Part shown: positions 1-64,000 of the stretch, in pieces | Layout: each line of letters begins with the position of its first letter | How positions within the stretch are numbered: the stretch's first letter is position 1 | Assembly (NCBI GenBank): GCA_027452025.1 | Contig: DAIDHI010000069.1 | Coordinates: 1 to 64,000, forward strand | From: Elusimicrobiota bacterium | GTDB lineage: Bacteria; Elusimicrobiota; Elusimicrobia; UBA1565; UBA9628 | Direction: 5' to 3' | Length of the DNA stretch: 64,000 nt | Translations under genes and position numbers: made by a program | The notes under the pieces: generated by a model | Told to the model about the DNA's origin: nothing | What the model saw: the letters and a program-made list of their open reading frames with translations, nothing else | The model's database searches: none

Positions 1-1038
1 GAGGTCGATCTCTCCGCCATCGAGCACAACGCGCGGTGGGTCGCCTCCCAACTGGGAGAGCGGACGCGCCTGATGGCCGTGGTCAAGGCCGGCGGCTACG
101 GACACGGCGCCGCGGCCGCGGCCAAGGCCGCGCTGCGCGGAGGGGCCGACAGCCTCGGCGTGCTGACGGCCGCCGAGGCCGCAGAGCTTCGCGAAGCGGG
201 CGTCAACGCCCCGATCCATCTTCTCGCCCCCGTCGTGCCCGAGCAGGCCGCGCTGGCCGTCAGGCTCAAGACGATCCCGACCGTCGACCATGTTTCCCAG
301 GCCAGGGCGCTGAGCGCCCGGGCCCCGGCCAAAGGCCTCGGCGTCCATCTCGATTTGGATTTCGGGCTCGGCCGCTGGGGCTTGGCGCCCAAGGACGTGG
401 ACGCCTTCCTGCGCGGGTTTTCCCGCCTGCCTCGCCTGCGGCTGGAGGGTCTCTCGACCCACATCGACTACGTTCCCGGCAAGAACTCCGTCGAGGCCGA
501 GGAGAAGCTCTCGGCTTTCTCGAGGATCCTGCAGCGGCTCAAGAGGACTTGTCCCGGCCTGCTGGGCCACGCCGCCAACAGCTCCGTGCTCCTGGACTTC
601 CCGCACTGGCGGCTCGACATGGTCCGGGTCGGCAATTTGCTCTACGGCGTCAACGCCGCGGCCTCTAAGACGGCGCCGCTGCGCAAGCCCTGGAAGTTCT
701 ACGCGCGCATCATCGCCATCAGGGACGTCGGCCGCGGCCGCTCGATCGGCTACGCCAGCGAGTACGTCGCGCCCCGCCGCATGAAAGTCGCGACGTTGGC
801 GGCCGGCTACTCGGACGGCGTCACCATGGAGCCCGCCGAGAGGCTCATCGGCTTTGGCTCCGGCTTCCAATACTGGGGCATTCTGCGCGGCGCCAGGACT
901 CCGTTCGTGGGCCGCTGCGGCATCTCCCACGTCCTCGTCGACGTCACCGACGTCCCCTCCGCCAAGGTCGGCGACGCCGTGACCTTGCCCGTGCGCCGAA
1001 CGGCCGCCGGCGCCCACCTGCCCCGGATCTACCGCTAG
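1..1038 (+). CDS. alr: Alanine racemase, 5' end cut by the window edge
   Basis: PLP-dependent interconversion of L- and D-alanine for peptidoglycan. The reading frame is open from base 1, so the N-terminus (probably about 10 residues, judged from the usual position of the PLP lysine) lies outside the window. The PLP-lysine motif AVVKAGGYGHG is at residues 26-36 of the visible part (Lys29), and the catalytic tyrosine region SIGYASEYV lies near residue 250. The 346 visible residues fit the usual length of about 370. It converges on the aspartic protease gene with a 6-base gap. The neighbourhood also holds a penicillin-binding protein, so a cell-wall role fits. Confidence 0.93.
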   Translation, partial: EVDLSAIEHNARWVASQLGERTRLMAVVKAGGYGHGAAAAAKAALRGGADSLGVLTAAEAAELREAGVNAPIHLLAPVVPEQAALAVRLKTIPTVDHVSQARALSARAPAKGLGVHLDLDFGLGRWGLAPKDVDAFLRGFSRLPRLRLEGLSTHIDYVPGKNSVEAEEKLSAFSRILQRLKRTCPGLLGHAANSSVLLDFPHWRLDMVRVGNLLYGVNAAASKTAPLRKPWKFYARIIAIRDVGRGRSIGYASEYVAPRRMKVATLAAGYSDGVTMEPAERLIGFGSGFQYWGILRGARTPFVGRCGISHVLVDVTDVPSAKVGDAVTLPVRRTAAGAHLPRIYR

Positions 1039-1044
1039 CCTTCG

Positions 1045-2127
1045 CTATCGCGCCAGGCCCGGCTGGACCAGCGAGAAATAATCGTCGCCCGGAGGCGGAC
1101 GGTTCTCGGCCGACTGGATTCTGACGCCCGAGTCCGCCGCCCAGGTCCTGGACTTCCAATCGAAGGTCCAGTCGAACCGGCTGATGACATCGTATCCAAG
1201 AATCATCTCGACTTGGTCGTTGCCGAGATTCTTGCGCAAGTCCGACAAGTCGAAGGCGACGAAGTCACGGCCTGCGAGAGAGACGTTTCCGATCTGCAGC
1301 CCGGCCGCCCGATACAGGGCCACCTCGCGCTTGGAGCCCGTAGAGCAGCCGGCATAGCTCTTGTCGCTGCCGGGCACGAGAACGAAGCCGTTGCGCGGAT
1401 CCTTGGCGAAATTGACGTCGACGATCGTGGCGTTTGAGCCGGTGTCGAAGACGGCGGCCAACGGGACTCCGCCGACCGGCACGGACAGGATGATCTGCTT
1501 CTCGGAGGTTATGGAAAAGGGAGCGCCGCCGCCGGACTGCGGGGGATCGAGGACCAGGGCGGGAGAACGCATCAGGCGCAGGGAGAAACGCGAGGCCTTC
1601 GAAAGGATCTGCATGCCGACCACCCCGGCGTAGCGGCCGTGATTGGCCGGATCGCTCTCCATGCGCTCGAATTCGGCCGGCCCGAAAGACGCCTGTCCCA
1701 ATCGAAAGTCGGCCACATCCACCCCATCGGCGGTCACCGGCTTGCGGTCGCAGGCGCCGGTGAGGTCCCAGGTGGATCCGTTGGCCGGCAGCCGGTCCGC
1801 CCAAGGCGGTCCCTTGTATAACACGTTTACGCCCGCGCCCGTATCGAGCAGGCATTGCCCGGCGTTGCCGTCAAAGGCGCACGGCACGACGATCTGGCCG
1901 AGATGGTATTGCCGCGGCCCCATGGGCCGAAGAGCCAGCGGGACCGCCGCCGCATCGGCCGCCGCGGCGGCCGGGGCCGTCGCGCGGAACCTGAACTTGG
2001 CCTGGGGGACCGGCCCGGAGCCGCCGTCGAAGAAGGAGCCGTCGCTTTTCGAGGAATCGGCGGAGGCGCCGGCGACCAGCGCCAGCGTCAGGACGGCCGA
2101 GACGGCGAAGCTCCGCCGCGCGCCCAT
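1045..2127 (-). CDS. Secreted retropepsin/pepsin-like aspartic protease
   Basis: A 360-aa protein with an N-terminal signal peptide (hydrophobic core about residues 7-22, cut near ASA-DSS). It has two aspartic-protease active-site motifs, LLDTGAGVN (Asp95) and VFDTGSNATI (Asp228), each followed by a hydrophobic-Gly element (GVVGMQIL near 168-175 and MILGYDVISRF near the C-terminus). This suggests two retropepsin-like lobes in one chain, so a single polypeptide could form the active site as pepsin does. Expected in the periplasm or outside the cell. The substrate is unknown. A divergent ATG at 2127 leads into a short gap before the FtsH-like gene. Confidence 0.8.
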   Translation of the reverse strand: MGARRSFAVSAVLTLALVAGASADSSKSDGSFFDGGSGPVPQAKFRFRATAPAAAAADAAAVPLALRPMGPRQYHLGQIVVPCAFDGNAGQCLLDTGAGVNVLYKGPPWADRLPANGSTWDLTGACDRKPVTADGVDVADFRLGQASFGPAEFERMESDPANHGRYAGVVGMQILSKASRFSLRLMRSPALVLDPPQSGGGAPFSITSEKQIILSVPVGGVPLAAVFDTGSNATIVDVNFAKDPRNGFVLVPGSDKSYAGCSTGSKREVALYRAAGLQIGNVSLAGRDFVAFDLSDLRKNLGNDQVEMILGYDVISRFDWTFDWKSRTWAADSGVRIQSAENRPPPGDDYFSLVQPGLAR

Positions 2128-2170
2128 GCGCGGCTAGGATAACAGGCCCCGTCAGCTAATTCAAGGCGTC

Positions 2171-4249
2171 TTAGCGGCGCTTGGCGGGCAAAAGCCCAAG
2201 AAACGTCAAGCCTTTCGCCAGCCAGTCGAAGGCCAGTTGCTCGGGGCCGGAGCGTTCTCGCCTCTTTGCGGACGGGACCAGGGCCTCCATCTCGTCGTGG
2301 TCCAGCGTCTCCTTCTCGAGCAGGCGAGCCGCCATCGCCTCATGCACGGCGCGGTTGTCGCAGAGGACCTTGCGGGCGCGCTCCTGGGCCTCGGCCAGAA
2401 GCCTGCCGACCTCGGCCTCGACGCGGCGCTTGTAGTCCTCGGAAAGCTCCAGGGCCTTGGCCTGCTCGAGGTCGTAGGCGGCAAAGCCGAGCTGGGACAT
2501 GCCGAACTTGGTGACCATGTAGCGGGCGATGCGCGTCGCCTGCTCGAAGTCGTTGGAGGCGCCGGAATATATCTGCCCGGTCCCCAGTTCCTCGCCCGCC
2601 CGCCCGCCCATGGCCACGGCCATGCGGTCGAGCAGCCAGGCGCGGCTCTGAATGTTCTTCTCCTCCTCGGGCATGGCCTGCATCAGGCCCAGGGCGTTCA
2701 AGCCGTGGGGAATGATCGTCACCTTGCGCACGGGATCGGCGTTGGCCAGCAGATGAGAGACCAGCGCGTGACCGGCCTCGTGGTAGGCCACCACGCGTTT
2801 TTCTTCCGCGCTCATCACCAGCTTGCGCTGCTGGCCGATCGTCATCTCGTCGATGGCGGCGGCGAAGTGCCGCATGTAAGCCGCGTCGGCGCCTTCGTCG
2901 CCGGCGAGGATGCCGGCGCGCTGGACCACGTGCTCCAGGTCGGCGCCGGCGAGGCCCGGCGTCTGCTTGGCGACGGCCTTCAGATCCACGTCCGGAGCCA
3001 AAAGCATCTCCTTCGCGTGAACCTTGAGGATCGCCTCGCGGCCGAGGGCGTCGGGCAGGCCGACCGGGACCTTGAGGCCGAAGCGGCCTCCGCGCAAAAG
3101 CGCGGGGTCGAGCTTGTCCGGGCGGTTGGTGGCCGCGATCACGATGATATTGTCCTTCTCGAAGCCGTCCATCTCGGCAAGCAGCGCCGTGATCGCCTTG
3201 TCGTCCTCCGCGTTGTCGCGCGCCGCGTCGCCCTCGCTGCGCTTGTGGCCGACGGCGTCGATCTCGTCGATGAACAGGATGCCCGGGCCGCCGTCGGCAT
3301 TCTTGCGCACCTCCTCGAAGGCCTCGCGGATGTTGGCGGCGCCTTTGCCGACGTACATGTTGACGAAATCGGAGCCCTTGCGCGTGACGAAGGCCGCTCC
3401 GGCCTCGTTGGCCAGCGCCCGCGCCAGGAGCGTCTTGCCCGTACCCGGAGGTCCGAAGAACAGGATGCCCTTGAAGGGCTTGGCCCTGGGGTTGATCTTC
3501 GTGTAGCGCTGCGGATCCTTGAGGAAACGCACGACGCGCTGCAGTTCGCCCTTGGCCTCCTCCTGTCCGGCCACGTCGTCGAACGTGACCTTGTCCGCCG
3601 GATCGGCCGATTCCCGCGCGTCCGGTTTGCGCGCCGACGGCTTTTCTACGCCGTTCAGTTCCCGCATCTTGTGGACCTGCCAGCGGGCGATGAAGATCAA
3701 GGCCAGAATCGGGGGCACGGCCATCAAAAGGACGGGGATGAGGCCGCTGGCCCACGGGGAGCGGGCGGCGTGGGCGGCCACGGGCGCGGCCTTGACCAGG
3801 ACCGGCACGGCGCGGGCGGCCGCCGCGGCGGGCACGGCCGCCGCGAGGAACGCCCGGCGCAGGCCCGCGCGGCCGGCCACGGGCGCGGCCGCGTCGCGGC
3901 CGAAAGCGGAGGCGTCGAAGACGCGGCCCAAGGCCGCCGAGGGAGCGGCGCTTGGCGCGGCCAGCGCGCGGCCGAGGCCCGCGGCCTGGGCTCGCGCGGA
4001 CGGAAGGGCCGTCGCGGCGCAGGCCGCGACCGGCTGCGGCGAGGCGGCCGCCGCCGGAGGCTGGACCGAGACGGCGGCCGGGGCGGCCCAAGCGGCGGAG
4101 AAGGCGGCCGGCCCCGCGGCGGGCGACTCTAATTGAGGAAGAGCGATAGGGGCGCCGACGTCGGCCAGAGGAGCACGCGCGTCTTGAGCCAAAAGCGGAC
4201 TGGGTGCGAGCAGGGAGGCCGCCGCCGCGGCCGCGAGCCATTTTCTCAT
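2171..4249 (-). CDS. ftsH: FtsH-like AAA+ zinc metalloprotease with long Ala-rich N-terminus
   Basis: Membrane-anchored ATP-dependent protease of 692 aa. A signal-like segment (1-22) is followed by an Ala/Pro-rich low-complexity region to about residue 160, one transmembrane helix (about 168-188), then the AAA module: Walker A GPPGTGKT (266-273), Walker B ILFIDEID (about 324-331), and a second region of homology in which RPGRFDR is changed to RGGRFGL, keeping both arginines. The zinc motif HEAGH is at 490-494, and SNDFEQAT supplies the likely third ligand. In typical FtsH the periplasmic loop is about 70 residues; here it is about 145 residues of Ala/Pro-rich sequence. Known FtsH substrates include misfolded membrane proteins; the target here is unknown. 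Confidence 0.92.
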   Translation of the reverse strand: MRKWLAAAAAASLLAPSPLLAQDARAPLADVGAPIALPQLESPAAGPAAFSAAWAAPAAVSVQPPAAAASPQPVAACAATALPSARAQAAGLGRALAAPSAAPSAALGRVFDASAFGRDAAAPVAGRAGLRRAFLAAAVPAAAAARAVPVLVKAAPVAAHAARSPWASGLIPVLLMAVPPILALIFIARWQVHKMRELNGVEKPSARKPDARESADPADKVTFDDVAGQEEAKGELQRVVRFLKDPQRYTKINPRAKPFKGILFFGPPGTGKTLLARALANEAGAAFVTRKGSDFVNMYVGKGAANIREAFEEVRKNADGGPGILFIDEIDAVGHKRSEGDAARDNAEDDKAITALLAEMDGFEKDNIIVIAATNRPDKLDPALLRGGRFGLKVPVGLPDALGREAILKVHAKEMLLAPDVDLKAVAKQTPGLAGADLEHVVQRAGILAGDEGADAAYMRHFAAAIDEMTIGQQRKLVMSAEEKRVVAYHEAGHALVSHLLANADPVRKVTIIPHGLNALGLMQAMPEEEKNIQSRAWLLDRMAVAMGGRAGEELGTGQIYSGASNDFEQATRIARYMVTKFGMSQLGFAAYDLEQAKALELSEDYKRRVEAEVGRLLAEAQERARKVLCDNRAVHEAMAARLLEKETLDHDEMEALVPSAKRRERSGPEQLAFDWLAKGLTFLGLLPAKRR

Positions 4250-4343
4250 GCGAGGATTCTATTTTTTTGGGGCCCGCCGACGAAGAGGCCTGCGGCCGCG
4301 CGGCGCGCGGCAAAGGGCCCGGCGCCGTCGTGGGACCTAGGGC

Positions 4344-6665
4344 CTAATGGACCAGGGGCTGGCCGCCGTCGGAGCCGTCCGAGCCATCGGAGCCGTCCGA
4401 GCCGTCGGGGCTGCCCCCGGCGCCGTTTGACTCGAGCTGCTGGTCCGTCGGCAAGGCAGGCAGGGCCGACGCCGCGGCGGCGGCCGTCGACGGAGGCGCC
4501 GCGCCCAATCCCTGATCCGCGGACGGCCCGGCGGCGGCCAGGGCGGCGAGCTGCGGCCCGATCGGCTTGGTGTGGTCGATATTGCAGACCTGCCGGGGCT
4601 GGGTCCCATCGATGAACGCTTCCCGGATGATGCTGCGCCTGGGGCAATTGGAGCCCGCGAGCATGCCGGTGTTGGCGTCGATGTCTGCGAAGATGATGCC
4701 GTTGGGCACGGAGAAGTCGTCGCGCGGCCGGTCCTTGATGACCGCCGCCATGATCTGGGTCCACCAGGGCACCACGGTCGAGCCTCCGGTCCAGTCCTTG
4801 CGGCCCAGCGTGTGGAAGTCGTCGTAGCCCATCCAGGCGCTGGCCGCGAAGTCGGGCGTAAAACCGACGAACCACATGTCCTTGTTGTCGTTGGTCGTGC
4901 CCGTCTTGCCGCCCACGTTGGAGCCGAGGCGCCGGGCGTAGCGGCCGGTCCCGTTTTGGACCACGCCCCGCAAGAGGTTGGTCATGATATAGGCCAGCTG
5001 GGGCGAGATGGCCTCGTGCTCGCGCGGCACGTGCGTCTCGAGGATCTTGCCGTCGTGATCCTCGACGCGGGTGATGGTGTAGGGCTGGACGTAGATGCCG
5101 CCGTTGGCGAACGTCTCGAAGGCGTTGGCCATCTCCAGCGGGCTCACCACCGAGGAGCCCAGGCCCAGCGACGGGACGGGATCCAGAGGAGATCGAATGC
5201 CCAGGCGGTGCGCCATTTCGACGACCACCGGCGGGCCGATCTTGTTGATCAGGTTGATCGAGCAGATATTGCGCGACTCGGCCAGGGCCTTGCGCAGGGT
5301 GATCGTGCCGAGGAATTTCCCGTCGAAATTGTTGGGGACCCAGATCTTGAAGTCGGGATTATCCGCGAAGGGCTGGGTGGCCAGATTGATGGAATACTGG
5401 TCGGTGGCGCCCTCCAGGAGCCGCCAATCGCGGCCGTCGTAGTAGTACGCCAGAGGCCGGTCCTCGACCAGGGAGGCCGCCGTCATGCCCGACTGGATCG
5501 CGGCCGACCAGACGAAGGGCTTGAACGTCGAGCCCGGCTGCCGGCGCGCCTGCACGGCGCGATTGAAGATGGAGTCCCGGCCGCCGATCATCGCGCGCAC
5601 GGCCCCGGTCTTGACGTCGAGCAGCACGAAGGCGCCCTGGATCTTGGACGGCGGGGCCGTGGATATCTCGACGCCGTCGGGCCCGATGCCTTCCGGATTG
5701 TCCTTGAGCTTCCTTTGCCACTCGGCCAGGGCCTGGGCGTCGAAGTCGGACAGGCTCTTTTCCATGATCTGTTCGGCCGACTTCTGCATGCCGAGGTCCA
5801 GCGTGGTATAGATCTTCAGGCCGCCCCGCCACACCGCGTCGTAGCCGTACTTGGCCTCGAGCTTTCGGCGGATGTATTCGACGAAGTAGGGCGCCTGCGT
5901 GCCCAGCCCCACGGGCCGCACCGTCGGGATCGGCTCGGCGTTGGCCAGATCGCGCTCTGCGGGCGTGATCTTTCCGCCCTCGACCATGCGCTGCAGCACG
6001 ACGGAGCGGCGCTTGCGCGCCTGATTGGGGTGCTGGAACGGCGAGTAGCCGTGGGGCGCGCGGATGAGGCCGGCCAGCATCGCGCACTCGGCCAGGTCCA
6101 GGTCCGAGAGGTCCTTGCCGAAATAGACGCGGGCGGCGGCCTGCACGCCGTAGGCTCCTTCCCCGAAGTAGACCTGATTGAGGTAAAGCTGAAGGATCTC
6201 CTGCTTGGAGAAGTTGCGCTCGATCTGCACGGCGAGGAGCACCTCGCGGATCTTGCGCGCGAAAGTGCGCTGCGGCTTGAGAAAGACCTGCTTGGCCAGC
6301 TGCTGCGTGATCGTGGACGCGCCCTGCACGACGCGCCGGTGGAACAGGTTGACGAGCGCCGAGCGCAGGATGCCCTTGGGCGAGATGCCCCAGTGATTGA
6401 AGAACTGGTCGTCCTCCGTGGAAATGACGGCGTCTTGGAGGTCGACGGGGATCTTCGACAGGGGCAGCAGCGCGCGCCGCTCGATGGAGAACTCCGCGAC
6501 CTCGTCGCCGTTGGCGTCGAAGACCCGCGACGACAACGGCGGCGTGTAGTCCTCCAGGGTCTGGATGTCCGGCAGGCCGACGAGCAGCCGGCGCAGCGTC
6601 CACGATCCGCCCACCACCAACGCGGCCAGGGCGAAGACGACGGTATAGAACAGCTTGCGCGGCAT
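4344..6665 (-). CDS. pbp1A: Penicillin-binding protein 1A (bifunctional transglycosylase/transpeptidase)
   Basis: Class A PBP that polymerises lipid II and cross-links peptidoglycan. It has one N-terminal membrane helix. The GT51 domain shows EDDQFFNHWGISP and GASTITQQLAKQ. The transpeptidase domain carries the Ser motif STFK within RQPGSTFKPFVW, SRN in ALAESRNICSI, and KTGT in GGKTGTTNDNKD. The C-terminus ends in an Ala/Pro tract and a GSDGSDGSDGSDGG repeat, unusual for the family. An in-frame ATG exists at 6686, but a TATAAT box at 6672-6677 lies between it and the ATG at 6665, so 6665 (MPRKLF...) is preferred, giving about 773 aa. Confidence 0.93.
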   Translation of the reverse strand: MPRKLFYTVVFALAALVVGGSWTLRRLLVGLPDIQTLEDYTPPLSSRVFDANGDEVAEFSIERRALLPLSKIPVDLQDAVISTEDDQFFNHWGISPKGILRSALVNLFHRRVVQGASTITQQLAKQVFLKPQRTFARKIREVLLAVQIERNFSKQEILQLYLNQVYFGEGAYGVQAAARVYFGKDLSDLDLAECAMLAGLIRAPHGYSPFQHPNQARKRRSVVLQRMVEGGKITPAERDLANAEPIPTVRPVGLGTQAPYFVEYIRRKLEAKYGYDAVWRGGLKIYTTLDLGMQKSAEQIMEKSLSDFDAQALAEWQRKLKDNPEGIGPDGVEISTAPPSKIQGAFVLLDVKTGAVRAMIGGRDSIFNRAVQARRQPGSTFKPFVWSAAIQSGMTAASLVEDRPLAYYYDGRDWRLLEGATDQYSINLATQPFADNPDFKIWVPNNFDGKFLGTITLRKALAESRNICSINLINKIGPPVVVEMAHRLGIRSPLDPVPSLGLGSSVVSPLEMANAFETFANGGIYVQPYTITRVEDHDGKILETHVPREHEAISPQLAYIMTNLLRGVVQNGTGRYARRLGSNVGGKTGTTNDNKDMWFVGFTPDFAASAWMGYDDFHTLGRKDWTGGSTVVPWWTQIMAAVIKDRPRDDFSVPNGIIFADIDANTGMLAGSNCPRRSIIREAFIDGTQPRQVCNIDHTKPIGPQLAALAAAGPSADQGLGAAPPSTAAAAASALPALPTDQQLESNGAGGSPDGSDGSDGSDGSDGGQPLVH

Positions 6666-6671
6666 GGCGCC

Positions 6672-6677
6672 ATTATA
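6672..6677 (-). promoter_or_regulatory. -10 box for PBP1A (TATAAT)
   Basis: A perfect TATAAT on the minus strand, 6 bases before the ATG at 6665. No clear -35 element is visible at 16-18 bases. The spacing means the mRNA would start at or within a few bases of the ATG, so the transcript would be leaderless or nearly so. Confidence 0.55.
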
Positions 6678-6733
6678 TCTTTTCATGCGTGATCGAGCCC
6701 GGGGTGCGCGTCGCAGTTTGATAGGATAGCGTA

Positions 6734-8044
6734 GTGAGCTGGGACGTCATCATCGTCGGCGGCGGCATCACGGGCGCGGGCACGGCGCGCGACTGCGCCA
6801 TGCGCGGCCTCAAGACCCTGCTCCTCGAGCGCGGACAGCCCGCGATGGGCACGACGATCACCTCGACCCATCTCATCCACGGCGGCCTGCGCTATCTGCT
6901 CTACGACCGGCTCACGACCCACACGACCTGCTGGGACTCCGGACACATCGTGCGCATCGCCGGCTCCCTGCTGACGCGCCTGCCGATCCTGTGGCCCGTC
7001 TATAAGGACCACGCGCACGGCATCGAGACGGTCGAGACCCTCATGGAGGTCTACGACCGCTTCTCGGCCATGAAAGGGGGACTGCGGCACTTGCGGCTGA
7101 CGGCCGAGGACACGCTGCGCCTGGTCCCCGGGCTCAGGCGAGAAGGCCTCCTCGGGGCCGTCTCTTTCGACGAATGGTGGGTCGACCCGGCCGCCCTCGT
7201 CGGGGCCAATCTCGACAGCGCGCGCCGACACGGCGCCGAGGTCCGCGCCGGCGCGCCGGTCGACGGGCTGATCATGGAAGGCGAGACGGCCGCGGGCGTG
7301 CGCTGCGCCGGCCAAGAGCTGCGGAGCAAAATCGTCATCAACGCGGCCGGGCCCTGGGTGGACCGGGTGGCTCGCATGGCGGGAGCCCGAATCCCGCTGC
7401 GCTTGCGCAAGGGGACGCACTTGGTCTACGGCGCGCGGCACGTGCCCGTGGGGCTGCTTTTGGAGACGGCGGATCGGCGCTACGTGTTCGTGGTGCCCTC
7501 GCCGCAAGGCACCCTCGTCGGGCCGACCGATCTCGCCGGCGGCAACGATCCCGACCGCGTCGAGACGGCGCCCGAGGAGGTCTCCTACCTGCTGTCCTCG
7601 GTGAGGCGCTATCTTCCCGATTTCCCCGAGCGCTTCGACGCGACCATCGTCGGAGCCAGGCCGATTCTGGGGCAGGCCGGCGACGAGAAGCTGCTGTCGC
7701 GCGAATACGAGGTCTTCGACCACCTCTCGCGCGACGGCATCGCAGGGCTCGTGACGATCGGCGGCGGCAAGATGTCGGACTTCCGCGTGATGGGAGAGGC
7801 CGCCGCCGATGCCGCCTGCGCGCGCCTGGGGGTCTCGGCGGACTGCCGCACCCATCTCGAGACGCTATCCGGCGAGCCGCTCGACCCGCAGGTCCCGCCG
7901 CCGCAGCCGTCGCGCGCCGTCAAGAAGTTCCTGCGTCGGCACCCGCGGCTTCGGGAATGGCACGCGCTTTCCTATCTGGCCGCGGCCTACGTCAGGCATC
8001 TGGCGCTGCGCGCCTATTACGGGCTCAGCGCAGCGGCTCAGTAA
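6734..8044 (+). CDS. glpD: FAD-dependent glycerol-3-phosphate dehydrogenase
   Basis: Oxidises sn-glycerol-3-phosphate to dihydroxyacetone phosphate and passes electrons to the membrane quinone pool. The N-terminal FAD dinucleotide-binding motif is DVIIVGGGITGAGTARDCA, followed by the family segment TSTHLIHGGLRYL; the GlpD-like GARPIL and TIGGGKMSDFR motifs lie in the C-terminal half. At 436 aa it is shorter than E. coli GlpD (about 500), lacking part of the C-terminal cap, so it may be a GlpA-type or related member. The start codon is GTG. Its 3' end overlaps the convergent lipoprotein gene by 20 bases. Confidence 0.88.
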   Translation: MSWDVIIVGGGITGAGTARDCAMRGLKTLLLERGQPAMGTTITSTHLIHGGLRYLLYDRLTTHTTCWDSGHIVRIAGSLLTRLPILWPVYKDHAHGIETVETLMEVYDRFSAMKGGLRHLRLTAEDTLRLVPGLRREGLLGAVSFDEWWVDPAALVGANLDSARRHGAEVRAGAPVDGLIMEGETAAGVRCAGQELRSKIVINAAGPWVDRVARMAGARIPLRLRKGTHLVYGARHVPVGLLLETADRRYVFVVPSPQGTLVGPTDLAGGNDPDRVETAPEEVSYLLSSVRRYLPDFPERFDATIVGARPILGQAGDEKLLSREYEVFDHLSRDGIAGLVTIGGGKMSDFRVMGEAAADAACARLGVSADCRTHLETLSGEPLDPQVPPPQPSRAVKKFLRRHPRLREWHALSYLAAAYVRHLALRAYYGLSAAAQ

Positions 8045-8483
8045 CGCCGCGCTCCAAAAACCAGGCCTTGCCCCTGCTGTTGCGGTGAGTGCAGTCGACG
8101 AAGACGACGACCCGGCGGTCGTTGTAGACGTAGCCCCAACGACCGGTGTCCTTGAGCTGGGTGCCGTCGATCTGGCCGTCGCGCAGGATGGCGGGCGCAT
8201 AGACCTTGACCTTGTTGGTCTCGCCATGGACCGCGGTCTGGACCGTGGGGATCGCCGCCAAATACTTGGGCACGAGGAGGTCCAAGGTCGCGGGGATGCG
8301 GCCGTTCTCGCGGATATAGGAGCTCAGGGCCTCCTCGATGCTGGCCAACGAGGATCGGGTGTGGCTTTCCGAGACTTGCAGATCCAGCCGCCGCGCCGTG
8401 TCGTCCACCGTTTCCCGGCGCGGACCCGAGCAGGCCAACGCCGTCGCGGCCAGGACCGCCAACGCCAGCATCCGTCGCTTCAT
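8025..8483 (-). CDS. Lipoprotein with GspG/pseudopilin-like C-terminal domain
   Basis: A 152-aa protein with a short signal sequence ending in TALAC-SG, a plausible lipoprotein cleavage site (Cys18). The body contains IEEALSSYIRENGRIP, LDLLVPKYLAAIP and GRWGYVYNDR, the order of elements seen in the soluble domain of type II secretion major pseudopilins, but the N-terminal pilin helix is missing. Its ATG overlaps the stop of mnmA (ATGA), so it is the last gene of the long minus-strand operon that starts with the motor genes. The function is unknown; the pseudopilin resemblance is by eye. Confidence 0.7.
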   Translation of the reverse strand: MKRRMLALAVLAATALACSGPRRETVDDTARRLDLQVSESHTRSSLASIEEALSSYIRENGRIPATLDLLVPKYLAAIPTVQTAVHGETNKVKVYAPAILRDGQIDGTQLKDTGRWGYVYNDRRVVVFVDCTHRNSRGKAWFLERGVTEPLR

Positions 8484-9559
8484 GAAGCCCTCCCGGCCGG
8501 GCGCAGCACCCGAGCGATCGTGCCGCCGCCCAAGACCTCTTGCCCGTCATAGAAGACGGCCGCCTGTCCCTGCGTGGCGGCCCGCTGGGGGCTGTCGAAT
8601 TCCACCAACGCCCCTCCGTCGCTCTGAGGCGTCACGCGCGCCGGCGCCGGCGAATGCCGGTGGCGGATGCGCACGCGGGCGATGAAGGGCTCTTCGGCTG
8701 CGCGGCCGGTCCAGCTCACGCCGGAGACGGACAGCGCCGCAGCGAAAGTCTCCTCGTCTCGTCCGACGACGACCGTGTTCGAGCCGGCCTCCAGACGCAC
8801 GACGTAGCGCGCGCCGCCGGCGCCGCCGCCCAGGCCTTTGCGCTGACCGACGGTGTAGGAGGCCACTCCGTCATGGCGCCCGACGGTGCGCCCGTCGGTG
8901 TCCTGGATCGGGCCCGGCTCCAAGGACGGGACCGGGCCCAGCCGGCCTTCGAGGAAGGCGCGGTAATCGCGGCCGGGGACGAAGCATATCTCCTGGCTTT
9001 CCGGCTTGTCCGCGGTCTTGAGGCCGAGCTCCCGGGCGCGCGCGCGCACCTCGTCTTTGGCCAGGTCTCCCACGGGAAACCGCACGCCGGACAATTCCCG
9101 AGCCGTCAAACTGTAAAGGAAATAAGTCTGGTCCTTGCGCTCGTCCTTGGCCGCATAGAGCCGAGCGCCCTGCACGCGGGCGTAATGCCCGGTGGCCACG
9201 CACTCGGCGCCCCAGGCCCGCGCCAGGCCCAGCAGGTGGCCGAATTTGACCGAGCGGTTGCACTCGACGCAGGGGTTAGGCGTGCGCGCCGAGACGTAAG
9301 CGTCGATGAAGGGCCGGACGACCTTGTCTTCGAAGAGGTCCGACAAATTGAGGACGTAGTGCGGGATCCCGAGACGTTCGCACACTCTCCGGGCGTCGTC
9401 GATATCCACCGGGGAACCGCAGCAGCCGAAGCCCGAGTCGGCCCGAGGCAGGAGCTTGAGCGTCACGCCGACGCAGTCGAAGCCCGCCTGCGCCATCAAG
9501 GCCGCGGCCACGGAACTGTCCACGCCGCCGCTCATGGCGACGACGGCCCTCCCCGCCAT
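8480..9559 (-). CDS. mnmA: tRNA-specific 2-thiouridylase MnmA
   Basis: Adds sulfur to U34 of the tRNAs for Lys, Glu and Gln using ATP. The PP-loop motif SGGVDSSVAA lies at the N-terminus. The two catalytic cysteines are in NPCVECNRSVKFG and SQEICFVPG. The 359-aa length is normal. A longer in-frame start (9742) would add a 61-residue shadow of the upstream gene; the ATG at 9559 (MAGRAVVAMSGG) is chosen because it overlaps the upstream stop as TAATG. The preceding gene is a cysteine desulfurase, the expected sulfur donor. Confidence 0.96.
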   Translation of the reverse strand: MAGRAVVAMSGGVDSSVAAALMAQAGFDCVGVTLKLLPRADSGFGCCGSPVDIDDARRVCERLGIPHYVLNLSDLFEDKVVRPFIDAYVSARTPNPCVECNRSVKFGHLLGLARAWGAECVATGHYARVQGARLYAAKDERKDQTYFLYSLTARELSGVRFPVGDLAKDEVRARARELGLKTADKPESQEICFVPGRDYRAFLEGRLGPVPSLEPGPIQDTDGRTVGRHDGVASYTVGQRKGLGGGAGGARYVVRLEAGSNTVVVGRDEETFAAALSVSGVSWTGRAAEEPFIARVRIRHRHSPAPARVTPQSDGGALVEFDSPQRAATQGQAAVFYDGQEVLGGGTIARVLRPAGRAS

Positions 9560-10728
9560 TAGAGCGCGGCCCCCACGTGCCGCAGCTTCTCCACCGCCCC
9601 GGGCAGAGCCTTCAGCAGCCGGTCGACGTGCGCCTGCGTCGTGCCGTAGCCGAAAGATACGCGCAAGGAGCCCGTCGCCAGCCGCTCGTCCGCGCCCATG
9701 GCGACCAGGACGTGGGAGGGCGTCGAGGCCCCCGAGGAGCAAGCGGGGCCGCTCGACACGCAGATACCCTCCAAATCGAGGGCAACCACCAGATTATGGC
9801 CGTCGAGCCCCTCGAAGCTGAAGTGAGCGCAGTTGGGCAGGCGCCGGGTCGGATGGCCGTTGAGGCGCGAGCCGGGTATCTTCAAGACCCCCTCTTCGAG
9901 TTTTCCCCGGAAGGCCCGGAGGCGGCCAGCGTGAGCGGCCTCCCGCGCGGCGAGCTCGCAGGCCGCGCCAAGCCCCACGATGCCGGCGACGTTCTCGGTG
10001 CCGCCCCGGCGGTTCTTCTCCTGATGGCCCGTGATGGTTTGAGCAAGCCGCACGCCCTTGCGCACGTAGAGCGCGCCGACGCCTTTGGGCGCGTTGATCT
10101 TGTGCCCGGAGATCGAGAGCAGGTCCGCGCCGAGCTTGCGCGCGTCGAGAGGGAGCTTGCCCGCCGATTGCACGGCGTCGGTGTGGAAAAGCGCTCCCTT
10201 GGAGCGGCAGGCCTCGGCCAGGGTCTCCACGGGCTGGATCGTGCCGACCTCGTTGTTGGCGTGCATGACGCTCACGATGGCCGCGTCGGATGAAATCTTC
10301 CCAGCGGCGGCTTCGGCGTCAACGAGACCTTGGGCGTCGACGCCCAAGGTCTCGACCGAGGCTCCGCGGCGCCGCAGCGCTTCGACGACGCCGCGCACGG
10401 CGTCGTGCTCGATCGCGCTGGTGACGACCTTGCGCCGGCGGCCCCCTGCCTCGTCCTGGGCCTGCCAATAGGCCCCGGCGATGGCCATCACATCCGACTC
10501 GGAGCCGCAGGAGGTAAAGACGATCTCCTGGGGATCGGCGGCGCCGAGAAAGGAGGCGACTCGGGCGCGCGCTTCCTCGACGGCCCGCCGCGCCTGCTGG
10601 CCCAGCCAATAGGGGCTGCCGGGATTGCCGTACTGGCCCTTAAGAAAAGGCAGCATGGCCTCGAGGACCTCCGGGCGCACCGGAGTGGTGGCGTTATGAT
10701 CGAGATAGGCGAGGTCGCGCGGCGTCAC
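9559..10728 (-). CDS. Cysteine desulfurase (NifS/IscS family)
   Basis: PLP enzyme that removes sulfur from cysteine for thiolation or Fe-S assembly. Visible marks are YLDHNATTP at the N-terminus, the PLP lysine in SISGHKINAPKG, and the persulfide cysteine in SSGPACSSGA (the short-loop group with SSG after the Cys). Its length is 389 aa. It is coupled by overlap to both mnmA (TAATG) and the upstream lipoprotein (ATGA). No IscU/SufU scaffold is nearby, so supply of sulfur to MnmA is the most direct role that context suggests. Confidence 0.93.
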   Translation of the reverse strand: MTPRDLAYLDHNATTPVRPEVLEAMLPFLKGQYGNPGSPYWLGQQARRAVEEARARVASFLGAADPQEIVFTSCGSESDVMAIAGAYWQAQDEAGGRRRKVVTSAIEHDAVRGVVEALRRRGASVETLGVDAQGLVDAEAAAGKISSDAAIVSVMHANNEVGTIQPVETLAEACRSKGALFHTDAVQSAGKLPLDARKLGADLLSISGHKINAPKGVGALYVRKGVRLAQTITGHQEKNRRGGTENVAGIVGLGAACELAAREAAHAGRLRAFRGKLEEGVLKIPGSRLNGHPTRRLPNCAHFSFEGLDGHNLVVALDLEGICVSSGPACSSGASTPSHVLVAMGADERLATGSLRVSFGYGTTQAHVDRLLKALPGAVEKLRHVGAAL

Positions 10729-11450
10729 GGTCCGAAACCAAAGCCCTTGAAGAGGTCGTCGTCCTGCTTGCTCGACGCGTCGGCGGCCGGCTTGCTCGCC
10801 GCCGCCGGCTGTCCTTGAGGCGGCTTGGCCCCGGGAATCGCCGCCGTCGCCCGGCGGCCCACGACGGGCGCCACGATGGTCTTGCGAATGCCCTCGACGA
10901 AGATGATGCGGCCGCGCTTGCGCTCGTAATAGAGATGGAACTGGCTCTCCTTGGTCTGGGGCTCGTAAGCCTTGCCCAGCATCTCGCGCTCCTGCTCCCA
11001 GCCGGGATTATAGAGGAGCTTGCCGCGGACGTCGACGATGCCGTCGATGATCGGCAGGGTGAACCGGATGCGGTAAAAGCCGTTGGTATCGCTGACGCCC
11101 GGGTCGAAGGAGCTGACGGGCATGTTCTCGTTGATCAGGCCGTTATCCTCGAGCTGGGTATCGGCGGAGACGACGGCCCGCACGACCACGCCCTGGACGG
11201 GATTGTCCGCGTAGTCGGTGATGATGCCCTGGATGTAGCCTTCCAGGAACTGCGTCTTTTTGGGAATGGAGACGAACAGGAAGTCCTGATTGCCCGTCAG
11301 CTTTTCCGTGATCGACAGGTCGACGACCCGGCCTTCGGCGAAGTCCTGGACCACGATCTTCTTGTTGGCGGGACCGCAGGCGGCCAGAAAAGACGCGGCG
11401 GCCGCGGCGGCTGGCAGGAGCTTACTTTTCACGCCGAGCGATTTTATCAT
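10725..11450 (-). CDS. Lipoprotein in the motor operon
   Basis: A 241-aa protein with a clear lipobox, SFLAAC (Cys at about 25), so a lipid-anchored envelope protein. Its middle contains YIQGIITDYADNPVQGVVVRA and a following GFYRIRFTLP strand, resembling a carboxypeptidase-regulatory-like beta-sandwich. The C-terminus is Ala/Pro-rich. Its ATG follows the motB stop with no gap (TAAATG), and its end overlaps the cysteine desulfurase start. Position right after motA-motB suggests a part of, or anchor for, the motor; this is inference. No close family is recognised. Confidence 0.72.
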   Translation of the reverse strand: MIKSLGVKSKLLPAAAAAASFLAACGPANKKIVVQDFAEGRVVDLSITEKLTGNQDFLFVSIPKKTQFLEGYIQGIITDYADNPVQGVVVRAVVSADTQLEDNGLINENMPVSSFDPGVSDTNGFYRIRFTLPIIDGIVDVRGKLLYNPGWEQEREMLGKAYEPQTKESQFHLYYERKRGRIIFVEGIRKTIVAPVVGRRATAAIPGAKPPQGQPAAASKPAADASSKQDDDLFKGFGFGP

Positions 11451-12185
11451 TTATGGAGTCGCCTGGACCCCCGCTCCCGCTACGGGCTGGGGCTGCGGGG
11501 ACGCCTCGGCGGCCGGCGGCGCGGCCGCCGAGGGGACGGCGTCCGCGGTCTGCGGCGGGGGCGTGGTCTCGCCGTTCTTGATCAGGAAAACGACCCGCCG
11601 GTTCTTGGCCCGCCCCTCGGGCGTGGCGTTGGAGGCGATCGGGCGATATTGGCCGTAGCCGATGGCGCCGATGCGGCTGGGCGGTATCCCGTATTTGTCG
11701 ATGAGCAGCCGCGCCACGCTGGTGGCGCGCGCCGTGGAGAGCTCCCAGTTGGAATCGTAGTACTCGTTGCGGATGCCCTGGTTGTCGGTGTGGCCCTCGA
11801 CGATGATGTCGTGATCCTTGGAAAGCTTGCGAAGGATCGGCGCCAGCTTCTGGAGCTGGGCGTCGATCTCCGACGTGGTGTCGGCCGAGCCGCTGGCGAA
11901 GAAGGAGGCCGTGCCCTGCTCCTCGAGCGAGATCTTGAGGCCCTCCTTGTCGATCTTGACCTCGCCGTGCATCTGGCCCTTATCCATCATTTTCTTGACC
12001 TGAGCCGCGGCGTTCTGCACGTTCTTGTTGAGCGCCGCCGAAAGAGCGTAGAGGATGACGAAGAAGCAGACCAGTTCCGTCATCAAGTCGGCGTAATTGA
12101 CCAGCCAGGGAGGCGCGGGGTGGCCGATCTGGCAGACCTTCGGGTCGCTCTCGTCGATGAAGCCCTTCGGCGCGCGCAGCGGCAT
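11451..12185 (-). CDS. motB: MotB-type stator protein
   Basis: Ion-driven stator subunit that anchors MotA to peptidoglycan. The transmembrane segment LVNYADLMTELVCFFVILYAL holds the ion-binding Asp33 in the conserved YADLMT context. The C-terminal OmpA/MotB domain shows IIVEGHTDNQG, NWELSTARA and RAKNRRVVF, the peptidoglycan-binding pattern. At 244 aa it is slightly short, and a Pro/Ala tail follows the domain. It lies 1 base from the motA stop. The YADLMT pattern fits MotB better than TolR/ExbD. No filament genes are nearby, so its output device is unclear. Confidence 0.9.
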   Translation of the reverse strand: MPLRAPKGFIDESDPKVCQIGHPAPPWLVNYADLMTELVCFFVILYALSAALNKNVQNAAAQVKKMMDKGQMHGEVKIDKEGLKISLEEQGTASFFASGSADTTSEIDAQLQKLAPILRKLSKDHDIIVEGHTDNQGIRNEYYDSNWELSTARATSVARLLIDKYGIPPSRIGAIGYGQYRPIASNATPEGRAKNRRVVFLIKNGETTPPPQTADAVPSAAAPPAAEASPQPQPVAGAGVQATP

Positions 12186-12186
12186 A

Positions 12187-13002
12187 TCAGGCCGGGGTCG
12201 TGGGCTGTCCGGGCGCCGGCGCGGCGGCCGGGGCCTTGACCACCAGGCGCTTGGACGGCTCCAAGTACGCCTTCAGGTTCGCCTCCACGACGCTGGGCGT
12301 GGCGCCGCTTTGCAGCAGCAGCACGCCCCGAATGATGATCTCCTTGACGAGCAGCTCCTCCTCGGAGCGGCGGCGCAGCTTGCCGCCCATGGGCAGGAAG
12401 ATGAGGTAGCCCGACCCGAGGCCGAAAAAGGCGGCGGCGAGCGCGAGGGCCATGCGGCGCGGCACCTGGGAGACGTCGCTGATGTTGGAGAGCATCAGGA
12501 TCATGCCGAGCACCGTGCCGATCATGCCGAAAGCGGGCGAGTAGGTGCCCATGGCATTGAAGATTTCCTGGCCGACCTTGTGGCGTTCCCGGATGAAGCC
12601 GAGCTCCGTTTCAAGCATGTTGCGGATGAACTCTTGGTCGGCGCCATCGACGACGAGTTGGATGCCGCGGCGCAAAAAGTCGTTCTGGATGTTCTTGACG
12701 TCGGCCTGCAAGGCGAGAAAGCCCTCTTTCTTGGCCTTTTGGGACAGTGCCACGAATGTGCCGACGATGTCGGTGGAGTCGTCGCCCGAGGAGAAGAGAA
12801 CCTTGCGCACCACGCGACCCAGGCCCACGACCTGGCCGATGGGATAATTGACCAGGGTGGCGCAGAAGGTTCCGCCCATGACCATGAGCAGGGCCTCCAG
12901 GTTGGCGAAGGGCTTGAAGCCCGCCACCCCCTCCGAGATATAGATGGTGGCCACGGCCATCCCGAAGAAGGCCAGTATGCCCATGACGGTTGCGATATCC
13001 AT
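12187..13002 (-). CDS. motA: MotA-type stator channel protein
   Basis: Four-helix proton or sodium channel subunit that couples ion flow to force on the rotor. Hydrophobic helices are at about 1-22, 34-54, 152-173 and 183-203, with a cytoplasmic region between helices 2 and 3. The conserved proline lies in TYSPAFGMIGTVLG (Pro155). The 271-aa length matches MotA/PomA. The ATG at 13002 has a strong GAGGAG ribosome-binding site upstream. It is followed at once by motB and preceded, across an inverted-repeat element, by flbD: the spirochete/Firmicute order flbD-motA-motB. Confidence 0.92.
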   Translation of the reverse strand: MDIATVMGILAFFGMAVATIYISEGVAGFKPFANLEALLMVMGGTFCATLVNYPIGQVVGLGRVVRKVLFSSGDDSTDIVGTFVALSQKAKKEGFLALQADVKNIQNDFLRRGIQLVVDGADQEFIRNMLETELGFIRERHKVGQEIFNAMGTYSPAFGMIGTVLGMILMLSNISDVSQVPRRMALALAAAFFGLGSGYLIFLPMGGKLRRRSEEELLVKEIIIRGVLLLQSGATPSVVEANLKAYLEPSKRLVVKAPAAAPAPGQPTTPA

Positions 13003-13019
13003 TAGTTGCTCCTCGTTGC

Positions 13020-13078
13020 GGTGTCAGACTTTCACTTTTCACTTATCCCTGATAAGTGAAAAGTGAAAGTCTGACACC
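13020..13078. repeat. Palindromic interspersed element, copy 1
   Basis: A perfect inverted repeat with 28-base arms (13020-13047 and 13051-13078) and a 3-base loop. The outer arm begins GGTGTCAGACTTTCACTTTT. A second copy with the same outer sequence lies at 19941-19997. It sits between flbD and motA, where it would form a stable RNA hairpin. The size, palindrome and repetition resemble REP/MITE-like elements mobilised by REP-associated transposases; no transposase is in the window. Confidence 0.85.
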
Positions 13079-13086
13079 ATTACTCT

Positions 13087-13317
13087 CTACGGATTCTTGC
13101 GCTCGAACCCCTGGATCGGATTGACGGCCTTTCCCGAGGCGTTGACCTTCCTGCGATACTCGATGACCAGCTCCGTGACCTGCTGCGCCGTCTCCTTGAC
13201 CAGGAAGCGATTGCCCGTGGCCAGGGAGATGACCGTCTCCTGGCCCTGCTCCAAGGTCTCGATGAGCTCGGCGTTGATGACGAACGCCGTCCCGTTGAGT
13301 TTGTGCAGTGTAATCAC
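13087..13317 (-). CDS. flbD: FlbD family flagellar protein
   Basis: A 76-aa protein matching the small FlbD family in order and length: ITLHKLNGTAFVINAELIE, then TVISLATGNRFLVKET and a helix ending VIEYRRKV. FlbD sits in flagellar operons of spirochetes and Firmicutes next to motA/motB; its molecular role is poorly known. The start is GTG at 13317, which overlaps the stop of the upstream coiled-coil gene (GTGA). A longer open frame on this strand is a shadow of that gene. The position directly before motA is the canonical one. Confidence 0.85.
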   Translation of the reverse strand: MITLHKLNGTAFVINAELIETLEQGQETVISLATGNRFLVKETAQQVTELVIEYRRKVNASGKAVNPIQGFERKNP

Positions 13318-15332
13318 GCGCCGCCCTTGAGCTTGCGCTCGAGCTCTTCCTTCTCCCGCAAATACATCCGGCCCAGATGCGTTTCGCGCGCGAGCTGCCC
13401 GCGCAGGTTTTCCATCGCCTCCTGAAGATTCTGCACCTGCGCCGCCTGGGCGCTGCACAGCCTCTCCAACTCCTCGCCGCGGCCGGCCAGTTCGCGCTTC
13501 TCGTCTTCGAGGCGCCGCAGCGCTTCTTCCGCGCCGCCGGCCCGCTGCTGCAGGCTTCCCGCGCTCTCGCGCGACTCCTGCACGGCTTTTTCCAGCTCGA
13601 GGGCCCGGCGTTCCAGCGCCTGGCGAGTCTGAGCCTCGCGGCTGTAGCCCGTCGAAGCCTCGTCGAGCTTGGAGGCCTGCGCGTGCATCTCCGCGTCCTT
13701 GGCCATGACTCGCTGGGACCATTCGGCGTCGCGCTTGAAGATCTCCTTGTGAAGGCGGTCGATCTCGGCCTCCAGCTCCTTGCGCGCGTTATCCCAGTCG
13801 CCCTGCAGGCGCCTTACGCGCTCGGATTCCTGGCTCTGGCGCTCGGCCAGCCATACGGCCTGGGCCTTCTTGACCTCGGCGTCGCGCTCCTTGGCCAGCT
13901 GCTCGGCGATCTTGGCGGCCCGCTGGTTGACCTCGTCCTGGGCCAGGATCTTGAGCTTGACCTTCTCGGCCTCGATCATCTGCAGGGCCTGGGATTGGGC
14001 CTCGTTGCGGATTTCCTTCTCGCGCTCGACCCACTTGCGCTGCAGGACGACGAACTCCGCCTTATAGCGCTCTTGAGTCTTGGCGAGCTCTGCGTTCTGC
14101 GCCCGCGCCGCGGCGAGTTGCCGCTCCATCGCGCCGGCGACCCCGCGCAGCTTCTGCAAGTCGCCCATGTGGCGATCGGCGGCTTCCCTATATTGCCTAA
14201 GCTCCGCCTCGTGCTCGAGCTTCAGCCGGCGCTCGTCCGCCTCGTGCTCGACCTTGAGCTTTTCCGGCAGCGAGGCGATGTCGCGCTGGAGCCGCTCGAC
14301 GTCGGCCATCAGGCGCTCCTCGCGCTCCTTGGCGCTGATGCGCAGGGCCTGGACCTCGCGCTCCAGGCGCTCCTGCACGCCCGCCGCCGCCTGCCGCGAA
14401 AGCGCCACGTCGGCGCGCAGCTGGATGTTCTCCTTCTCTTTCTCGACGGCCAGCTGAGCGCGCGCCATCGCCTCGGCGCGCTCGGCGGTCAGCTCGTTGA
14501 CCTTATCCTGCAGCCACTTGCGCTCGCTGGCGACCTTGGATAGCTCCACGTCGGCGCCCTTTAGCTTCTCAGCCAGCGTCCGGAGGTTGCGGATCTCCTC
14601 GTCCTTGGCCAGCGCGAGCTTCTGCCACTGGGCCTTTTCCTCGAGCCACTTGCGCTCCGTTTCCTGGAGCCGCAAGCTGAAATGGGCCTCGATCTCCTTG
14701 TCCTGGGTCTCGCGCGACTGCATCTGGTTGCGAAGGGTGACCACCCAGGTTTCCCGCTCCTGCGCCAGGCGAGCCTCCATCTCCTGCAGCTTGGTCTCGA
14801 GCTTGAGCCGCGACTCCTCCTGCTCCTGGTCGCGGCGGTCGCGCCGCAGCTTTTCCTGCAGGTCCTTGATCGAGGACTCCACCCTCGCCGCGTTGGCGGC
14901 CTCTTCCTGCGCCTTGACGTTGGCGATGAGGATTTTCTCGCGTTCCTCCTGCAGGCGCTTCTCGAGCTCGGAAAGCTTCTTCTCCATCAGCTCCTTTTCG
15001 ACGTCCTTTTTTGGGGGCTCGGAAGCCGCCGGCGCCGCGGCAGCCGCCGGCAAAGGCATCACGGGCGCGAAAGCCAGGCCGGGAGTCCCGGGAAAGCCCG
15101 GCAGCGGCGGCACGGGCGGATGGCCTCCAGCCGCGCCGGGCAGGGGCGGCAACCCGCCGGCCCCGAACAGCGGAGGCTTGGCCGCGCCTGCGCCGCCGAG
15201 AAAGCTCGGCAAGGGCGGCTTCGGCCCCCCCAGCCCCGAAGGCAGTCCCGGCAGCGGCGGCGGCGCCCCCGCTCTAGGGGTCATCGGCGGCAGAGGCGGC
15301 CGCTTCGGAGGCTCCTGGTTGTCGTCGGGCAT
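13314..15332 (-). CDS. Large coiled-coil protein with proline-rich N-terminus
   Basis: A 672-aa protein. Residues 1-110 are Pro/Gly/Ala-rich with repeated PPLPG-type motifs, likely disordered. From about 112 to the C-terminus it is an almost unbroken Glu/Lys/Arg/Gln/Leu-rich coiled coil. There is no signal peptide or membrane helix, so it should be cytoplasmic. It lies between the FliF/FliG-like fusion and flbD, where flagellar operons often carry fliH, but it is much longer than FliH and no specific similarity can be claimed. A filament, scaffold or tether between rotor and other parts is conceivable. There is a 16-base gap to the upstream gene. Confidence 0.75.
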   Translation of the reverse strand: MPDDNQEPPKRPPLPPMTPRAGAPPPLPGLPSGLGGPKPPLPSFLGGAGAAKPPLFGAGGLPPLPGAAGGHPPVPPLPGFPGTPGLAFAPVMPLPAAAAAPAASEPPKKDVEKELMEKKLSELEKRLQEEREKILIANVKAQEEAANAARVESSIKDLQEKLRRDRRDQEQEESRLKLETKLQEMEARLAQERETWVVTLRNQMQSRETQDKEIEAHFSLRLQETERKWLEEKAQWQKLALAKDEEIRNLRTLAEKLKGADVELSKVASERKWLQDKVNELTAERAEAMARAQLAVEKEKENIQLRADVALSRQAAAGVQERLEREVQALRISAKEREERLMADVERLQRDIASLPEKLKVEHEADERRLKLEHEAELRQYREAADRHMGDLQKLRGVAGAMERQLAAARAQNAELAKTQERYKAEFVVLQRKWVEREKEIRNEAQSQALQMIEAEKVKLKILAQDEVNQRAAKIAEQLAKERDAEVKKAQAVWLAERQSQESERVRRLQGDWDNARKELEAEIDRLHKEIFKRDAEWSQRVMAKDAEMHAQASKLDEASTGYSREAQTRQALERRALELEKAVQESRESAGSLQQRAGGAEEALRRLEDEKRELAGRGEELERLCSAQAAQVQNLQEAMENLRGQLARETHLGRMYLREKEELERKLKGGA

Positions 15333-15348
15333 GATGTCTGGCTCCTAT

Positions 15349-17307
15349 TTAGCTGATTCCCGCCTGCGCCTTGAGGCTTTCCAGCCACTGTTGGATCTGC
15401 GGGTCCGGGTGCAGCTTGAGGACCTTCTCGAAATGGGCCACGGCGTCCTCGACCTTCCCCTGCTGGTAGAACAGGCCGCCGAGATATTGATGCGCCTGCC
15501 ACAGTCCCGGATTGAGGCCGAGCGCCGTCTCGAAGTAGGGGATGCTGGCCTCGGCTTGGCCGGCGTTGTAGTATTGAACGGCGGCGTCGAGGTACTGTTG
15601 GGCCTGGACTGGATCGTGGGCGGGCTGCGGGGCCGGCGCCGGCTGGCCGCCCCGCGCCTTGACGAAGCGCTGCTCTCGCCGCTCCTGGGCCGAGAGCTCC
15701 TCCTGCATGCCCTCGACGACGTCGTAGCTGCCGTCCTGGGTCTGGCGCACGGCGATTTTGCCCTCCTTCTCGAGCGCCTTGACCACGTCCATGATCTTGG
15801 CGCGCTCCTCGTCGACCTGGGCTTGGTTGATGTTGACGATGTATTCGATGGACTCCTTGAGCAGGGACGCGGCGCCCGCCGACATGTTGCTCAAGAACTT
15901 GTTGAGCAGCTCCGGAGAAGCGCCGTGCAGCGCGCGGGCCATGTTCTCGGCCTTGAGCTCGCGCACGACGGTCTGCATCTCGCGGTCGGGGAAGCCGGTG
16001 ATGTCGTCGAAGACGAGGACGTGGCGGCGCACGGCCTCGTAGATCATGGGCTTCTCGTTCCGGAGGTAGTTGAGGATGTTGTTGCGCGTCGTCGTGTCGG
16101 CCTCGTCGAGCATGTGGGTCAAGCGCTCCATGCCTCCGACGACGAAATCCACGTTCTCCTTGACGTCGGCGTCTATGGCGATGACCTGCTCGCGCGTGAC
16201 CTGCCGCAGCGTCAGGGCCTCCAGCGCCACCTTGGACTGCATCTCGACGGGCAAGGACGCGATCATCGCGCGCGCCAGCTCCGGCTTGAGATAGCTGGCG
16301 ACGACGGCGACGATCCAAGGCTCCTCCTTGCGCAGGATGAACATGTAGGCCAGGCGCTTGACGTTCTCCTCGGTGATGTAGGAAAAGGGCTCGAATTTCT
16401 TCATCTCGTCGTCCTCCAGCAGAAGCGGCGGCGGCGGCGGCTCGTCGGGCTTGTTCTGCACGGTCAAATCCAGCTTGCCTTCCTGCAGCATGCTGCCGTC
16501 CTCTTCTCCCTTGCCTTCGTCGTCGGGTTGCTCGATCTTGGACTCGACGTTGACCTCGGCGGCGGGCTTTTCGCGCAGCGCCTTGACGTAATCGCGGAAG
16601 AAGCGCCACAGCGGACCGAACAGGAAGGACAGGAGCAGCAAAAACAGCAGCGCGTAGAGCAGGGGCAGGTAGACCTGCGGCTTCTTGAGGTCGTCGTGCC
16701 AGTCGATCTGGATGTGTTTGAACTTCGTCGGGCGGAAATAGACCTGATCGGGCTGGAGCCCGTACTGGGCCATGGCGTCGACGATGCGGCTGCGGACCAG
16801 CTCGACTTGCGCCTTGTCCTTGAGAACGCCCTCGTCGTGGATGATCGTGACGCCGAGCTTCTTGAAGACGGGATTGACGGCGTAGCGCTCCTCCTGGATG
16901 CCCTTGGTCTGCTGCGCCTGCTGCGCCGAGGCCGCCTCGGGCTTTTGCGGGCCGTTGCCGGTGATCGTCTTGGGCTTTGGGATGCCCGGCATGACGTCGA
17001 TGGTGGGCATCGCCGCCATGCTCTCCGCGGCCAGCTTCTCGCGGTATTTCTCGGCCAGACCCATGCCGGCCCGGGTCGAATCCTCGCTCTCGACCTTGAT
17101 CTCCATCTCCACGTCGACGAAGGGCACGGCCTCGCCCTTGCCGAGGATGGGGTCCAAGATGTCGTTTTGGATCATCGCCTCGGACTCGTTCTTGATGCGG
17201 TTTTCCTCCTTTAGGAGGTCGATGTTCGGGGCGACGATCGCGCACAAGCCCGGCCGCGAGCCCGCGGCCAGCAGGAGGATCAGGAGCATCCCAATTCGCC
17301 TATCCAT
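15349..17307 (-). CDS. Membrane fusion protein: FliF-like periplasmic part + FliG rotor domains + TPR
   Basis: A 652-aa protein. Residues 1-22 form a signal peptide. About 23-205 are extracytoplasmic; 146-197 (FKKLGVTIIHDE...) looks like the segment preceding the last membrane helix of FliF. A transmembrane helix spans about 211-231 and an acidic linker 245-305. FliG-like middle and C-terminal domains cover about 310-520: RKEEPWIVAVVASYLKPE resembles the EHPQ region, and GGMERLTHMLDEAD, LVFDDITGFPDREMQ and KALEKEGKI match FliG-C. TPR repeats follow at about 565-645. This joins MS-ring and C-ring switch functions in one chain and adds TPRs. It heads the coiled-coil-flbD-motA-motB operon. The FliG match is strong; the FliF match is tentative. 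Confidence 0.85.
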   Translation of the reverse strand: MDRRIGMLLILLLAAGSRPGLCAIVAPNIDLLKEENRIKNESEAMIQNDILDPILGKGEAVPFVDVEMEIKVESEDSTRAGMGLAEKYREKLAAESMAAMPTIDVMPGIPKPKTITGNGPQKPEAASAQQAQQTKGIQEERYAVNPVFKKLGVTIIHDEGVLKDKAQVELVRSRIVDAMAQYGLQPDQVYFRPTKFKHIQIDWHDDLKKPQVYLPLLYALLFLLLLSFLFGPLWRFFRDYVKALREKPAAEVNVESKIEQPDDEGKGEEDGSMLQEGKLDLTVQNKPDEPPPPPLLLEDDEMKKFEPFSYITEENVKRLAYMFILRKEEPWIVAVVASYLKPELARAMIASLPVEMQSKVALEALTLRQVTREQVIAIDADVKENVDFVVGGMERLTHMLDEADTTTRNNILNYLRNEKPMIYEAVRRHVLVFDDITGFPDREMQTVVRELKAENMARALHGASPELLNKFLSNMSAGAASLLKESIEYIVNINQAQVDEERAKIMDVVKALEKEGKIAVRQTQDGSYDVVEGMQEELSAQERREQRFVKARGGQPAPAPQPAHDPVQAQQYLDAAVQYYNAGQAEASIPYFETALGLNPGLWQAHQYLGGLFYQQGKVEDAVAHFEKVLKLHPDPQIQQWLESLKAQAGIS

Positions 17308-17372
17308 ATAGCGTCGCCATGAGTGTAGGCCCCGCCTGTTAAATTTTCAAGTCGCGGCAGGCGGTCGCCCCA

Positions 17373-17428
17373 GGCCCTGCGGTACGCGCGCCCAGCCGTC
17401 GCTAGCCGGACGCGCGGGCCGCAGGGCC
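17373..17428 (-). terminator. GC-rich hairpin after the PorV-like gene
   Basis: Inverted repeat with outer 10-base arms (17373-17382 and 17419-17428) and further GC pairing inside, starting two bases beyond the PorV-like stop. It lacks a clear T-run, so it may attenuate rather than terminate transcription into the downstream motor genes, or stabilise the mRNA end. The 122-base gap holding it (17308-17429) shows no other gene. Confidence 0.4.
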
Positions 17429-17429
17429 C

Positions 17430-19040
17430 TTACTTCATCTGCTGCAGGAACTGCTTGACCGAGGCGTTGCTGGGATCGAGCTCGAGCACCCGGCGCCAGA
17501 CCGCCACGGCCTTCTGCTTCTGGTCCATCATGTAGAACGCCGAGCCCATGATCTCGAGAGCGGTGACGTTGTTGGGCTCGAGATCCAGAACGTCCTGGGC
17601 GCGGCGCACGGCATCGTCGTAGTGGCCGTCGTAGACCGACTGCCGGGCGGCGTAGATCTTCTGGTCGACCCACGTGAACTGCTCCGGGCCCTCCATGCGG
17701 CGGGTGATCTCGGCGACGCCCGCCTCCTTCTCGACCATATTCAGCAGGCCGAGCAGGTGATCGTCCTTCGGGTTCTTGTTGTAGGCGTAGCGCAGGGCGT
17801 TGACCGCCGAGCGCATGTCGCGCCCGTCGACGTAGGCGATGACGCCCTTGCGCACGAAGGTCTGGTATTCCTCGCCGCCGGCCGCCTGCGGGATGAAGGA
17901 GGTGACGTTGGCTAGGCGCGCGACCATGGCCTGGACCTGCTTGTTGTCGGGCTGGGCGTCGAGAGCCTGATTGAACTTCTGCTGCGCCAGGGCGAAATTG
18001 CCCTCCTGGAAAGCCTCGAAACCGAGCTTGATGGCGAGCTTGACCTCGGCGGTGGAGCGGTCGCCCTTGGACTCGCCGAAGCGGAACGTCGCCGAGATGC
18101 GCGTGCTGTTGCCGAGATCGTGGATGCCCTGCGCCACGTCGATGGACATGCTGTGGAAGTTGAGGCCGAAGCCGAAATCCGTCTCCTGGATCGAAGGGAT
18201 GCCCATGAGGCCGAAGCGGAACGCGAACCAGTGGGAAATCCAATACTCGCCGCCGAAGCGCAGGTCCATGCCGGCGTTGAGATACTTGTCGGCATCCAGG
18301 GCCAGGGTCATGCGGTTCTTGAACAGGTTGACGGCGTTGCCGATCTTGATCGTCACGGGCAGGCTGTCCTGCGTGTCCCCGGTGCGCTGGGAGAAAGCGT
18401 TTTGCATGCCCAGGCCGAGCCGGTAGGGGCCCATCGTCTTGAGCACGCCCAGGTTCAAGGTCCTGAAGCTGTCGGCCGAGCCGGCAAGCTTGCGGGAGAT
18501 ATCTTGGAGCGTGGCGCCGAAGGCCACGGTCTGGGTGATGCTCTTGCCCCAGGACAGGCCGTAGGCCGTCTCCTGATCGGCGAAATTGCCGGCGGTCTGG
18601 ATGCTCGTAGGCTCCTGGGTGTTGGGGTCGAAGGTGGCGTTGACGGTCTGGAAGCCCGTGGAGGCCAACTGCGTCATCGAAGCGGCGAAAGTGCTACCGC
18701 CCTTGAGCGGCTGGGCGTAGGCGAAATACTGCATCTTCGTCTGCTCGAAGAGCGAGGCCTGCATCGTGGTGAACTGCTTGCGCTGAAGTTGAGCCAGGCC
18801 GGCCGGGTTCCAGTAGGCGGCCGTGGCGTCGTCGGAGATGGCGTAGAAGGCGCCGGCCATGGCCAAAGCGCGCGCGCCGACGCCGAACTGGAGGAACTCT
18901 CCGGGTTGGCCGCCAGTCTGGGGCGCGGAGAGCGCCCAGGCCGGGCGCGCGCTCGCGCATAGAAGTCCCATCACGGCCAGGACGGCCGCAACAGGCGTCA
19001 AACGCCTGGGGGACAAGCCCCAAGTCTTAGTTCGGGCCAT
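17430..19040 (-). CDS. PorV/PorQ-like outer-membrane barrel with C-terminal TPR domain
   Basis: About 536 aa. A signal peptide (ends near ARPAWA-LS) is followed by the family opening GGQPGEFLQFGVGARALAMA and YWNPAGLAQLQ, then beta-strand-rich barrel sequence to about residue 320, and TPR-like helices to the end. PorV-type proteins are outer-membrane shuttle/anchor proteins known from Bacteroidetes type IX secretion and common elsewhere. An in-frame GTG at 19061 falls inside the riboswitch aptamer, so the ATG at 19040 (MARTKTWG) is chosen. It has no strong Shine-Dalgarno. It is upstream of, and likely linked to, the motor operon. Confidence 0.85.
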   Translation of the reverse strand: MARTKTWGLSPRRLTPVAAVLAVMGLLCASARPAWALSAPQTGGQPGEFLQFGVGARALAMAGAFYAISDDATAAYWNPAGLAQLQRKQFTTMQASLFEQTKMQYFAYAQPLKGGSTFAASMTQLASTGFQTVNATFDPNTQEPTSIQTAGNFADQETAYGLSWGKSITQTVAFGATLQDISRKLAGSADSFRTLNLGVLKTMGPYRLGLGMQNAFSQRTGDTQDSLPVTIKIGNAVNLFKNRMTLALDADKYLNAGMDLRFGGEYWISHWFAFRFGLMGIPSIQETDFGFGLNFHSMSIDVAQGIHDLGNSTRISATFRFGESKGDRSTAEVKLAIKLGFEAFQEGNFALAQQKFNQALDAQPDNKQVQAMVARLANVTSFIPQAAGGEEYQTFVRKGVIAYVDGRDMRSAVNALRYAYNKNPKDDHLLGLLNMVEKEAGVAEITRRMEGPEQFTWVDQKIYAARQSVYDGHYDDAVRRAQDVLDLEPNNVTALEIMGSAFYMMDQKQKAVAVWRRVLELDPSNASVKQFLQQMK

Positions 19041-19043
19041 TAG

Positions 19044-19125
19044 TTCGGTAGCCTGACGCACTACCCTAGGGCAGTGTCACGGCTTTGCGCCCCTGCCTTG
19101 CGGCAGGTTTGCCTTTATCGCCCAT
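19044..19125 (-). promoter_or_regulatory. GEMM-I cyclic di-GMP riboswitch
   Basis: On the minus strand the leader contains, in order, AAAGGCAAACC, a helix capped by a GCAA tetraloop (UGCC-GCAA-GGCA), GGGGCGCAAAGCC, a second helix (CACUGCCC...GGGUAGUG) and GGCUACCGAAC. These are the hallmark conserved blocks of the GEMM-I aptamer, including the GNRA tetraloop. The base before CAAACC is G, equivalent to G20 of the Vibrio Vc2 aptamer, which favours c-di-GMP over 3',3'-cGAMP. The aptamer ends 3 bases before the ATG of the PorV-like gene, so ligand binding probably acts on translation initiation. Confidence 0.85.
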
Positions 19126-19190
19126 CTCAAGGTGCGACCATGCCGGGCCCAGGACCAGCAACCCCTTGATCCTACCGGCATGACCTCAAG
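19126..19190 (-). other. Long leader hairpin directly 5' of the aptamer
   Basis: Two stacked stems: outer 19126-19133 with 19183-19190 (two G-U pairs), inner 19139-19146 with 19175-19182 (8 perfect pairs), with a 5-base bulge on one side. It lies between the promoter and the GEMM aptamer. No known RNA class is recognised. It could be a 5' stability element or part of a second regulatory device. Confidence 0.5.
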
Positions 19191-19208
19191 ACGGGATGCG
19201 TCCCCGCC

Positions 19209-19236
19209 AGTATAACAGGCCCCCTAGCTTTGTCAA
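19209..19236 (-). promoter_or_regulatory. Sigma70-type promoter for the PorV-like gene and riboswitch leader
   Basis: Minus-strand TTGACA (19231-19236), a 16-base spacer and TATACT (19209-19214). Transcription would start near 19203, giving a leader of about 160 bases that contains the hairpin and the GEMM aptamer. Confidence 0.75.
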
Positions 19237-19296
19237 GGCCTAGGGAAGGCCCAGCGGCCTTGCGGCGGAACACGGCCCGTGTTACACTCATCGCGC

Positions 19297-19917
19297 ATGC
19301 CCTCCGAAGAAGAGTTGGCGCGCCGCAGACGCCACACGCTGTATCTGATCGCGGGCGGCACCGTTTCCCTCCTCCTGCCCCTGGGCGGGGTGCTCTATCT
19401 TAAGATGACCGACACGACGGCGCCCCCGGCCAGCGTGCGGGCCGACGACATCTTCGCGCACCGGGAGGGCGCCGCGGTGCGCCTGCAGCCCGCCGCCGGC
19501 GCGGCCGCGCCGCAGCCGTTGGCGATGCCAGCCGCGCCGCCGGCCGTCTCCTCCGTCCCGGCGACCTCGCCCCCGCAGGAAAGCGGGCTGAGCATGATCC
19601 GGGGCGGAGAAGACTACTTCCCGGGCAAGTCCGCCTCGCCGGCTCCCGCTCCCCAACCCCCGCCGGCGCCCGCCGCCGCGGCCGCCCCGGCCCCGCCGCG
19701 CGCCATCCCCGCGCCCAGGCCCGCGGCCGCGCCCAAGACCCTCGCGATGCCGCAGCTCAAGCCGGCGCAGGGGTTCGGGCAGGTCCGCAGCTGGTTCTCG
19801 GGCTCGGGACAGCCGGCCGGCGCGGCGCAGCCGCAGGCCCCCGTCGGCGCCGCGCCGCCCGACGTCAACGCCCTCATCCAGCAGGCCGTCGGCAGCGCGC
19901 AGTCCACCCAGCGCTAG
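19297..19917 (+). CDS. Single-pass membrane protein with Pro/Ala-rich domain
   Basis: A 206-aa protein of unknown function starting MPSEEELARRRRHTLYLIAGG. One membrane helix lies at about 16-36, followed by an Ala/Pro-rich segment broken by short motifs such as GLSMIRGGEDYFPG and GFGQVRSWFSG, and the tail DVNALIQQAVGSAQ. The inside-positive RRRRH suggests the long C-terminal part is outside the cytoplasm. An in-frame upstream start at 19279 overlaps a putative -10 (TTACACT, 19280-19287), so the ATG at 19297 is preferred. It is divergent from the riboswitch-controlled gene. Confidence 0.6.
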   Translation: MPSEEELARRRRHTLYLIAGGTVSLLLPLGGVLYLKMTDTTAPPASVRADDIFAHREGAAVRLQPAAGAAAPQPLAMPAAPPAVSSVPATSPPQESGLSMIRGGEDYFPGKSASPAPAPQPPPAPAAAAAPAPPRAIPAPRPAAAPKTLAMPQLKPAQGFGQVRSWFSGSGQPAGAAQPQAPVGAAPPDVNALIQQAVGSAQSTQR

Positions 19918-19940
19918 CCGCCTGGTACCGGATGAGGCCG

Positions 19941-19997
19941 ATGGTGTCAGACTTTCACTTTTCGCCTGTCCAAGAAAAAGTGAAAGTCTGACACCAT
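19941..19997. repeat. Palindromic interspersed element, copy 2
   Basis: Inverted repeat with 22-base arms (19941-19962 and 19976-19997) and a 13-base loop. The arms share GTGTCAGACTTTCACTTTT with copy 1 at 13020-13078; inner sequence and loop differ. It lies between two plus-strand genes. Confidence 0.85.
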
Positions 19998-20061
19998 TAA
20001 GTTACCGCGGCTCCAAGGGCCCGCTATGGGTTGCCGCCGCCGCCGCGGTTATCATGCCTCC

Positions 20062-20379
20062 ATGCTGGCTCCAGCGCAGCTCTTACGCGGGCCCTGGCAA
20101 GCCGATCCGGCCGACGTCGCGGCCCTCCTGGCGGGCGCGGCGATCTTTTTCCTGGGCCGCCGGCTCTCGTTTCGCAGCGCCCACAGGCTCTGGGCCGTCT
20201 GCGGCTTGATCTACCTCGGCGCCGCCGGAGGCCTTTCGATGGAGCGGCGCCGCAGGGTGGAGCGCTCCCCGCTCGCGATCGAGGCGCAAGCGGAGCTCTT
20301 CGGAGGAGGCGTCGAGAGCGCTCTCGGCCTATCGTTCCTGGCCGCCGCTTTCGCCGCCGAACGAGCGTCGCAGCGCTAG
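20062..20379 (+). CDS. Small two-helix membrane protein, unknown
   Basis: A 105-aa protein starting MLAPAQLLRGPW. It has hydrophobic segments near residues 20-35 and 48-60 and an Ala-rich C-terminal helix. The sequence FRSAHRLWAVCGLIYLGAAGG is not assigned to any family. An upstream in-frame start (20026) is possible but adds an Arg-rich stretch overlapping a weak -10-like TTATCAT. Its stop overlaps the convergent citrate synthase stop by 4 bases. Confidence 0.5.
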   Translation: MLAPAQLLRGPWQADPADVAALLAGAAIFFLGRRLSFRSAHRLWAVCGLIYLGAAGGLSMERRRRVERSPLAIEAQAELFGGGVESALGLSFLAAAFAAERASQR

Positions 20380-21515
20380 CGCTTGGGGACCTTGAGCCCC
20401 CGCGGCCCGATGTACTCGGACTGCGGCCGGATGAGCCGATCCTGGGCGTGCTGCTCCATGACGTGAGCGCACCAGCCCCCCACGCGCCCGCAAGCGAACA
20501 TCGCCACGAACTGGTCGGGCAGCAGGCCCACTGACTGGAGCACGAGGGCGGTATAGAACTCGACGTTCGTCTTGAGGTTGCGTCCGGGCTTGTGCTCCTC
20601 GAGCACCCGCAGGGCGGTCTTTTCGACGGCGCGCGCGAGCTCGTAGAGCTTGCGGTTGTGAAGGTCGGCGCCCGCCATTTCCTCGGCGGTGCGCGCCAGG
20701 ACCTCGGCGCGCGGGTCGCGAACCTTGTAGACGCGGTGGCCGAAACCCATGACGCGCCGGCCGGCCTCGAGTTCCTTCTTGAGCCAGGCCTCGGCGCGGT
20801 CCTCCGACTTGATGTCGACGAGCATGTCGAGGACCGGCCCCGGGGCGCCGCCGTGGAGAGGCCCCTTGAGCGCGCCCACCGCGCCGGTGACGGCGCTGAC
20901 CATGTCGGAGCGGGTGCTGGCGATCACGCGCGCCGTGAACGTCGACGCGTTCATGCCGTGGTCGATGACGGTGACCCAGTAGGTGTCCAAGGCCCTGGCC
21001 GCCGCGGGGTGCGGTTCTTCGCCGAAGACCATGTAGAGAAAGTTCGCCGCCAGGCCGAGATCGGCGCGCGGAGCGATGGGCTCCAGGCCCTGTCTCAGGC
21101 GCGCGTGCGCGGCGACGACGGTCGGGAAGCGCGCGGCCAGGCGCTTGGCCATGGCCAAGTCTCCCGCCGGCGAGATGTCGTTGGGATTGGAGACGTCCAA
21201 AGAGAGCGTGGCGCAAGCCATGCGCAGGGCGTCGATCGGCGGGGCGTTGCGGGCGGTCTTGATGATCTCGAGAGTCTCGGGACGCAGCGCGCGGTAGCCG
21301 GCCAGTTCCTTCTTGATGCCCGGAACTTCCTCCTTGGCGGGAAGGCTTCCGCGCCACAGCATCGTGGCCGCCTCCTCGAACGACGCCTTGCCGGCGATTT
21401 CGCCGATGTCGTAGCCGCCGATGATCAGTTCTCCCGCCTGCCCGTCGACCATGCTGAGCTTGGTCTGGGTGGCGACGACGCCTTCGAGTCCCTTGGAAAC
21501 GGTGGCGATGGCCAT
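20376..21515 (-). CDS. gltA: Citrate synthase
   Basis: Condenses oxaloacetate and acetyl-CoA. At 379 aa it fits the short, dimeric bacterial type. Active-site regions are PLHGGAPGPVLDML and MGFGHRVYKVRDPR; the third catalytic position reads NVEFYTALVL, with Glu where many family members have Asp. The ATG at 21515 overlaps the sucD stop (TAATG). A longer open frame upstream is a shadow of sucD. As last gene of a sucCD/korAB operon it belongs to a TCA-type pathway; a methylcitrate synthase activity cannot be excluded. Confidence 0.93.
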   Translation of the reverse strand: MAIATVSKGLEGVVATQTKLSMVDGQAGELIIGGYDIGEIAGKASFEEAATMLWRGSLPAKEEVPGIKKELAGYRALRPETLEIIKTARNAPPIDALRMACATLSLDVSNPNDISPAGDLAMAKRLAARFPTVVAAHARLRQGLEPIAPRADLGLAANFLYMVFGEEPHPAAARALDTYWVTVIDHGMNASTFTARVIASTRSDMVSAVTGAVGALKGPLHGGAPGPVLDMLVDIKSEDRAEAWLKKELEAGRRVMGFGHRVYKVRDPRAEVLARTAEEMAGADLHNRKLYELARAVEKTALRVLEEHKPGRNLKTNVEFYTALVLQSVGLLPDQFVAMFACGRVGGWCAHVMEQHAQDRLIRPQSEYIGPRGLKVPKR

Positions 21516-22423
21516 TAGGCGGCGACCTCCTTGGCGTTCTTCTTGAGGAAGGCCGCGACCGTCGATCCGATCTCGCTGAGGTTGTCGACCACGGTGACGC
21601 CGCAATCCTTGAGCGCCTTGATCTTGCCGGCATGGGTTCCAGAACCGCCTTCGACGATCGCGCCGGCATGGCCCATCCGCCGTCCCGGGGGCGCCGTGCG
21701 CCCGGCGACGAAGCCGAAGACGGGCTTCGTCATGTGGTCGCGGGCGTAGCGCGCGGCCTCTTCCTCCCCCGCCCCTCCGATCTCGCCGATCATGACGACG
21801 GCGGTGGTCTGAGGGTCCTTTTCGAAGAGAGCCAGGATCTCGGCGTGCGAGGAGCCCGCGATCGGGTCGCCGCCGATGCCCACGACCGTGGATTGGCCGA
21901 GACCGGCTTGCGTCAGCTGATGCACGGCCTCGTAGGTCAGCGTGCCGGAACGGGAGACGATGCCGATCGGCCCCGGCTTGTGGATGTAGCCCGGCATGAT
22001 GCCGGCCTTGCACTCGCCCGGCGTGATGACGCCGGGGCAGTTGGGGCCGACCATGCGCACCTGGCGGCCGCAGCGGTTGGCGGATTCGATCGCCTTTTTG
22101 ACGCGCGCCATGTCGAGGACGGGGATGCCCTCGGTGATCGTGATGATAAGGGAGATCCCGGCGTCGACGGCCTCGAGGATGCCGTCGGCGGCGAAGGGCG
22201 CCGGCACGAAGATCAAGGACGTGTCCGCTCCCGTCGCGCGCACGGCGTCGCTGACGGTGCTGAAGACCGGGCGTTCGAGGTGCGTGGTGCCCCCGCGGCC
22301 GGGAGTGACCCCGCCCACGATCGGGCTGCCGTAGTCGATGCATTGCTTGGCGTGGAAGCTGCCCGCCGAGCCGGTGAAGCCTTGAACGATGACCTTCGAA
22401 TCCTTGCTCAGAAGAATGGACAT
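21515..22423 (-). CDS. sucD: Succinyl-CoA ligase, alpha subunit
   Basis: Binds CoA and carries the phospho-histidine in the succinyl-CoA to succinate reaction. A CoA-binding Rossmann motif [15 protein letters not shown] is at the N-terminus, and the phosphohistidine region [17 protein letters not shown] is near residue 240. The 302-aa length is normal. The ATG at 22423 is preceded by AAGGGGAA at good spacing; an apparent longer frame to 22636 is the shadow of sucC. It is translationally coupled to the citrate synthase gene. Confidence 0.96.
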
Positions 22424-22437
22424 GTTGATTCCCCTTG

Positions 22438-23601
22438 TTATCGCGAGCCGCGCGCCGCGTCCACGGCCTTTTGGGCGGCCTCCCAAAGGTGGTCGGCCGT
22501 GATGATCTTGACGCCCGAGTTGTTGAGGAGCTCGCGGCCCTTCTCGACGTTGGTGCCTTGGAGCCGCACGACGAGGGGGACCTTGAGCTTGACCTTCTTG
22601 AGCGCGGCTAGGATCCCCGCGGCGATCATGTCGCACTTGACGATGCCGCCGAAGATGTTGACGAGCACGGCCTTGACCTTCGGGTCCTTCAAGATGATCT
22701 GAAAGGCCTGGGTGACGCGCTCCTCGTTGGCCCCGCCGCCGACGTCGAGGAAATTCGCCGGCATGCCGCCGGCCAGCGCGATCGTATCCATCGTGCCCAT
22801 GGCCAGCCCCGCGCCGTTGACCATGCAGCCGATGCTGCCGTCGAGGCCGATGTAGGAGATGTCGTGCTTCTTGGCTTCCTTTTCGAGCGGGCTCGACTCG
22901 CGATCGGGAAGCGCGCGAAGAACGGGCTGGCGAAACAGCGCGTTATCATCGGTGATCACCTTGCCGTCCAGGCAGACCAGGCCCTTCGGAGTCAGGGCCA
23001 GGGGATTGACCTCGACGAGGCTGCAGTCATAGTCCAGGAAAACGCGGACCAGGCCCTTGGCGATCTTGACGAACTCGCCGACGCTCTCGGGCGGCAGCCC
23101 GAGAGCGAAAGCGATCCGGCGAGCCTCGAAATCCCGAAGCCCCAGGTTCGGGTCGACGGCCTGCTTGATGATCGCCTCGGGCCTCTCGTGAGCCAGGCGC
23201 TCGATCTCCATGCCGCCCTCCGCTGAAGCGATGACGACGGGAGACGCGGCCTTGCGGTCCAAGACGACGGAGAGATACATCTCCCGCTCGATCCTGGCGG
23301 CGTGCTCGACGGAAATCTCCCGGACCTTGAGGCCATTCTCTCCGGTCTGCGGCGTGACCAGGGTCATGCCGAGAATCGCCTTGGCGGCCTCGCGGGCCTG
23401 CTTCGGATTCTTCGCGAGCTTGACGCCGCCGGCTTTGCCGCGGCCGCCGGCGAGCACCTGCGCCTTGATGACCCAGGGCGCCTTGGCGCGCTTGAGCGCG
23501 GAAGGAAGCTGCTTCAAGTCGCGCAGGATCCCGCCCCGCGGCGGCACCGGCAAGCCCTTGGAAGCGAAGAGGTCCTTCGATTCGAACTCAACGAGTTTCA
23601 T
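22438..23601 (-). CDS. sucC: Succinyl-CoA ligase, beta subunit (ATP-grasp)
   Basis: Partner of SucD, forming ATP or GTP from succinyl-CoA. An N-terminal ATP-grasp domain starts at [18 protein letters not shown]; the C-terminal ligase domain shows [31 protein letters not shown] and [13 protein letters not shown]. It is 387 aa and complete. GAGGGGAA precedes the ATG. It lies 14 bases before sucD and 9 bases after the stop of the zinc-ribbon/CBS gene. Confidence 0.96.
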
Positions 23602-23610
23602 GGATTCCCC

Positions 23611-24102
23611 TCAAAGACAGAGATAGCGCAGCAGGTCGCGCGCCGAGACGACTCCGTAGCCGCCCGCGCGCAGCCGGACGGGCAGATGCCAATGGCCGCT
23701 CAAGGCCATGCGGTGAAAAGCGTCGGCCAGGGCATCCTGGTCGCTCAAGACGTCGGGCTCTTCGCGCAGGAAGTCCTTGACGCGCGCCCGCGAAAGGTCG
23801 CCCCCCTCAGGCAGCCCGAGCGCGAGCTCGCGCTCCGAGACGATCCCGGCCAAGGCCGCGCCCTCCAAGGCGAGCAGGCAGCCGATCTTGCCTTGGCGCA
23901 TCGCCTCCACGGCCTGCAGGATCGTTGCCGCGGCGGGGATGGTCTTGGCCGGCTTCGGCCCAAGATCGGCGATCGTCGCGCCCAAGATCCGCTTCTCGAG
24001 GCCGCCGGCGGGAGGCGCGGGCGCCTCGGTCAACGGGGTGCGGCAGCCGTCGCACTCGTCGGCGCCTTCCAGGTTATCGGCGCCGCAGCTCGGGCACTTC
24101 AC
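23611..24102 (-). CDS. Zinc-ribbon plus CBS-domain-pair protein
   Basis: A 163-aa protein starting with GTG at 24102. The N-terminus is a zinc ribbon, CPSCGADN...CDGC. Two CBS motifs follow (about 45-100 and 105-163), ending GYGVVSARDLLRYL. CBS pairs commonly bind adenine nucleotides. It lies between korB (2-base gap) and sucC, suggesting a nucleotide-responsive regulator of the 2-oxoacid oxidoreductase or of the succinyl-CoA step. The regulatory role is inferred from position only. Confidence 0.82.
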   Translation of the reverse strand: MKCPSCGADNLEGADECDGCRTPLTEAPAPPAGGLEKRILGATIADLGPKPAKTIPAAATILQAVEAMRQGKIGCLLALEGAALAGIVSERELALGLPEGGDLSRARVKDFLREEPDVLSDQDALADAFHRMALSGHWHLPVRLRAGGYGVVSARDLLRYLCL

Positions 24103-24104
24103 CC

Positions 24105-25148
24105 TTACGCCGCCACCGTCCAGGTCTCGGAGCCCCGCAGCAGTGCCTGCAGGTCCGGCTCGGCGCCAGAAGCCTTTCGGGCCTGCGCGATCTGCCCGTC
24201 GATGAGCTCGTGCAGGGCCGGCCGCTGGACGCTGCGAAACACCCCCTGCGGCGTCGGGAAGTCCGGCCGCTCCATGTGCGCCAGCATGTACGCCAGCGGC
24301 GCCGAGGTCTCGTCGTGGACGAGCAGGTCCTTCGGCGGCTGGCCGGGAGCGAAGGTGACCACTTCCGGCTTGAATCCGTTGAGCCGGATGCCCTTGTCGC
24401 GGTTCTTGCCGAAGATCAGCGGCTGGCCGTGGATGAGGTCGACGTTGTTCTCGTCGCGCGTCGCCTTGTCCGAGACTTCGTTCCAGGCGCCGTCGTTGAA
24501 GACGATGCAGTTCTGGAAAATCTCGATGAGGGCCGAGCCCTTGTGCTTGGCCGCCCGCTCGAGCACCTGCGCGAAGCGCGCCAGGTCGGTGTCGATGACG
24601 CGCCCGACGAAGGTGGCTTCGGAGGCCAGCGCCAGGGCGATCGGGTTGATCGGCTGATCGGTGGACCCGTAGGGCGTGGACTTGGTCTTCTTGCCGAACT
24701 CCGACGTGGGCGAGAGCTGGCCCTTGGTCAGGCCGTAGATCCGGTTGTTGAACAGCAGGATCTTGAGATCGACGTTCTTGCGCAGGGCGTGGATGAGGTG
24801 GTTTCCGCCGATGGAGAGGCCGTCGCCGTCTCCCGTGATCACCCAGACCTGCAGGTCGGGGCGCGCGCACTTGAGCCCGGTGGCCAGCGTCGGCGCGCGT
24901 CCGTGGATCGAATGGAAGCCGTAGGTGTTCATGTAGTACGGAAAGCGCGACGAGCAGCCGATGCCCGAGACGAAGACGTATTTCTCGCGCGGGATGCCGA
25001 GGCTCGGCAGGAGCTTCTGAACGGTGGCCAGGATCGCGAAGTCGCCGCACCCGGGGCACCAGCGCACCATCTGGTCCGACACGAAGTCCTTGCGGGTGAG
25101 CATGGGCCCGTGGGCCGGCAGAGCCGTGAGTTCTTCTTTGTTTTCCAT
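24105..25148 (-). CDS. korB: 2-oxoacid:ferredoxin oxidoreductase, beta subunit
   Basis: Thiamine-diphosphate subunit of a 2-oxoglutarate-type ferredoxin oxidoreductase. RWCPGCGDFAIL supplies the Cys pair of the beta family. The TPP-Mg motif is GDGDGLSIGGNHLIHALRKN with NNRIYGLTKGQ following. It is 347 aa. It is one base from the alpha-subunit stop. Neighbouring sucCD and citrate synthase favour 2-oxoglutarate as substrate, with succinyl-CoA passed to SucCD; the direction (oxidative or reductive) cannot be read from the sequence. Confidence 0.93.
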   Translation of the reverse strand: MENKEELTALPAHGPMLTRKDFVSDQMVRWCPGCGDFAILATVQKLLPSLGIPREKYVFVSGIGCSSRFPYYMNTYGFHSIHGRAPTLATGLKCARPDLQVWVITGDGDGLSIGGNHLIHALRKNVDLKILLFNNRIYGLTKGQLSPTSEFGKKTKSTPYGSTDQPINPIALALASEATFVGRVIDTDLARFAQVLERAAKHKGSALIEIFQNCIVFNDGAWNEVSDKATRDENNVDLIHGQPLIFGKNRDKGIRLNGFKPEVVTFAPGQPPKDLLVHDETSAPLAYMLAHMERPDFPTPQGVFRSVQRPALHELIDGQIAQARKASGAEPDLQALLRGSETWTVAA

Positions 25149-25149
25149 C

Positions 25150-27033
<1,884 letters not shown>

Positions 27034-27055
27034 AAGATTATGCTCCGTCCTGATT

Positions 27056-27520
27056 TCAGGCTCCATCGGCCTGATCTGCCTTCAAATTCGGCTGGGGCGG
27101 CCGATTGACGACCGCCTTCGGGAAGTGTTCCGCCAGATACTGGATGATCGCGGAGACCGTCACGACGCCGGCCGGGGCGCCGTCCGCGTCGAGCAGCGGC
27201 AAATGGCGAACGCCGCGCTCGTTCATCATCTCCGCCGCCTCGCCGACGGTCTGCTCCAGGCGCACGCAAAGAGGGTCGCGGGTCATGAAGCGGTGGATAG
27301 GGTCATTAGGGCCGGCTTTGCCGGCGGCCTTGAGGAGGAAATCGCGTTCCGTGAAGATCCCGGAAAGGCGCCGCCCCCGGCAGACCATAAGGCAGGACGC
27401 GCGGGCGCCGCGCAGGGCGCTGAGGCAGTCGGCTAGCGACGCGTCTTCCTGGACCGACACCGGCTTCTCGCGCGCGAGTTGGGAGAGAGTCTCGCTGAGG
27501 GCCTTCGTCTTGACGAACAT
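27056..27520 (-). CDS. CBS-domain-pair protein
   Basis: A 154-aa protein made almost wholly of two CBS motifs: LADCLSALRGARASCLMV...GIFTERDFL and VGEAAEMMNERGVRHLPLLD...GVVTVSAIIQYLAEHF. It probably senses AMP/ATP-type ligands. As first gene of the korA-korB-CBS-sucC-sucD-gltA operon, and with a second CBS gene after korB, it points to adenylate-level control of ferredoxin-linked TCA steps (inference). Confidence 0.85.
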   Translation of the reverse strand: MFVKTKALSETLSQLAREKPVSVQEDASLADCLSALRGARASCLMVCRGRRLSGIFTERDFLLKAAGKAGPNDPIHRFMTRDPLCVRLEQTVGEAAEMMNERGVRHLPLLDADGAPAGVVTVSAIIQYLAEHFPKAVVNRPPQPNLKADQADGA

Positions 27521-27539
27521 GTTGAGGAACGGTCAATCG

Positions 27540-27545
27540 AGTATA
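27540..27545 (-). promoter_or_regulatory. -10 box for the CBS-kor-suc-gltA operon
   Basis: Minus-strand TATACT, 19 bases before the ATG at 27520. No clear -35 partner is seen. The 92-base gap to the FHA gene (27521-27612) holds nothing else recognised. Confidence 0.4.
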
Positions 27546-27612
27546 TCATATTGGTCGCGAGGCGGCGCTCGTCCGCCCTTCCGGGGCATGATTTTCGTCA
27601 ATCGGCGCGGCT

Positions 27613-28314
27613 CTAGGCCGCGTCGCGCAGGACGAACTGCATGGTGGTGGCTCCGCAATCCACCATGTCGCCGTCCTTGAGGACGACCTGCCCCGTCACC
27701 TTGGCCCCGTTGACGACGGGATAGCCCCGGGCGACGGCGACCAGAACGTAGCCCTCGGGCTTTCGGTGGATCGACGCGGCCACCTCGGGCGCCGAGCCGA
27801 AGAGGCCCGTTCCCTTGATAAGGACCTGGACCCGGTCCGATTTGCCGATGTAGGTGGACAGGCCCTTGAGCTCGTATTCCGCCTGCGGCCCGGCGCCGCC
27901 TTTGAGCACCCGCAGCCAGCCGATCTTGGCCGCGCCGTCTTTCCGCGCGGCGGCGACAGGCTCGGGCGGCTGCTGCGAGGAAATGACCAGCGTCGAATCC
28001 TCGGCGGGGGCATCCCGAGGGGCCTGAGTCTCGTCGAGAAAGACCAAGACGTGCTTGGCCACGCCGACTACGTCGTTGTGATGGAGGCCGGATTTCTTGA
28101 TGCGCTTCTCGTTGACGAAGGTGCCGTTGGTGGAATCGAGGTCCTCGACGTAGTACGTGCCCCCTTCGAGGCAGATGCGGCAATGATGGCCCGAGACCGC
28201 CGGGCTGTCGATGACGACGTCGTTGTCGGCCTTGCGCCCGACCGCGAGGCTGTCCTTGGCGAACGGGATCTCCTGGATCACCGCCGCGTTGAACTTGAGC
28301 AGGAGCTTAGGCAT
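27613..28314 (-). CDS. Double FHA-domain protein
   Basis: A 233-aa cytoplasmic protein. The first FHA domain (about 1-90) has the phosphothreonine-binding signature: VGRKADNDVVID, SGHHCRI and DSTNGTFVNEKRI. A second FHA-like domain (about 128-230) keeps the fold pattern (TYIGKSDRVQVLI, VVNGAKVTGQVVLKDGD) but lacks the canonical Arg/Ser/Asn set. The start overlaps the phosphatase stop by 8 bases. It is probably the reader of phosphorylation laid down by the kinase encoded two genes upstream. Confidence 0.9.
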   Translation of the reverse strand: MPKLLLKFNAAVIQEIPFAKDSLAVGRKADNDVVIDSPAVSGHHCRICLEGGTYYVEDLDSTNGTFVNEKRIKKSGLHHNDVVGVAKHVLVFLDETQAPRDAPAEDSTLVISSQQPPEPVAAARKDGAAKIGWLRVLKGGAGPQAEYELKGLSTYIGKSDRVQVLIKGTGLFGSAPEVAASIHRKPEGYVLVAVARGYPVVNGAKVTGQVVLKDGDMVDCGATTMQFVLRDAA

Positions 28315-29164
28315 GCCGCTGGCCTCCCGGCGTCCCGGCCGGGCCGCCGAGGAGGCGCGACAGGACGCGGTCCCAAGCGCCGCCGGACGCCTTCTCCGGG
28401 ACCTTGGCGGCCACCACGGTCACGTTGTCGACGCCGCCCGCCTCGCAGGCCCGGCGCACCAAGGCCGAGGCGATGCCTTCGGCCGTCTCCTGGCCCGCGA
28501 TGGCCCGGGCGATCTCGTCGTCTGAGAGCATCTTGTTGAGCCCGTCCGAAGCCAGCACGACGACGTCCCCGGGCAAGAGCGGGTGGTCGGCCACGTCGAC
28601 CCGCACGTCCTCCTCGGCGCCCAAGGCCCTAGTCAAGATGTTCTGAAGGCTCGACTTCGAAGCGTCCTCGGCGCTGATGAGGCCCCGCCTGACTTGGTCG
28701 CCGACGAGAGAATGATCCTCGGTGAGCTGGTCGAGACGCCCCTGCCGCATCAAGTAGAGCCGGCTATCGCCCACATGGGCCACGGCCAGCTTCTTGCCGT
28801 CGGCCAGGGCGGCGACGACGGTCGTCCCCATGCCGGCGTCCTTGGGGAAAGCGCGTCCCTTCTCGAAGATCACCGTGTTGGCGGACTTGACGAAATGCTC
28901 CAGCTGGCGCGCTTCCAACGACAACGCGGGATCTCCGCCCTCGGGGACCGTCGTCTTGCCACCTGCGCGCATGCGCCGGGCGAAGTCGCGGATCGTCTGC
29001 GTGGCCAGGCCCGCCGCCACCTCCCCCGAATTGTGCCCCCCCATCCCGTCGGCGACGACGAGCAGGCCGAGCTCTCCATCGACGGCGAAGCTGTCCTCGT
29101 TGTTGGCGCGCACGCGGCCCGGATCCGTCGCGGCCGCGACGTCGAGGCCGCAGCGCGCCATCAC
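28307..29164 (-). CDS. PP2C-type Ser/Thr protein phosphatase
   Basis: A 285-aa phosphatase. Metal-binding motifs: VRANNEDSFAVD, LLVVADGMGGHNSGEVAA, VAHVGDSRLYLM, VVLASDGLNKMLSDDEI and GGVDNVTVVAAKV. Removes phosphate from Ser/Thr. It overlaps the kinase gene by 4 bases (ATGA) and the FHA gene by 8, the typical kinase-phosphatase-reader arrangement. Confidence 0.95.
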   Translation of the reverse strand: MMARCGLDVAAATDPGRVRANNEDSFAVDGELGLLVVADGMGGHNSGEVAAGLATQTIRDFARRMRAGGKTTVPEGGDPALSLEARQLEHFVKSANTVIFEKGRAFPKDAGMGTTVVAALADGKKLAVAHVGDSRLYLMRQGRLDQLTEDHSLVGDQVRRGLISAEDASKSSLQNILTRALGAEEDVRVDVADHPLLPGDVVVLASDGLNKMLSDDEIARAIAGQETAEGIASALVRRACEAGGVDNVTVVAAKVPEKASGGAWDRVLSRLLGGPAGTPGGQRHA

Positions 29165-31611
29165 TTCGGCGCCTCCGGCGGCGTCAGCCGGATCGTGGGC
29201 TCCGCCTCTGGAAGCGGAATCTCGATCGTGCGCAAGGTCGCCTGCGCCGGCTCCGGAACGCGGACGACGGGGATCGGCTGGGCGGCATCGGCGACGGCAG
29301 GCGGCGACGGGGGCTGGGCCGCCTCCAGGGGCGCCGGGGCGCGCCCCGCGCCGGCCGCGCAGGCGCGCAGATCGGCCGCGAGCTCGCGGCCCCGCGCGTA
29401 GCGCTGATCCGGGTCCTTGGCCAGGCCCTTATCGAGGATGGCGGCGGCGCAGGCGGGAACGGCCGGGTTGATCGACCGCGCCTCCGGATGCGGGTCGTTG
29501 GCGATCTGGAAGAGCAGGGTCCCGATGCCTTCCCCTCCTTTAAAGGGCTTTTCGCCGGTCAGCAGCTCGAAGAGCACGACGCAGAGCGAGAAGAGGTCCG
29601 AGCGGCCGTCCACCTTCTTGCCGGCGACCTGCTCCGGGCTCATGTAGGAGGGCGTGCCCATCACGGTTCCCGTGGCCGTCTTGGACGAAGCGGTGATGCG
29701 GGCGATGCCGAAATCAGCGACCCGCACGGTGCCGTCCTTAAGCAGCATCAGATTGGCGGGCTTTATGTCGCGGTGGACGATGCCCTGCCCGTGAGCGTAA
29801 TCCAGGGCGTCGGCGACGACGGCGGCGTATTCCATCGCCTTGGCGGCCGGCAGCAGGCCTTCTCTGCTCGTGAAGCGCATGAAGTCTTGCCCGTCGAGCA
29901 GCTCCATGGCGATGTAAGCCACGTCCTGCTCCTCGCCTGCGTCGAAAATGCGGACGATGTTTGGATGGTTGAGCGTGCCAGCCGATTCGGCCTCGCGGAA
30001 GAACCGCTCCTTGACCGCCTTGCCCTCCGCCGCGTCGGAACCTTCGTCGAGGATCATCGTCTTGATCGCCACTTGGCGGTTGATCTTGGGGTCCCGCCCG
30101 AGATAGACGATGCCCATGGCGCCGCGCCCGAGCTCCTTCTCGATCTCGTAGCGGCCGAACGTGGATTTGGCCGCTCCTGCCGCGATGAGGACGGCGCCCT
30201 CGGCCGCCGGCTTGAGCGCCGCCGTCTTCTGCGCGGCGTCCTCGTCCTCGACGCGCACCTTGCCTTGCCCCTTGCCAAGAAAGCTCTTCGAGACGACCGC
30301 CAGGTAGCCCAGCGCCAGCAGCACCGAGGGGTAGGCCACCTTGAGCCATTGCCCGTTGACGAACAGATAGGTGCCCGCGCCCAACAGGATCGCCAGCAAA
30401 AGGCAGCTGACGAAGAACCCCCACAGGGCCTTGAGCCGCGGCAGGGCGAACATGATGAAGAGGCCGATGAAGGCGATGAGCCCCAACTCCGCCCGGCGGG
30501 CCCACGGCGGGCGCTTGAGGAACTTGCGGTGCAGGATGTTCTCCACGACGTTGGCGGCGACCTCAGCGCCGGGCAGCGTCGAGGAAAGGGGCGTGACGGA
30601 CAGAGTGGAGATCCCCGTCGCCGTCGGGGCGACGATGACGATCTTGTCCTTGAAGAGGTCCGGAGCGACCTTGTCCCCCATCACGTCCTGGCTGGAGAGA
30701 TAGTGAAAGGTCCCGTAGGGCCCGTTGAAGGTGACGAGCATGCGCGCTCCCGAAACCAGCGGCACCTCCGCGCGGCCCAGCCGCACGTCGCGGCCGGGCG
30801 CGATCGCGACGTCGGAGGGCTTGACGCCCAGATACGCCATGGCCAGCTGCAGATCGAAGGAAGGCACGTATTCGTCGCCGTAGCGCTCGACCAGGGTGGC
30901 CCGCCGCAGGACGCCGTCGCGATCGGGATGCAGGTCGACGTCCCCGATCGCCTCGGCGGCCTGGGCGAAGGGGAGGATCGGAAAGACGGCCTGCTTGTCC
31001 TGAAGGGCGGCAAGCCGGGGCGCGCCGAGCGCGAGCTCGGCGTGGATCGTCGAGCTGGAAAAGACGGCGGGCAGAAGCTGGGGCTTGGCGCCGATGACCC
31101 CGTCGGAAAAGAACATCGGCAAGACGACGTTGCCCGCTTTCTGCAGGGAAGCGAGAAGTTTGGAGTCCGCGTCCAGCTCGACGCGCGCGTTTTCGAACGC
31201 GGCGTCGAACAGCTTGCGCCGGTCGAAAATGCGGCGCTTGCGCACCAGCTCGTCGTACTGCTTTTGCAGGCCGTCGAGGGCCGAGAGGCCCGTGTTGCGC
31301 TCCGGCTCCGAGTAGACGACCTCAAGGCCTACGACCTTGGGATGACCCGCTTCGATCTTATCGAGAAGCGCCGCGACGCGGGAGCGCGACCAGGGCCAGC
31401 GGCCGAACTCGGCGATCGAGGCGCCGTCGATGGCGACGATGACCGTCTCCCTCGAGACGTCCACGGCCTGCCGGAGCTTGGCGCGCGCGTCGTAGGACTT
31501 GAGTTCCAGTCCCTCGATATAGGGGAAGACGCCCGGCAGCGCGTAACAGACCGCCACGCCCAAAGTCAGGATCAGGCCGACGAGGGCGTCGAAGATCCAA
31601 CTCTTCTTCAT
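29161..31611 (-). CDS. CHASE2-domain membrane Ser/Thr protein kinase
   Basis: An 816-aa receptor kinase. N-terminal membrane helix (about 8-30), extracytoplasmic CHASE2 sensor (about 35-370, with VIVAIDGASIAEFGRWPW and later VIVAPTATGIS), three membrane helices (about 375-450), then a Hanks-type kinase: GRGAMGIVYLG, QVAIKTM, IVHRDIKPANLML, VADFGIARI, SYMSPEQ. The C-terminal tail is Pro/Ala-rich. Topology implies that an envelope signal controls cytoplasmic phosphorylation. It heads an operon with PP2C and FHA genes. A strong promoter sits just before the ATG. Confidence 0.95.
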   Translation of the reverse strand: MKKSWIFDALVGLILTLGVAVCYALPGVFPYIEGLELKSYDARAKLRQAVDVSRETVIVAIDGASIAEFGRWPWSRSRVAALLDKIEAGHPKVVGLEVVYSEPERNTGLSALDGLQKQYDELVRKRRIFDRRKLFDAAFENARVELDADSKLLASLQKAGNVVLPMFFSDGVIGAKPQLLPAVFSSSTIHAELALGAPRLAALQDKQAVFPILPFAQAAEAIGDVDLHPDRDGVLRRATLVERYGDEYVPSFDLQLAMAYLGVKPSDVAIAPGRDVRLGRAEVPLVSGARMLVTFNGPYGTFHYLSSQDVMGDKVAPDLFKDKIVIVAPTATGISTLSVTPLSSTLPGAEVAANVVENILHRKFLKRPPWARRAELGLIAFIGLFIMFALPRLKALWGFFVSCLLLAILLGAGTYLFVNGQWLKVAYPSVLLALGYLAVVSKSFLGKGQGKVRVEDEDAAQKTAALKPAAEGAVLIAAGAAKSTFGRYEIEKELGRGAMGIVYLGRDPKINRQVAIKTMILDEGSDAAEGKAVKERFFREAESAGTLNHPNIVRIFDAGEEQDVAYIAMELLDGQDFMRFTSREGLLPAAKAMEYAAVVADALDYAHGQGIVHRDIKPANLMLLKDGTVRVADFGIARITASSKTATGTVMGTPSYMSPEQVAGKKVDGRSDLFSLCVVLFELLTGEKPFKGGEGIGTLLFQIANDPHPEARSINPAVPACAAAILDKGLAKDPDQRYARGRELAADLRACAAGAGRAPAPLEAAQPPSPPAVADAAQPIPVVRVPEPAQATLRTIEIPLPEAEPTIRLTPPEAPK

Positions 31612-31622
31612 GCGCTGGCGCT

Positions 31623-31651
31623 AGTGTAACTGACCGCCCCAGGGCTGTCAA
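31623..31651 (-). promoter_or_regulatory. Promoter of the kinase-phosphatase-FHA operon
   Basis: Minus-strand TTGACA (31646-31651), 17-base spacer, TACACT (31623-31628), 11 bases before the kinase ATG. The leader would be only a few bases long. Confidence 0.75.
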
Positions 31652-31664
31652 CCCTGAGGGTCGC

Positions 31665-32234
31665 CTAGCGGCGCAGCAGGCGCCAGCCGGCGGGAAGCAG
31701 CGCCGCCGAGAGCAGCGACTTGGCCGCGTCCCCGATCAAGAAGGGGTAGAAGCCGAGGGCGAGCAGGCGCCCTTTGGGCACATAAAAGGAAAGAACGGCC
31801 AGGCCGAAGACGAAGATGAGGGTGCTGCTGAGCAGCATCAGGCCGGCGCAGGACAGCGGCGAGCGGTCCCAGCCGCGCCGCGCCAGCGTGCCGGCCAGCC
31901 AGGCGGCGGGCAGGAAGCCCGCGAGATAGCCGCCCGTCGCGCCGAAAAAGCAGTGCCAGCCCGCGGCGCCGCCCGCGAAGAACGGCAGCCCCGCGGCGCC
32001 CATCGCGAGGTAGAGGGCCACGGAGGCCGCGCCGCGCCGCGGGCCGAGGAGCGCCCCGGCGTAGAGCACGCCCAGGGTGGAGCCCGTCAGAGGCACCGGC
32101 GTGAACGGGAGGGGCACGGTGATCTGGGCGCACAGGGCGATGAGCAGCGATGCCAGGACGACCAGGGCGGCCGAGAGCGGCCACTCGGACGCGGGAACCA
32201 TGGTTTCGTATTTCAGCAGCGCGGCGTCGGTCAT
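31665..32234 (-). CDS. bioY: BioY biotin transporter S component
   Basis: A 189-aa integral membrane protein with five to six hydrophobic helices. The signature VPLPFTPVPLTGSTLGVLYAGALLGPRRG and GGYLAGFLPAAW match BioY, the biotin-binding subunit of ECF transporters. No EcfA/EcfT genes are near, so it works alone or with a shared module. AGGAGGAG precedes the ATG. No biotin synthesis gene is in the window. Confidence 0.93.
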   Translation of the reverse strand: MTDAALLKYETMVPASEWPLSAALVVLASLLIALCAQITVPLPFTPVPLTGSTLGVLYAGALLGPRRGAASVALYLAMGAAGLPFFAGGAAGWHCFFGATGGYLAGFLPAAWLAGTLARRGWDRSPLSCAGLMLLSSTLIFVFGLAVLSFYVPKGRLLALGFYPFLIGDAAKSLLSAALLPAGWRLLRR

Positions 32235-32258
32235 CTCGCTCCTCCTGAGGCATCCATC

Positions 32259-32651
32259 CTAGCTTTTTTCGGGCTGCGCCCGCATCACCACGAGCACGCC
32301 CAGGTCTTCGCCTTCGCTGCCGGAGAACAGCTTGACCGTCGTCAGGAAGCGGCCTCGCCCGCCGGGCATGGTCACGTCCATCAGCTCGCCTTGCGTGCGC
32401 CGCTTGAGGATCTCTTGGACGCGCATGCGCAGGTCGGGGCCTTCCTGGGAACCGAGGATGTCGCGCGCGCAGTCGTTGCAGGCCAGCACGTCTCCGCGCA
32501 GGTCGGTGACGACGACGCCGTCGGGCAGGCTTCGCACGAGGCTGGCCAGGCGGGCGCGCTCGCGCGCCAGGCGGCGAGCGCCAAAGAAAGCGGCGCCCAG
32601 GCCTCCGAGCGCGGCGCCGGCCGCCGCGGCGATGGCGCAGATCGCGGACAC
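32259..32651 (-). CDS. Membrane-anchored PAS-domain protein
   Basis: A 130-aa protein with an N-terminal Ala/Gly-rich helix (about 3-25) followed by a short basic helix and a PAS-like domain: LVRSLPDGVVVTDLRGDVLACNDCARDILG, then MRVQEILKRRTQGELMDV and FLTTVKLFSG. There is no kinase or output domain, so it may work with a partner or be a remnant of a sensor. It is 24 bases upstream of bioY on the same strand and divergent from the HMA gene. Confidence 0.72.
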   Translation of the reverse strand: MSAICAIAAAAGAALGGLGAAFFGARRLARERARLASLVRSLPDGVVVTDLRGDVLACNDCARDILGSQEGPDLRMRVQEILKRRTQGELMDVTMPGGRGRFLTTVKLFSGSEGEDLGVLVVMRAQPEKS

Positions 32652-32698
32652 GGCGCTGAGTCTAACAAAAGCGCCGGGGCATTTGCTAATTTACGGGG

Positions 32699-33091
32699 GT
32701 GAAAGCCGCGACCCTCGCCTTGCTGCTGGCGGCGGCGCCCGCCTTCTGCGCGCCGCCCGACGGCCTGCGCGACCTCACCGGCGGGCAGTACGCGCTGCAC
32801 GTCTCCGGAATGCTCTGCTGGGCCTGCGCCCGCGCCCTTGAGGCCGAACTGTCCGGCCTCAAGGGCGTCAGCGCCGCCTCCGCGGACTTCGACCGTGGCG
32901 TCGTCGTCGTTTCCGTAAGGCCTGGTGCCACCGTGACCGCCGCCCGGGTGCGGCACGCGCTGCGCCGCGCCGAGAGCCTCGCCAATCTGGGCGCGCGCTA
33001 CGAGGTCACGGAAATCGATTACCGCATCGTCCCCATTATCCCCGGCATCCCCGACGGCCTGCCTCCCCCCAAAAACAAAGCCCGCCGGTGA
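32699..33091 (+). CDS. Secreted heavy-metal-associated (HMA) domain protein
   Basis: A 130-aa protein starting with GTG. A signal peptide (about 1-18) precedes an HMA-like fold with the metal-binding motif GMLCWACARALEAEL (a Cys-x-x-Cys site) and the second-strand pattern GVSAASADFDRGVVVV. Likely binds Cu(I) or another soft metal in the periplasm. No P-type ATPase is adjacent. The stop codon lies inside the hairpin of the shared terminator. Confidence 0.82.
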   Translation: MKAATLALLLAAAPAFCAPPDGLRDLTGGQYALHVSGMLCWACARALEAELSGLKGVSAASADFDRGVVVVSVRPGATVTAARVRHALRRAESLANLGARYEVTEIDYRIVPIIPGIPDGLPPPKNKARR

Positions 33092-33102
33092 AGGCGGGCT
33101 TT
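33070..33102 (-). terminator. Rho-independent terminator of the cold-shock gene (probably bidirectional)
   Basis: Perfect 10-base stem (33077-33086 with 33093-33102), 6-base loop. On the minus strand it is followed by GTTTTTG, a good U-tract; on the plus strand the stem itself ends in TTT only, so termination of the HMA gene would be weaker. Confidence 0.8.
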
Positions 33103-33139
33103 GGTACGGAACGCCTATGGAAGGCGCTGGCTCTACGAT

Positions 33140-33343
33140 CTAGAGCTTCTTGACGTTCGCGGCGCGGGGGCCCTTGTCGGACTCCTGCACGTCGAACTCG
33201 ACGGCCTGATTTTCAGCGAGGCTCTTGAATCCCTCGCCGAGGATGGCCGTGTGATGGACGAACAAGTCCTTGGAGCCATCGTCGGGCGTGATAAATCCAT
33301 AGCCCTTCTGATCGTTGAACCACTTCACTTTACCGGTAGGCAT
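33140..33343 (-). CDS. Cold-shock family RNA-binding protein
   Basis: A 67-aa single cold-shock domain. The RNA-binding motifs are [10 protein letters not shown] (RNP1) and LFVHHTAI (RNP2). The start [14 protein letters not shown] is canonical. GAGGATAA precedes the ATG. The leader is about 60 bases and starts at a TATAAT promoter. Probable RNA chaperone. Confidence 0.97.
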
Positions 33344-33410
33344 TCGTATTGCTTATCCTCTTTCCGATGCGACATTTGCCCTTACGAGCGGCCCCTTGCG
33401 GGGTTATGCT

Positions 33411-33416
33411 ATTATA
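33411..33416 (-). promoter_or_regulatory. -10 box of the cold-shock gene
   Basis: Minus-strand TATAAT inside the palindrome ATGCTATTATAGCAT. A weak -35 (GTGAAA) lies 16 bases upstream. The predicted leader of about 60 bases contains a GC-rich hairpin (CCCCGCAAGGGG). Confidence 0.6.
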
Positions 33417-33448
33417 GCATGAAACTAAGGTTTTCACCTAAATAATTA

Positions 33449-33682
33449 ATGGGACCAACGGACCGCAAGGATTATCTCGAACGCCTGATCATGGGCCTCG
33501 AGCAGACCATCGAGAACCAGAAGTTCGAGATCCCTTATTACAAGGAAGGCGATATCCAGCTCGTCTACGCCAAGAAGTTCCTGGCCGCCTGCGAAGACAA
33601 CCTAGCCAGCGCCAAGAAAGAGCTCGAGGAGCTGCGCAAGGCCGGCGCTTCGAACCCGCGGCCGCCGCAAAACACCGCCTGA
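33449..33682 (+). CDS. Small charged helical protein, unknown
   Basis: A 77-aa protein, MGPTDRKDYLERLIMGLEQTIENQ..., rich in Glu/Lys and predicted helical, with a hydrophobic heptad-like pattern and a Pro-rich tail. No family recognised. No clear ribosome-binding site; a TATTAT on the plus strand about 35 bases upstream could be its -10. Coding character (codon bias, charged composition) supports a real gene. Confidence 0.6.
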   Translation: MGPTDRKDYLERLIMGLEQTIENQKFEIPYYKEGDIQLVYAKKFLAACEDNLASAKKELEELRKAGASNPRPPQNTA

Positions 33683-33770
33683 GCCATTCTGGCTGATTCG
33701 TTGCCTTCGGCCGGCGCGCCGATCTTTAGCACCTGGACCGCGCCGAGGCTTCCTTGGTAAGCTGGCTCGC

Positions 33771-34493
33771 TTGAACAAGTTCCTGATCGGGCTGCGCAGC
33801 GCCGCTCTTTGGGCCGTCGAGGTCCTTCATTTCGCCTTCGGCGCGGCGGCCATGATCCTGCTCAGCTTCTTGGTGGAGCCCGGGCGCCTGGAGGCCCCGC
33901 TGCGCGCCTTCTGCCGCAACGTCGTGCGCCTGGCCGGCGTGCGCTACGAGGTCCGCGTCTCGCCTGGGTTCGACGCCTCGCGGCCCTCATTCTTCGTTCC
34001 CAACCACGTCAACCTCTTCGACCCGTTCGTCCTGTATCCGGCGCTCCCGGGCCGCACCCGCGGCCTGGAGCTCGAGTCGCACTTCCGCATCCCCTTCTAC
34101 GGACGCCTCGTCCGGCGCTTCGGGAACGTCCCCGTCCCCAAGCTCAAGGCGCCCTCCGACCTCATGCGCATGTGGCGGCGGGCCAAAGCCGCCCTGGACT
34201 GCGGCCTGAGCCTGGTCGTCTTTCCCGAGGGCACGCGCACGCGCACCGGGCGCGTCGGGCCCTTCAAGGACGGCGTGTTTCGCATGGCCGTCGAGTTCGG
34301 CGCGCCCATCACTCCCGTGACGATCGAGGGGGCCTTCGCCTTCAACAACCGCCACAGCTGGCTGCTGCGCCCTTCCCGCATCGTCGTCCATGTCCACGAC
34401 ACCATCGACACCACGGGCCTGACCCGCCGGGACGTCCCGGCGATGATGACGCGCGTGCGCGCCATCATCGCCGGCCCGGTGGGCGCCGACTAG
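33771..34493 (+). CDS. plsC: 1-acyl-sn-glycerol-3-phosphate acyltransferase (PlsC family)
   Basis: Makes phosphatidic acid from lysophosphatidic acid at the membrane. Starts with TTG (NKFLIGLRSAALWAVEVL), an N-terminal membrane helix, then the NHxxxxD catalytic motif in VPNHVNLFDPFVL and FPEGTRTRTGRVGPFKDG. At 240 aa it is of normal length. Its stop is followed at once by the stop of the convergent secreted-protein gene. Confidence 0.92.
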   Translation: MNKFLIGLRSAALWAVEVLHFAFGAAAMILLSFLVEPGRLEAPLRAFCRNVVRLAGVRYEVRVSPGFDASRPSFFVPNHVNLFDPFVLYPALPGRTRGLELESHFRIPFYGRLVRRFGNVPVPKLKAPSDLMRMWRRAKAALDCGLSLVVFPEGTRTRTGRVGPFKDGVFRMAVEFGAPITPVTIEGAFAFNNRHSWLLRPSRIVVHVHDTIDTTGLTRRDVPAMMTRVRAIIAGPVGAD

Positions 34494-36461
34494 CTATTTC
34501 TGGCCGGCGCCGGAGGTCGAGGCCAGGCCCGAGGGGTTGATCTCGCGCACGCTCATGTCCTTGTAGATGAGGCCGTTGGCGCCGACGTCGTCGCTCCTCC
34601 AGTAGACGGTGGCGTTGGGCTCGCCGGACTCCGAGCCCGGCCGCGCGTTGCTGTTGGTCAGGCGCAGCGCCGGATCGATGCCGGCGGCGCACGCCACGCC
34701 GCCGACTCCGAAGTTAGCGCCGGTGTCCTCGAGCTCATTGACCTTCTGCCACTGGCCGCCGCTCTTGCCTCCGGTGACGTCCAGGTAGGACTCCAGCTTG
34801 ACGTCGCCGTTGGGCAGGTCGTAGACCACGAGCTTGTAGCCGATCCATTGGTTGCGCGGCAGGCCCGTCGCCCACATCTGCTTGTTGAACTGCCAGGGAG
34901 CCACGGAATTCGGGTGGTGGGTCTCCTTTTCGAAGTCGATATGGCCGTCGTAGCGGAAGCGCGCGTCGTTGCCGCGCGTGTCGCACTCGTTGGTCGTGTC
35001 GCTGATGCCGGCGGGATACGCGGCGTGGTTGGTGCGCGCCACGCCCTCGATGCCGCCGTAGTCGGTGCCGGCGTCGCCCACGCGCATGGCGTAGACGGTC
35101 ATCTCGACGTTGTGCCAGCTGTCGGGCTGGTTGGGGTCGTGGATGTACATCCGGGGCGTCGAGCCGGAGATGTAGAACAGGCCCTTGCCGTCCACGTTGT
35201 AGGTCGCGTTTCCATGGGCGGCGTCGAACCACGGGTCCTGCGGGTCGGTGGAGTAGCCAAACGTCCGCGGCACGCCGTTATCCCACTTGGAGAACCACTC
35301 CTTGCCGCCCGACATCGTCGGATAGATCTCCGAGATGCCCCACTTGTCCGTTCCGCCCTGCGGCGTCGCGACGGGCCCGGGAGAGATCTCGCTGGTGATC
35401 AAGTCGTTGCCCGGATTGATCGAGGGCACCGAGGGCGTGGCGTTGATGCCCGCCGGAGGAGTCGCCGGGGCCGAGCCGCTCGTCGTGACGGTCGGCACGC
35501 TCCCGGTCGCAGCGGAGGCGCCCGTCGAGCCCGAAGAGCCGCTCGAAGTCGAGCCCCCCGCCGAGCCCGTGGAGGTCGATCCCGTGGACGTGCCCGTGGA
35601 GCCGCTCGTAGAGCCCTGCACCATGGTGCCGCACGTCGGCGTCACGGCGGTCGGGCCGCTGGACCCTCCGGTCAGGACGATCGCCTCGGAGGCCGTGCCG
35701 AGCGTGTTGCCGGAGGAATCCAAAGCCAGGGCCTTGATCGTGTGGTTTCCGTTATAGCCGTTTTGCGACCACCAGTTCAGGCTGAAGGGAGCCGCGCTGG
35801 CCGTGCCGAGCCGCGTGCCGTCGATCCACCACTGCACGCTGGAGACGTTAGAGCCGACCGCGGCGGTCAAAGCCGTGGGGCCGCCCGTGATGTCCTGGCA
35901 GTAGACGGGATTGGTGATCGCGACCGCCGCGGAGCTTGCGCCGCCGGAGGAAGCCGGCGCGGGGGCAGGGGCCGGCGCGGGCGCCGGAGCGGGAGCCGGC
36001 GCGGGCGCCGGGACAGGAGCCGGCGCCGGAACCGGGGCGGGTGCTGGAGCGAGGGAGCCGCCCGAGCAGGCCGGCGTCACGCTGGAGGGACCGCTCGAGC
36101 CGCCGGTCAGGACGATCGCCGTCGCCGAGGTCCCGAGCGTGGCCCCGCCGGGCCCCAAGGCCACGGCCTTGATCGTGTGGTTGCCGTTGTAGCCGTTCTG
36201 AGACCACCACTTCAGGCTGAACGGCGCCGAAGCGGCCGTGCCGAGCAGCGCGCCGTCGTTCCACCACTGCACGCCGGTCACGCCGGCGCCGACGGTCGCC
36301 GTGAGCATGGTCGGGCCGCCGGTGATCGTCTGGCAGTACGTCGGATTGGTGATGGCCACGGCCGCCGAGGCCGTCGTCGCCGCGGAAGCGCTCGAGGCGG
36401 GCCCGAGGGCCAGCGCCGCGGCCAACGCGAGACGGCAGGTCTTGTTCGCTCTCATCATCAA
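34494..36461 (-). CDS. Large secreted protein: two repeated Ig/CBM-like modules and a C-terminal beta-rich domain
   Basis: A 655-aa protein with a signal peptide (ends near SSASA-AT). Two copies of a roughly 95-residue module, each containing VAITNPxYCQ and SLxWWSQNGYNGNHTIKA, are separated by a PAPAPVPAPA linker of about 45 residues. A Ser/Gly/Thr-rich linker leads to a C-terminal domain of about 300 residues with Trp/Tyr-rich segments (KWGISEIYPTMSGGKEWFSKW, HIDFEKETHHPN, QMWATGLPRNQWIGYKLVVYD) that looks like a jelly-roll carbohydrate-active or binding domain. This is a surface or secreted glycan-acting protein by inference; no enzyme family can be fixed. GGAAGG lies before the ATG. Confidence 0.7.
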   Translation of the reverse strand: MMMRANKTCRLALAAALALGPASSASAATTASAAVAITNPTYCQTITGGPTMLTATVGAGVTGVQWWNDGALLGTAASAPFSLKWWSQNGYNGNHTIKAVALGPGGATLGTSATAIVLTGGSSGPSSVTPACSGGSLAPAPAPVPAPAPVPAPAPAPAPAPAPAPAPAPASSGGASSAAVAITNPVYCQDITGGPTALTAAVGSNVSSVQWWIDGTRLGTASAAPFSLNWWSQNGYNGNHTIKALALDSSGNTLGTASEAIVLTGGSSGPTAVTPTCGTMVQGSTSGSTGTSTGSTSTGSAGGSTSSGSSGSTGASAATGSVPTVTTSGSAPATPPAGINATPSVPSINPGNDLITSEISPGPVATPQGGTDKWGISEIYPTMSGGKEWFSKWDNGVPRTFGYSTDPQDPWFDAAHGNATYNVDGKGLFYISGSTPRMYIHDPNQPDSWHNVEMTVYAMRVGDAGTDYGGIEGVARTNHAAYPAGISDTTNECDTRGNDARFRYDGHIDFEKETHHPNSVAPWQFNKQMWATGLPRNQWIGYKLVVYDLPNGDVKLESYLDVTGGKSGGQWQKVNELEDTGANFGVGGVACAAGIDPALRLTNSNARPGSESGEPNATVYWRSDDVGANGLIYKDMSVREINPSGLASTSGAGQK

Positions 36462-36572
36462 GGAACCTTCCTTTTAAATTACGGGCGCAAGCCCGCGGAC
36501 TTGCCTGGGAGGTCGTTGACGGGGCGGGCTCGCGCGGCGAGCCGGACATCAACTTGGCTGCATGGTCCCAAA

Positions 36573-36597
36573 CCGGCCCGCGGCGGCGCAAGGCCGG
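36573..36597. other. Hairpin in the leader of the secreted-protein gene
   Basis: CCGGCC/GGCCGG stem (36573-36578, 36592-36597) in the 191-base gap 36462-36652. No known riboswitch motif was recognised here; otherwise the gap is featureless. Confidence 0.35.
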
Positions 36598-36652
36598 CTT
36601 AACATCCGGTTGATCGACGACTAACAACTTCGAAACATCGTTTTGGTAAGGT

Positions 36653-36976
36653 CTACGAGCCAGCTGGCAGACGCCGCGGCACCGAGTTGGACTTGCTCAG
36701 TCCCCGGACGGTCTCTTGGATCACGGCGATGGCGGCTTCAACGGCGTCGCGCTGGGCCTTGCGCCGATGCACCGTCGCGATCTTGGCGCCCGCAAGGGCC
36801 TCGCGCTCCTCGAACGACGCGCCGGCCGGCGCAAAGCGCGGCGCGGCGGCCAGCTGCCCGCTGCGACGGATCGCGGCGATCGCCGAAGCCGGGTCTCCCA
36901 GCAGCTGAGCGCCCAGGTCCTGGAGGATCTCCAGGCAGATCATCAAGTTCTCTATTCCGGTGAGTTGAGACGGCAT
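36653..36976 (-). CDS. Hypothetical helical protein
   Basis: A 107-aa protein, MPSQLTGIENLMICLEILQD..., Ala-rich and predicted helical, with a basic C-terminus. No family recognised. The ATG at 36976 has GGAGGACGT directly upstream and a TACACT -10 at 37020-37025, so the much longer open frame to 37654 (opposite the caspase gene) is rejected. It is divergent from the caspase-like gene. Confidence 0.65.
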   Translation of the reverse strand: MPSQLTGIENLMICLEILQDLGAQLLGDPASAIAAIRRSGQLAAAPRFAPAGASFEEREALAGAKIATVHRRKAQRDAVEAAIAVIQETVRGLSKSNSVPRRLPAGS

Positions 36977-37076
36977 ACGTCCTCCGTGTAGCGTGAATTT
37001 GACGTCCGAGCGACGATTCAGTGTACCGCCGCGGTGTTGGAACCGTTTGACGTTCTTGTAAATTCTCGCGGTCTCC

Positions 37077-37105
37077 TTGACAGTCCCGGCGGGCGGGGTT
37101 ACACT
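37077..37105 (+). promoter_or_regulatory. Promoter of the caspase-like gene
   Basis: TTGACA (37077-37082), 17-base spacer, TACACT (37100-37105), 14 bases before the ATG at 37120. It matches the kinase promoter in both hexamers and spacing. Confidence 0.75.
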
Positions 37106-37119
37106 GACCTGCGCCTCCA

Positions 37120-38325
37120 ATGGCATCGAGAGTTCTGGCCTGCGCCGCGGCACTCCTCTTCTCAGCCTCCGTGCTGCGCGCCCAATGGCCCGGCCGAGAC
37201 GACGACGACCAGAGGCCCCGGCCCTGGCGCGACCGCCGCGATTTCCGACCGGACGAGCGCTACGGGCCAGATGGATACCCGGGGCCTTACGGCTATCCGC
37301 CGGCCCCGTCCTACCAGTACCCGCCGCCACAACCGGAAGGCTTCCAGCCGCCCGAACCCCAGGACTCGAGCGACCAACCGCCGCCGGCCTATGACTATGC
37401 GCCGCCGCAGCCCGAGAGCTTCCAGCCGCCGCCTCCGCCGGCGGGTCCTCCGCCGTCGCACACCGGCACCATCGAATGGACGGACGGTTCGCCGAGTCAG
37501 GCGCCCGCGCAAGACGCCGCCCGGACGATCCGGCAACCGGATTCGGACGCGGACTCATCGAGCGTCGATATCCCCACTTATTCGGACTCACAGAACCCGC
37601 ACGATTACGCCCTGGTCGTCGGCATCGAGAAATACGCAAGCCTCCCCGAAGCACAGTTCGCCCTCCACGACGCCAAGGCGATGTATGCCCATCTCCTCGC
37701 CATGGGCTATCCCGCCCGCAACGTCGTGCTCCTGACGGGGGACGACGCCAGCCGCGCGAGCATCGTCAAGGACATGACCTGGCTTTCCAACCACGCTCGC
37801 AAGGACTCGACGGTCTTCTTCTACTACTCCGGCCACGGCGCTCCCGACCCGACGACGGGCGAGGCCTACCTGGTCCCCTTCGACGGCGACCCGCAGTACC
37901 TGCGCGACACCGGCTACCCGGTCAAGACGCTCTACGCCAAGCTCGCCGCGCTCAAGGCCAAGCGCGTCTTCGTCGCCCTCGACTCCTGCTTTTCCGGAGC
38001 CGGCGGGCGCTCCGTGCTCGCCAAGGGCATCAGGCCGCTGGTCACGAAGATCGACATGGGCTACGCCCCGGGAGGCCGCGTGATCGCGCTCAGCGCCAGC
38101 GCGGGAAACCAGATCTCCGGCGTCGACGACGCTCAGAGCCACGGCCTCTTCACCTATTACCTGCTCAAGGGACTCAACGGCGCCGCGCAGGACAAGGACG
38201 GGCACGTGAGCGTGCAGGCGCTCTACGATTATCTGACGCCGAAGGTGGAGGACGCGGCCCGCCGGGACAACCGCTCGCAGTCTCCGCAGCTGATGCCGGC
38301 CGACGCGCGTGCGCTGCTGCGCTGA
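37120..38325 (+). CDS. Secreted caspase-family (C14, metacaspase-like) protease
   Basis: A 401-aa protein with a signal peptide (ends near VLRAQ), a Pro/Gln/Tyr-rich disordered region (about 25-160; PPPQPEGFQPPE repeated with variation), then a p20-type caspase domain: DYALVVGIEKYASLPEA, catalytic His in FFYYSGHGAP, catalytic Cys in FVALDSCFSGAGG, and SASAGNQIS. Caspase-like proteases cut after Arg/Lys or Asp; specificity here is unknown. Export is unusual for programmed-death roles and suggests envelope or extracellular processing. An extra frame through this gene into the tRNA is an artefact. Confidence 0.9.
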   Translation: MASRVLACAAALLFSASVLRAQWPGRDDDDQRPRPWRDRRDFRPDERYGPDGYPGPYGYPPAPSYQYPPPQPEGFQPPEPQDSSDQPPPAYDYAPPQPESFQPPPPPAGPPPSHTGTIEWTDGSPSQAPAQDAARTIRQPDSDADSSSVDIPTYSDSQNPHDYALVVGIEKYASLPEAQFALHDAKAMYAHLLAMGYPARNVVLLTGDDASRASIVKDMTWLSNHARKDSTVFFYYSGHGAPDPTTGEAYLVPFDGDPQYLRDTGYPVKTLYAKLAALKAKRVFVALDSCFSGAGGRSVLAKGIRPLVTKIDMGYAPGGRVIALSASAGNQISGVDDAQSHGLFTYYLLKGLNGAAQDKDGHVSVQALYDYLTPKVEDAARRDNRSQSPQLMPADARALLR

Positions 38326-38330
38326 GGAAG

Positions 38331-38405
38331 TGGTGGGCCGTGAGGGATTCGAACCCCCGACCTTAGTCGTGTAAGGACTCTGCTCTACCGCTGAGCTAAC
38401 GGCCC
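38331..38405 (-). tRNA. tRNA-Val (anticodon UAC)
   Basis: Cloverleaf on the minus strand: acceptor GGGCCGU/ACGGCCC, D-arm GCUCAGCGGUAGAGC, anticodon loop CUUACAC (anticodon UAC, valine), T-arm with GGUUCGAAUC. The 3' CCA is encoded. The top pair of the anticodon stem is G-A, a mild irregularity. A TAGAAT -10 lies about 12 bases upstream. Confidence 0.93.
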
Positions 38406-38467
38406 GCAATGGGATTCTAGCACATGAGGATTTTTAGCGCTCCGATCGCCCGGGCCCGGTTCAACTG

Positions 38468-39361
38468 ATGCTCGTCCCGGCCCTCTACGCCCTGATCTGC
38501 CTCATCTGGGGCTCGACGTGGCTGGTCATCAAGCTCGGCATGGATGGAGTGCCGCCGTTTCTCGCCGCCGGGCTGCGCTTTTGCCTGGCCTCGGCCGTCC
38601 TGTTCGCCCTCGTCTGGCTGCGCCGCACGCGCCTGTCGCTTTCCCGCGACGACAAGATCGCCGTCGCCTCGTGCGGCCTTCTCAGCTTCATGATCTCCTA
38701 CGCCTGCGTCTACTGGTCCGAGCAGTATATCTCCAGCGGCCTGGCCGCCGTGCTCTACTGCACGATGCCGTTGGGCGTGGCGCTGCTCAGCCGCTTCTGG
38801 ACCAAGTCGGAAACGCTGTCGCCGCGCAAGGTCGCCGGCATCGCGACGGCGATGGCGGGCACTCTCGTCCTGTTTTGGCCCGGCGCGGGAGTGTCCCGCG
38901 CGCAGGCGCTGGGCATGGCCGTGGCGCTGTTTTCCGTAGGCGCGGCCGCCGTCAACCTGGTCATCGTCAAGCGCCACTCCAAGCACAGCGACATCTTCCT
39001 GCTCAACGCCTGCGGCATGGGCATCGGCGCGACGGGCCTGCTGACTCTGAGCGCGCTGTCGGAGTCGTGGTCGACGCTTTCCTGGAACCGGACCAACGTC
39101 CTGGCCATCGTCTATCTCGCGCTGATCGGCTCGGTGGCGGCCTTTCTGTCCTATTACCGCCTTATAAAGGAACTGGACGCGACGACCCTGAGCCTGGTCA
39201 CCCTGATCTTTCCCGTCGTCGCCGTCGTCCTCGGGTGGCTGGTGCGCCACGAGACGATGTCGGCGGGAACTTTCCTCGGGATGCTCGTCGTCTTCGCCGG
39301 CGTCGCCGTCAGCCTCTTGCCCGCCAAAGGGCGGCGGGCAAAGCCCGCCAATTTGCTATAA
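38468..39361 (+). CDS. EamA/DMT-family transporter
   Basis: A 297-aa protein with ten predicted membrane helices in two EamA repeats; the start LVPALYALICLIWGSTWLVIKLG and SFMISYACVYWSEQYISSGLAAVLYCTMP are typical. Probably exports a small metabolite or amino acid; the substrate cannot be read. Its TAA stop lies inside the TATAAT box of the downstream tRNA-Asp. Confidence 0.9.
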   Translation: MLVPALYALICLIWGSTWLVIKLGMDGVPPFLAAGLRFCLASAVLFALVWLRRTRLSLSRDDKIAVASCGLLSFMISYACVYWSEQYISSGLAAVLYCTMPLGVALLSRFWTKSETLSPRKVAGIATAMAGTLVLFWPGAGVSRAQALGMAVALFSVGAAAVNLVIVKRHSKHSDIFLLNACGMGIGATGLLTLSALSESWSTLSWNRTNVLAIVYLALIGSVAAFLSYYRLIKELDATTLSLVTLIFPVVAVVLGWLVRHETMSAGTFLGMLVVFAGVAVSLLPAKGRRAKPANLL

Positions 39362-39371
39362 TTTCGGCCCT

Positions 39372-39448
39372 GGGGTCGTAGTGTAGCGGCCTAACACGCT
39401 GCCCTGTCAAGGCAGAGATCGCGGGTTCAAATCCCGTCGACCCCGCCA
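39372..39448 (+). tRNA. tRNA-Asp (anticodon GUC)
   Basis: Acceptor GGGGUCG/CGACCCC, anticodon stem-loop CUGCCCUGUCAAGGCAG (GUC, aspartate), T-arm CGGGUUCAAAUCCCG, discriminator G and encoded CCA. A TATAAT lies at 39357-39362, about 10 bases upstream. tRNA 3' ends are common integration sites, and the restriction-modification island begins about 240 bases downstream. Confidence 0.96.
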
Positions 39449-39466
39449 GTTTCAGCTCCAACTGAA

Positions 39467-39499
39467 CCCGCCCCCTGAGTCGCTAATTCAGGGGGCGGG
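39467..39499 (+). terminator. Hairpin after tRNA-Asp
   Basis: Perfect 12-base stem (39467-39478, 39488-39499) with a 9-base loop, 18 bases after the tRNA. No T-run follows, so Rho-independent termination is uncertain; processing or boundary functions are possible. The remaining gap to 39680 shows no gene; a small minus-strand open frame there lacks coding character. Confidence 0.5.
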
Positions 39500-39680
39500 C
39501 CGCTTCCCTCCCCCTTCGGCGCCTCCACCCCCTTGAGTCCGGCGCCGGGCCTGCCATCGATGCCGATCGCGACCCTCAGGCCCGAGAGCCGGACCGGGCC
39601 CACGAGCGCCGCCGCGCAAGGGAACCTGCGGAGGGGGTCGCTCGTATATACTTAGGGAGGCGCGGGAAGCCAGGAACGGC

Positions 39681-39697
39681 AAATGATATAATCATTT
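39681..39697 (+). promoter_or_regulatory. Palindromic operator over the -10 box of the RM operon
   Basis: AAATGATATAATCATTT is a perfect 7+3+7 palindrome whose centre is the TATAAT box (39687-39692), 30 bases upstream of the methyltransferase ATG. This placement suits a repressor or autoregulating methyltransferase/controller protein. No controller gene is present, so self-regulation by the first methyltransferase is one option. Confidence 0.55.
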
Positions 39698-39721
39698 CCG
39701 TCATTTTCCCGTGACATCGCA

Positions 39722-40759
39722 ATGATAGCAGGCGCCAAGAAGCCGTACGTCGCTCACCTCAACACGGCCTTGAAACTGGGCAAGCCGCGCGCGGACGCGC
39801 CGCTCGCGCTGGACTTGTTCGCAGGGTGCGGCGGCCTCGCGCTCGGCTTCGAAGTCGCCGGCTTCCGAACGCTCGGCTTCGAAATGGACGCCGACGCCAG
39901 CCGGACCTACGCCAAGAATCTTCACGGCGAATGCCGCCAAATCTTCCTTGAGCCGGGATTGAACCTGGCCGACGGCGCGGATATCATCATCGGCGGCCCC
40001 CCCTGCCAGCCGTTCAGCGTCGGCGGGCTTCAAGAAGGATCGAAAGATCGACGGGACGGCTTCCCCGTTTTCCTGGATGCGGTGCGGCGATATCGGCCGA
40101 AATTGGCCCTGTTCGAGAACGTGCGCGGCATGCTTTATGCTAACAGGCCCTATTTCGAGCAGATCGTGGGACGACTTGAGAGCCTGGGCTACATCGTCGA
40201 AGAGCGGCTTCTCAACGCCGTGCACTACGGCGCGCCTCAGCGTCGGGAGCGCCTGGTCGTAGCGGCACACAAGGGCGGCTGGGAATTCCCGAAGGCCGAG
40301 AACTTCGGCTACACGGCCGGGGACGCCCTCGGCGATCTGCTGAAATCGCTTCCCGAGAATCCGAAGTTCCTGACGGCCAGCATGGACACCTACGTCGCCA
40401 AATACGAGCGGGCGTCCAAGTGCGTGCGGCCCCGCGATCTCCACCTGGACGAATCCAGCCGGACCGTGACCTGCCGGAACCTGAACGGCGCGACCGGCGA
40501 CATGCTGCGCGTGAAGCTGGCCGACGGCCGGCGGCGGCGTCTGACGGTGCGCGAAGGAGCTCGGCTGCAGAGCTTCCCGGATTGGTTCAAGTTCGAAGGA
40601 GCCGAAGGCAGTCAGTTCAACCAAGTCGGCAACGCCGTCCCCCCTCTCATGGCGCGGGCGCTCGGACTCGCGGCCATGCGGTATCTCGCTCTGGCGGACG
40701 ATGAACGGCCCGCGCCCAAACGCTCAGGCCGCCAGCTGACGCTTCTGGAGCATGCCTAG
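39722..40759 (+). CDS. DNA (cytosine-5) methyltransferase, first of the island
   Basis: Adds a methyl group to C5 of cytosine in a specific site, using SAM. Motif I is LDLFAGCGGLALGFE, motif IV GGPPCQPFSVGG (catalytic Cys), motif VI FENVRGML, motif VIII region APQRRERLVV, and motif X NQVGNAVPPLMA. At 345 aa it is of normal length. It overlaps the endonuclease gene by 8 bases, so it is the probable protecting partner. GC is close to the host level here and drops further downstream. Confidence 0.94.
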   Translation: MIAGAKKPYVAHLNTALKLGKPRADAPLALDLFAGCGGLALGFEVAGFRTLGFEMDADASRTYAKNLHGECRQIFLEPGLNLADGADIIIGGPPCQPFSVGGLQEGSKDRRDGFPVFLDAVRRYRPKLALFENVRGMLYANRPYFEQIVGRLESLGYIVEERLLNAVHYGAPQRRERLVVAAHKGGWEFPKAENFGYTAGDALGDLLKSLPENPKFLTASMDTYVAKYERASKCVRPRDLHLDESSRTVTCRNLNGATGDMLRVKLADGRRRRLTVREGARLQSFPDWFKFEGAEGSQFNQVGNAVPPLMARALGLAAMRYLALADDERPAPKRSGRQLTLLEHA

Positions 40760-41750
40760 AAAATCAGCGGCGGAAGCGCGTGTCGATGAAGCGCTGCATA
40801 TTCTCGAAGCGATCCACTTCCCCCTTTCGCTCAAGACGCCCGCCGCCCAAAGACGCCTCGCCCGCATTCTTCTGGCCGTCTGCAAGCTGACGCCCAAGAC
40901 CCCTTGGTCGGCAACCGCCATATGGGAAGGCCCGGACTCCTGGTGCCCGCGCAGCCGGGACATTATCGACTTTCTCAATGCGAATTATGGCGAGCATATC
41001 AGCAAGGGCTCCTATGACGATATCCGCCGGGATAATCTCGAATTCCTGGTCGCGGCGGGCTTGGTCCTCAAAAGCCCGGGGAAGCCGAATGCCTTGCACA
41101 ACGACCCGACGCGCGGCTACGCGATCAACCCTGGCGCGAAAGAGCTGTTTCGGAAGTTCGGAACGCCGGCCTGGCAAAAGGCGCTGGCTTCTTTCCGCGC
41201 GGATTACCCGCGTCTGGACGAGACGCTCCTGCGAAAGCGCGAGCAGAAGAAGATCCCCGTCACGCTGCCCGGAGGCGTCTCAATCGAGCTGCTTGAAGGC
41301 AGCCACAATGAGATTCAGAAGGCCATCGTCGAGGAGTTCCTGCCGCGCTTCGTGCCGGGCGCGGAAGTGCTTTACATCGGCGATTCCGCGCAGAAAACGG
41401 TCTACATCCAGAAGGAGCGCCTGCAAGAGCTGAATTTCTTCGAATTGGCGCATGACCGGCTGCCGGATGTCGTGGTCTATGATCCGAAGCGCAACTGGAT
41501 TTTTCTGATCGAGGCCGTCCACAGCTCCAACCCGGTTTCCCACCTGCGGCATTACCAGCTCGAACAGCTCACGGCCAAGTGCACGGTCGGGATTGTCTTC
41601 GTCAGCGCCTTCAAAGACCGCAAGACGTTCGCCAAATGGATCGGCGAGATCAGCTGGGAGACGGAAGTCTGGCTGGCCGAGTCGCCTGAGCACATGATCC
41701 ATTTCAACGGCGACCGCTTCCTCGGACCGCATCAGAAGCGAGGCCAGTAA
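40752..41750 (+). CDS. BsuBI/PstI-family type II restriction endonuclease
   Basis: A 332-aa protein. The C-terminal half follows the BsuBI/PstI pattern: VLYIGDSAQKTVYIQ, LPDVVVYDPKRNWIFLIEAVHS (the PD...E/D-x-K-type core), VGIVFVSAFKDRKTF, ISWETEVWLAESPEHMIHFNGDRFLGP. The N-terminal half is the helical specificity part of this family. Characterised BsuBI/PstI enzymes cut CTGCAG and are paired with adenine methyltransferases; this one is paired with a cytosine-5 enzyme. Confidence 0.9.
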   Translation: MPRKSAAEARVDEALHILEAIHFPLSLKTPAAQRRLARILLAVCKLTPKTPWSATAIWEGPDSWCPRSRDIIDFLNANYGEHISKGSYDDIRRDNLEFLVAAGLVLKSPGKPNALHNDPTRGYAINPGAKELFRKFGTPAWQKALASFRADYPRLDETLLRKREQKKIPVTLPGGVSIELLEGSHNEIQKAIVEEFLPRFVPGAEVLYIGDSAQKTVYIQKERLQELNFFELAHDRLPDVVVYDPKRNWIFLIEAVHSSNPVSHLRHYQLEQLTAKCTVGIVFVSAFKDRKTFAKWIGEISWETEVWLAESPEHMIHFNGDRFLGPHQKRGQ

Positions 41751-42166
41751 TGGCCGACGTCTTCTCTCGAAGGAAACGGTCCCAAGTGATGTCGCGCATC
41801 CGCGGGCGCGGCAATAAGGCGACAGAACTCACGCTATGCGGCCTGCTACGTGACCACAGAATCACTGGCTGGCGACGCCACCAGAAGCTCCCCGGCACGC
41901 CTGATTTTTCGTTTGTCGCTGAAAAAGTGGCCGTTTTCGCTGACGGATGTTTTTGGCATGGCTGCTCTCCATGCAGCAAGGGCAGGAAACCCGTCAACAA
42001 CGCGGAATACTGGATAGCCAAGATCAAGGCAAACAGGCAACGCGATAGAAGGGCGAACCGCAATCTCAAGAAGAAGGGCTGGAAGGTCGTGAGACTTTGG
42101 GAGCACACGATTGAACGGGAACCGGGAAACGCCGTTGCGAGGATATGCCGCGCGCTAAAGAAATAG
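41750..42166 (+). CDS. vsr: Very short patch repair endonuclease (Vsr)
   Basis: A 138-aa nick-forming endonuclease for T:G mismatches produced by deamination of 5-methylcytosine. Matches VFSRRKRSQVMSRIRGRGNKATE, PGTPDFSF and VFADGCFWHGC (catalytic Asp and zinc-ligand Cys/His), then the C-terminal RLWEHTIE. The ATG overlaps the endonuclease stop (TAATG), and its end overlaps the next methyltransferase by 22 bases. Placed to repair the mutations that both cytosine-5 methyltransferases promote. Confidence 0.94.
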   Translation: MADVFSRRKRSQVMSRIRGRGNKATELTLCGLLRDHRITGWRRHQKLPGTPDFSFVAEKVAVFADGCFWHGCSPCSKGRKPVNNAEYWIAKIKANRQRDRRANRNLKKKGWKVVRLWEHTIEREPGNAVARICRALKK

Positions 42167-43161
42167 CCAAGTCGGGGCGACGAACGCTAAAAGCGCTCGA
42201 TCTTTTTTGCGGCGCTGGCGGCAGCAGCCTCGGTGCACGTGCAGCTGGCATTCGAATGGTCGGCGGAGTCGATTTATCAGACTTGGCGAAGAAGGTCTTC
42301 AAGGAAAACTTCCCGAAGGCCCATTTTTTCCGAAGGCGAATAGAGGGACTCTCCGCCTCCTCAGTGAAACAGAAAGTCGGCTCGATCCATCTCTTGCTGG
42401 CGAGCCCCGAATGCACAAATCACAGTTGTGCGAAGGGCGCGAAGAGGCGGTCCGAAATAAGCAGGCTCACCGCTTTCGAGGTGCTTCGGTTTGCCAAGGT
42501 GTTCAAGCCCCGCTGGATCGTTGTCGAGAACGTAATCCAGATGAAATCATGGGCGAGATATCCCAAATGGCTGAAGCAGCTTCAAGGGCTCGGATATAAG
42601 ACAAATGAGCACGTTCTCAACGCCGCGGATTTCGGAGTGCCCCAGGCACGCAAGCGCCTGTTCATTCTGGCAGACCTGATCAAGGAGCCACCCATCAAAA
42701 TTAAATTCCGGAAATCCGGTATCCCGGTGCGCCAAGTGCTCAACATGAACGGCGCATACGAATATTCCACGCTCCGCAAGAAGGGACGAGCCAGGCGGAC
42801 TTTGCGTCATGCAATGCGGGCAGTCCAACAAGTGGGCGACAAGCGCCCCTTCATTATCGTCTACTATGGCACGGATGGCGCGGGCGGCTGGCAGAGACTG
42901 TCCGAGCCGTTGCGGACTGTGACCACGCTCGATCGCTTTGCTCTTGTCAGACGGATTAACGGCGGGCACAAAATGCGCATGTTGCAGGTCCCGGAACTAC
43001 GGGCTGCGATGGGCTTCCCTAATAATTTTAAGATTAACCATGGCGTTCGCCGAGACAAGATTGGTCTCCTTGGGAACGCCGTCTGCCCGCCTGTAATGAC
43101 CGCGATCATCAAAACCCTGCTCTCATCGGATAGCGGCACCGGAAGGAAAAACAATGGCTAA
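42145..43161 (+). CDS. DNA (cytosine-5) methyltransferase with SPECT motif IV
   Basis: A 338-aa methyltransferase. Motif I: LDLFCGAGGSSLGARAAG; motif VI: IVVENVIQM; motif VIII-like FGVPQARKRLFIL; motif X: IGLLGNAVCPPVM. Motif IV reads LASPECTNHS in place of the usual GGPPCQ, keeping the catalytic Cys but changing its flanks. Visibly lower GC than the flanks. It overlaps vsr by 22 bases and the ATPase by 8. Target site unknown. Confidence 0.9.
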   Translation: MPRAKEIAKSGRRTLKALDLFCGAGGSSLGARAAGIRMVGGVDLSDLAKKVFKENFPKAHFFRRRIEGLSASSVKQKVGSIHLLLASPECTNHSCAKGAKRRSEISRLTAFEVLRFAKVFKPRWIVVENVIQMKSWARYPKWLKQLQGLGYKTNEHVLNAADFGVPQARKRLFILADLIKEPPIKIKFRKSGIPVRQVLNMNGAYEYSTLRKKGRARRTLRHAMRAVQQVGDKRPFIIVYYGTDGAGGWQRLSEPLRTVTTLDRFALVRRINGGHKMRMLQVPELRAAMGFPNNFKINHGVRRDKIGLLGNAVCPPVMTAIIKTLLSSDSGTGRKNNG

Positions 43162-43618
43162 AAAGACGCCGACCCACGGAAAGCTCACACTGCGGCCACG
43201 GGCCCGCATCGTCAACACTATCGGCAAGGAGCTAATCCGCAATGAGGTGGTCGCGCTTGTCGAGCTGATCAAGAACGCATATGACGCGGATGCTTCGGCA
43301 GTCCTTCTGACATTTGAGGAACCCCTTTGGCCCGGGCAAGGCGCCGTCGTAATTGATGATGATGGCTATGGGATGGACATGGAAACAGTCCGCAGCGCAT
43401 GGATGGAGCCGGCAACTATTTCAAAGCTGCGGAAGAGAATCAGCCCAAGCGGCCGGAACGTGACCGGCGAAAAAGGTATCGGGCGCTTCGCCGCCGCCAG
43501 GATCGCACGCAACCTAACTATGTCTTCAATCGCCAAGGAAGGCAAAGAACGAATACAGGTTCGATTGCGTCTTCGCCCGCCACGACCTCACCAGGGACCC
43601 GCCTTTCGCCAACCTTGA
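43154..43618 (+). pseudogene. Truncated GHKL (Hsp90/MutL/MORC-like) ATPase
   Basis: The N-terminal ATPase domain is intact at its start: IVNTIGKELIRNEVVALVELIKNAYDADA (N box), VVIDDDGYGMD (G1) and GEKGIGRFAAARIA (G2). Similarity stops near 43558 (KERIQV); the last 20 codons read into unrelated DNA that encodes a CheR fragment in another frame. Full-length proteins of this type are several hundred residues long. In other genomes they accompany cytosine methyltransferases and Vsr in defence loci. Here the gene and anything after it have been lost at a junction. Confidence 0.85.
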
Positions 43619-45275
43619 CCTAATCAGCTGCTGCAACGTGCTCATTTACCTCGCGCCGGCCGCGCAGCAGAGGATCCTGCCGATGTTTCACTACGCGCTG
43701 CGGCCCTCGGGCGGGCTGCTGCTGAGCAAGTCCGAGACCGTGGGCGAGTTCGCCAACCTCTTCAGCCCCGCCGACAAGCGGTGCCGGCTCTACTTCAAAA
43801 AAGCCGCGGTCTCGCCGGGGTCCCGCTTCACGCTGCCGCAGCCCGCCGCCGTCAGCGCGCGGGAGACCACGGCCAAGACCAAACGCGTCGCGTCGAGCCA
43901 GTGGCCGGAGACGGACGTCCTGAAGACGGCGGAGCGGCTTCTGCTGGCGCGCTTCGCTCCGGCCGGCGTCATCGTCAGCGGCGACCTCAACATCCTCCAC
44001 TTCCGCGGGCGAGTCAACCGCTATCTCGAGCCCGCCGCGGGCCGAGCCAGCCTCACGCTGACGAAGATGCTGCCCGCCCACGCCGCGGCTGCGGTCAAGG
44101 CCCTCATCCAGAAGGCCAAGAAACGGGACGCCCCGTGCCGGGCCAACGGCTTGGAGGTCGGCGGCGACCGAACCGGCGCCGCGGAGACGGACATCGAGGT
44201 GGTCCCCTTCCGGATGCCGTTGTCGGGCGAGCGCTACTTCATCGTCCTCTTCGAGGAGCCCCCGCCGGAGGGTCGTCCGAAGGGGGCCCGAGGCGCGCGC
44301 TTCGAGCCCGTGCGCGAGACGGTCTCGGTCAGGCGGCTCAAGAACGAGCTGGCCTCCGCGCGCGGCTACCTGCAGACCATCGTCGAGGAGCATGAGGCCG
44401 CCACCGAGGAGCTCAAGAGCGCCAACGAGGAAATCGTCTCAAGCAACGAGGAATTGCAGAGCACCAACGAGGAGCTCGAGATCGCCAAGGAGGAGCTGCA
44501 GGCGGCCAACGAGGAGCTCAGCACGCTCAACGACGAGCTCCAGAGCCGCAACGTGGAGCTCGGCCAGCTCAACAACGACCTCACCAACCTCATCTCCAGC
44601 GTCCACATCCCGATCGTCATGGTCAGCGGGGACCTGCGCATCCGGCGCTTCACGCCGTCCGCCGAAAGGATCATGAACTTGATCCCCACCGATATCGGCC
44701 GCCCTCTCGAGGACATCAAGCCCAAGGTAGCGCTTCCCAACATCGAGGAGATCGTCCACGACGTCATCGAAACCATGGCCGCCAAGGAACTGGAGACGGC
44801 CGACCAAGAGGGACGGCCCTACCTGCTGCGCGTGCGTCCATACCGGACGGCCGACAACAAGATCGAAGGCGCCGTCATCACGTTCATCGACAACTCCCAG
44901 ATCCGCCGCGGCAGCAGCCTGGTCAACGAGCCCTCCGCCTTCGAGGCCGCGCTCGAACTGGTCCGCGAGCCGCTGGCCATCCTCGACGCCGAGATGCGCG
45001 TCCAGGCCGTGAGCAAGTCGATGTATCAGGCCTTCGGCCTGACCGAGAGCCAGCTGGGGCGCTCTCTCTTCGAGATCGAGAACGGACGCTGGAACGTCCC
45101 CGCCCTGCGCTCGGCCCTCGAGCACGTCGCTTCCCAGGGCCATCCAATGAGCCGCCTGCGCGCGCGCGTGGGCGAGCGCGAGCTGGAGTTCAGCGCCCGC
45201 CGCGTCCGGGGGACTCCCCCGGGGCCGGCGTTGGTCCTGCTGGAAATCGACGCCACGCCCGGCTTGGCCGCCTAA
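43557..45275 (+). pseudogene. 5'-truncated CheR/PAS signalling gene (C-terminal part of a CheB-CheR-PAS protein)
   Basis: From about 43557 this frame reads RFDCVFARHDLTRDPPFANLDLISCCNVLIYL, the interior of a CheR methyltransferase domain; the N-terminal CheR part and any CheB domain are missing. Then come a CheR C-terminal region, a long coiled coil (EEHEAATEELKSANEEIVSSNEE and similar, about residues 230-310 of the fragment), a PAS domain (VSGDLRIRRFTPSAERIMNLIP) and a second PAS-like domain. A GTG at 43638 could still start a 545-aa protein, so the PAS/coiled-coil portion may be expressed. The loss coincides with the island edge. Confidence 0.85.
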
Positions 45276-45442
45276 CCGGGCAGCTTCGAGAGCAGCGCCT
45301 CGGCGAGATGCTCCCTTTGCCTCAGGTCTTCCTTGAATGACCGCGAGTCGGTGTGCTGCACCTCCTCGCGCAGGGCGCTGAGCCGCTCGGTGAGGACTTG
45401 GCGCAGGAACTGAAGCTCGGTCGGGCTCATATCGATGTTCAT
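45272..45442 (-). CDS. Small helical protein, 56 aa
   Basis: Encodes MNIDMSPTELQFLRQVLTER followed by a charged helical stretch ending LLSKLPG. Highly charged and helical, with no Cys and no membrane helix. It converges on the CheR/PAS fragment, overlapping its stop by 4 bases. A TATAAT lies at 45449-45454, 6 bases before the ATG, so the mRNA would be leaderless. The regular codon use and promoter support a real gene; function unknown. Confidence 0.6.
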   Translation of the reverse strand: MNIDMSPTELQFLRQVLTERLSALREEVQHTDSRSFKEDLRQREHLAEALLSKLPG

Positions 45443-45553
45443 GATTCCATTATACCCCCGCGGCGGCCCGCCGCCGAGCCGCTTCCCGGCAGGTGCCGGA
45501 TGCTGGTCGTTGAGCCGAACACGTTCGTGAAGCCTTGGAGAACTGGCCGGCCC

Positions 45554-45583
45554 TTGTATTCGGCGGCACCCGGGGAGTATACT
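45554..45583 (+). promoter_or_regulatory. Promoter upstream of the two-component genes
   Basis: TTGTAT (45554-45559), 18-base spacer, TATACT (45578-45583). The leader to the kinase ATG at 45696 would be about 105 bases. The gap 45443-45695 holds nothing else recognised. Confidence 0.55.
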
Positions 45584-45695
45584 GGGGCGACGATTAATTC
45601 GCGGCGAAACGTCCCCCTAATCGCCTTCCTCCATCAGCCGCGAATCGGGCGCCCGCGCGCCTGGCCAATACCTCGCGCGGCCGGAGGAAGGCCCG

Positions 45696-46586
45696 ATGCC
45701 GTTCAAGCTGACGCTCGAGCATTTGTATTATCTGCTCGTCCTGACGCCGCTGTTCGCGGGACGCCTCGTCGTCGCCCTCGTCATCCTCGGCTTGCTGCTG
45801 CTCATGCGCCATGCGCGAGGCTTGGCCCGACGGACCGACAGCCTGCGCAAGACCATGAACGAGGCGATCATCCACGACCTGAAGAACCCGATGGCGGCCG
45901 TCATGGGCTGCCTGTCCTGCGCCCTCGGCGACGAGATGAGCGCCGAGCAGCGCGCCAAGCTCTTGGCCATCGCTCTTCACAGCTGCCGGGTGCAGATGAG
46001 CCTGCTCGAGACCCTGGTGGACACCAGCCGGCTCGAGAACGGGGAGCTCGTCGCGCGAAGGCAAGTCCTGGACTCCCGGGTTCTCTTCGCCGCCTGCCTC
46101 AAGGACAGCGGCGGGACGGCGCGGCACCTGGGCGTCGAACTCAAAAGCGAGATCTCCGACGATATTCCGCCCACCGTGTCGGTCGATCCGGAGCTTTTCC
46201 CGAGAGCCGTCTACAACCTCCTCCACAACGCGCTCAAATACAGCCCGCCCAGAGGCGTGGTCTCCCTCTCGGTCGCCTTTGGCGAAAACGAGTTCAAAGT
46301 CGAGATCAACGATACGGGCGTCGGGATCGCCCCGGAGCACATCAGCCGGCTGTTCCAAAAATACTATCGCGTGGAGGGCGCCGATCAGACCAGCCGGCGC
46401 GGAAGCGGGCTGGGGCTCTATTTTTGCCGTCTCGTCGTCGAAGCCCACGGCGGCGCCATCAGCGTATCCAGCGCCGTCGGACGCGGAACCACCGTCGCCT
46501 TCACCATCCCGCAGGCCGCCCGAACAGGAGCGTCATCCCATGACAGAATCGCAGAAGCCCGCAGAAGTCGAGACGCCCTCGCCTGA
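45696..46586 (+). CDS. Membrane sensor histidine kinase
   Basis: A 296-aa kinase with one or two N-terminal hydrophobic helices (about 8-36) and almost no sensor region. The H box is NEAIIHDLKNPMAAVMG, the N box LYNLLHNALKYS-like (VYNLLHNALKYSPP), the G1 box EINDTGVGIAPEH, F box LFQKYYRVEG, and G2 box GSGLGLYFCRLV. It probably senses a membrane or cytoplasmic state or a partner protein. It overlaps the response regulator gene by 47 bases, a sign of tight coupling. Confidence 0.93.
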   Translation: MPFKLTLEHLYYLLVLTPLFAGRLVVALVILGLLLLMRHARGLARRTDSLRKTMNEAIIHDLKNPMAAVMGCLSCALGDEMSAEQRAKLLAIALHSCRVQMSLLETLVDTSRLENGELVARRQVLDSRVLFAACLKDSGGTARHLGVELKSEISDDIPPTVSVDPELFPRAVYNLLHNALKYSPPRGVVSLSVAFGENEFKVEINDTGVGIAPEHISRLFQKYYRVEGADQTSRRGSGLGLYFCRLVVEAHGGAISVSSAVGRGTTVAFTIPQAARTGASSHDRIAEARRSRDALA

Positions 46587-46980
46587 GCAGACCTGGACGC
46601 TCCTGTCGCCGCGCCCGTGCGTCATGGTGATCGACGATGACAGCGCGATCCGCGCGATGCTGCAGACCGCGCTCGAGAAGGATTACTCCGTCGTCTGTTT
46701 TTCCAACGGCGACCAGGTCGTGCGCTCGATCGAGATCTACGCTCCCCGGCTGGTCATCCTCGACATCAACTTCCCGGGCAGCGACGGCTACGACATCTGC
46801 CGCAGAGTCCGCATGCACGCGAAATCGAGGAATCTACCCGTCCTGTTCATGACGATTCGCAAGGACGACACGACCTTCCTCAAGACCCTCGAGTCCGGAG
46901 GCGACGCCGTCATCTGCAAGCCCTTCGAAATCTCCGCTCTGCGGGAACGCATCGAGTATCTGCTGCGAAGCTACCCCTAG
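46540..46980 (+). CDS. Single-domain response regulator
   Basis: A 146-aa protein: a short N-terminal extension and one receiver domain (VMVIDDDSAIRAML, phospho-acceptor Asp in LVILDINFPGSDGYDIC, Thr in VLFMTIRKDD, Lys in AVICKPFE). No DNA-binding or enzymatic output domain. The ATG at 46540 has AGGAG upstream; a longer in-frame start is a shadow of the kinase gene. Signals probably go to a protein partner. A strong terminator follows the stop directly. Confidence 0.93.
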   Translation: MTESQKPAEVETPSPEQTWTLLSPRPCVMVIDDDSAIRAMLQTALEKDYSVVCFSNGDQVVRSIEIYAPRLVILDINFPGSDGYDICRRVRMHAKSRNLPVLFMTIRKDDTTFLKTLESGGDAVICKPFEISALRERIEYLLRSYP

Positions 46981-47013
46981 CGAGGATTCGGGGGCATCCT
47001 CGACCTATTTTTT
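46981..47013 (+). terminator. Rho-independent terminator after the response regulator
   Basis: 7-base stem (CGAGGAT 46981-46987 with ATCCTCG 46996-47002), then ACCTA and a run of six T (47008-47013). It starts at the base after the stop codon. Confidence 0.85.
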
Positions 47014-47091
47014 GGTATCGTATTTCCGGTCCATCCAAGCATCGTCCTGACACTACGCGGCTTGTTCTCATCGGTCCGGGAGAGCGCCGCC

Positions 47092-47244
47092 ATGAAGAAA
47101 TCCGTCTGCCAGTGCCAAGCCGTCACCCTCGCCAACACCTACGCGCCGTCGCACCGCTGCCTTAAGCGCAACGGCCTGCAAAGAGTCGGCGGGGCCTATC
47201 TCTGCTCGCATCACCGCGCCGCCGCGGCCAGGGCTCGGGCCTAA
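47092..47244 (+). CDS. Small Cys/His-rich protein
   Basis: A 50-aa protein starting MKKSVCQCQAVTLANTYAPS. It contains CQC near the start, a Cys in the middle and LCSHHR near the end, a pattern that could bind zinc, and an Ala/Arg tail. GGGAGA precedes the ATG at 47092; an in-frame upstream start (47062) is possible. It lies 9 bases before the DEAD-box helicase gene and may be co-transcribed. No family recognised. Confidence 0.55.
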   Translation: MKKSVCQCQAVTLANTYAPSHRCLKRNGLQRVGGAYLCSHHRAAAARARA

Positions 47245-47253
47245 GGGAGCCTG

Positions 47254-48522
47254 ATGAGCTTCGAGCAATTCCGCTTCGATCCCAAGATCTCCGCCGGCAT
47301 CCAGGCGCACGGTTTCCTCGCGCCCACGCCCATCCAAGCGCAGGCCATCCCGAAAGTCCTGGAGGGACGCGACGTGCTCGGCCTGGCGCAGACCGGCACC
47401 GGCAAAACCGCCGCTTTCGCGCTGCCGATCCTTCAGCGCCTGCTTCCCGGTCCGCGGGCGCGCGTCAGGGCTCTGGTGCTCGCGCCCACGCGCGAGCTGG
47501 CCGAGCAGACGCACGTCGCCTTCTCGCGGCTCGGCCGCTCCACCGGCCTGCGCAGCGCCACGATCTACGGCGGCGTCTCGATGCGGCCGCAGGAGCACGC
47601 CCTCAAGGGCCATGCCGAGATCGCCGTGGCCTGTCCGGGGCGGCTGCTCGACCACCTCAACCAAGGCACGGCCGATCTTTCCCATGTCGAGGTGGTCGTC
47701 CTCGACGAGGCCGACCACATGCTCGACATGGGGTTTTTGCCCGACATGCGCCGGATCATGGCGAAGCTTCCCGGCCGCCGGCAGACGCTGCTCTTCTCGG
47801 CCACCATGCCCGACGAGATCCGCAAGCTCGCCCACGAGTGGCTGCGCGATCCGGCGACGGTCCAGATCGGCGAGCTGGTTCCGGTGACGACGGTCAGCCA
47901 CTACCTCTATCCCGTGCCGGAGCATCTCAAGGCCGAATTGCTGCTCGAGCTGCTCAAGCGCACGGCCGGCGGCTCGGTGCTGATCTTCACGCGCACAAAG
48001 CATCGGGCCAAGAGGCTCGATCAGCGGCTGCAGAAGGCGGGCTTCTCGGCCGCCTCTCTGCAGGGCAACCTCTCGCAGAACCGCCGCAAGCAGGCGCTCG
48101 ACGGCTTTCGGGAAGGCCGGTTCGATTTCCTGGTCGCCACCGACATCGCCGCGCGCGGCATCGACGTCTCGCAGATCTCGCACGTGATCAACTTCGACAT
48201 CCCGGACACGGCGGAAGCCTACACGCACCGCATCGGGCGCACCGGCCGCGCCGCAAAGACGGGAGACGCCTTCACGCTGGTCACCGACCAGGACGCGGCG
48301 ATGATCAAGCAGATCGAGCGCCGCCTCGGCCGCGCCATCGAGCGCCGGACGCTGGCGGAGTTCGACTATCGCAGGTCCCAGCCGCACGCCGCGCCCCAGG
48401 CGGCCGCCCGGCCCTCCCGGCCGCATCAGCACCAGCCAGCCCCCGCGCGGCACGATCAAGCCAAGCCGCACGGGCCGCTGCACGGCGAGAGGAGCCGCGG
48501 GCGCAGACGGTGGCGGCGCTGA
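47254..48522 (+). CDS. DEAD-box RNA helicase (RhlE-like)
   Basis: ATP-dependent RNA unwinding, 422 aa. Q motif PTPIQAQAIP, Walker A AQTGTGKTAAF, PTRELAEQ, VVLDEADHMLDMGF (DEAD), FSATMP (SAT), VATDIAARGIDVS and HRIGRTGRAAKTGD. The C-terminal tail is His/Pro/Arg-rich and basic, typical of RhlE-type RNA-binding extensions. Likely roles are ribosome assembly, RNA decay or cold adaptation. Confidence 0.97.
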   Translation: MSFEQFRFDPKISAGIQAHGFLAPTPIQAQAIPKVLEGRDVLGLAQTGTGKTAAFALPILQRLLPGPRARVRALVLAPTRELAEQTHVAFSRLGRSTGLRSATIYGGVSMRPQEHALKGHAEIAVACPGRLLDHLNQGTADLSHVEVVVLDEADHMLDMGFLPDMRRIMAKLPGRRQTLLFSATMPDEIRKLAHEWLRDPATVQIGELVPVTTVSHYLYPVPEHLKAELLLELLKRTAGGSVLIFTRTKHRAKRLDQRLQKAGFSAASLQGNLSQNRRKQALDGFREGRFDFLVATDIAARGIDVSQISHVINFDIPDTAEAYTHRIGRTGRAAKTGDAFTLVTDQDAAMIKQIERRLGRAIERRTLAEFDYRRSQPHAAPQAAARPSRPHQHQPAPARHDQAKPHGPLHGERSRGRRRWRR

Positions 48523-48552
48523 GGGCGCAGGAAAGGCCCGCCGCGGACCGGC

Positions 48553-48978
48553 TTAGGGACAGTTGCCGACGCGCTTGCCGCTGATCTTCATGCCCCCCAC
48601 GACGCGGCCGCCCTGCTCGTTGGTGACCGTCTCCTCGTAGGAAGTCCCGGAAGCCGACGTCAGCTTCCCGATCATCGTCAGCGGGCCGCCCCGGCCCTTG
48701 GTCTTGCACGAGATCTTCCAGCTGACGGTGTTGCCCTTCACTTGGTAAGAGTCCTCATGGCATTTGCCCGGGATCTTATGCAGCGCTTTCCCGGAATCGA
48801 TGTCCTTTTTCGAATAGCACATGACGCGGGTCGTCGGAGGCGGAGTGAACGGCACTCCCGGCGGCATCCGCATCGTCGACGTCACCTTCCACTGCCCCGG
48901 CTGTATCCGGGGAGCGGCCGCCGATGCGCCGGCCGCCAAGAACAACGCCGTCAACGCCGCCAATAAAGAACTCTTCAT
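48553..48978 (-). CDS. Secreted DUF3617-family protein
   Basis: A 141-aa protein with a signal peptide (ends ASA-AAP). RIQPGQWKVTSTMRMP opens the domain, four cysteines (MCYSKKD, GKCHED, ISCKTK and the C-terminal NCP) suggest disulfides, and YEETVTNEQGG is near the end. DUF3617 proteins are periplasmic proteins of unknown function. AGGAGGA precedes the ATG. Confidence 0.82.
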   Translation of the reverse strand: MKSSLLAALTALFLAAGASAAAPRIQPGQWKVTSTMRMPPGVPFTPPPTTRVMCYSKKDIDSGKALHKIPGKCHEDSYQVKGNTVSWKISCKTKGRGGPLTMIGKLTSASGTSYEETVTNEQGGRVVGGMKISGKRVGNCP

Positions 48979-49014
48979 GCTGGTTCCTCCTGAGTCATGC
49001 TTGCTCGTCTTGCG

Positions 49015-49614
49015 CTAGCGGCGGGCGGGCTTGCGGGCCCGCGCCAGAAGGGCCACGAGCCGCGTCGCCTTGGCCTTCTTCGCCAGGGACACCGCCGTGT
49101 CGCCGTCCTTGTCCTTCATCTCGATCTTGGCCCCGGCCTTCACGAGGACGCCGACGACGGGGGTGAGGCTCTTGTCCATGGTCGCCTTCGAGACGGCGTA
49201 GATCAGGGGCGTCCACCCCTGGTTGTCGGCGGCGTTGACGTCGGCCCCGGCCTTGATGAGCGCCTTGGCGATGTCCGCCTTGCCGGCAACCATGAGCGCC
49301 GTCATGCCGCCGGCGTCCTTCACGTTCACGTTCGCCCCCGCCTTGATCAGCACGGAAACGACGCGCGCGTCCCGATTGTCGGCGGCCGCGGCGAAAAGCG
49401 CCGTGTCGCCGGTGGAAGGGTCCTTCGCGTCGACTTTCGAGCCATTGCGAAGCGCCGCGCGCACGGCCGCGACGTCTCCTTTGTCGGCCGCGTCTCTTAG
49501 GCTCTTGGCCGGCGACGAGGCGAAGGCCGGCCCCGCCGCCAGCAGCGCCGCGCAGCAACCGGCGGCCGCCAACGCCGCGATGCGTCCAGCCGTCCTCCTC
49601 GACAGATTCTCCAT
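49015..49614 (-). CDS. Secreted ankyrin-repeat protein
   Basis: A 199-aa protein with a signal peptide (ends GPAFA-SS) and about four ankyrin repeats (for example AAVRAALRNGSKVDAKDPSTG, ALIKAGADVNAADNQGWTPL), ending in a basic tail. Periplasmic or surface protein-protein interaction is likely. GGAGG precedes the ATG. It lies 36 bases upstream of the DUF3617 gene on the same strand. Confidence 0.88.
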   Translation of the reverse strand: MENLSRRTAGRIAALAAAGCCAALLAAGPAFASSPAKSLRDAADKGDVAAVRAALRNGSKVDAKDPSTGDTALFAAAADNRDARVVSVLIKAGANVNVKDAGGMTALMVAGKADIAKALIKAGADVNAADNQGWTPLIYAVSKATMDKSLTPVVGVLVKAGAKIEMKDKDGDTAVSLAKKAKATRLVALLARARKPARR

Positions 49615-49692
49615 TCCCGCCTCCGTGCTCCAGAATGCGACGATCGGCCCCGTCTCAACGGCAGCGCCATTCTACATGTTTCCAATATAACT

Positions 49693-50736
49693 TTGAGAAG
49701 TTTCCCGTGGAAAAAAAGCAGGACTGCGGCCCGGGCCCAGCCGGATTTTTGGTATCCTCACGAAAGCCTTGCGGGCTCGCGCCGTCCCTCGCGCGCGGCT
49801 TGTCCGGCTGGGAGAAGCCGTATCGCCAAGAGAAAACTGCCGTTTTGGCAGTGCTATCCGCTGATAGCGCTGCTCAGCGCCCTCGGGCTGTTTGCCACGC
49901 TGCTCCCGCGCCGCCTCGAAGTCCGGCTGGGACGCGCGCTCGGGCGCTGGGTGTTCCGCCTGCGGCTCTTCAAGCGCCGCGTCATCGAAGCGAACGTCAA
50001 GCGGTGCTTTCCGCGGCTCGACGATCGCGCGCGCGACGCCCTGATCCGGGGCAATTACGAGCACAACGGCGTGCTCCTCTTCGAGTTCATGCATTTCTTC
50101 TCCCCTTTCAAGGGCCACTGGAAGAGCTACGTGCCGCGCGTCGCGCGCGTGCAAGGCCTCGAGCACTGGAAGAGGGCGCACGCGCGCGGCAAGGGCGTGA
50201 TCTTCTTCTGCTCCCACATGGGCTGCTGGGAGACGGCGGCCGCGGCCGTCTGCCTCAGCGGAGTCGCGGCGACGATCGTGACCACCGTGCTCGAGCCCGA
50301 GTGGCTGCACAACAAGATCACGGCGGCTCGGGCGACGGTCGGCATGTCGGCGGCCTTCCATCCGGGCTCCATGCCGGCCGTCCTAAGAACGCTGCGCCGG
50401 GGCGGCTCGGTCGCCTTCATGAACGACCAATACGCGCCGCCCCCGATGGGCGTTCCGGTGACCTTCTTCGGCACGCGCGTCGACACCTTGTCGGTGGTGG
50501 GCCCGCTGGCCAAGCGCACGGACGCGGCCGTCGTGCCGCTCTGCACCTACCGCGAAGCGGACGGCTCGACGACGGCCTGCATCGAGCCGGAGTTCGACCT
50601 CGGCGCGGCCGGCGACGACGCCTCGGCCGCGACCCAGGCGATCGCCGGCCGCGTCGAGACCTGGGTGCGCGCCAGGCCCGAGCAGTGGCTGTGGATGCAC
50701 CGGCGCTTCAAGAACGTGGCCGCGCCGGCGGCCTGA
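49693..50736 (+). CDS. Lipid A biosynthesis acyltransferase-like protein (LpxL/HtrB family)
   Basis: A 347-aa protein. After an uncertain N-terminus (TTG start; about the first 45 residues are basic and atypical) there is a membrane helix (CYPLIALLSALGLFATLLP) and the family motif RRVIEANVKRCFP, then the HX4E catalytic motif in FCSHMGCWETAA and later FMNDQYAPPPMGVPVTFFG. These enzymes add secondary acyl chains to lipid A on the inner membrane, consistent with a diderm host. The real start may be further inside. Confidence 0.85.
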   Translation: MRSFPWKKSRTAARAQPDFWYPHESLAGSRRPSRAACPAGRSRIAKRKLPFWQCYPLIALLSALGLFATLLPRRLEVRLGRALGRWVFRLRLFKRRVIEANVKRCFPRLDDRARDALIRGNYEHNGVLLFEFMHFFSPFKGHWKSYVPRVARVQGLEHWKRAHARGKGVIFFCSHMGCWETAAAAVCLSGVAATIVTTVLEPEWLHNKITAARATVGMSAAFHPGSMPAVLRTLRRGGSVAFMNDQYAPPPMGVPVTFFGTRVDTLSVVGPLAKRTDAAVVPLCTYREADGSTTACIEPEFDLGAAGDDASAATQAIAGRVETWVRARPEQWLWMHRRFKNVAAPAA

Positions 50737-50817
50737 GCGCCAGCGGAAGACCCCCCGCGCCTTAGGCCCTTTGGCTCTTCCCGTCCCGCCGCCGCCGATA
50801 TAACGTATATATCGACG

Positions 50818-52974
50818 ATGAAGAAAGCGCTGGCCGGCACCGTAGCGCTGAGCTTGGTCCTGCTTTCTCCGGGCTTGCAGTGCTACGCTCAGCTCGGGGA
50901 GACCGCCGATCCGGAGATTCCGGCCGGCCGCGTCGAGGCTGTTTCGCTTCCCGCAAGACTTCCCGGGCAGCTTCCGGGCGCCCCTGATTTGAGGGACTTG
51001 GCCATCCCCGGCCTGCCGGAGGCTTCCGCGTCCCAAGCGGCGCCGGCGTCGCGAGCCGAAGCCGACGCCAAGCCGGCGGCCCGGAGCCGCGCCGAGGAAG
51101 CGGCCCTCGCGCGGCCCTCGCCCGAGCCGGACGACGGCGCGGGCCGCACCCAAGGATCTCTCGCGACGCCGCCGTTTGCCCGGGCGGCCGCGGCCTCGCC
51201 GAGCTTCTTTCGAATTCATGCGCGGGTCTTGGCGGAAACCAAGCCTTGGCGCCTTCCCCTCGTCGAGGGGGCCCGAGAGACGGCGCCCGACTCGCCGCCC
51301 CCGGCGTTCCTCGGCCCGGGACTGCGGCCGGCGTCGGCGCGCGGCCCCGACGCCTCCCCGCCCCGGCTCGTCTCTTCCGCGCCCGGCGGCCAGGCCCCGC
51401 AGCCTCCGCGCCGCGGCGGGCTTCTCCCGCGCGCCCGCGCATGGCTGCTGCGCTTTTACCGCGTTTTCCCGGACAAGGTCCGCAACCGGCAGTTCTGGCG
51501 CTACAACCTGGCCCAGGTCGTCATCACCCAGGGCGCGACGTTCTATTCCACCGCCCTGCCGGGCTTCGTCGCCCCGACCAAGACGCTGGCCGGCCGCATG
51601 GGCGTGGTGCGTGCCGCGAGCTTCGGGGCCCAGTTGGGCGCCGACGTGGCGATGGGGCCCTCGGTCGACCAGAAGAAGACGTCTTCGTTTCTCTTCAAGA
51701 CGTATCTCGGCCGCGGGCTGTTCCTGATCGCGATTCCCGTCCTGTCCTTGGCCTTTTTCCGCCACGGCGGGCTGTTTCCCACGCTGCCGCTTATCGGCGT
51801 CCTGGTCGGCATGTCGTTTTTGCAAAGCGCCGGAGTCCTGGCCTCGAACGTGGGCTTCAACCGGCTGTTGGGCGACGATCCCGCTTACTACAACAAGGCC
51901 AACGCGGCCAATTCGCTGGTCGTGAACTTGGCCGGAGTCGTCGGTCCGGCTCTGGCGGGCGCCTTCATCGGCTGGGCCACGTCGCTCTTCGGCGTCTCGT
52001 CGGGCAACGCCCTGGCCTTCGGAGTCTACGGCGCGGCGTCCATCGTGACGGCGCTGATCTATCGCGGCGTCGGCCTCGTCAACCGGCAGCCGCAGTCCAA
52101 GGCCGCCGGCCCGCGCGAGAAGATATCGTGGAAGGAGACGCTGGCGCAGCTCAAGGTCGGCTTCCAGCTGCTCTGGCGCGACCGGTTCCTGCGCCTGACC
52201 TTGCTCCTGTCCACCGCCTCCCTGCTCATCGGCGACGCGATCTATTTCCTGGCGCTGCCCAGCTATCTGGCCAAGATCGGCGCCGTCGTCGTGCCGGCCT
52301 TCATCGCCCATCTCCCCCTCGTCGGTCATCTCGTCGCCGCGCTTCTCGGCACCTCCGCGGCGATCTTCGGGTTCTTTTTCACCGCCTCGAACCTGGGAGC
52401 GACCGTTTTCGACGCGCTCTTCATCTCCCGGCAGGGCAAGAGCGAGGCCGCCCGCTCGGCCTCCGGCAAGCCCGCCTGGCTCAAGCCCCTCTTGTCGCTC
52501 AAGGACGCCGTGGACGCTTGGCTGGGCCGGAAGCTCGGAGCGGACCTGACGCCCCTGCAAAAGCAGGGCGTCTGGAGCTCGGTTTCCAACGGCGTCGGCT
52601 GGGTCGCCGGTCTGTCGCTTTTCCTGACCTCGCACCTGTGGCTGGCCCTGGGCGCCTTCGCCCTGTCGTCCTTCCTGCAGAGCCCCGCGGGCATGGTCTG
52701 GTCGAGCCTCCAGCAAGACGTGCTCAACCGGACCTATCCGCGGGATCAGGCCAAGATCTGGTCGGCCATGAGCGTCTACAGCCAGGTCTTCACCATGGCC
52801 GGGGACCTGGTCTTCGGCCTCGTCATGGCGAAGCTCGCCACCGGCCTGGCGTTGGGGCTGGTCATGGCCGTGATGGGGATCTGCGCCGCGCTGGCCGTCC
52901 TGCAGCCCTTCGTGGTGCTGCGTCCGGCGCCCATTGCCGGCGGCCCGGCGGCGGGCCCCAAACCCCGCCCCTAG
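50818..52974 (+). CDS. MFS-type transporter with long N-terminal extension
   Basis: A 718-aa protein. A signal-like segment (1-24), then about 180 residues of Ala/Pro/Arg-rich low-complexity sequence, then twelve or so membrane helices from about residue 225 with MFS-like loops (NRQFWRYNLAQVVITQGATFY; RFLRLTLLLSTASLLIGDAIYF). The helical part resembles MFS proteins of uncertain substrate. The N-terminal design mirrors the FtsH-like protein at 2171-4249. TATAAC/TATATA boxes lie within 20 bases of the ATG and no ribosome-binding site is seen, suggesting a near-leaderless mRNA. Confidence 0.78.
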   Translation: MKKALAGTVALSLVLLSPGLQCYAQLGETADPEIPAGRVEAVSLPARLPGQLPGAPDLRDLAIPGLPEASASQAAPASRAEADAKPAARSRAEEAALARPSPEPDDGAGRTQGSLATPPFARAAAASPSFFRIHARVLAETKPWRLPLVEGARETAPDSPPPAFLGPGLRPASARGPDASPPRLVSSAPGGQAPQPPRRGGLLPRARAWLLRFYRVFPDKVRNRQFWRYNLAQVVITQGATFYSTALPGFVAPTKTLAGRMGVVRAASFGAQLGADVAMGPSVDQKKTSSFLFKTYLGRGLFLIAIPVLSLAFFRHGGLFPTLPLIGVLVGMSFLQSAGVLASNVGFNRLLGDDPAYYNKANAANSLVVNLAGVVGPALAGAFIGWATSLFGVSSGNALAFGVYGAASIVTALIYRGVGLVNRQPQSKAAGPREKISWKETLAQLKVGFQLLWRDRFLRLTLLLSTASLLIGDAIYFLALPSYLAKIGAVVVPAFIAHLPLVGHLVAALLGTSAAIFGFFFTASNLGATVFDALFISRQGKSEAARSASGKPAWLKPLLSLKDAVDAWLGRKLGADLTPLQKQGVWSSVSNGVGWVAGLSLFLTSHLWLALGAFALSSFLQSPAGMVWSSLQQDVLNRTYPRDQAKIWSAMSVYSQVFTMAGDLVFGLVMAKLATGLALGLVMAVMGICAALAVLQPFVVLRPAPIAGGPAAGPKPRP

Positions 52975-53076
52975 CGCCGCAGGCCAAGCTCCAACCGCCG
53001 TTTCACGGAATTTACAGGGCCTGCGTGGCCGCGGCCCGGCCCCAAAACTAGAATGAGGGCGTCCACGGAGGAAGCC

Positions 53077-53559
53077 ATGGCCGAGAAACTCCCCGGAGAG
53101 GCCGACGTTTCCGATACCCCGACCCCGCACGCGGCGGCGCTCGAGGCGGCGCTCTACGCCGCGCTGCTCTGCGCCCGCCGCTACGAGCGCCACGAACTCA
53201 TCGCCCGGACGCTGGGAATCCCGTCCGCCGCGCTGAGCGCCCGGCGCCACGCCGCCGAAGCCAGGGCCCACGCCCAGCGGCTGCGGGAGCGCCTGGTGAG
53301 CCTGGGAAGCCCGCCGCGCGTCGCGCCCGGAGACTTCGCCGCGCACCCGGGCCGCCTGGGCGCGTTCGATCGGCCCATCGCCGAGGTTTTGGACGAGGAC
53401 CTGGCCGAGGAGCGCGCCTGCGTCGACGACTACGCCAGGCTGCGGGTTTTCGCGGCCGAGGACGACGCGGCCTCGCGCTGGGTTCTCTCAGAGCTGGTCC
53501 TCGTCGCGGAGGAGCGCGCCGAAGCGGTCACCGCGCTCTTGCGCGCCCTGCGTCAATAA
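53077..53559 (+). CDS. Ferritin-like four-helix protein (degenerate)
   Basis: A 160-aa, Ala/Arg/Glu-rich helical protein. ARRHAAEARAHAQRLRERLVSLGSPP resembles the second-helix motif of bacterioferritin/DPS-like proteins, and EDLAEERACVDDYARLRVF the next helix. Metal-ligand residues are not all present, so activity is doubtful. The ATG at 53077 has GGAGGA 5 bases upstream; an earlier in-frame ATG at 53053 lacks such a site. It converges on murJ. Confidence 0.55.
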   Translation: MAEKLPGEADVSDTPTPHAAALEAALYAALLCARRYERHELIARTLGIPSAALSARRHAAEARAHAQRLRERLVSLGSPPRVAPGDFAAHPGRLGAFDRPIAEVLDEDLAEERACVDDYARLRVFAAEDDAASRWVLSELVLVAEERAEAVTALLRALRQ

Positions 53560-53568
53560 GGACGGCCC

Positions 53569-55167
53569 TCAGGCGCGCTTGAGCAGCCGACGCACCACGC
53601 GGCGCTCCTCGATGCCGAACAAGGAGGCCAGCAGGAGATAGACGGGCACGGCCAGCCCGATCGTGGTCGTCGTCTCGATCCACGGGCGCGTCCCGCCGAG
53701 GCGGTGGAGCGCCGACAGCCACGCCAGGCAGCCCAGCCCGAGCAGGACGCTGGCCCCGGCCGACTTCGCCACGGAGACCCAAAGCCTCCTTTCCAGACCG
53801 ACGCGCGAATGCAGCCGGGCCAGCAGGACGGCCGAGCATATCCAGGAGCTCAGCGAGGCCGCCAGCGTCAGGCCCCTGACCTTGAGCGCGCCGATGAAGG
53901 CCAGGCAGAAGACCACGTTGATGGCCACCTTGAGGACGCCCACGCGCACGGGGGTCACGGCGTCCTTGAGGGCGTAGTGGGCCATGACGAGCACCTTCAT
54001 CCAGCCGTAGGCCGTCAGCCCCAGCGCCAGGAACACGAGGGCCCCGGCGGTGGTCCGCGCCGCCTCGGGCGTGAACGCCCCGTGCTGGAACAGCAGCCGC
54101 ACCATCGGCCCGGCCAAGGCCAGAAGGCCGGCGCTGGCGGGAAGCAGGACGAAGGCCGTCAAGGCCAGGGAGTCGCTGAGCGTGCGGCGATACTCGGAAA
54201 CGTCCCCGCTGGCGACGTGGTCGGAGAGGTGGGTCAGCGCGACGGTGGCCGTCGAGATCCCGAAAAGCGCCAGCGGCAGCTGCAGCAGGCGGTTGGCGTT
54301 GTAGAGCGCGGTGATCGAGCCCGCCGCCAGAAAGCTCGCGAACAGGGTGTCGACGAAGGCGTCGACTTGCTCGGCGGCGACGCTGATGAGCGAGGGCCCG
54401 AGGAGGGCGAGCACGCGCCGCACGCCGGGATGCCCCCAGGGCGCCCGGGGCCTGGGCAGCAGCCCCTGCCGGGCCAGGCCCGGCAGCAGCACCAGCCACT
54501 GGAGCAGGCCCCCGGCGGCCGCGGCGACCGCCAAGCCTATGACGCGCTCGCGCATCCCCGCCGGGCGCAGGATGCCGGCCGCAAGCAATCCCAGGTAGGC
54601 CAAAACCGAGATGGAGAAGCACGTGGGCGCCAGAGCGGCCGCGAAGAACGAGCGGCGGGCGAACAGCGCGGCTTGCGCCAGCGCCGCCGCCGTGATGAAG
54701 ACGAAGAACGGAAACAGGATGCGCGTCAACAGGGTGGTCAGCGCGAGCTTGCCCGGATCGGAGGAGAAGCCGTACGTCATCGCGAGCACGATCGGCCGCG
54801 CGAACACGATGCCGAGCGACGTGAGCGCGGCCGTGAACAATACCAGGCCGGACCACAGCGAAGCGTGGAATTCGGCCGCGGCCCGGTCCCCCTCCTCCCG
54901 GGTGACCGAGGTGAGGACCGGCACGAACGAGGCGCTCATCGCCCCCTCGCCCAGGGTCCGGCGCAGGAAGTTGGCGATCCGGAAAGCGGCGTAGTAGCAG
55001 TCCGTGTAGGAGCCTCCGCCGAAGAAGTAGGCGATCCCGGCGTCCCTGACGTAGCCGAGGATGCGCGACGAGAGGGTCGCCAGGGTGAACGCGCTCATGT
55101 GGCGAGCGAACTGGCGGCGGGCTCCTTCGGCAGGCGCCTCGGAAGCGAGCCCGGAAGATTCGGCCAT
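53569..55167 (-). CDS. murJ: Lipid II flippase MurJ
   Basis: Moves the peptidoglycan precursor lipid II across the inner membrane. About 532 aa, with roughly 14 membrane helices of the MOP/MATE-like fold. Typical sequences: FTLATLSSRILGYVRDAGIAYFFG, NFLRRTLGEGAMSASFVPVL, and QHGAFTPEAARTT. The start at 55167 (MAESSG) is preferred to a TTG at 55176 that lies inside the TATAAT box. Confidence 0.95.
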   Translation of the reverse strand: MAESSGLASEAPAEGARRQFARHMSAFTLATLSSRILGYVRDAGIAYFFGGGSYTDCYYAAFRIANFLRRTLGEGAMSASFVPVLTSVTREEGDRAAAEFHASLWSGLVLFTAALTSLGIVFARPIVLAMTYGFSSDPGKLALTTLLTRILFPFFVFITAAALAQAALFARRSFFAAALAPTCFSISVLAYLGLLAAGILRPAGMRERVIGLAVAAAAGGLLQWLVLLPGLARQGLLPRPRAPWGHPGVRRVLALLGPSLISVAAEQVDAFVDTLFASFLAAGSITALYNANRLLQLPLALFGISTATVALTHLSDHVASGDVSEYRRTLSDSLALTAFVLLPASAGLLALAGPMVRLLFQHGAFTPEAARTTAGALVFLALGLTAYGWMKVLVMAHYALKDAVTPVRVGVLKVAINVVFCLAFIGALKVRGLTLAASLSSWICSAVLLARLHSRVGLERRLWVSVAKSAGASVLLGLGCLAWLSALHRLGGTRPWIETTTTIGLAVPVYLLLASLFGIEERRVVRRLLKRA

Positions 55168-55175
55168 GGCTAACA

Positions 55176-55181
55176 ATTATA
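55176..55181 (-). promoter_or_regulatory. -10 box of murJ (TATAAT)
   Basis: Minus-strand TATAAT ending 8 bases before the ATG at 55167, so the mRNA is probably leaderless. The overlapping plus-strand TTATAC (55178-55183) could serve the divergent uracil-DNA glycosylase gene at 55203. Confidence 0.55.
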
Positions 55182-55202
55182 CCGGTTTGCTACCCTGCGG
55201 AC

Positions 55203-55784
55203 ATGAAGCGCGTCGAGGACCGCCGCTGGAGGCCCGCGAAAGCCGACCTCGAGGCCGCCCGGAGAAAGACCGTCAAGGACGTCATCGGTCCCGGCCTCGA
55301 CGTCCTTTTCGTGGGCATCAACCCGGGCCTCTACACGGCGGCGATCGGCCACCATTTCGGGCGGCCGGGCAACCGGTTCTGGCCGGCGCTCAACGCTTCC
55401 GGGCTCCTGCGCTCGAAGCTCACGCCCTACGACTCGCGGCGCCTGCTCAAGTCGAACATCGGCATCACCAACATCGTGCGCCGCGCCACGGCGGCGGCCT
55501 CGGAGCTGACGATCCCGGAGCTGCGGCGCGGGGCCAAGCGACTGACGCGGCTGGTCGCGCGCTACAAGCCCGAGCAGGTGGCGTTTTTGGGCCTGGGGCT
55601 CTACCGCGACGCCTTCGACCGGCCCGCCGCGCAAGTCGGTCTGCAGAGAGAGCGCCTCGGCGAGTCTCTCCTCTGGGTCTTCCCCAACCCGAGCGGGCTC
55701 AACGCGCACTTCCAGGTGCCGGACTACGCCCGCATGTTCCGCAGGCTCAAGGCTCGCCGGCCCAAAGCCGGAAGCCTCCGGTGA
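55203..55784 (+). CDS. mug: Mismatch-specific uracil/thymine-DNA glycosylase (Mug/TDG)
   Basis: A 193-aa glycosylase that removes U or T opposite G. The catalytic segment is FVGINPGLYTAAIGHHFGRPGNRFW (GINPG with the conserved Asn) and the DNA-binding loop is VFPNPSGLNAHF. It is longer than E. coli Mug at the N-terminus. It could handle deamination products together with the Vsr encoded in the methylation island. Its last 38 bases overlap the convergent glucokinase gene. Confidence 0.93.
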   Translation: MKRVEDRRWRPAKADLEAARRKTVKDVIGPGLDVLFVGINPGLYTAAIGHHFGRPGNRFWPALNASGLLRSKLTPYDSRRLLKSNIGITNIVRRATAAASELTIPELRRGAKRLTRLVARYKPEQVAFLGLGLYRDAFDRPAAQVGLQRERLGESLLWVFPNPSGLNAHFQVPDYARMFRRLKARRPKAGSLR

Positions 55785-56412
55785 AGGCGTTGTCGTTGCC
55801 GCCCAGCCGCATGCCCGCGGGCAGCGGCCGCTTGAGCTTCTTGGCGTTTCCCCCGCCGATGACGACCTCATCGGCTTCGAGGGCGTCCTTGAGGCGCTGC
55901 GCGATTTCGAGCACGGAGCGGCGCCACTTCTTCTTGCCGCGCTTTTCGAGCCCTCGCTTGCCGAGGTAGTCCTCGTAGGTCTTGCCGTTCTTGTAGGGCA
56001 GATGAGCCAGTTCCATGGGCTCCAGATCGCCGTCGACGATCATCGCCGAGCCAAGGCCCGTGCCGAGGCCCAAGAACAGCATCCGCCCCTTGCGGTAGCT
56101 GCCCAGGGCCTGCATGGCCGCGTCGTTGATGACCTTCACCGGCTTGCCGAACGCCGCTCGGAAATCGAAGCCCATCCAGCCCCCGCCGAGGTTGTAAGGC
56201 TCGTGGATCGGCCGGCCGTGGACGACGGGGCCCGGGTAGCCGACCGAGACGCGGTCGTAGCTCCAGCCGCTGGCCGCGCGCTTGACGGCGGCGGCCATGC
56301 GCGAGGCCGTCATCGCCGGTCCCGAGGGGATCTTCACCTCGTCCTTGCGGCCGGTAGCCAGGATCTTGACGTGGGTGCCGCCCACGTCGATGACCAGCAC
56401 CGGGCGCTTCAC
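55747..56412 (-). CDS. ppgK: Polyphosphate-type glucokinase (ROK family)
   Basis: A 221-aa sugar kinase. [17 protein letters not shown] is the N-terminal phosphate-binding motif, [13 protein letters not shown] and [11 protein letters not shown] the sugar-binding area, [11 protein letters not shown] holds the catalytic Asp, and [14 protein letters not shown] the second nucleotide/phosphate motif. This set and the short length fit polyphosphate glucokinases, which phosphorylate glucose with polyphosphate and/or ATP. It lies last in the GH15-gnd-zwf operon (4-base overlap with zwf), placing it to phosphorylate glucose released by the glucoamylase. Confidence 0.88.
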
Positions 56413-57806
56413 AGCGCCGCCTCCAGCGCCGCCCGGGCGCCGACGACGGGATTGTGCCAGCCGCCGTGGTCGGCGATCAGATCGTCGGCTTCCTTGGGCC
56501 CCCAGGTGCCCGGCTTGTAGGAGATCGCCGGCCCGTGCTTCCTGAGCACCGGGTCGACCACGGCCCAGGCCGCCTCGATCGAATCCTGGCGCGAGAACAG
56601 GGCGCCGTTGCCCGCCAAGGCGTCTCCGAGGAGGCGCTCGTAAGGCGCCATCTCCTTGGGCTGCTCCTCGAGCATGTAGAGCTCGCGCTGAACGCCGACG
56701 AACTCCTCGCCGGCCTTCTTGACGCGCGCCGCCACGGCGATGGCCGGCCGCGGCGCCAGGCGAAAGCGCATGTAGTTGCGCTGGGCATGGGCGTGATCGG
56801 CGAAGAGCGCCTGCGGCGGCTGCTTAAGGCGTATCACGACCTCGGCGGCCTCGACGGGCAGGCACTTGCCCGAGCGCAGATACCACGGCACCCCGGCCCA
56901 GCGCCAGGAGTCGATGGCCAGGCGCACGGCGCAGAAAGTCTCCGTGTCCGAGTCCTTGGCCACGCCCGGCTCCTTGCGGTAGCCGGCGAACTGCCCGCGC
57001 ACGACGTCCTCGGGACCCAGCGGCCGCATGGCCTTGAACACCTTGCCCTTCTCGTCGCGTTGGGCCTCGAAGCGGCGGCCGTAGGGCGGCTCCATGGCCA
57101 GCAGCGCGGCGATCTGGAAGAGATGGTTCTCGATGACGTCTCGCAGGCAGCCCACGCTCTCGTAGAAGCGCCCGCGGCCCTGGACGCCGAAGTCCTCGGC
57201 GAGCGTGATCTGCACGCTCTCGACGTAGTTGCGGTTCCAGATCGGCTCGAACAGGGAGTTGGCGAAGCGGAAGTAGAGGATGTTCTCGATCGCCTCCTTG
57301 CCCAGGAAGTGGTCGATGCGAAAGATCGCGCTTTCCGGAAACACCGACAGGGCGACGCGGTTGAGCTGCCGCGCCGAGGCCAGATCCCGGCCGAAGGGCT
57401 TCTCGATGATGACCCGGGCGTTGCCGGCCAGTCCATGCCGTCCGAGACTTTGGATGACGGCGCCGAACAGGGAAGGAGGAATGGCCAGATAGTGAGCCGG
57501 GGCCTTGGCGCCGTCCACCTCCTTTTTAAGGCGCTGGAAGGTCGTCGGCGCGCTGTAGTCGCCGTCGACGTAGCGCAACAACGACAGCAGGCGCTTGAGG
57601 ATCTTGGGATCGGCCTTCCCCGACTTCTTGACGGACTCCTCGGCGCGAGCCTTGAGCTGCTCCAAGTTCCAGTTCGAGAACGCCACGCCCACGATGGGAA
57701 CGTCGAGAACCCCGCGCGCGACCATGGCGTAGAGCGCGGGGAAGATCTGCTTGCGGGCCAGGTCGCCGGTGGCCCCAAAGACGACGAGCGCGTCCGAGCG
57801 TTCCAT
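56409..57806 (-). CDS. zwf: Glucose-6-phosphate 1-dehydrogenase
   Basis: First enzyme of the oxidative pentose phosphate pathway, producing NAD(P)H and 6-phosphogluconolactone. The N-terminal nucleotide motif is [18 protein letters not shown], the substrate-binding motif [19 protein letters not shown], and EKPFGRDL lies before it. It is 465 aa and complete. It is one base from the gnd stop and overlaps ppgK. No 6-phosphogluconolactonase gene lies in the operon. Confidence 0.96.
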
Positions 57807-57807
57807 G

Positions 57808-58830
57808 TCAGCGCGCCTCCGCTTTCTTTTCCTGGTGGCCGCCGAACTCCTTGCGCATCGCCGAGAGCAGGCGGTCGGCGAAGTCCGCCTGGCCTCGCGA
57901 GGAAAAGCGCTCGAAGAGCGCCGAGCCGATCACCGGCGCCGGCACACCCTCCTCAATGGCGGCCAGGGCCGTCCAGCGCCCTTCCCCGGAGTCGGAGACC
58001 CGGCCGGCGAAGCCGGCGAGCTTCGGATCCTCGGCCAGGGCCGCCGCCGTCAGGTCGAGCAGCCAGGAAGAGATCACGCTGCCGCGCCGCCACACCTCGG
58101 CCACCTCGTCGAGCTTGAGGCTGTAGCGGTAGGCCTGCGGGTCGCGCAGGGGCGTGGTCTCGGCATCGGCCTGGCGCGGGCGCAGCCCGACGTCGGCGTT
58201 CTTGAGGATGTTGAGGCCCTCGGCGTAGGCGGCCATGAGGCCGTACTCGATGCCGTTGTGGACCATCTTGACGAAGTGTCCGGCGCCGCTGGGGCCGCAG
58301 TGCAAGTAGCCCTGCTCGGCCGCGCCGGGAGCGCCCGAGCGTCCCGGCGTGCGCGGCGCGGCCAAGGCTCCCGGCGCGATGCTCTTGAAGATCGGCTCCA
58401 GGCGCCGAAACGCGGCCTCGTCGCCTCCGATCATGAGGCAGTAGCCGCGCTCAAGGCCGAAGACCCCGCCGCTGGTGCCGCAATCGATGAAGTCTATCCC
58501 CTTGGCCTTGAGGACGGCGGCGCGCGCGATGTCGTCGCGGTAGTAGCTGTTGCCGCCGTCGATGACGGCGTCGCCGGCGGACAAAAGCGGCGCCAGGGCG
58601 TCGATCGTGGCGCCCGTGGCCGCGGCGGGCACCATGATCCAGACGGCCCTCGGGCGGGCGAGCTTGGCGACGAAATCCTCGAGGGTGAAGCATCCCTCGA
58701 TGCCCGGGCCCGAGAGAGCCTTGACCGAGGCCTCGTTGACGTCGTAAGCGACGCAGCGGTGGCCGTCCTTGACCAAGCGCCGCGCGAGATTGGCGCCCAT
58801 GCGCCCCAAACCGATCATACCGAGCTGCAT
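57808..58830 (-). CDS. gnd: 6-phosphogluconate dehydrogenase, decarboxylating (short type)
   Basis: A 340-aa enzyme, shorter than E. coli Gnd (468), matching the YqeC/GndA short form often linked to [22 protein letters not shown] is the Rossmann motif; [15 protein letters not shown] and [21 protein letters not shown] are substrate-binding; [16 protein letters not shown] holds the catalytic Lys/Asn. AAGGGGG precedes the ATG. Makes ribulose 5-phosphate. Confidence 0.95.
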
Positions 58831-58848
58831 AACAGACCCCCTTGCGGC

Positions 58849-61230
58849 CTAGCGGCCGCGCACGTCCACGGACTCCACCGCGCCCCAAGGGCCGCCGGCC
58901 TCGGAGAGGGAGAAGCGCACGGGGGCGCGGCGACTGCGGGCGACGGCGACGTCAGCGTAGTAAATCCCGAGGCTGGTGGCGACGGCCTCCAGGTCCTGTC
59001 CGGCGCCGCCGCCCTCGGCCAGAAGCCGCAAGCGAAAGGGCGCGCTCGCCTGGACGCGCAGCGTGGCGCCGGCGGCGACGGCGCGAGGCTTGCGGTTGGC
59101 CTTCCAGACCTCCAGATCCTTGCGCCCTTTGCCGGCCAGATAGCGCTCGGCCACCGGCGCGAGGAGGTCGAAGCAGCGGCCGTCGGCGCGCGAGCGCAGG
59201 AGCTTGAGATACTCGGCGTGCGCCCACATCAGCGGCATGGCCGAGCCCGTGGGCCTTCCGAAGAACAGCTCCTGGCCGGGGACGTCGGCGGCGTCCCATA
59301 TCTGCTCGGGAAGCATCCCGCCGCGGGAGGCGAAGCCCTCCATCGCCTTGAGATAAGGCGCCGCGTCGCGTCCGGCGGAAAGCTCGTAGTGGCCGCGCTC
59401 GCCGGTCAGAAGCGGCCAAGCCCGGCCCTGGCCGAAGCCCGAGTAAGGGCCGCCGCCGGCCTGCTGGCCGTAGCCGTCGTGATTGTAGCGCCGCCAGCAC
59501 GGCCCGGCCGGCGTGTCGACCTTCAAAAGGGCGTCGACGACGCGCAGGGAGTCCTCGATCAAGGCGTCTCCGGGCTTGCGGATGCCGTAGCGCACGAGTT
59601 CGAGAAAGCCCGCGTCGACGATGTCTTTGGCCGGAAAACGGCACGGCAGGCCGGGCGGCACGTTCTTGACGTCGAGCCACCCGGAGTCCGGATCCTCGGG
59701 CGCATGCGGGTCCGCGGGATCGGCCGGCAGGATGCGGATGTAGTGGCGCGAGACGCCGGGCAGCAGGCGGCCCTGCCCGGTCGCCGTCCACGCCTCCACG
59801 CGCGATTCCAGGAAGTCGGCATAGTCTTCCAGAAACGCGGCGGTCCTGCCGTCGCCGCGGCGGCGCGCGAGCGCCGCCGCGCAGACGAGCGCCGCGATGC
59901 AGGCGGCCAAGGTCGAGGGAGAGAACCCGCTGCTCTCCTCCCAGCGCTCCTGGGGCGTGACGGGGCCGCGCTCGATGAGATAAGCGGCGGCCTTGAGGAC
60001 GACGGGATACGGGTCGAAATCCTCCAGCGCCCGAAGCTCGCTCAAGCGCCAGGCCAGCATGATCGGGAAGGCGGCCTCGTCGAGCTGCACGCCGCGCCAA
60101 TAGGGCTCGCCGTCGATCCAAAAGTTCTGGAAGAAGCCTCCGCTCGGCAACTGGGTGGCGGCGAGGTAGATCAGGGCCTTGAGCGGGGTGCGGCGGTGGC
60201 CGGAGGCGAGCAGCGCCGCGGCGCTGTTGCACATGTCGCGGGTCCAGACCAGATGGTAGCCGCCCAGCCCGTCGTCATCCCCGCGCGCCTCGCCCCAGGG
60301 GATGCTCAGGGAGGCGATCATCGCTCCCGGGTAGGTCTTGTCCTCGTGGGCCAGGAGCAGGCTGTTGCTGATGCGGCAGAGGCGGCCGCCGTCGCCGGAG
60401 GCTTTCTCCAGGGGCTCGACGTGCGCGCCGGCCCGGCTCCATTGCTCCAGGAAGCGCTCGCGCTGCTCGGCAAACGGCACCCCCAGCGACTGCAGGAGCG
60501 TGGAGATCGCCCCGTGCATGCCGAAGCCGAAGGCCAAGCCGAGGGTGAACTCCCGCCCGGCGGAAAGGTCGAGCTCGCCGGTGAGGGCGACGTTGCCGTC
60601 CAACGCCGCGTCGAAGGTCCACTCCAGGCGCTTGTGGGCGTGCAGGTCGCTCCAGCCGTCGCTTTGGCCCACGTAGCCGCAAGAAGAGCGCGAGAACGGA
60701 ATCGAGGCTCCGAGCGCGAGCTGGACCTGGTCGCGGTAGGCCACGAGCACCTCGCGCCCCGCCACGCTCGCCTTGACGGCGCTGTTGCCCCACCCGCGGC
60801 TTCCCAAGTGGGGCGCCAAGAGCGCGTAGAGCCGCAGCTTCTCGAGCAGCGCCTCGTCGCCTTCGACGCGGGTGCGCAGGAGCACGCAGGGCAGGTGCGG
60901 ATCGCAGATGAGCTCCTTGACGAGCCGATAGCGGCCCTTCGGGTCCTCGGAGACGAGGCGGTAGCCCAGGCCGCCCTGCCCCAGGTAGTCCAGGGTCGTG
61001 CGCAGGTCGCGCTTTTCCTCGTGGAAGAACGTCTCGCCGTCGGTGACGAGGTATTGGAGATCGCGCGTCTGCGGCGAGTCGATGGTCGGGAAGTAGATCT
61101 CGTTGAGGATGCCGTGCGACAGCGTGAACCAGACCCGGCTGGCGGTATTGTACGCCGTCCCGAGGCCTTCCTTGCTGCTGCGCGTCCAGCGGGGCTCAAG
61201 CCCCGGGCGGCCGAATGCGTCCTGGCTCAC
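58849..61230 (-). CDS. Glucoamylase (GH15 family)
   Basis: A 793-aa glucan hydrolase. The N-terminal beta-sandwich begins RSSKEGLGTAYNTASRVWFTLSHGILNEIYFP, typical of bacterial/archaeal GH15. In the (alpha/alpha)6 barrel, IPWGEARGDDDGLGGYHLVWTRDM is the hallmark and ERGHYELSAGRD and PEQIWDAAD are further active-site regions (PEQIWD with likely catalytic Glu). No signal peptide, so it acts on intracellular glycogen or maltodextrin. It releases glucose for ppgK, zwf and gnd downstream in the same operon. Confidence 0.93.
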   Translation of the reverse strand: MSQDAFGRPGLEPRWTRSSKEGLGTAYNTASRVWFTLSHGILNEIYFPTIDSPQTRDLQYLVTDGETFFHEEKRDLRTTLDYLGQGGLGYRLVSEDPKGRYRLVKELICDPHLPCVLLRTRVEGDEALLEKLRLYALLAPHLGSRGWGNSAVKASVAGREVLVAYRDQVQLALGASIPFSRSSCGYVGQSDGWSDLHAHKRLEWTFDAALDGNVALTGELDLSAGREFTLGLAFGFGMHGAISTLLQSLGVPFAEQRERFLEQWSRAGAHVEPLEKASGDGGRLCRISNSLLLAHEDKTYPGAMIASLSIPWGEARGDDDGLGGYHLVWTRDMCNSAAALLASGHRRTPLKALIYLAATQLPSGGFFQNFWIDGEPYWRGVQLDEAAFPIMLAWRLSELRALEDFDPYPVVLKAAAYLIERGPVTPQERWEESSGFSPSTLAACIAALVCAAALARRRGDGRTAAFLEDYADFLESRVEAWTATGQGRLLPGVSRHYIRILPADPADPHAPEDPDSGWLDVKNVPPGLPCRFPAKDIVDAGFLELVRYGIRKPGDALIEDSLRVVDALLKVDTPAGPCWRRYNHDGYGQQAGGGPYSGFGQGRAWPLLTGERGHYELSAGRDAAPYLKAMEGFASRGGMLPEQIWDAADVPGQELFFGRPTGSAMPLMWAHAEYLKLLRSRADGRCFDLLAPVAERYLAGKGRKDLEVWKANRKPRAVAAGATLRVQASAPFRLRLLAEGGGAGQDLEAVATSLGIYYADVAVARSRRAPVRFSLSEAGGPWGAVESVDVRGR

Positions 61231-61250
61231 CCTTCCAGCTATATCAAATG

Positions 61251-64000
<2,750 letters not shown>

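What the first reader, a model, noticed from the sequence alone, without database searches (positions are those of the whole stretch)
10725..17307. A flagellar-motor-derived machine without a flagellum
Seen: one minus-strand operon carries a FliF/FliG-like membrane fusion, a 672-aa coiled-coil protein, FlbD, MotA, MotB and a lipoprotein, with no hook, rod, filament, export-gate or FliM/N gene within 45 kb on one side and 8 kb on the other. Known: FliG transmits torque from MotA/B, and flbD-motA-motB is a conserved flagellar order. Inference: stator and switch parts have been kept to drive something else, such as gliding, envelope transport or secretion. The stator Asp33 and FliG-C motifs look functional, so it is probably active.
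Basis: partly seen in the sequence, partly recalled or inferred. Interest (0 to 1): 0.93.

Follow-up and report, generated by a model that had tools for sequence, protein, structure and literature searches.

The report
Flagellar rotary motor without a flagellum
Many bacteria of the phylum Elusimicrobiota carry the rotor and stator genes of the flagellar motor, with the rotor ring and its torque-receiving part joined in one protein, in genomes where no flagellum export gene was found; the parts likely form an ion-driven rotary machine that would move something in the cell envelope instead of a swimming filament.

Summary
The finding holds and is larger than described. The operon encodes one protein that joins a FliF RBM3/collar-like domain, a membrane helix, FliG middle and C-terminal domains and TPR repeats; then a long coiled coil, FlbD, MotA, MotB and a lipoprotein. 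A PorV-family/TPR gene upstream (17430-19061) belongs to it. The host genome (93.9% complete) has no match to FlhA, FliM/N, canonical FliF or rod/hook families, but three such fusions, each with MotA, MotB and a TPR gene nearby. In Elusimicrobiota FliG_C occurs in 120 of 294 genomes, FlhA in 3 of 294. Of 45 named loci with enough flank, 44 have MotA, 44 MotB, 42 PorV. MotB's proton Asp is kept in 62 of 63 rows, FliG Asp288 is Glu in 81 of 81, FliG Arg281 is Gly in 78 of 81. One flagellated relative carries this operon beside a separate FliF and FliG. Beside one paralogue type lie genes with T9SS-type sorting tails. Best reading: a flagellum-free ion-driven ring motor coupled to outer-membrane PorV/TPR proteins, probably serving surface-protein transport or gliding. 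That it rotates, and what it drives, is inferred. I found no description in the papers searched.

The parts
17430..19061 (-).
   Evidence: NCBIfam PorV_fam 100.2 bits over cut-off 90; TPR_2 E 2.5e-11; directly upstream of the fusion in 42 of 45 named loci with enough flank
15349..17307 (-). FliF(RBM3/collar)-TM-FliG(M,C)-TPR fusion, 652 aa: predicted one-piece rotor subunit
   Evidence: Pfam FliG_C, FliG_M, TPR; PDB profile search hits FliG chains, E 7.8e-41; Foldseek FliG E 7.4e-13
16714..17244 (-). FliF RBM3 + collar-like domain, predicted periplasmic (about residues 22-198)
16618..16674 (-). transmembrane helix (about residues 212-230)
   Evidence: hydropathy peak 2.49; helix 209-245 in the model
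15733..16389 (-). FliG middle and C-terminal domains (about residues 307-525)
15358..15615 (-). C-terminal TPR repeats (about residues 565-650)
13314..15332 (-). 672-aa coiled coil (by eye) with Pro-rich N-terminus, no hydropathy peak, no Pfam family at E<=1
   Evidence: homologue downstream of the fusion in 45 of 45 evaluable named loci; coiled-coil-like genes of 414-1602 aa at this place in three distant relatives
13087..13317 (-). FlbD (76 aa, GTG start overlapping the stop of the coiled-coil gene)
   Evidence: PF06289 E 3.2e-22, 78.3 bits; 43 of 45 loci
12187..13002 (-). MotA, flagellar (MotP/PomA-like) type stator subunit, 271 aa
   Evidence: PF01618 98.1 bits; NCBIfam MotP E 6.5e-65 full length, below equivalog cut-off; 44 of 45 loci
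11451..12185 (-). MotB, 244 aa: TM with proton Asp33, MotB plug, OmpA peptidoglycan-binding-type domain
   Evidence: PF00691 74.6 bits, PF13677 45.0 bits; Asp kept in 62 of 63 distinct rows; 44 of 45 loci
10725..11450 (-). lipoprotein (lipobox LAAC by eye), 241 aa; only a very weak carboxypeptidase-regulatory-like match (E 0.19)
   Evidence: 41 of 45 loci

Best explanation
This operon encodes a flagellar-type rotor as a single FliF(RBM3/collar)-FliG-TPR protein together with a flagellar-type MotA/MotB stator and a PorV-family/TPR protein, in a genome where searches for four flagellar families (FlhA, FliM/N, canonical FliF, rod/hook) found nothing, and it likely works as an ion-driven ring motor that would act on the outer membrane instead of turning a filament. 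Shown: domain make-up, gene order, no match to those families, conservation of key residues. Predicted: the FliF-derived part assembles a ring; MotB is anchored in peptidoglycan by its OmpA domain; ions passing MotB Asp33 turn MotA, which pushes the FliG C-terminal domain through the kept contact (MotA Arg90 -> Lys/Arg with FliG Asp288 -> Glu). With FliM/N not found and the second contact altered, the motor is probably not switched in the flagellar way. Inferred: the periplasmic collar passes motion to the TPR part of the PorV-family protein. Because one paralogue type sits beside genes with T9SS-type sorting tails, the likeliest output is transport or movement of surface proteins (secretion or gliding), much as GldLM powers both in Bacteroidota (passages of PMC9389320). 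The long coiled coil would be a cytoplasmic scaffold or localiser on the FliG/TPR side. My odds: flagellum-free motor about 0.85; output through PorV/TPR to surface proteins about 0.45.
For: Fusion domains. Own genome: FliG_C 3 matches, MotA_ExbB 6, FlhA 0, FliMN_C 0, YscJ_FliF 0, Flg_bb_rod 0. Phylum: FliG_C in 120 of 294, FlhA in 3 of 294. Synteny: of 76 named loci, 45 with >=3 kb left and >=7 kb right: coiled coil 45, MotA 44, MotB 44, FlbD 43, PorV 42, lipoprotein 41. Residues over distinct rows: FliG D288 -> E 81 of 81, MotA R90 -> K/R 62 of 63, MotB D32 62 of 63. The three paralogous loci in one genome share fusion, MotA, MotB and TPR or PorV-TPR. Sorting tails beside PorV: TIGR04183 29.3 bits over cut-off 23 in L011:17015-17407; sorting-tail-like genes next to a PorV-like gene in 7 of 10 evaluable C88-type loci (two of the 7, L158 and L159, come from near-identical relatives).
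Against: No expression, localisation or motion data were seen; rotation is inferred. FliG Arg281, a stator contact in E. coli (PMC12505986, passage seen), is Gly in 78 of 81, and MotA Glu98 is Gln in 37 of 63, so the interface is not the flagellar one unchanged. Sorting-tail genes lie beside the C88-type paralogue, not beside the window's own operon, and that paralogue's PorV-like protein is below the PorV_fam cut-off (59.8 against 90 bits). The CHU_C matches of its neighbours are below cut-off. The TIGR04183 search also rings in 2 of 14 control genomes, over the cut-off in 1. The SprA_N search found nothing, but no control rang, so it says nothing either way. PorV-family proteins also occur outside T9SS (recalled). 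174 of 294 sampled genomes have no FliG_C match. The whole-fusion model has pTM 0.35, so its domain arrangement is not predicted. Ring formation and the MotA-FliG contact were not modelled.
Confidence: 0.6

Rival explanations
1. The motor's output is cytoplasmic: the FliG/TPR ring moves or positions the long coiled-coil protein (an AglZ-like trafficking or polarity scaffold), and the PorV gene is only co-regulated.
For: A coiled-coil homologue follows the fusion in 45 of 45 evaluable named loci, and coiled-coil-like genes of 1602 and 1065 aa stand in tandem in one distant relative; C88-type loci also have a coiled-coil/kinase-like gene.
Against: C60-type loci (L010, L166, L167, L171) have fusion, MotA, MotB and TPR with no coiled-coil hit in the search used, while TPR or PorV-TPR recurs in all three types.
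Confidence: 0.2
2. The complex does not rotate: MotAB-FliG-FliF is a tethered force transducer or sensor (Tol-Pal/ExbBD-like energy coupling) in which FliG clamps the stator.
For: Only one of the two E. coli stator-rotor charge contacts is kept; genes resembling histidine kinases and response regulators flank C88-type loci (named by eye).
Against: MotA matches flagellar stators over its whole length, and the periplasmic part has the fold of FliF's ring-building RBM3.
Confidence: 0.15
3. Remnant of a lost flagellum kept by chance.
For: FlbD-MotA-MotB is a flagellar gene order (recalled); cheap retention of a few rotor genes after filament loss is discussed in PMC12199754 (section 14 read).
Against: Conserved operon over the phylum, up to 8 FliG_C matches in one genome, conserved key residues, coexistence with a separate FliF and FliG in G215.
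Confidence: 0.03
4. The flagellum is really present but missing from the assembly.
For: The genome is 93.9% complete in 105 contigs; FliP and flagellin were not searched.
Against: Four flagellar families give 0 matches; 291 of 294 sampled genomes of the phylum have no FlhA match.
Confidence: 0.02

Closest known systems
Bacterial flagellar motor (FliF MS-ring, FliG rotor, MotA/MotB stator)
   Same: FliF RBM3/collar fold, FliG middle and C-terminal domains, full-length flagellar-type MotA, MotB with Asp and OmpA-type domain, FlbD
   Different: no room for RBM1-RBM2 in the chain; FliF part and FliG in one protein with added TPR; no FlhA, FliM/N or rod/hook match in the genome; FliM-binding stretch altered; Arg281 mostly Gly; PorV-family/TPR gene in the operon
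T9SS/gliding engine of Bacteroidota (GldLM, with PorV)
   Same: works like it if the reading is right: ion-driven inner-membrane motor beside a PorV-family protein and, in the C88-type paralogue, T9SS-type sorting-tail genes
   Different: stator is flagellar-type MotAB with a FliG rotor; SprA not detected, though that search had no working control; GldK/L/M/N not searched
Myxococcus AglRQS gliding motor with the coiled-coil AglZ (AglRQS and AglZ passages seen in PMC9389320; the coiled-coil nature of AglZ recalled)
   Same: MotAB-related motor without a flagellum, with a large coiled-coil partner
   Different: no FliG/FliF rotor is described there in the passages seen; here MotA is of flagellar type
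Zorya anti-phage system (ZorA/ZorB)
   Same: the window MotB matches ZorB models, E 2.9e-23
   Different: no match of any kind for the 3 MotA proteins or the fusion at E<=0.01 (the third MotA, that of C69, C60 and C88 each scanned once)

Membership tests
Bacterial flagellum | type III export gate (FlhA) | tested here: not met
   PF00771 0 matches in own genome, control rang in 4 of 14; 3 of 294 in the phylum
Bacterial flagellum | C-ring switch FliM/FliN | tested here: not met
   PF01052 0 matches, control rang in 4 of 14
Bacterial flagellum | rod/hook proteins | tested here: not met
   PF00460 0 matches, control rang in 4 of 14
Bacterial flagellum | canonical FliF (YscJ_FliF domain, RBM1-RBM2) | tested here: not met
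   PF01514 0 matches, control rang in 4 of 14; the fusion matches RBM3/collar only
Bacterial flagellum | flagellin filament and FliP | not tested
Flagellar-type torque unit (FliG C-terminal domain plus MotAB) | FliG_C domain with the stator-facing fold | tested here: met
Flagellar-type torque unit (FliG C-terminal domain plus MotAB) | MotB proton-binding Asp and peptidoglycan-binding domain | tested here: met
   Asp in 62 of 63 distinct rows; OmpA domain over cut-off
Flagellar-type torque unit (FliG C-terminal domain plus MotAB) | both charge contacts R90/D288-D289 and E98/R281 (pairs as stated in PMC12505986) | tested here: inconclusive
   first pair kept (K or R 62 of 63; E 81 of 81), second not (R281 -> G 78 of 81); the flagellar FliG of G215 also lacks Arg there by eye, so this does not exclude a working contact
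Type IX secretion system / gliding | SprA/Sov translocon | tested here: inconclusive
   PF14349 0 matches but no control genome rang
Type IX secretion system / gliding | PorV-family protein | tested here: met
   PorV_fam 100.2 bits over cut-off 90 for the window gene; the T9SS-specific PorV model scores 28 bits against a cut-off of 250
Type IX secretion system / gliding | cargo with C-terminal sorting domain | tested here: inconclusive
   6 TIGR04183 matches in the genome, 5 over cut-off; control rang in 2 of 14; CHU_C below cut-off
Type IX secretion system / gliding | GldL/GldM motor, GldK/GldN ring | not tested
   no search of these families was made
Zorya | ZorA motor protein | tested here: not met
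   no match at E<=0.01 for the 3 MotA proteins scanned

The most novel reading that the evidence does not exclude
A new class of ion-driven rotary machine: a self-contained FliF-FliG/MotAB ring motor, free of any type III export gate in most of its hosts, that turns PorV/TPR outer-membrane complexes to export or move surface proteins. Because the FliG tree does not resolve whether these rotors branch from or beside flagellar FliG, it could even be a surviving relative of the motor module from before it joined the flagellum.
Probability: 0.25. Interest if true: 0.97.

Novelty: new variant of a known kind. Interest (0 to 1): 0.87.

Why it matters
The flagellar rotor-stator pair is usually met only inside a flagellum. 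[quoted passage not shown] Here is a concrete, phylum-wide, multi-copy operon in which the rotor is rebuilt as one protein and paired with flagellar-type stators and a PorV-family partner. If it turns, it adds a new type of ion-driven rotary machine, gives a natural reduced rotor for structural work, and makes the question of how motor and export gate came together directly testable.

Tried and rejected
Canonical FliF: no match to Pfam YscJ_FliF; the FliF relationship rests on RBM3/collar only. hhalign of the N-terminal family against two Elusimicrobiota FliFs gave 61.5% probability over 41 columns. hmmsearch with that two-sequence FliF profile passed the inclusion threshold for 8 of 11 fusions (C60, C88 and L048 did not), in a database of 11 sequences only. 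The N-terminal profile against the PDB gave SpoIIIAG E 0.012 and FliF E 0.039, neither significant. The fold match and the Pfam cut-offs passed by relatives decided it. Zorya rejected. SprA search uninformative. The FliG tree sets flagellar FliG (3 rows, support 95/86) and the window type (12 rows, 92/79) each on one side of a branch, but the deeper order is unresolved, several branches are long and the domain cutting was rough. Out-of-phylum spread: where a source names an organism, (best 120 of 412 listed), 53 and 72 name only Elusimicrobia/Elusimicrobiota, and the 76 titles are Elusimicrobi* or plain 'bacterium'; these searches favour close relatives, so wider spread is not excluded. Literature: ten searches, of which I saw listings and abstract starts (at most 20 papers each); none looked like a description of this operon. 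One search (whole words FliG and Elusimicrobiota) found one paper, a hamster gut metaproteomics study (abstract start seen). Passages of PMC7203096 were seen and did not bear on it. Two DOIs that I recalled as Elusimicrobiota genome papers are not held.

Rows dropped: one search counted 45 of 76 loci, the other 31 having short flanks. One search counts contain contigs fetched twice under two collections; one search repeats them on rows distinct in their last 150 residues, with fusions of at least 560 aa, MotA of 200-400 and MotB of 150-450 aa, phmmer E<1e-15, and without L063 and L064 (loci of flagellated relatives); shorter fusions such as C60's were compared apart (14 fusions). For the C88-type count I judged 11 loci by eye and dropped L173 (3105 bases); of the 10 left, L160 and L164 have no PorV hit and L176 has a PorV hit without a tail.
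Full report
Identity of the host. The window is contig C69 of a 3,245,199-base assembly, 93.93% complete, 2.45% contaminated. Contigs of same-family genomes match public records by exact length (27,721 bases: G256:C86 and JACQPG010000117.1 'Elusimicrobia bacterium'; 43,853 bases: G257:C32 and PLZD01000004.1), so the host is inferred to belong to Elusimicrobiota. Named homologues agree.

Anatomy. On the minus strand, from upstream: PorV-family + TPR (17430-19061), fusion (15349-17307), coiled coil (13314-15332), FlbD (13087-13317), MotA (12187-13002), MotB (11451-12185), lipoprotein (10725-11450). The fusion has a first hydrophobic segment (7-25, signal or membrane anchor), a predicted periplasmic domain, a second membrane helix (about 212-230), FliG middle and C-terminal domains, and TPR repeats.

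No flagellum found. FlhA, FliM/N C-terminal, YscJ_FliF and Flg_bb_rod: 0 matches each in the host genome, each with the control ringing in 4 of 14 genomes. FliP and flagellin were not searched. In the phylum sample FliG_C is in 120 of 294 genomes and FlhA in 3 of 294. Of those three, G032 and G215 also have FliG_C; G245 has FlhA and FliF but is not among the genomes listed with a FliG_C match. G215 carries the full window-type operon on contig C132 (PorV, fusion, coiled coil, FlbD, MotA, MotB, lipoprotein) and, on contig C78, FlhA, FliF and a separate 320-aa FliG. So there the operon is not the only rotor of the flagellar set.

Conservation. Among 76 named loci from one scan, 45 have enough flank: coiled coil 45, MotA 44, MotB 44, FlbD 43, PorV 42, lipoprotein 41, the neighbouring cysteine desulfurase 13. 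With a distant relative's fusion as query, 26 proteins were found, identity down to 27%. In several more distant relatives the order PorV-fusion persists while no MotA/MotB hit lay within the stretch fetched (L047, L049, L050, L052-L055).

Paralogues. The host has two more fusions, on C60 and C88, with MotA and MotB nearby: C60 has fusion-MotA-MotB-MotB-TPR; C88 has two response-regulator-like genes, MotA and MotB on one strand and, facing them, a kinase-like gene, a coiled-coil/kinase-like gene, the fusion, another kinase-like gene and PorV-TPR (kinases and regulators named by eye). C60-type order recurs in L166, L167 and L171. In C88-type loci, sorting-tail-like genes lie upstream of PorV in 7 of 10 evaluable loci. 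In the host these are a 714-aa protein with fn3 domains (fn3 35.4 bits over cut-off 25; CHU_C 24.3 bits, below its cut-off of 27) and a 130-aa protein that passes TIGR04183 (29.3 bits, cut-off 23) but not CHU_C or Por_Secre_tail of Pfam (21.1 and 18.2 against 27). The C88 PorV-like protein is below the PorV_fam cut-off (59.8 against 90).

Mechanism. From established knowledge of the flagellar motor, MotAB turns in place when ions pass and drives the FliG ring (also in passages of PMC9389320). With the FliF ring domain and FliG in one chain, ring and torque receiver cannot separate. A PDB chain is named as FliF joined to FliG (8z4d), apparently a construct, so such an arrangement can be built. 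The next steps (a ring in this organism, motion passed through the collar to the TPR part of the PorV-family protein, use in surface-protein transport or gliding) are inferred. The C88 sorting-tail genes are the main support for that output and concern a paralogue, not the window's own operon.

Known or new. PMC12199754 (passages and section 14) reports 11% of non-motile species with a rotor protein and no filament, without naming a system. PMC12505986 (passages) divides MotAB relatives into flagellar and generic types; its main text does not hold the word Elusimicrobi*. PMC9389320 (passages) reviews 5:2 motors. Ten paper searches listed no description of a FliF-FliG fusion with MotAB in a flagellum-less lineage; most subscription papers are not held, and two DOIs tried were not available.

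Verdict. Observation confirmed and extended; interpretation supported in its core. On present evidence the flagellum-free rotor-stator assembly is a new variant of a known kind. It would become a new kind if rotation and a surface-protein output were shown.

Noticed in passing
window 13020-13078, between flbD and motA: A perfect 28-bp palindrome with a 3-base loop (RNA fold -47.9 kcal/mol, z -12) sits inside the operon; 25 bases of its arm occur 5 times exactly in the genome, including an inverted pair spanning 881 bases on C34, so it looks like a small mobile or REP-type element.
   Followed up: partly
L056:2144-5421: A second, different FliG-domain fusion with its own MotA and MotB lies just upstream of the window-type operon in relative G061; its FliF_C match is below cut-off.
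   Followed up: no
L051:14052-15420: In relative G004 there are two tandem MotB genes; the first has lost the proton-binding Asp, the second keeps it.
   Followed up: no
G245:C208 (L067:2505-3248): A relative with FlhA has a short 248-aa gene that looks FliG-like by eye beside a FliF gene, yet no FliG_C match is listed for that genome.
   Followed up: no
phylum sample, family f4: The 15 listed members of family f4 without a FliG_C match have small genomes of 1.3-1.7 Mb, while a larger f4 genome (G134, 2.2 Mb) has a match (the list of genomes without a match is cut).
   Followed up: no
L010:13936-14835: A transposase-like gene, resembling REP-associated types by eye, lies next to the C60 paralogue.
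   Followed up: no
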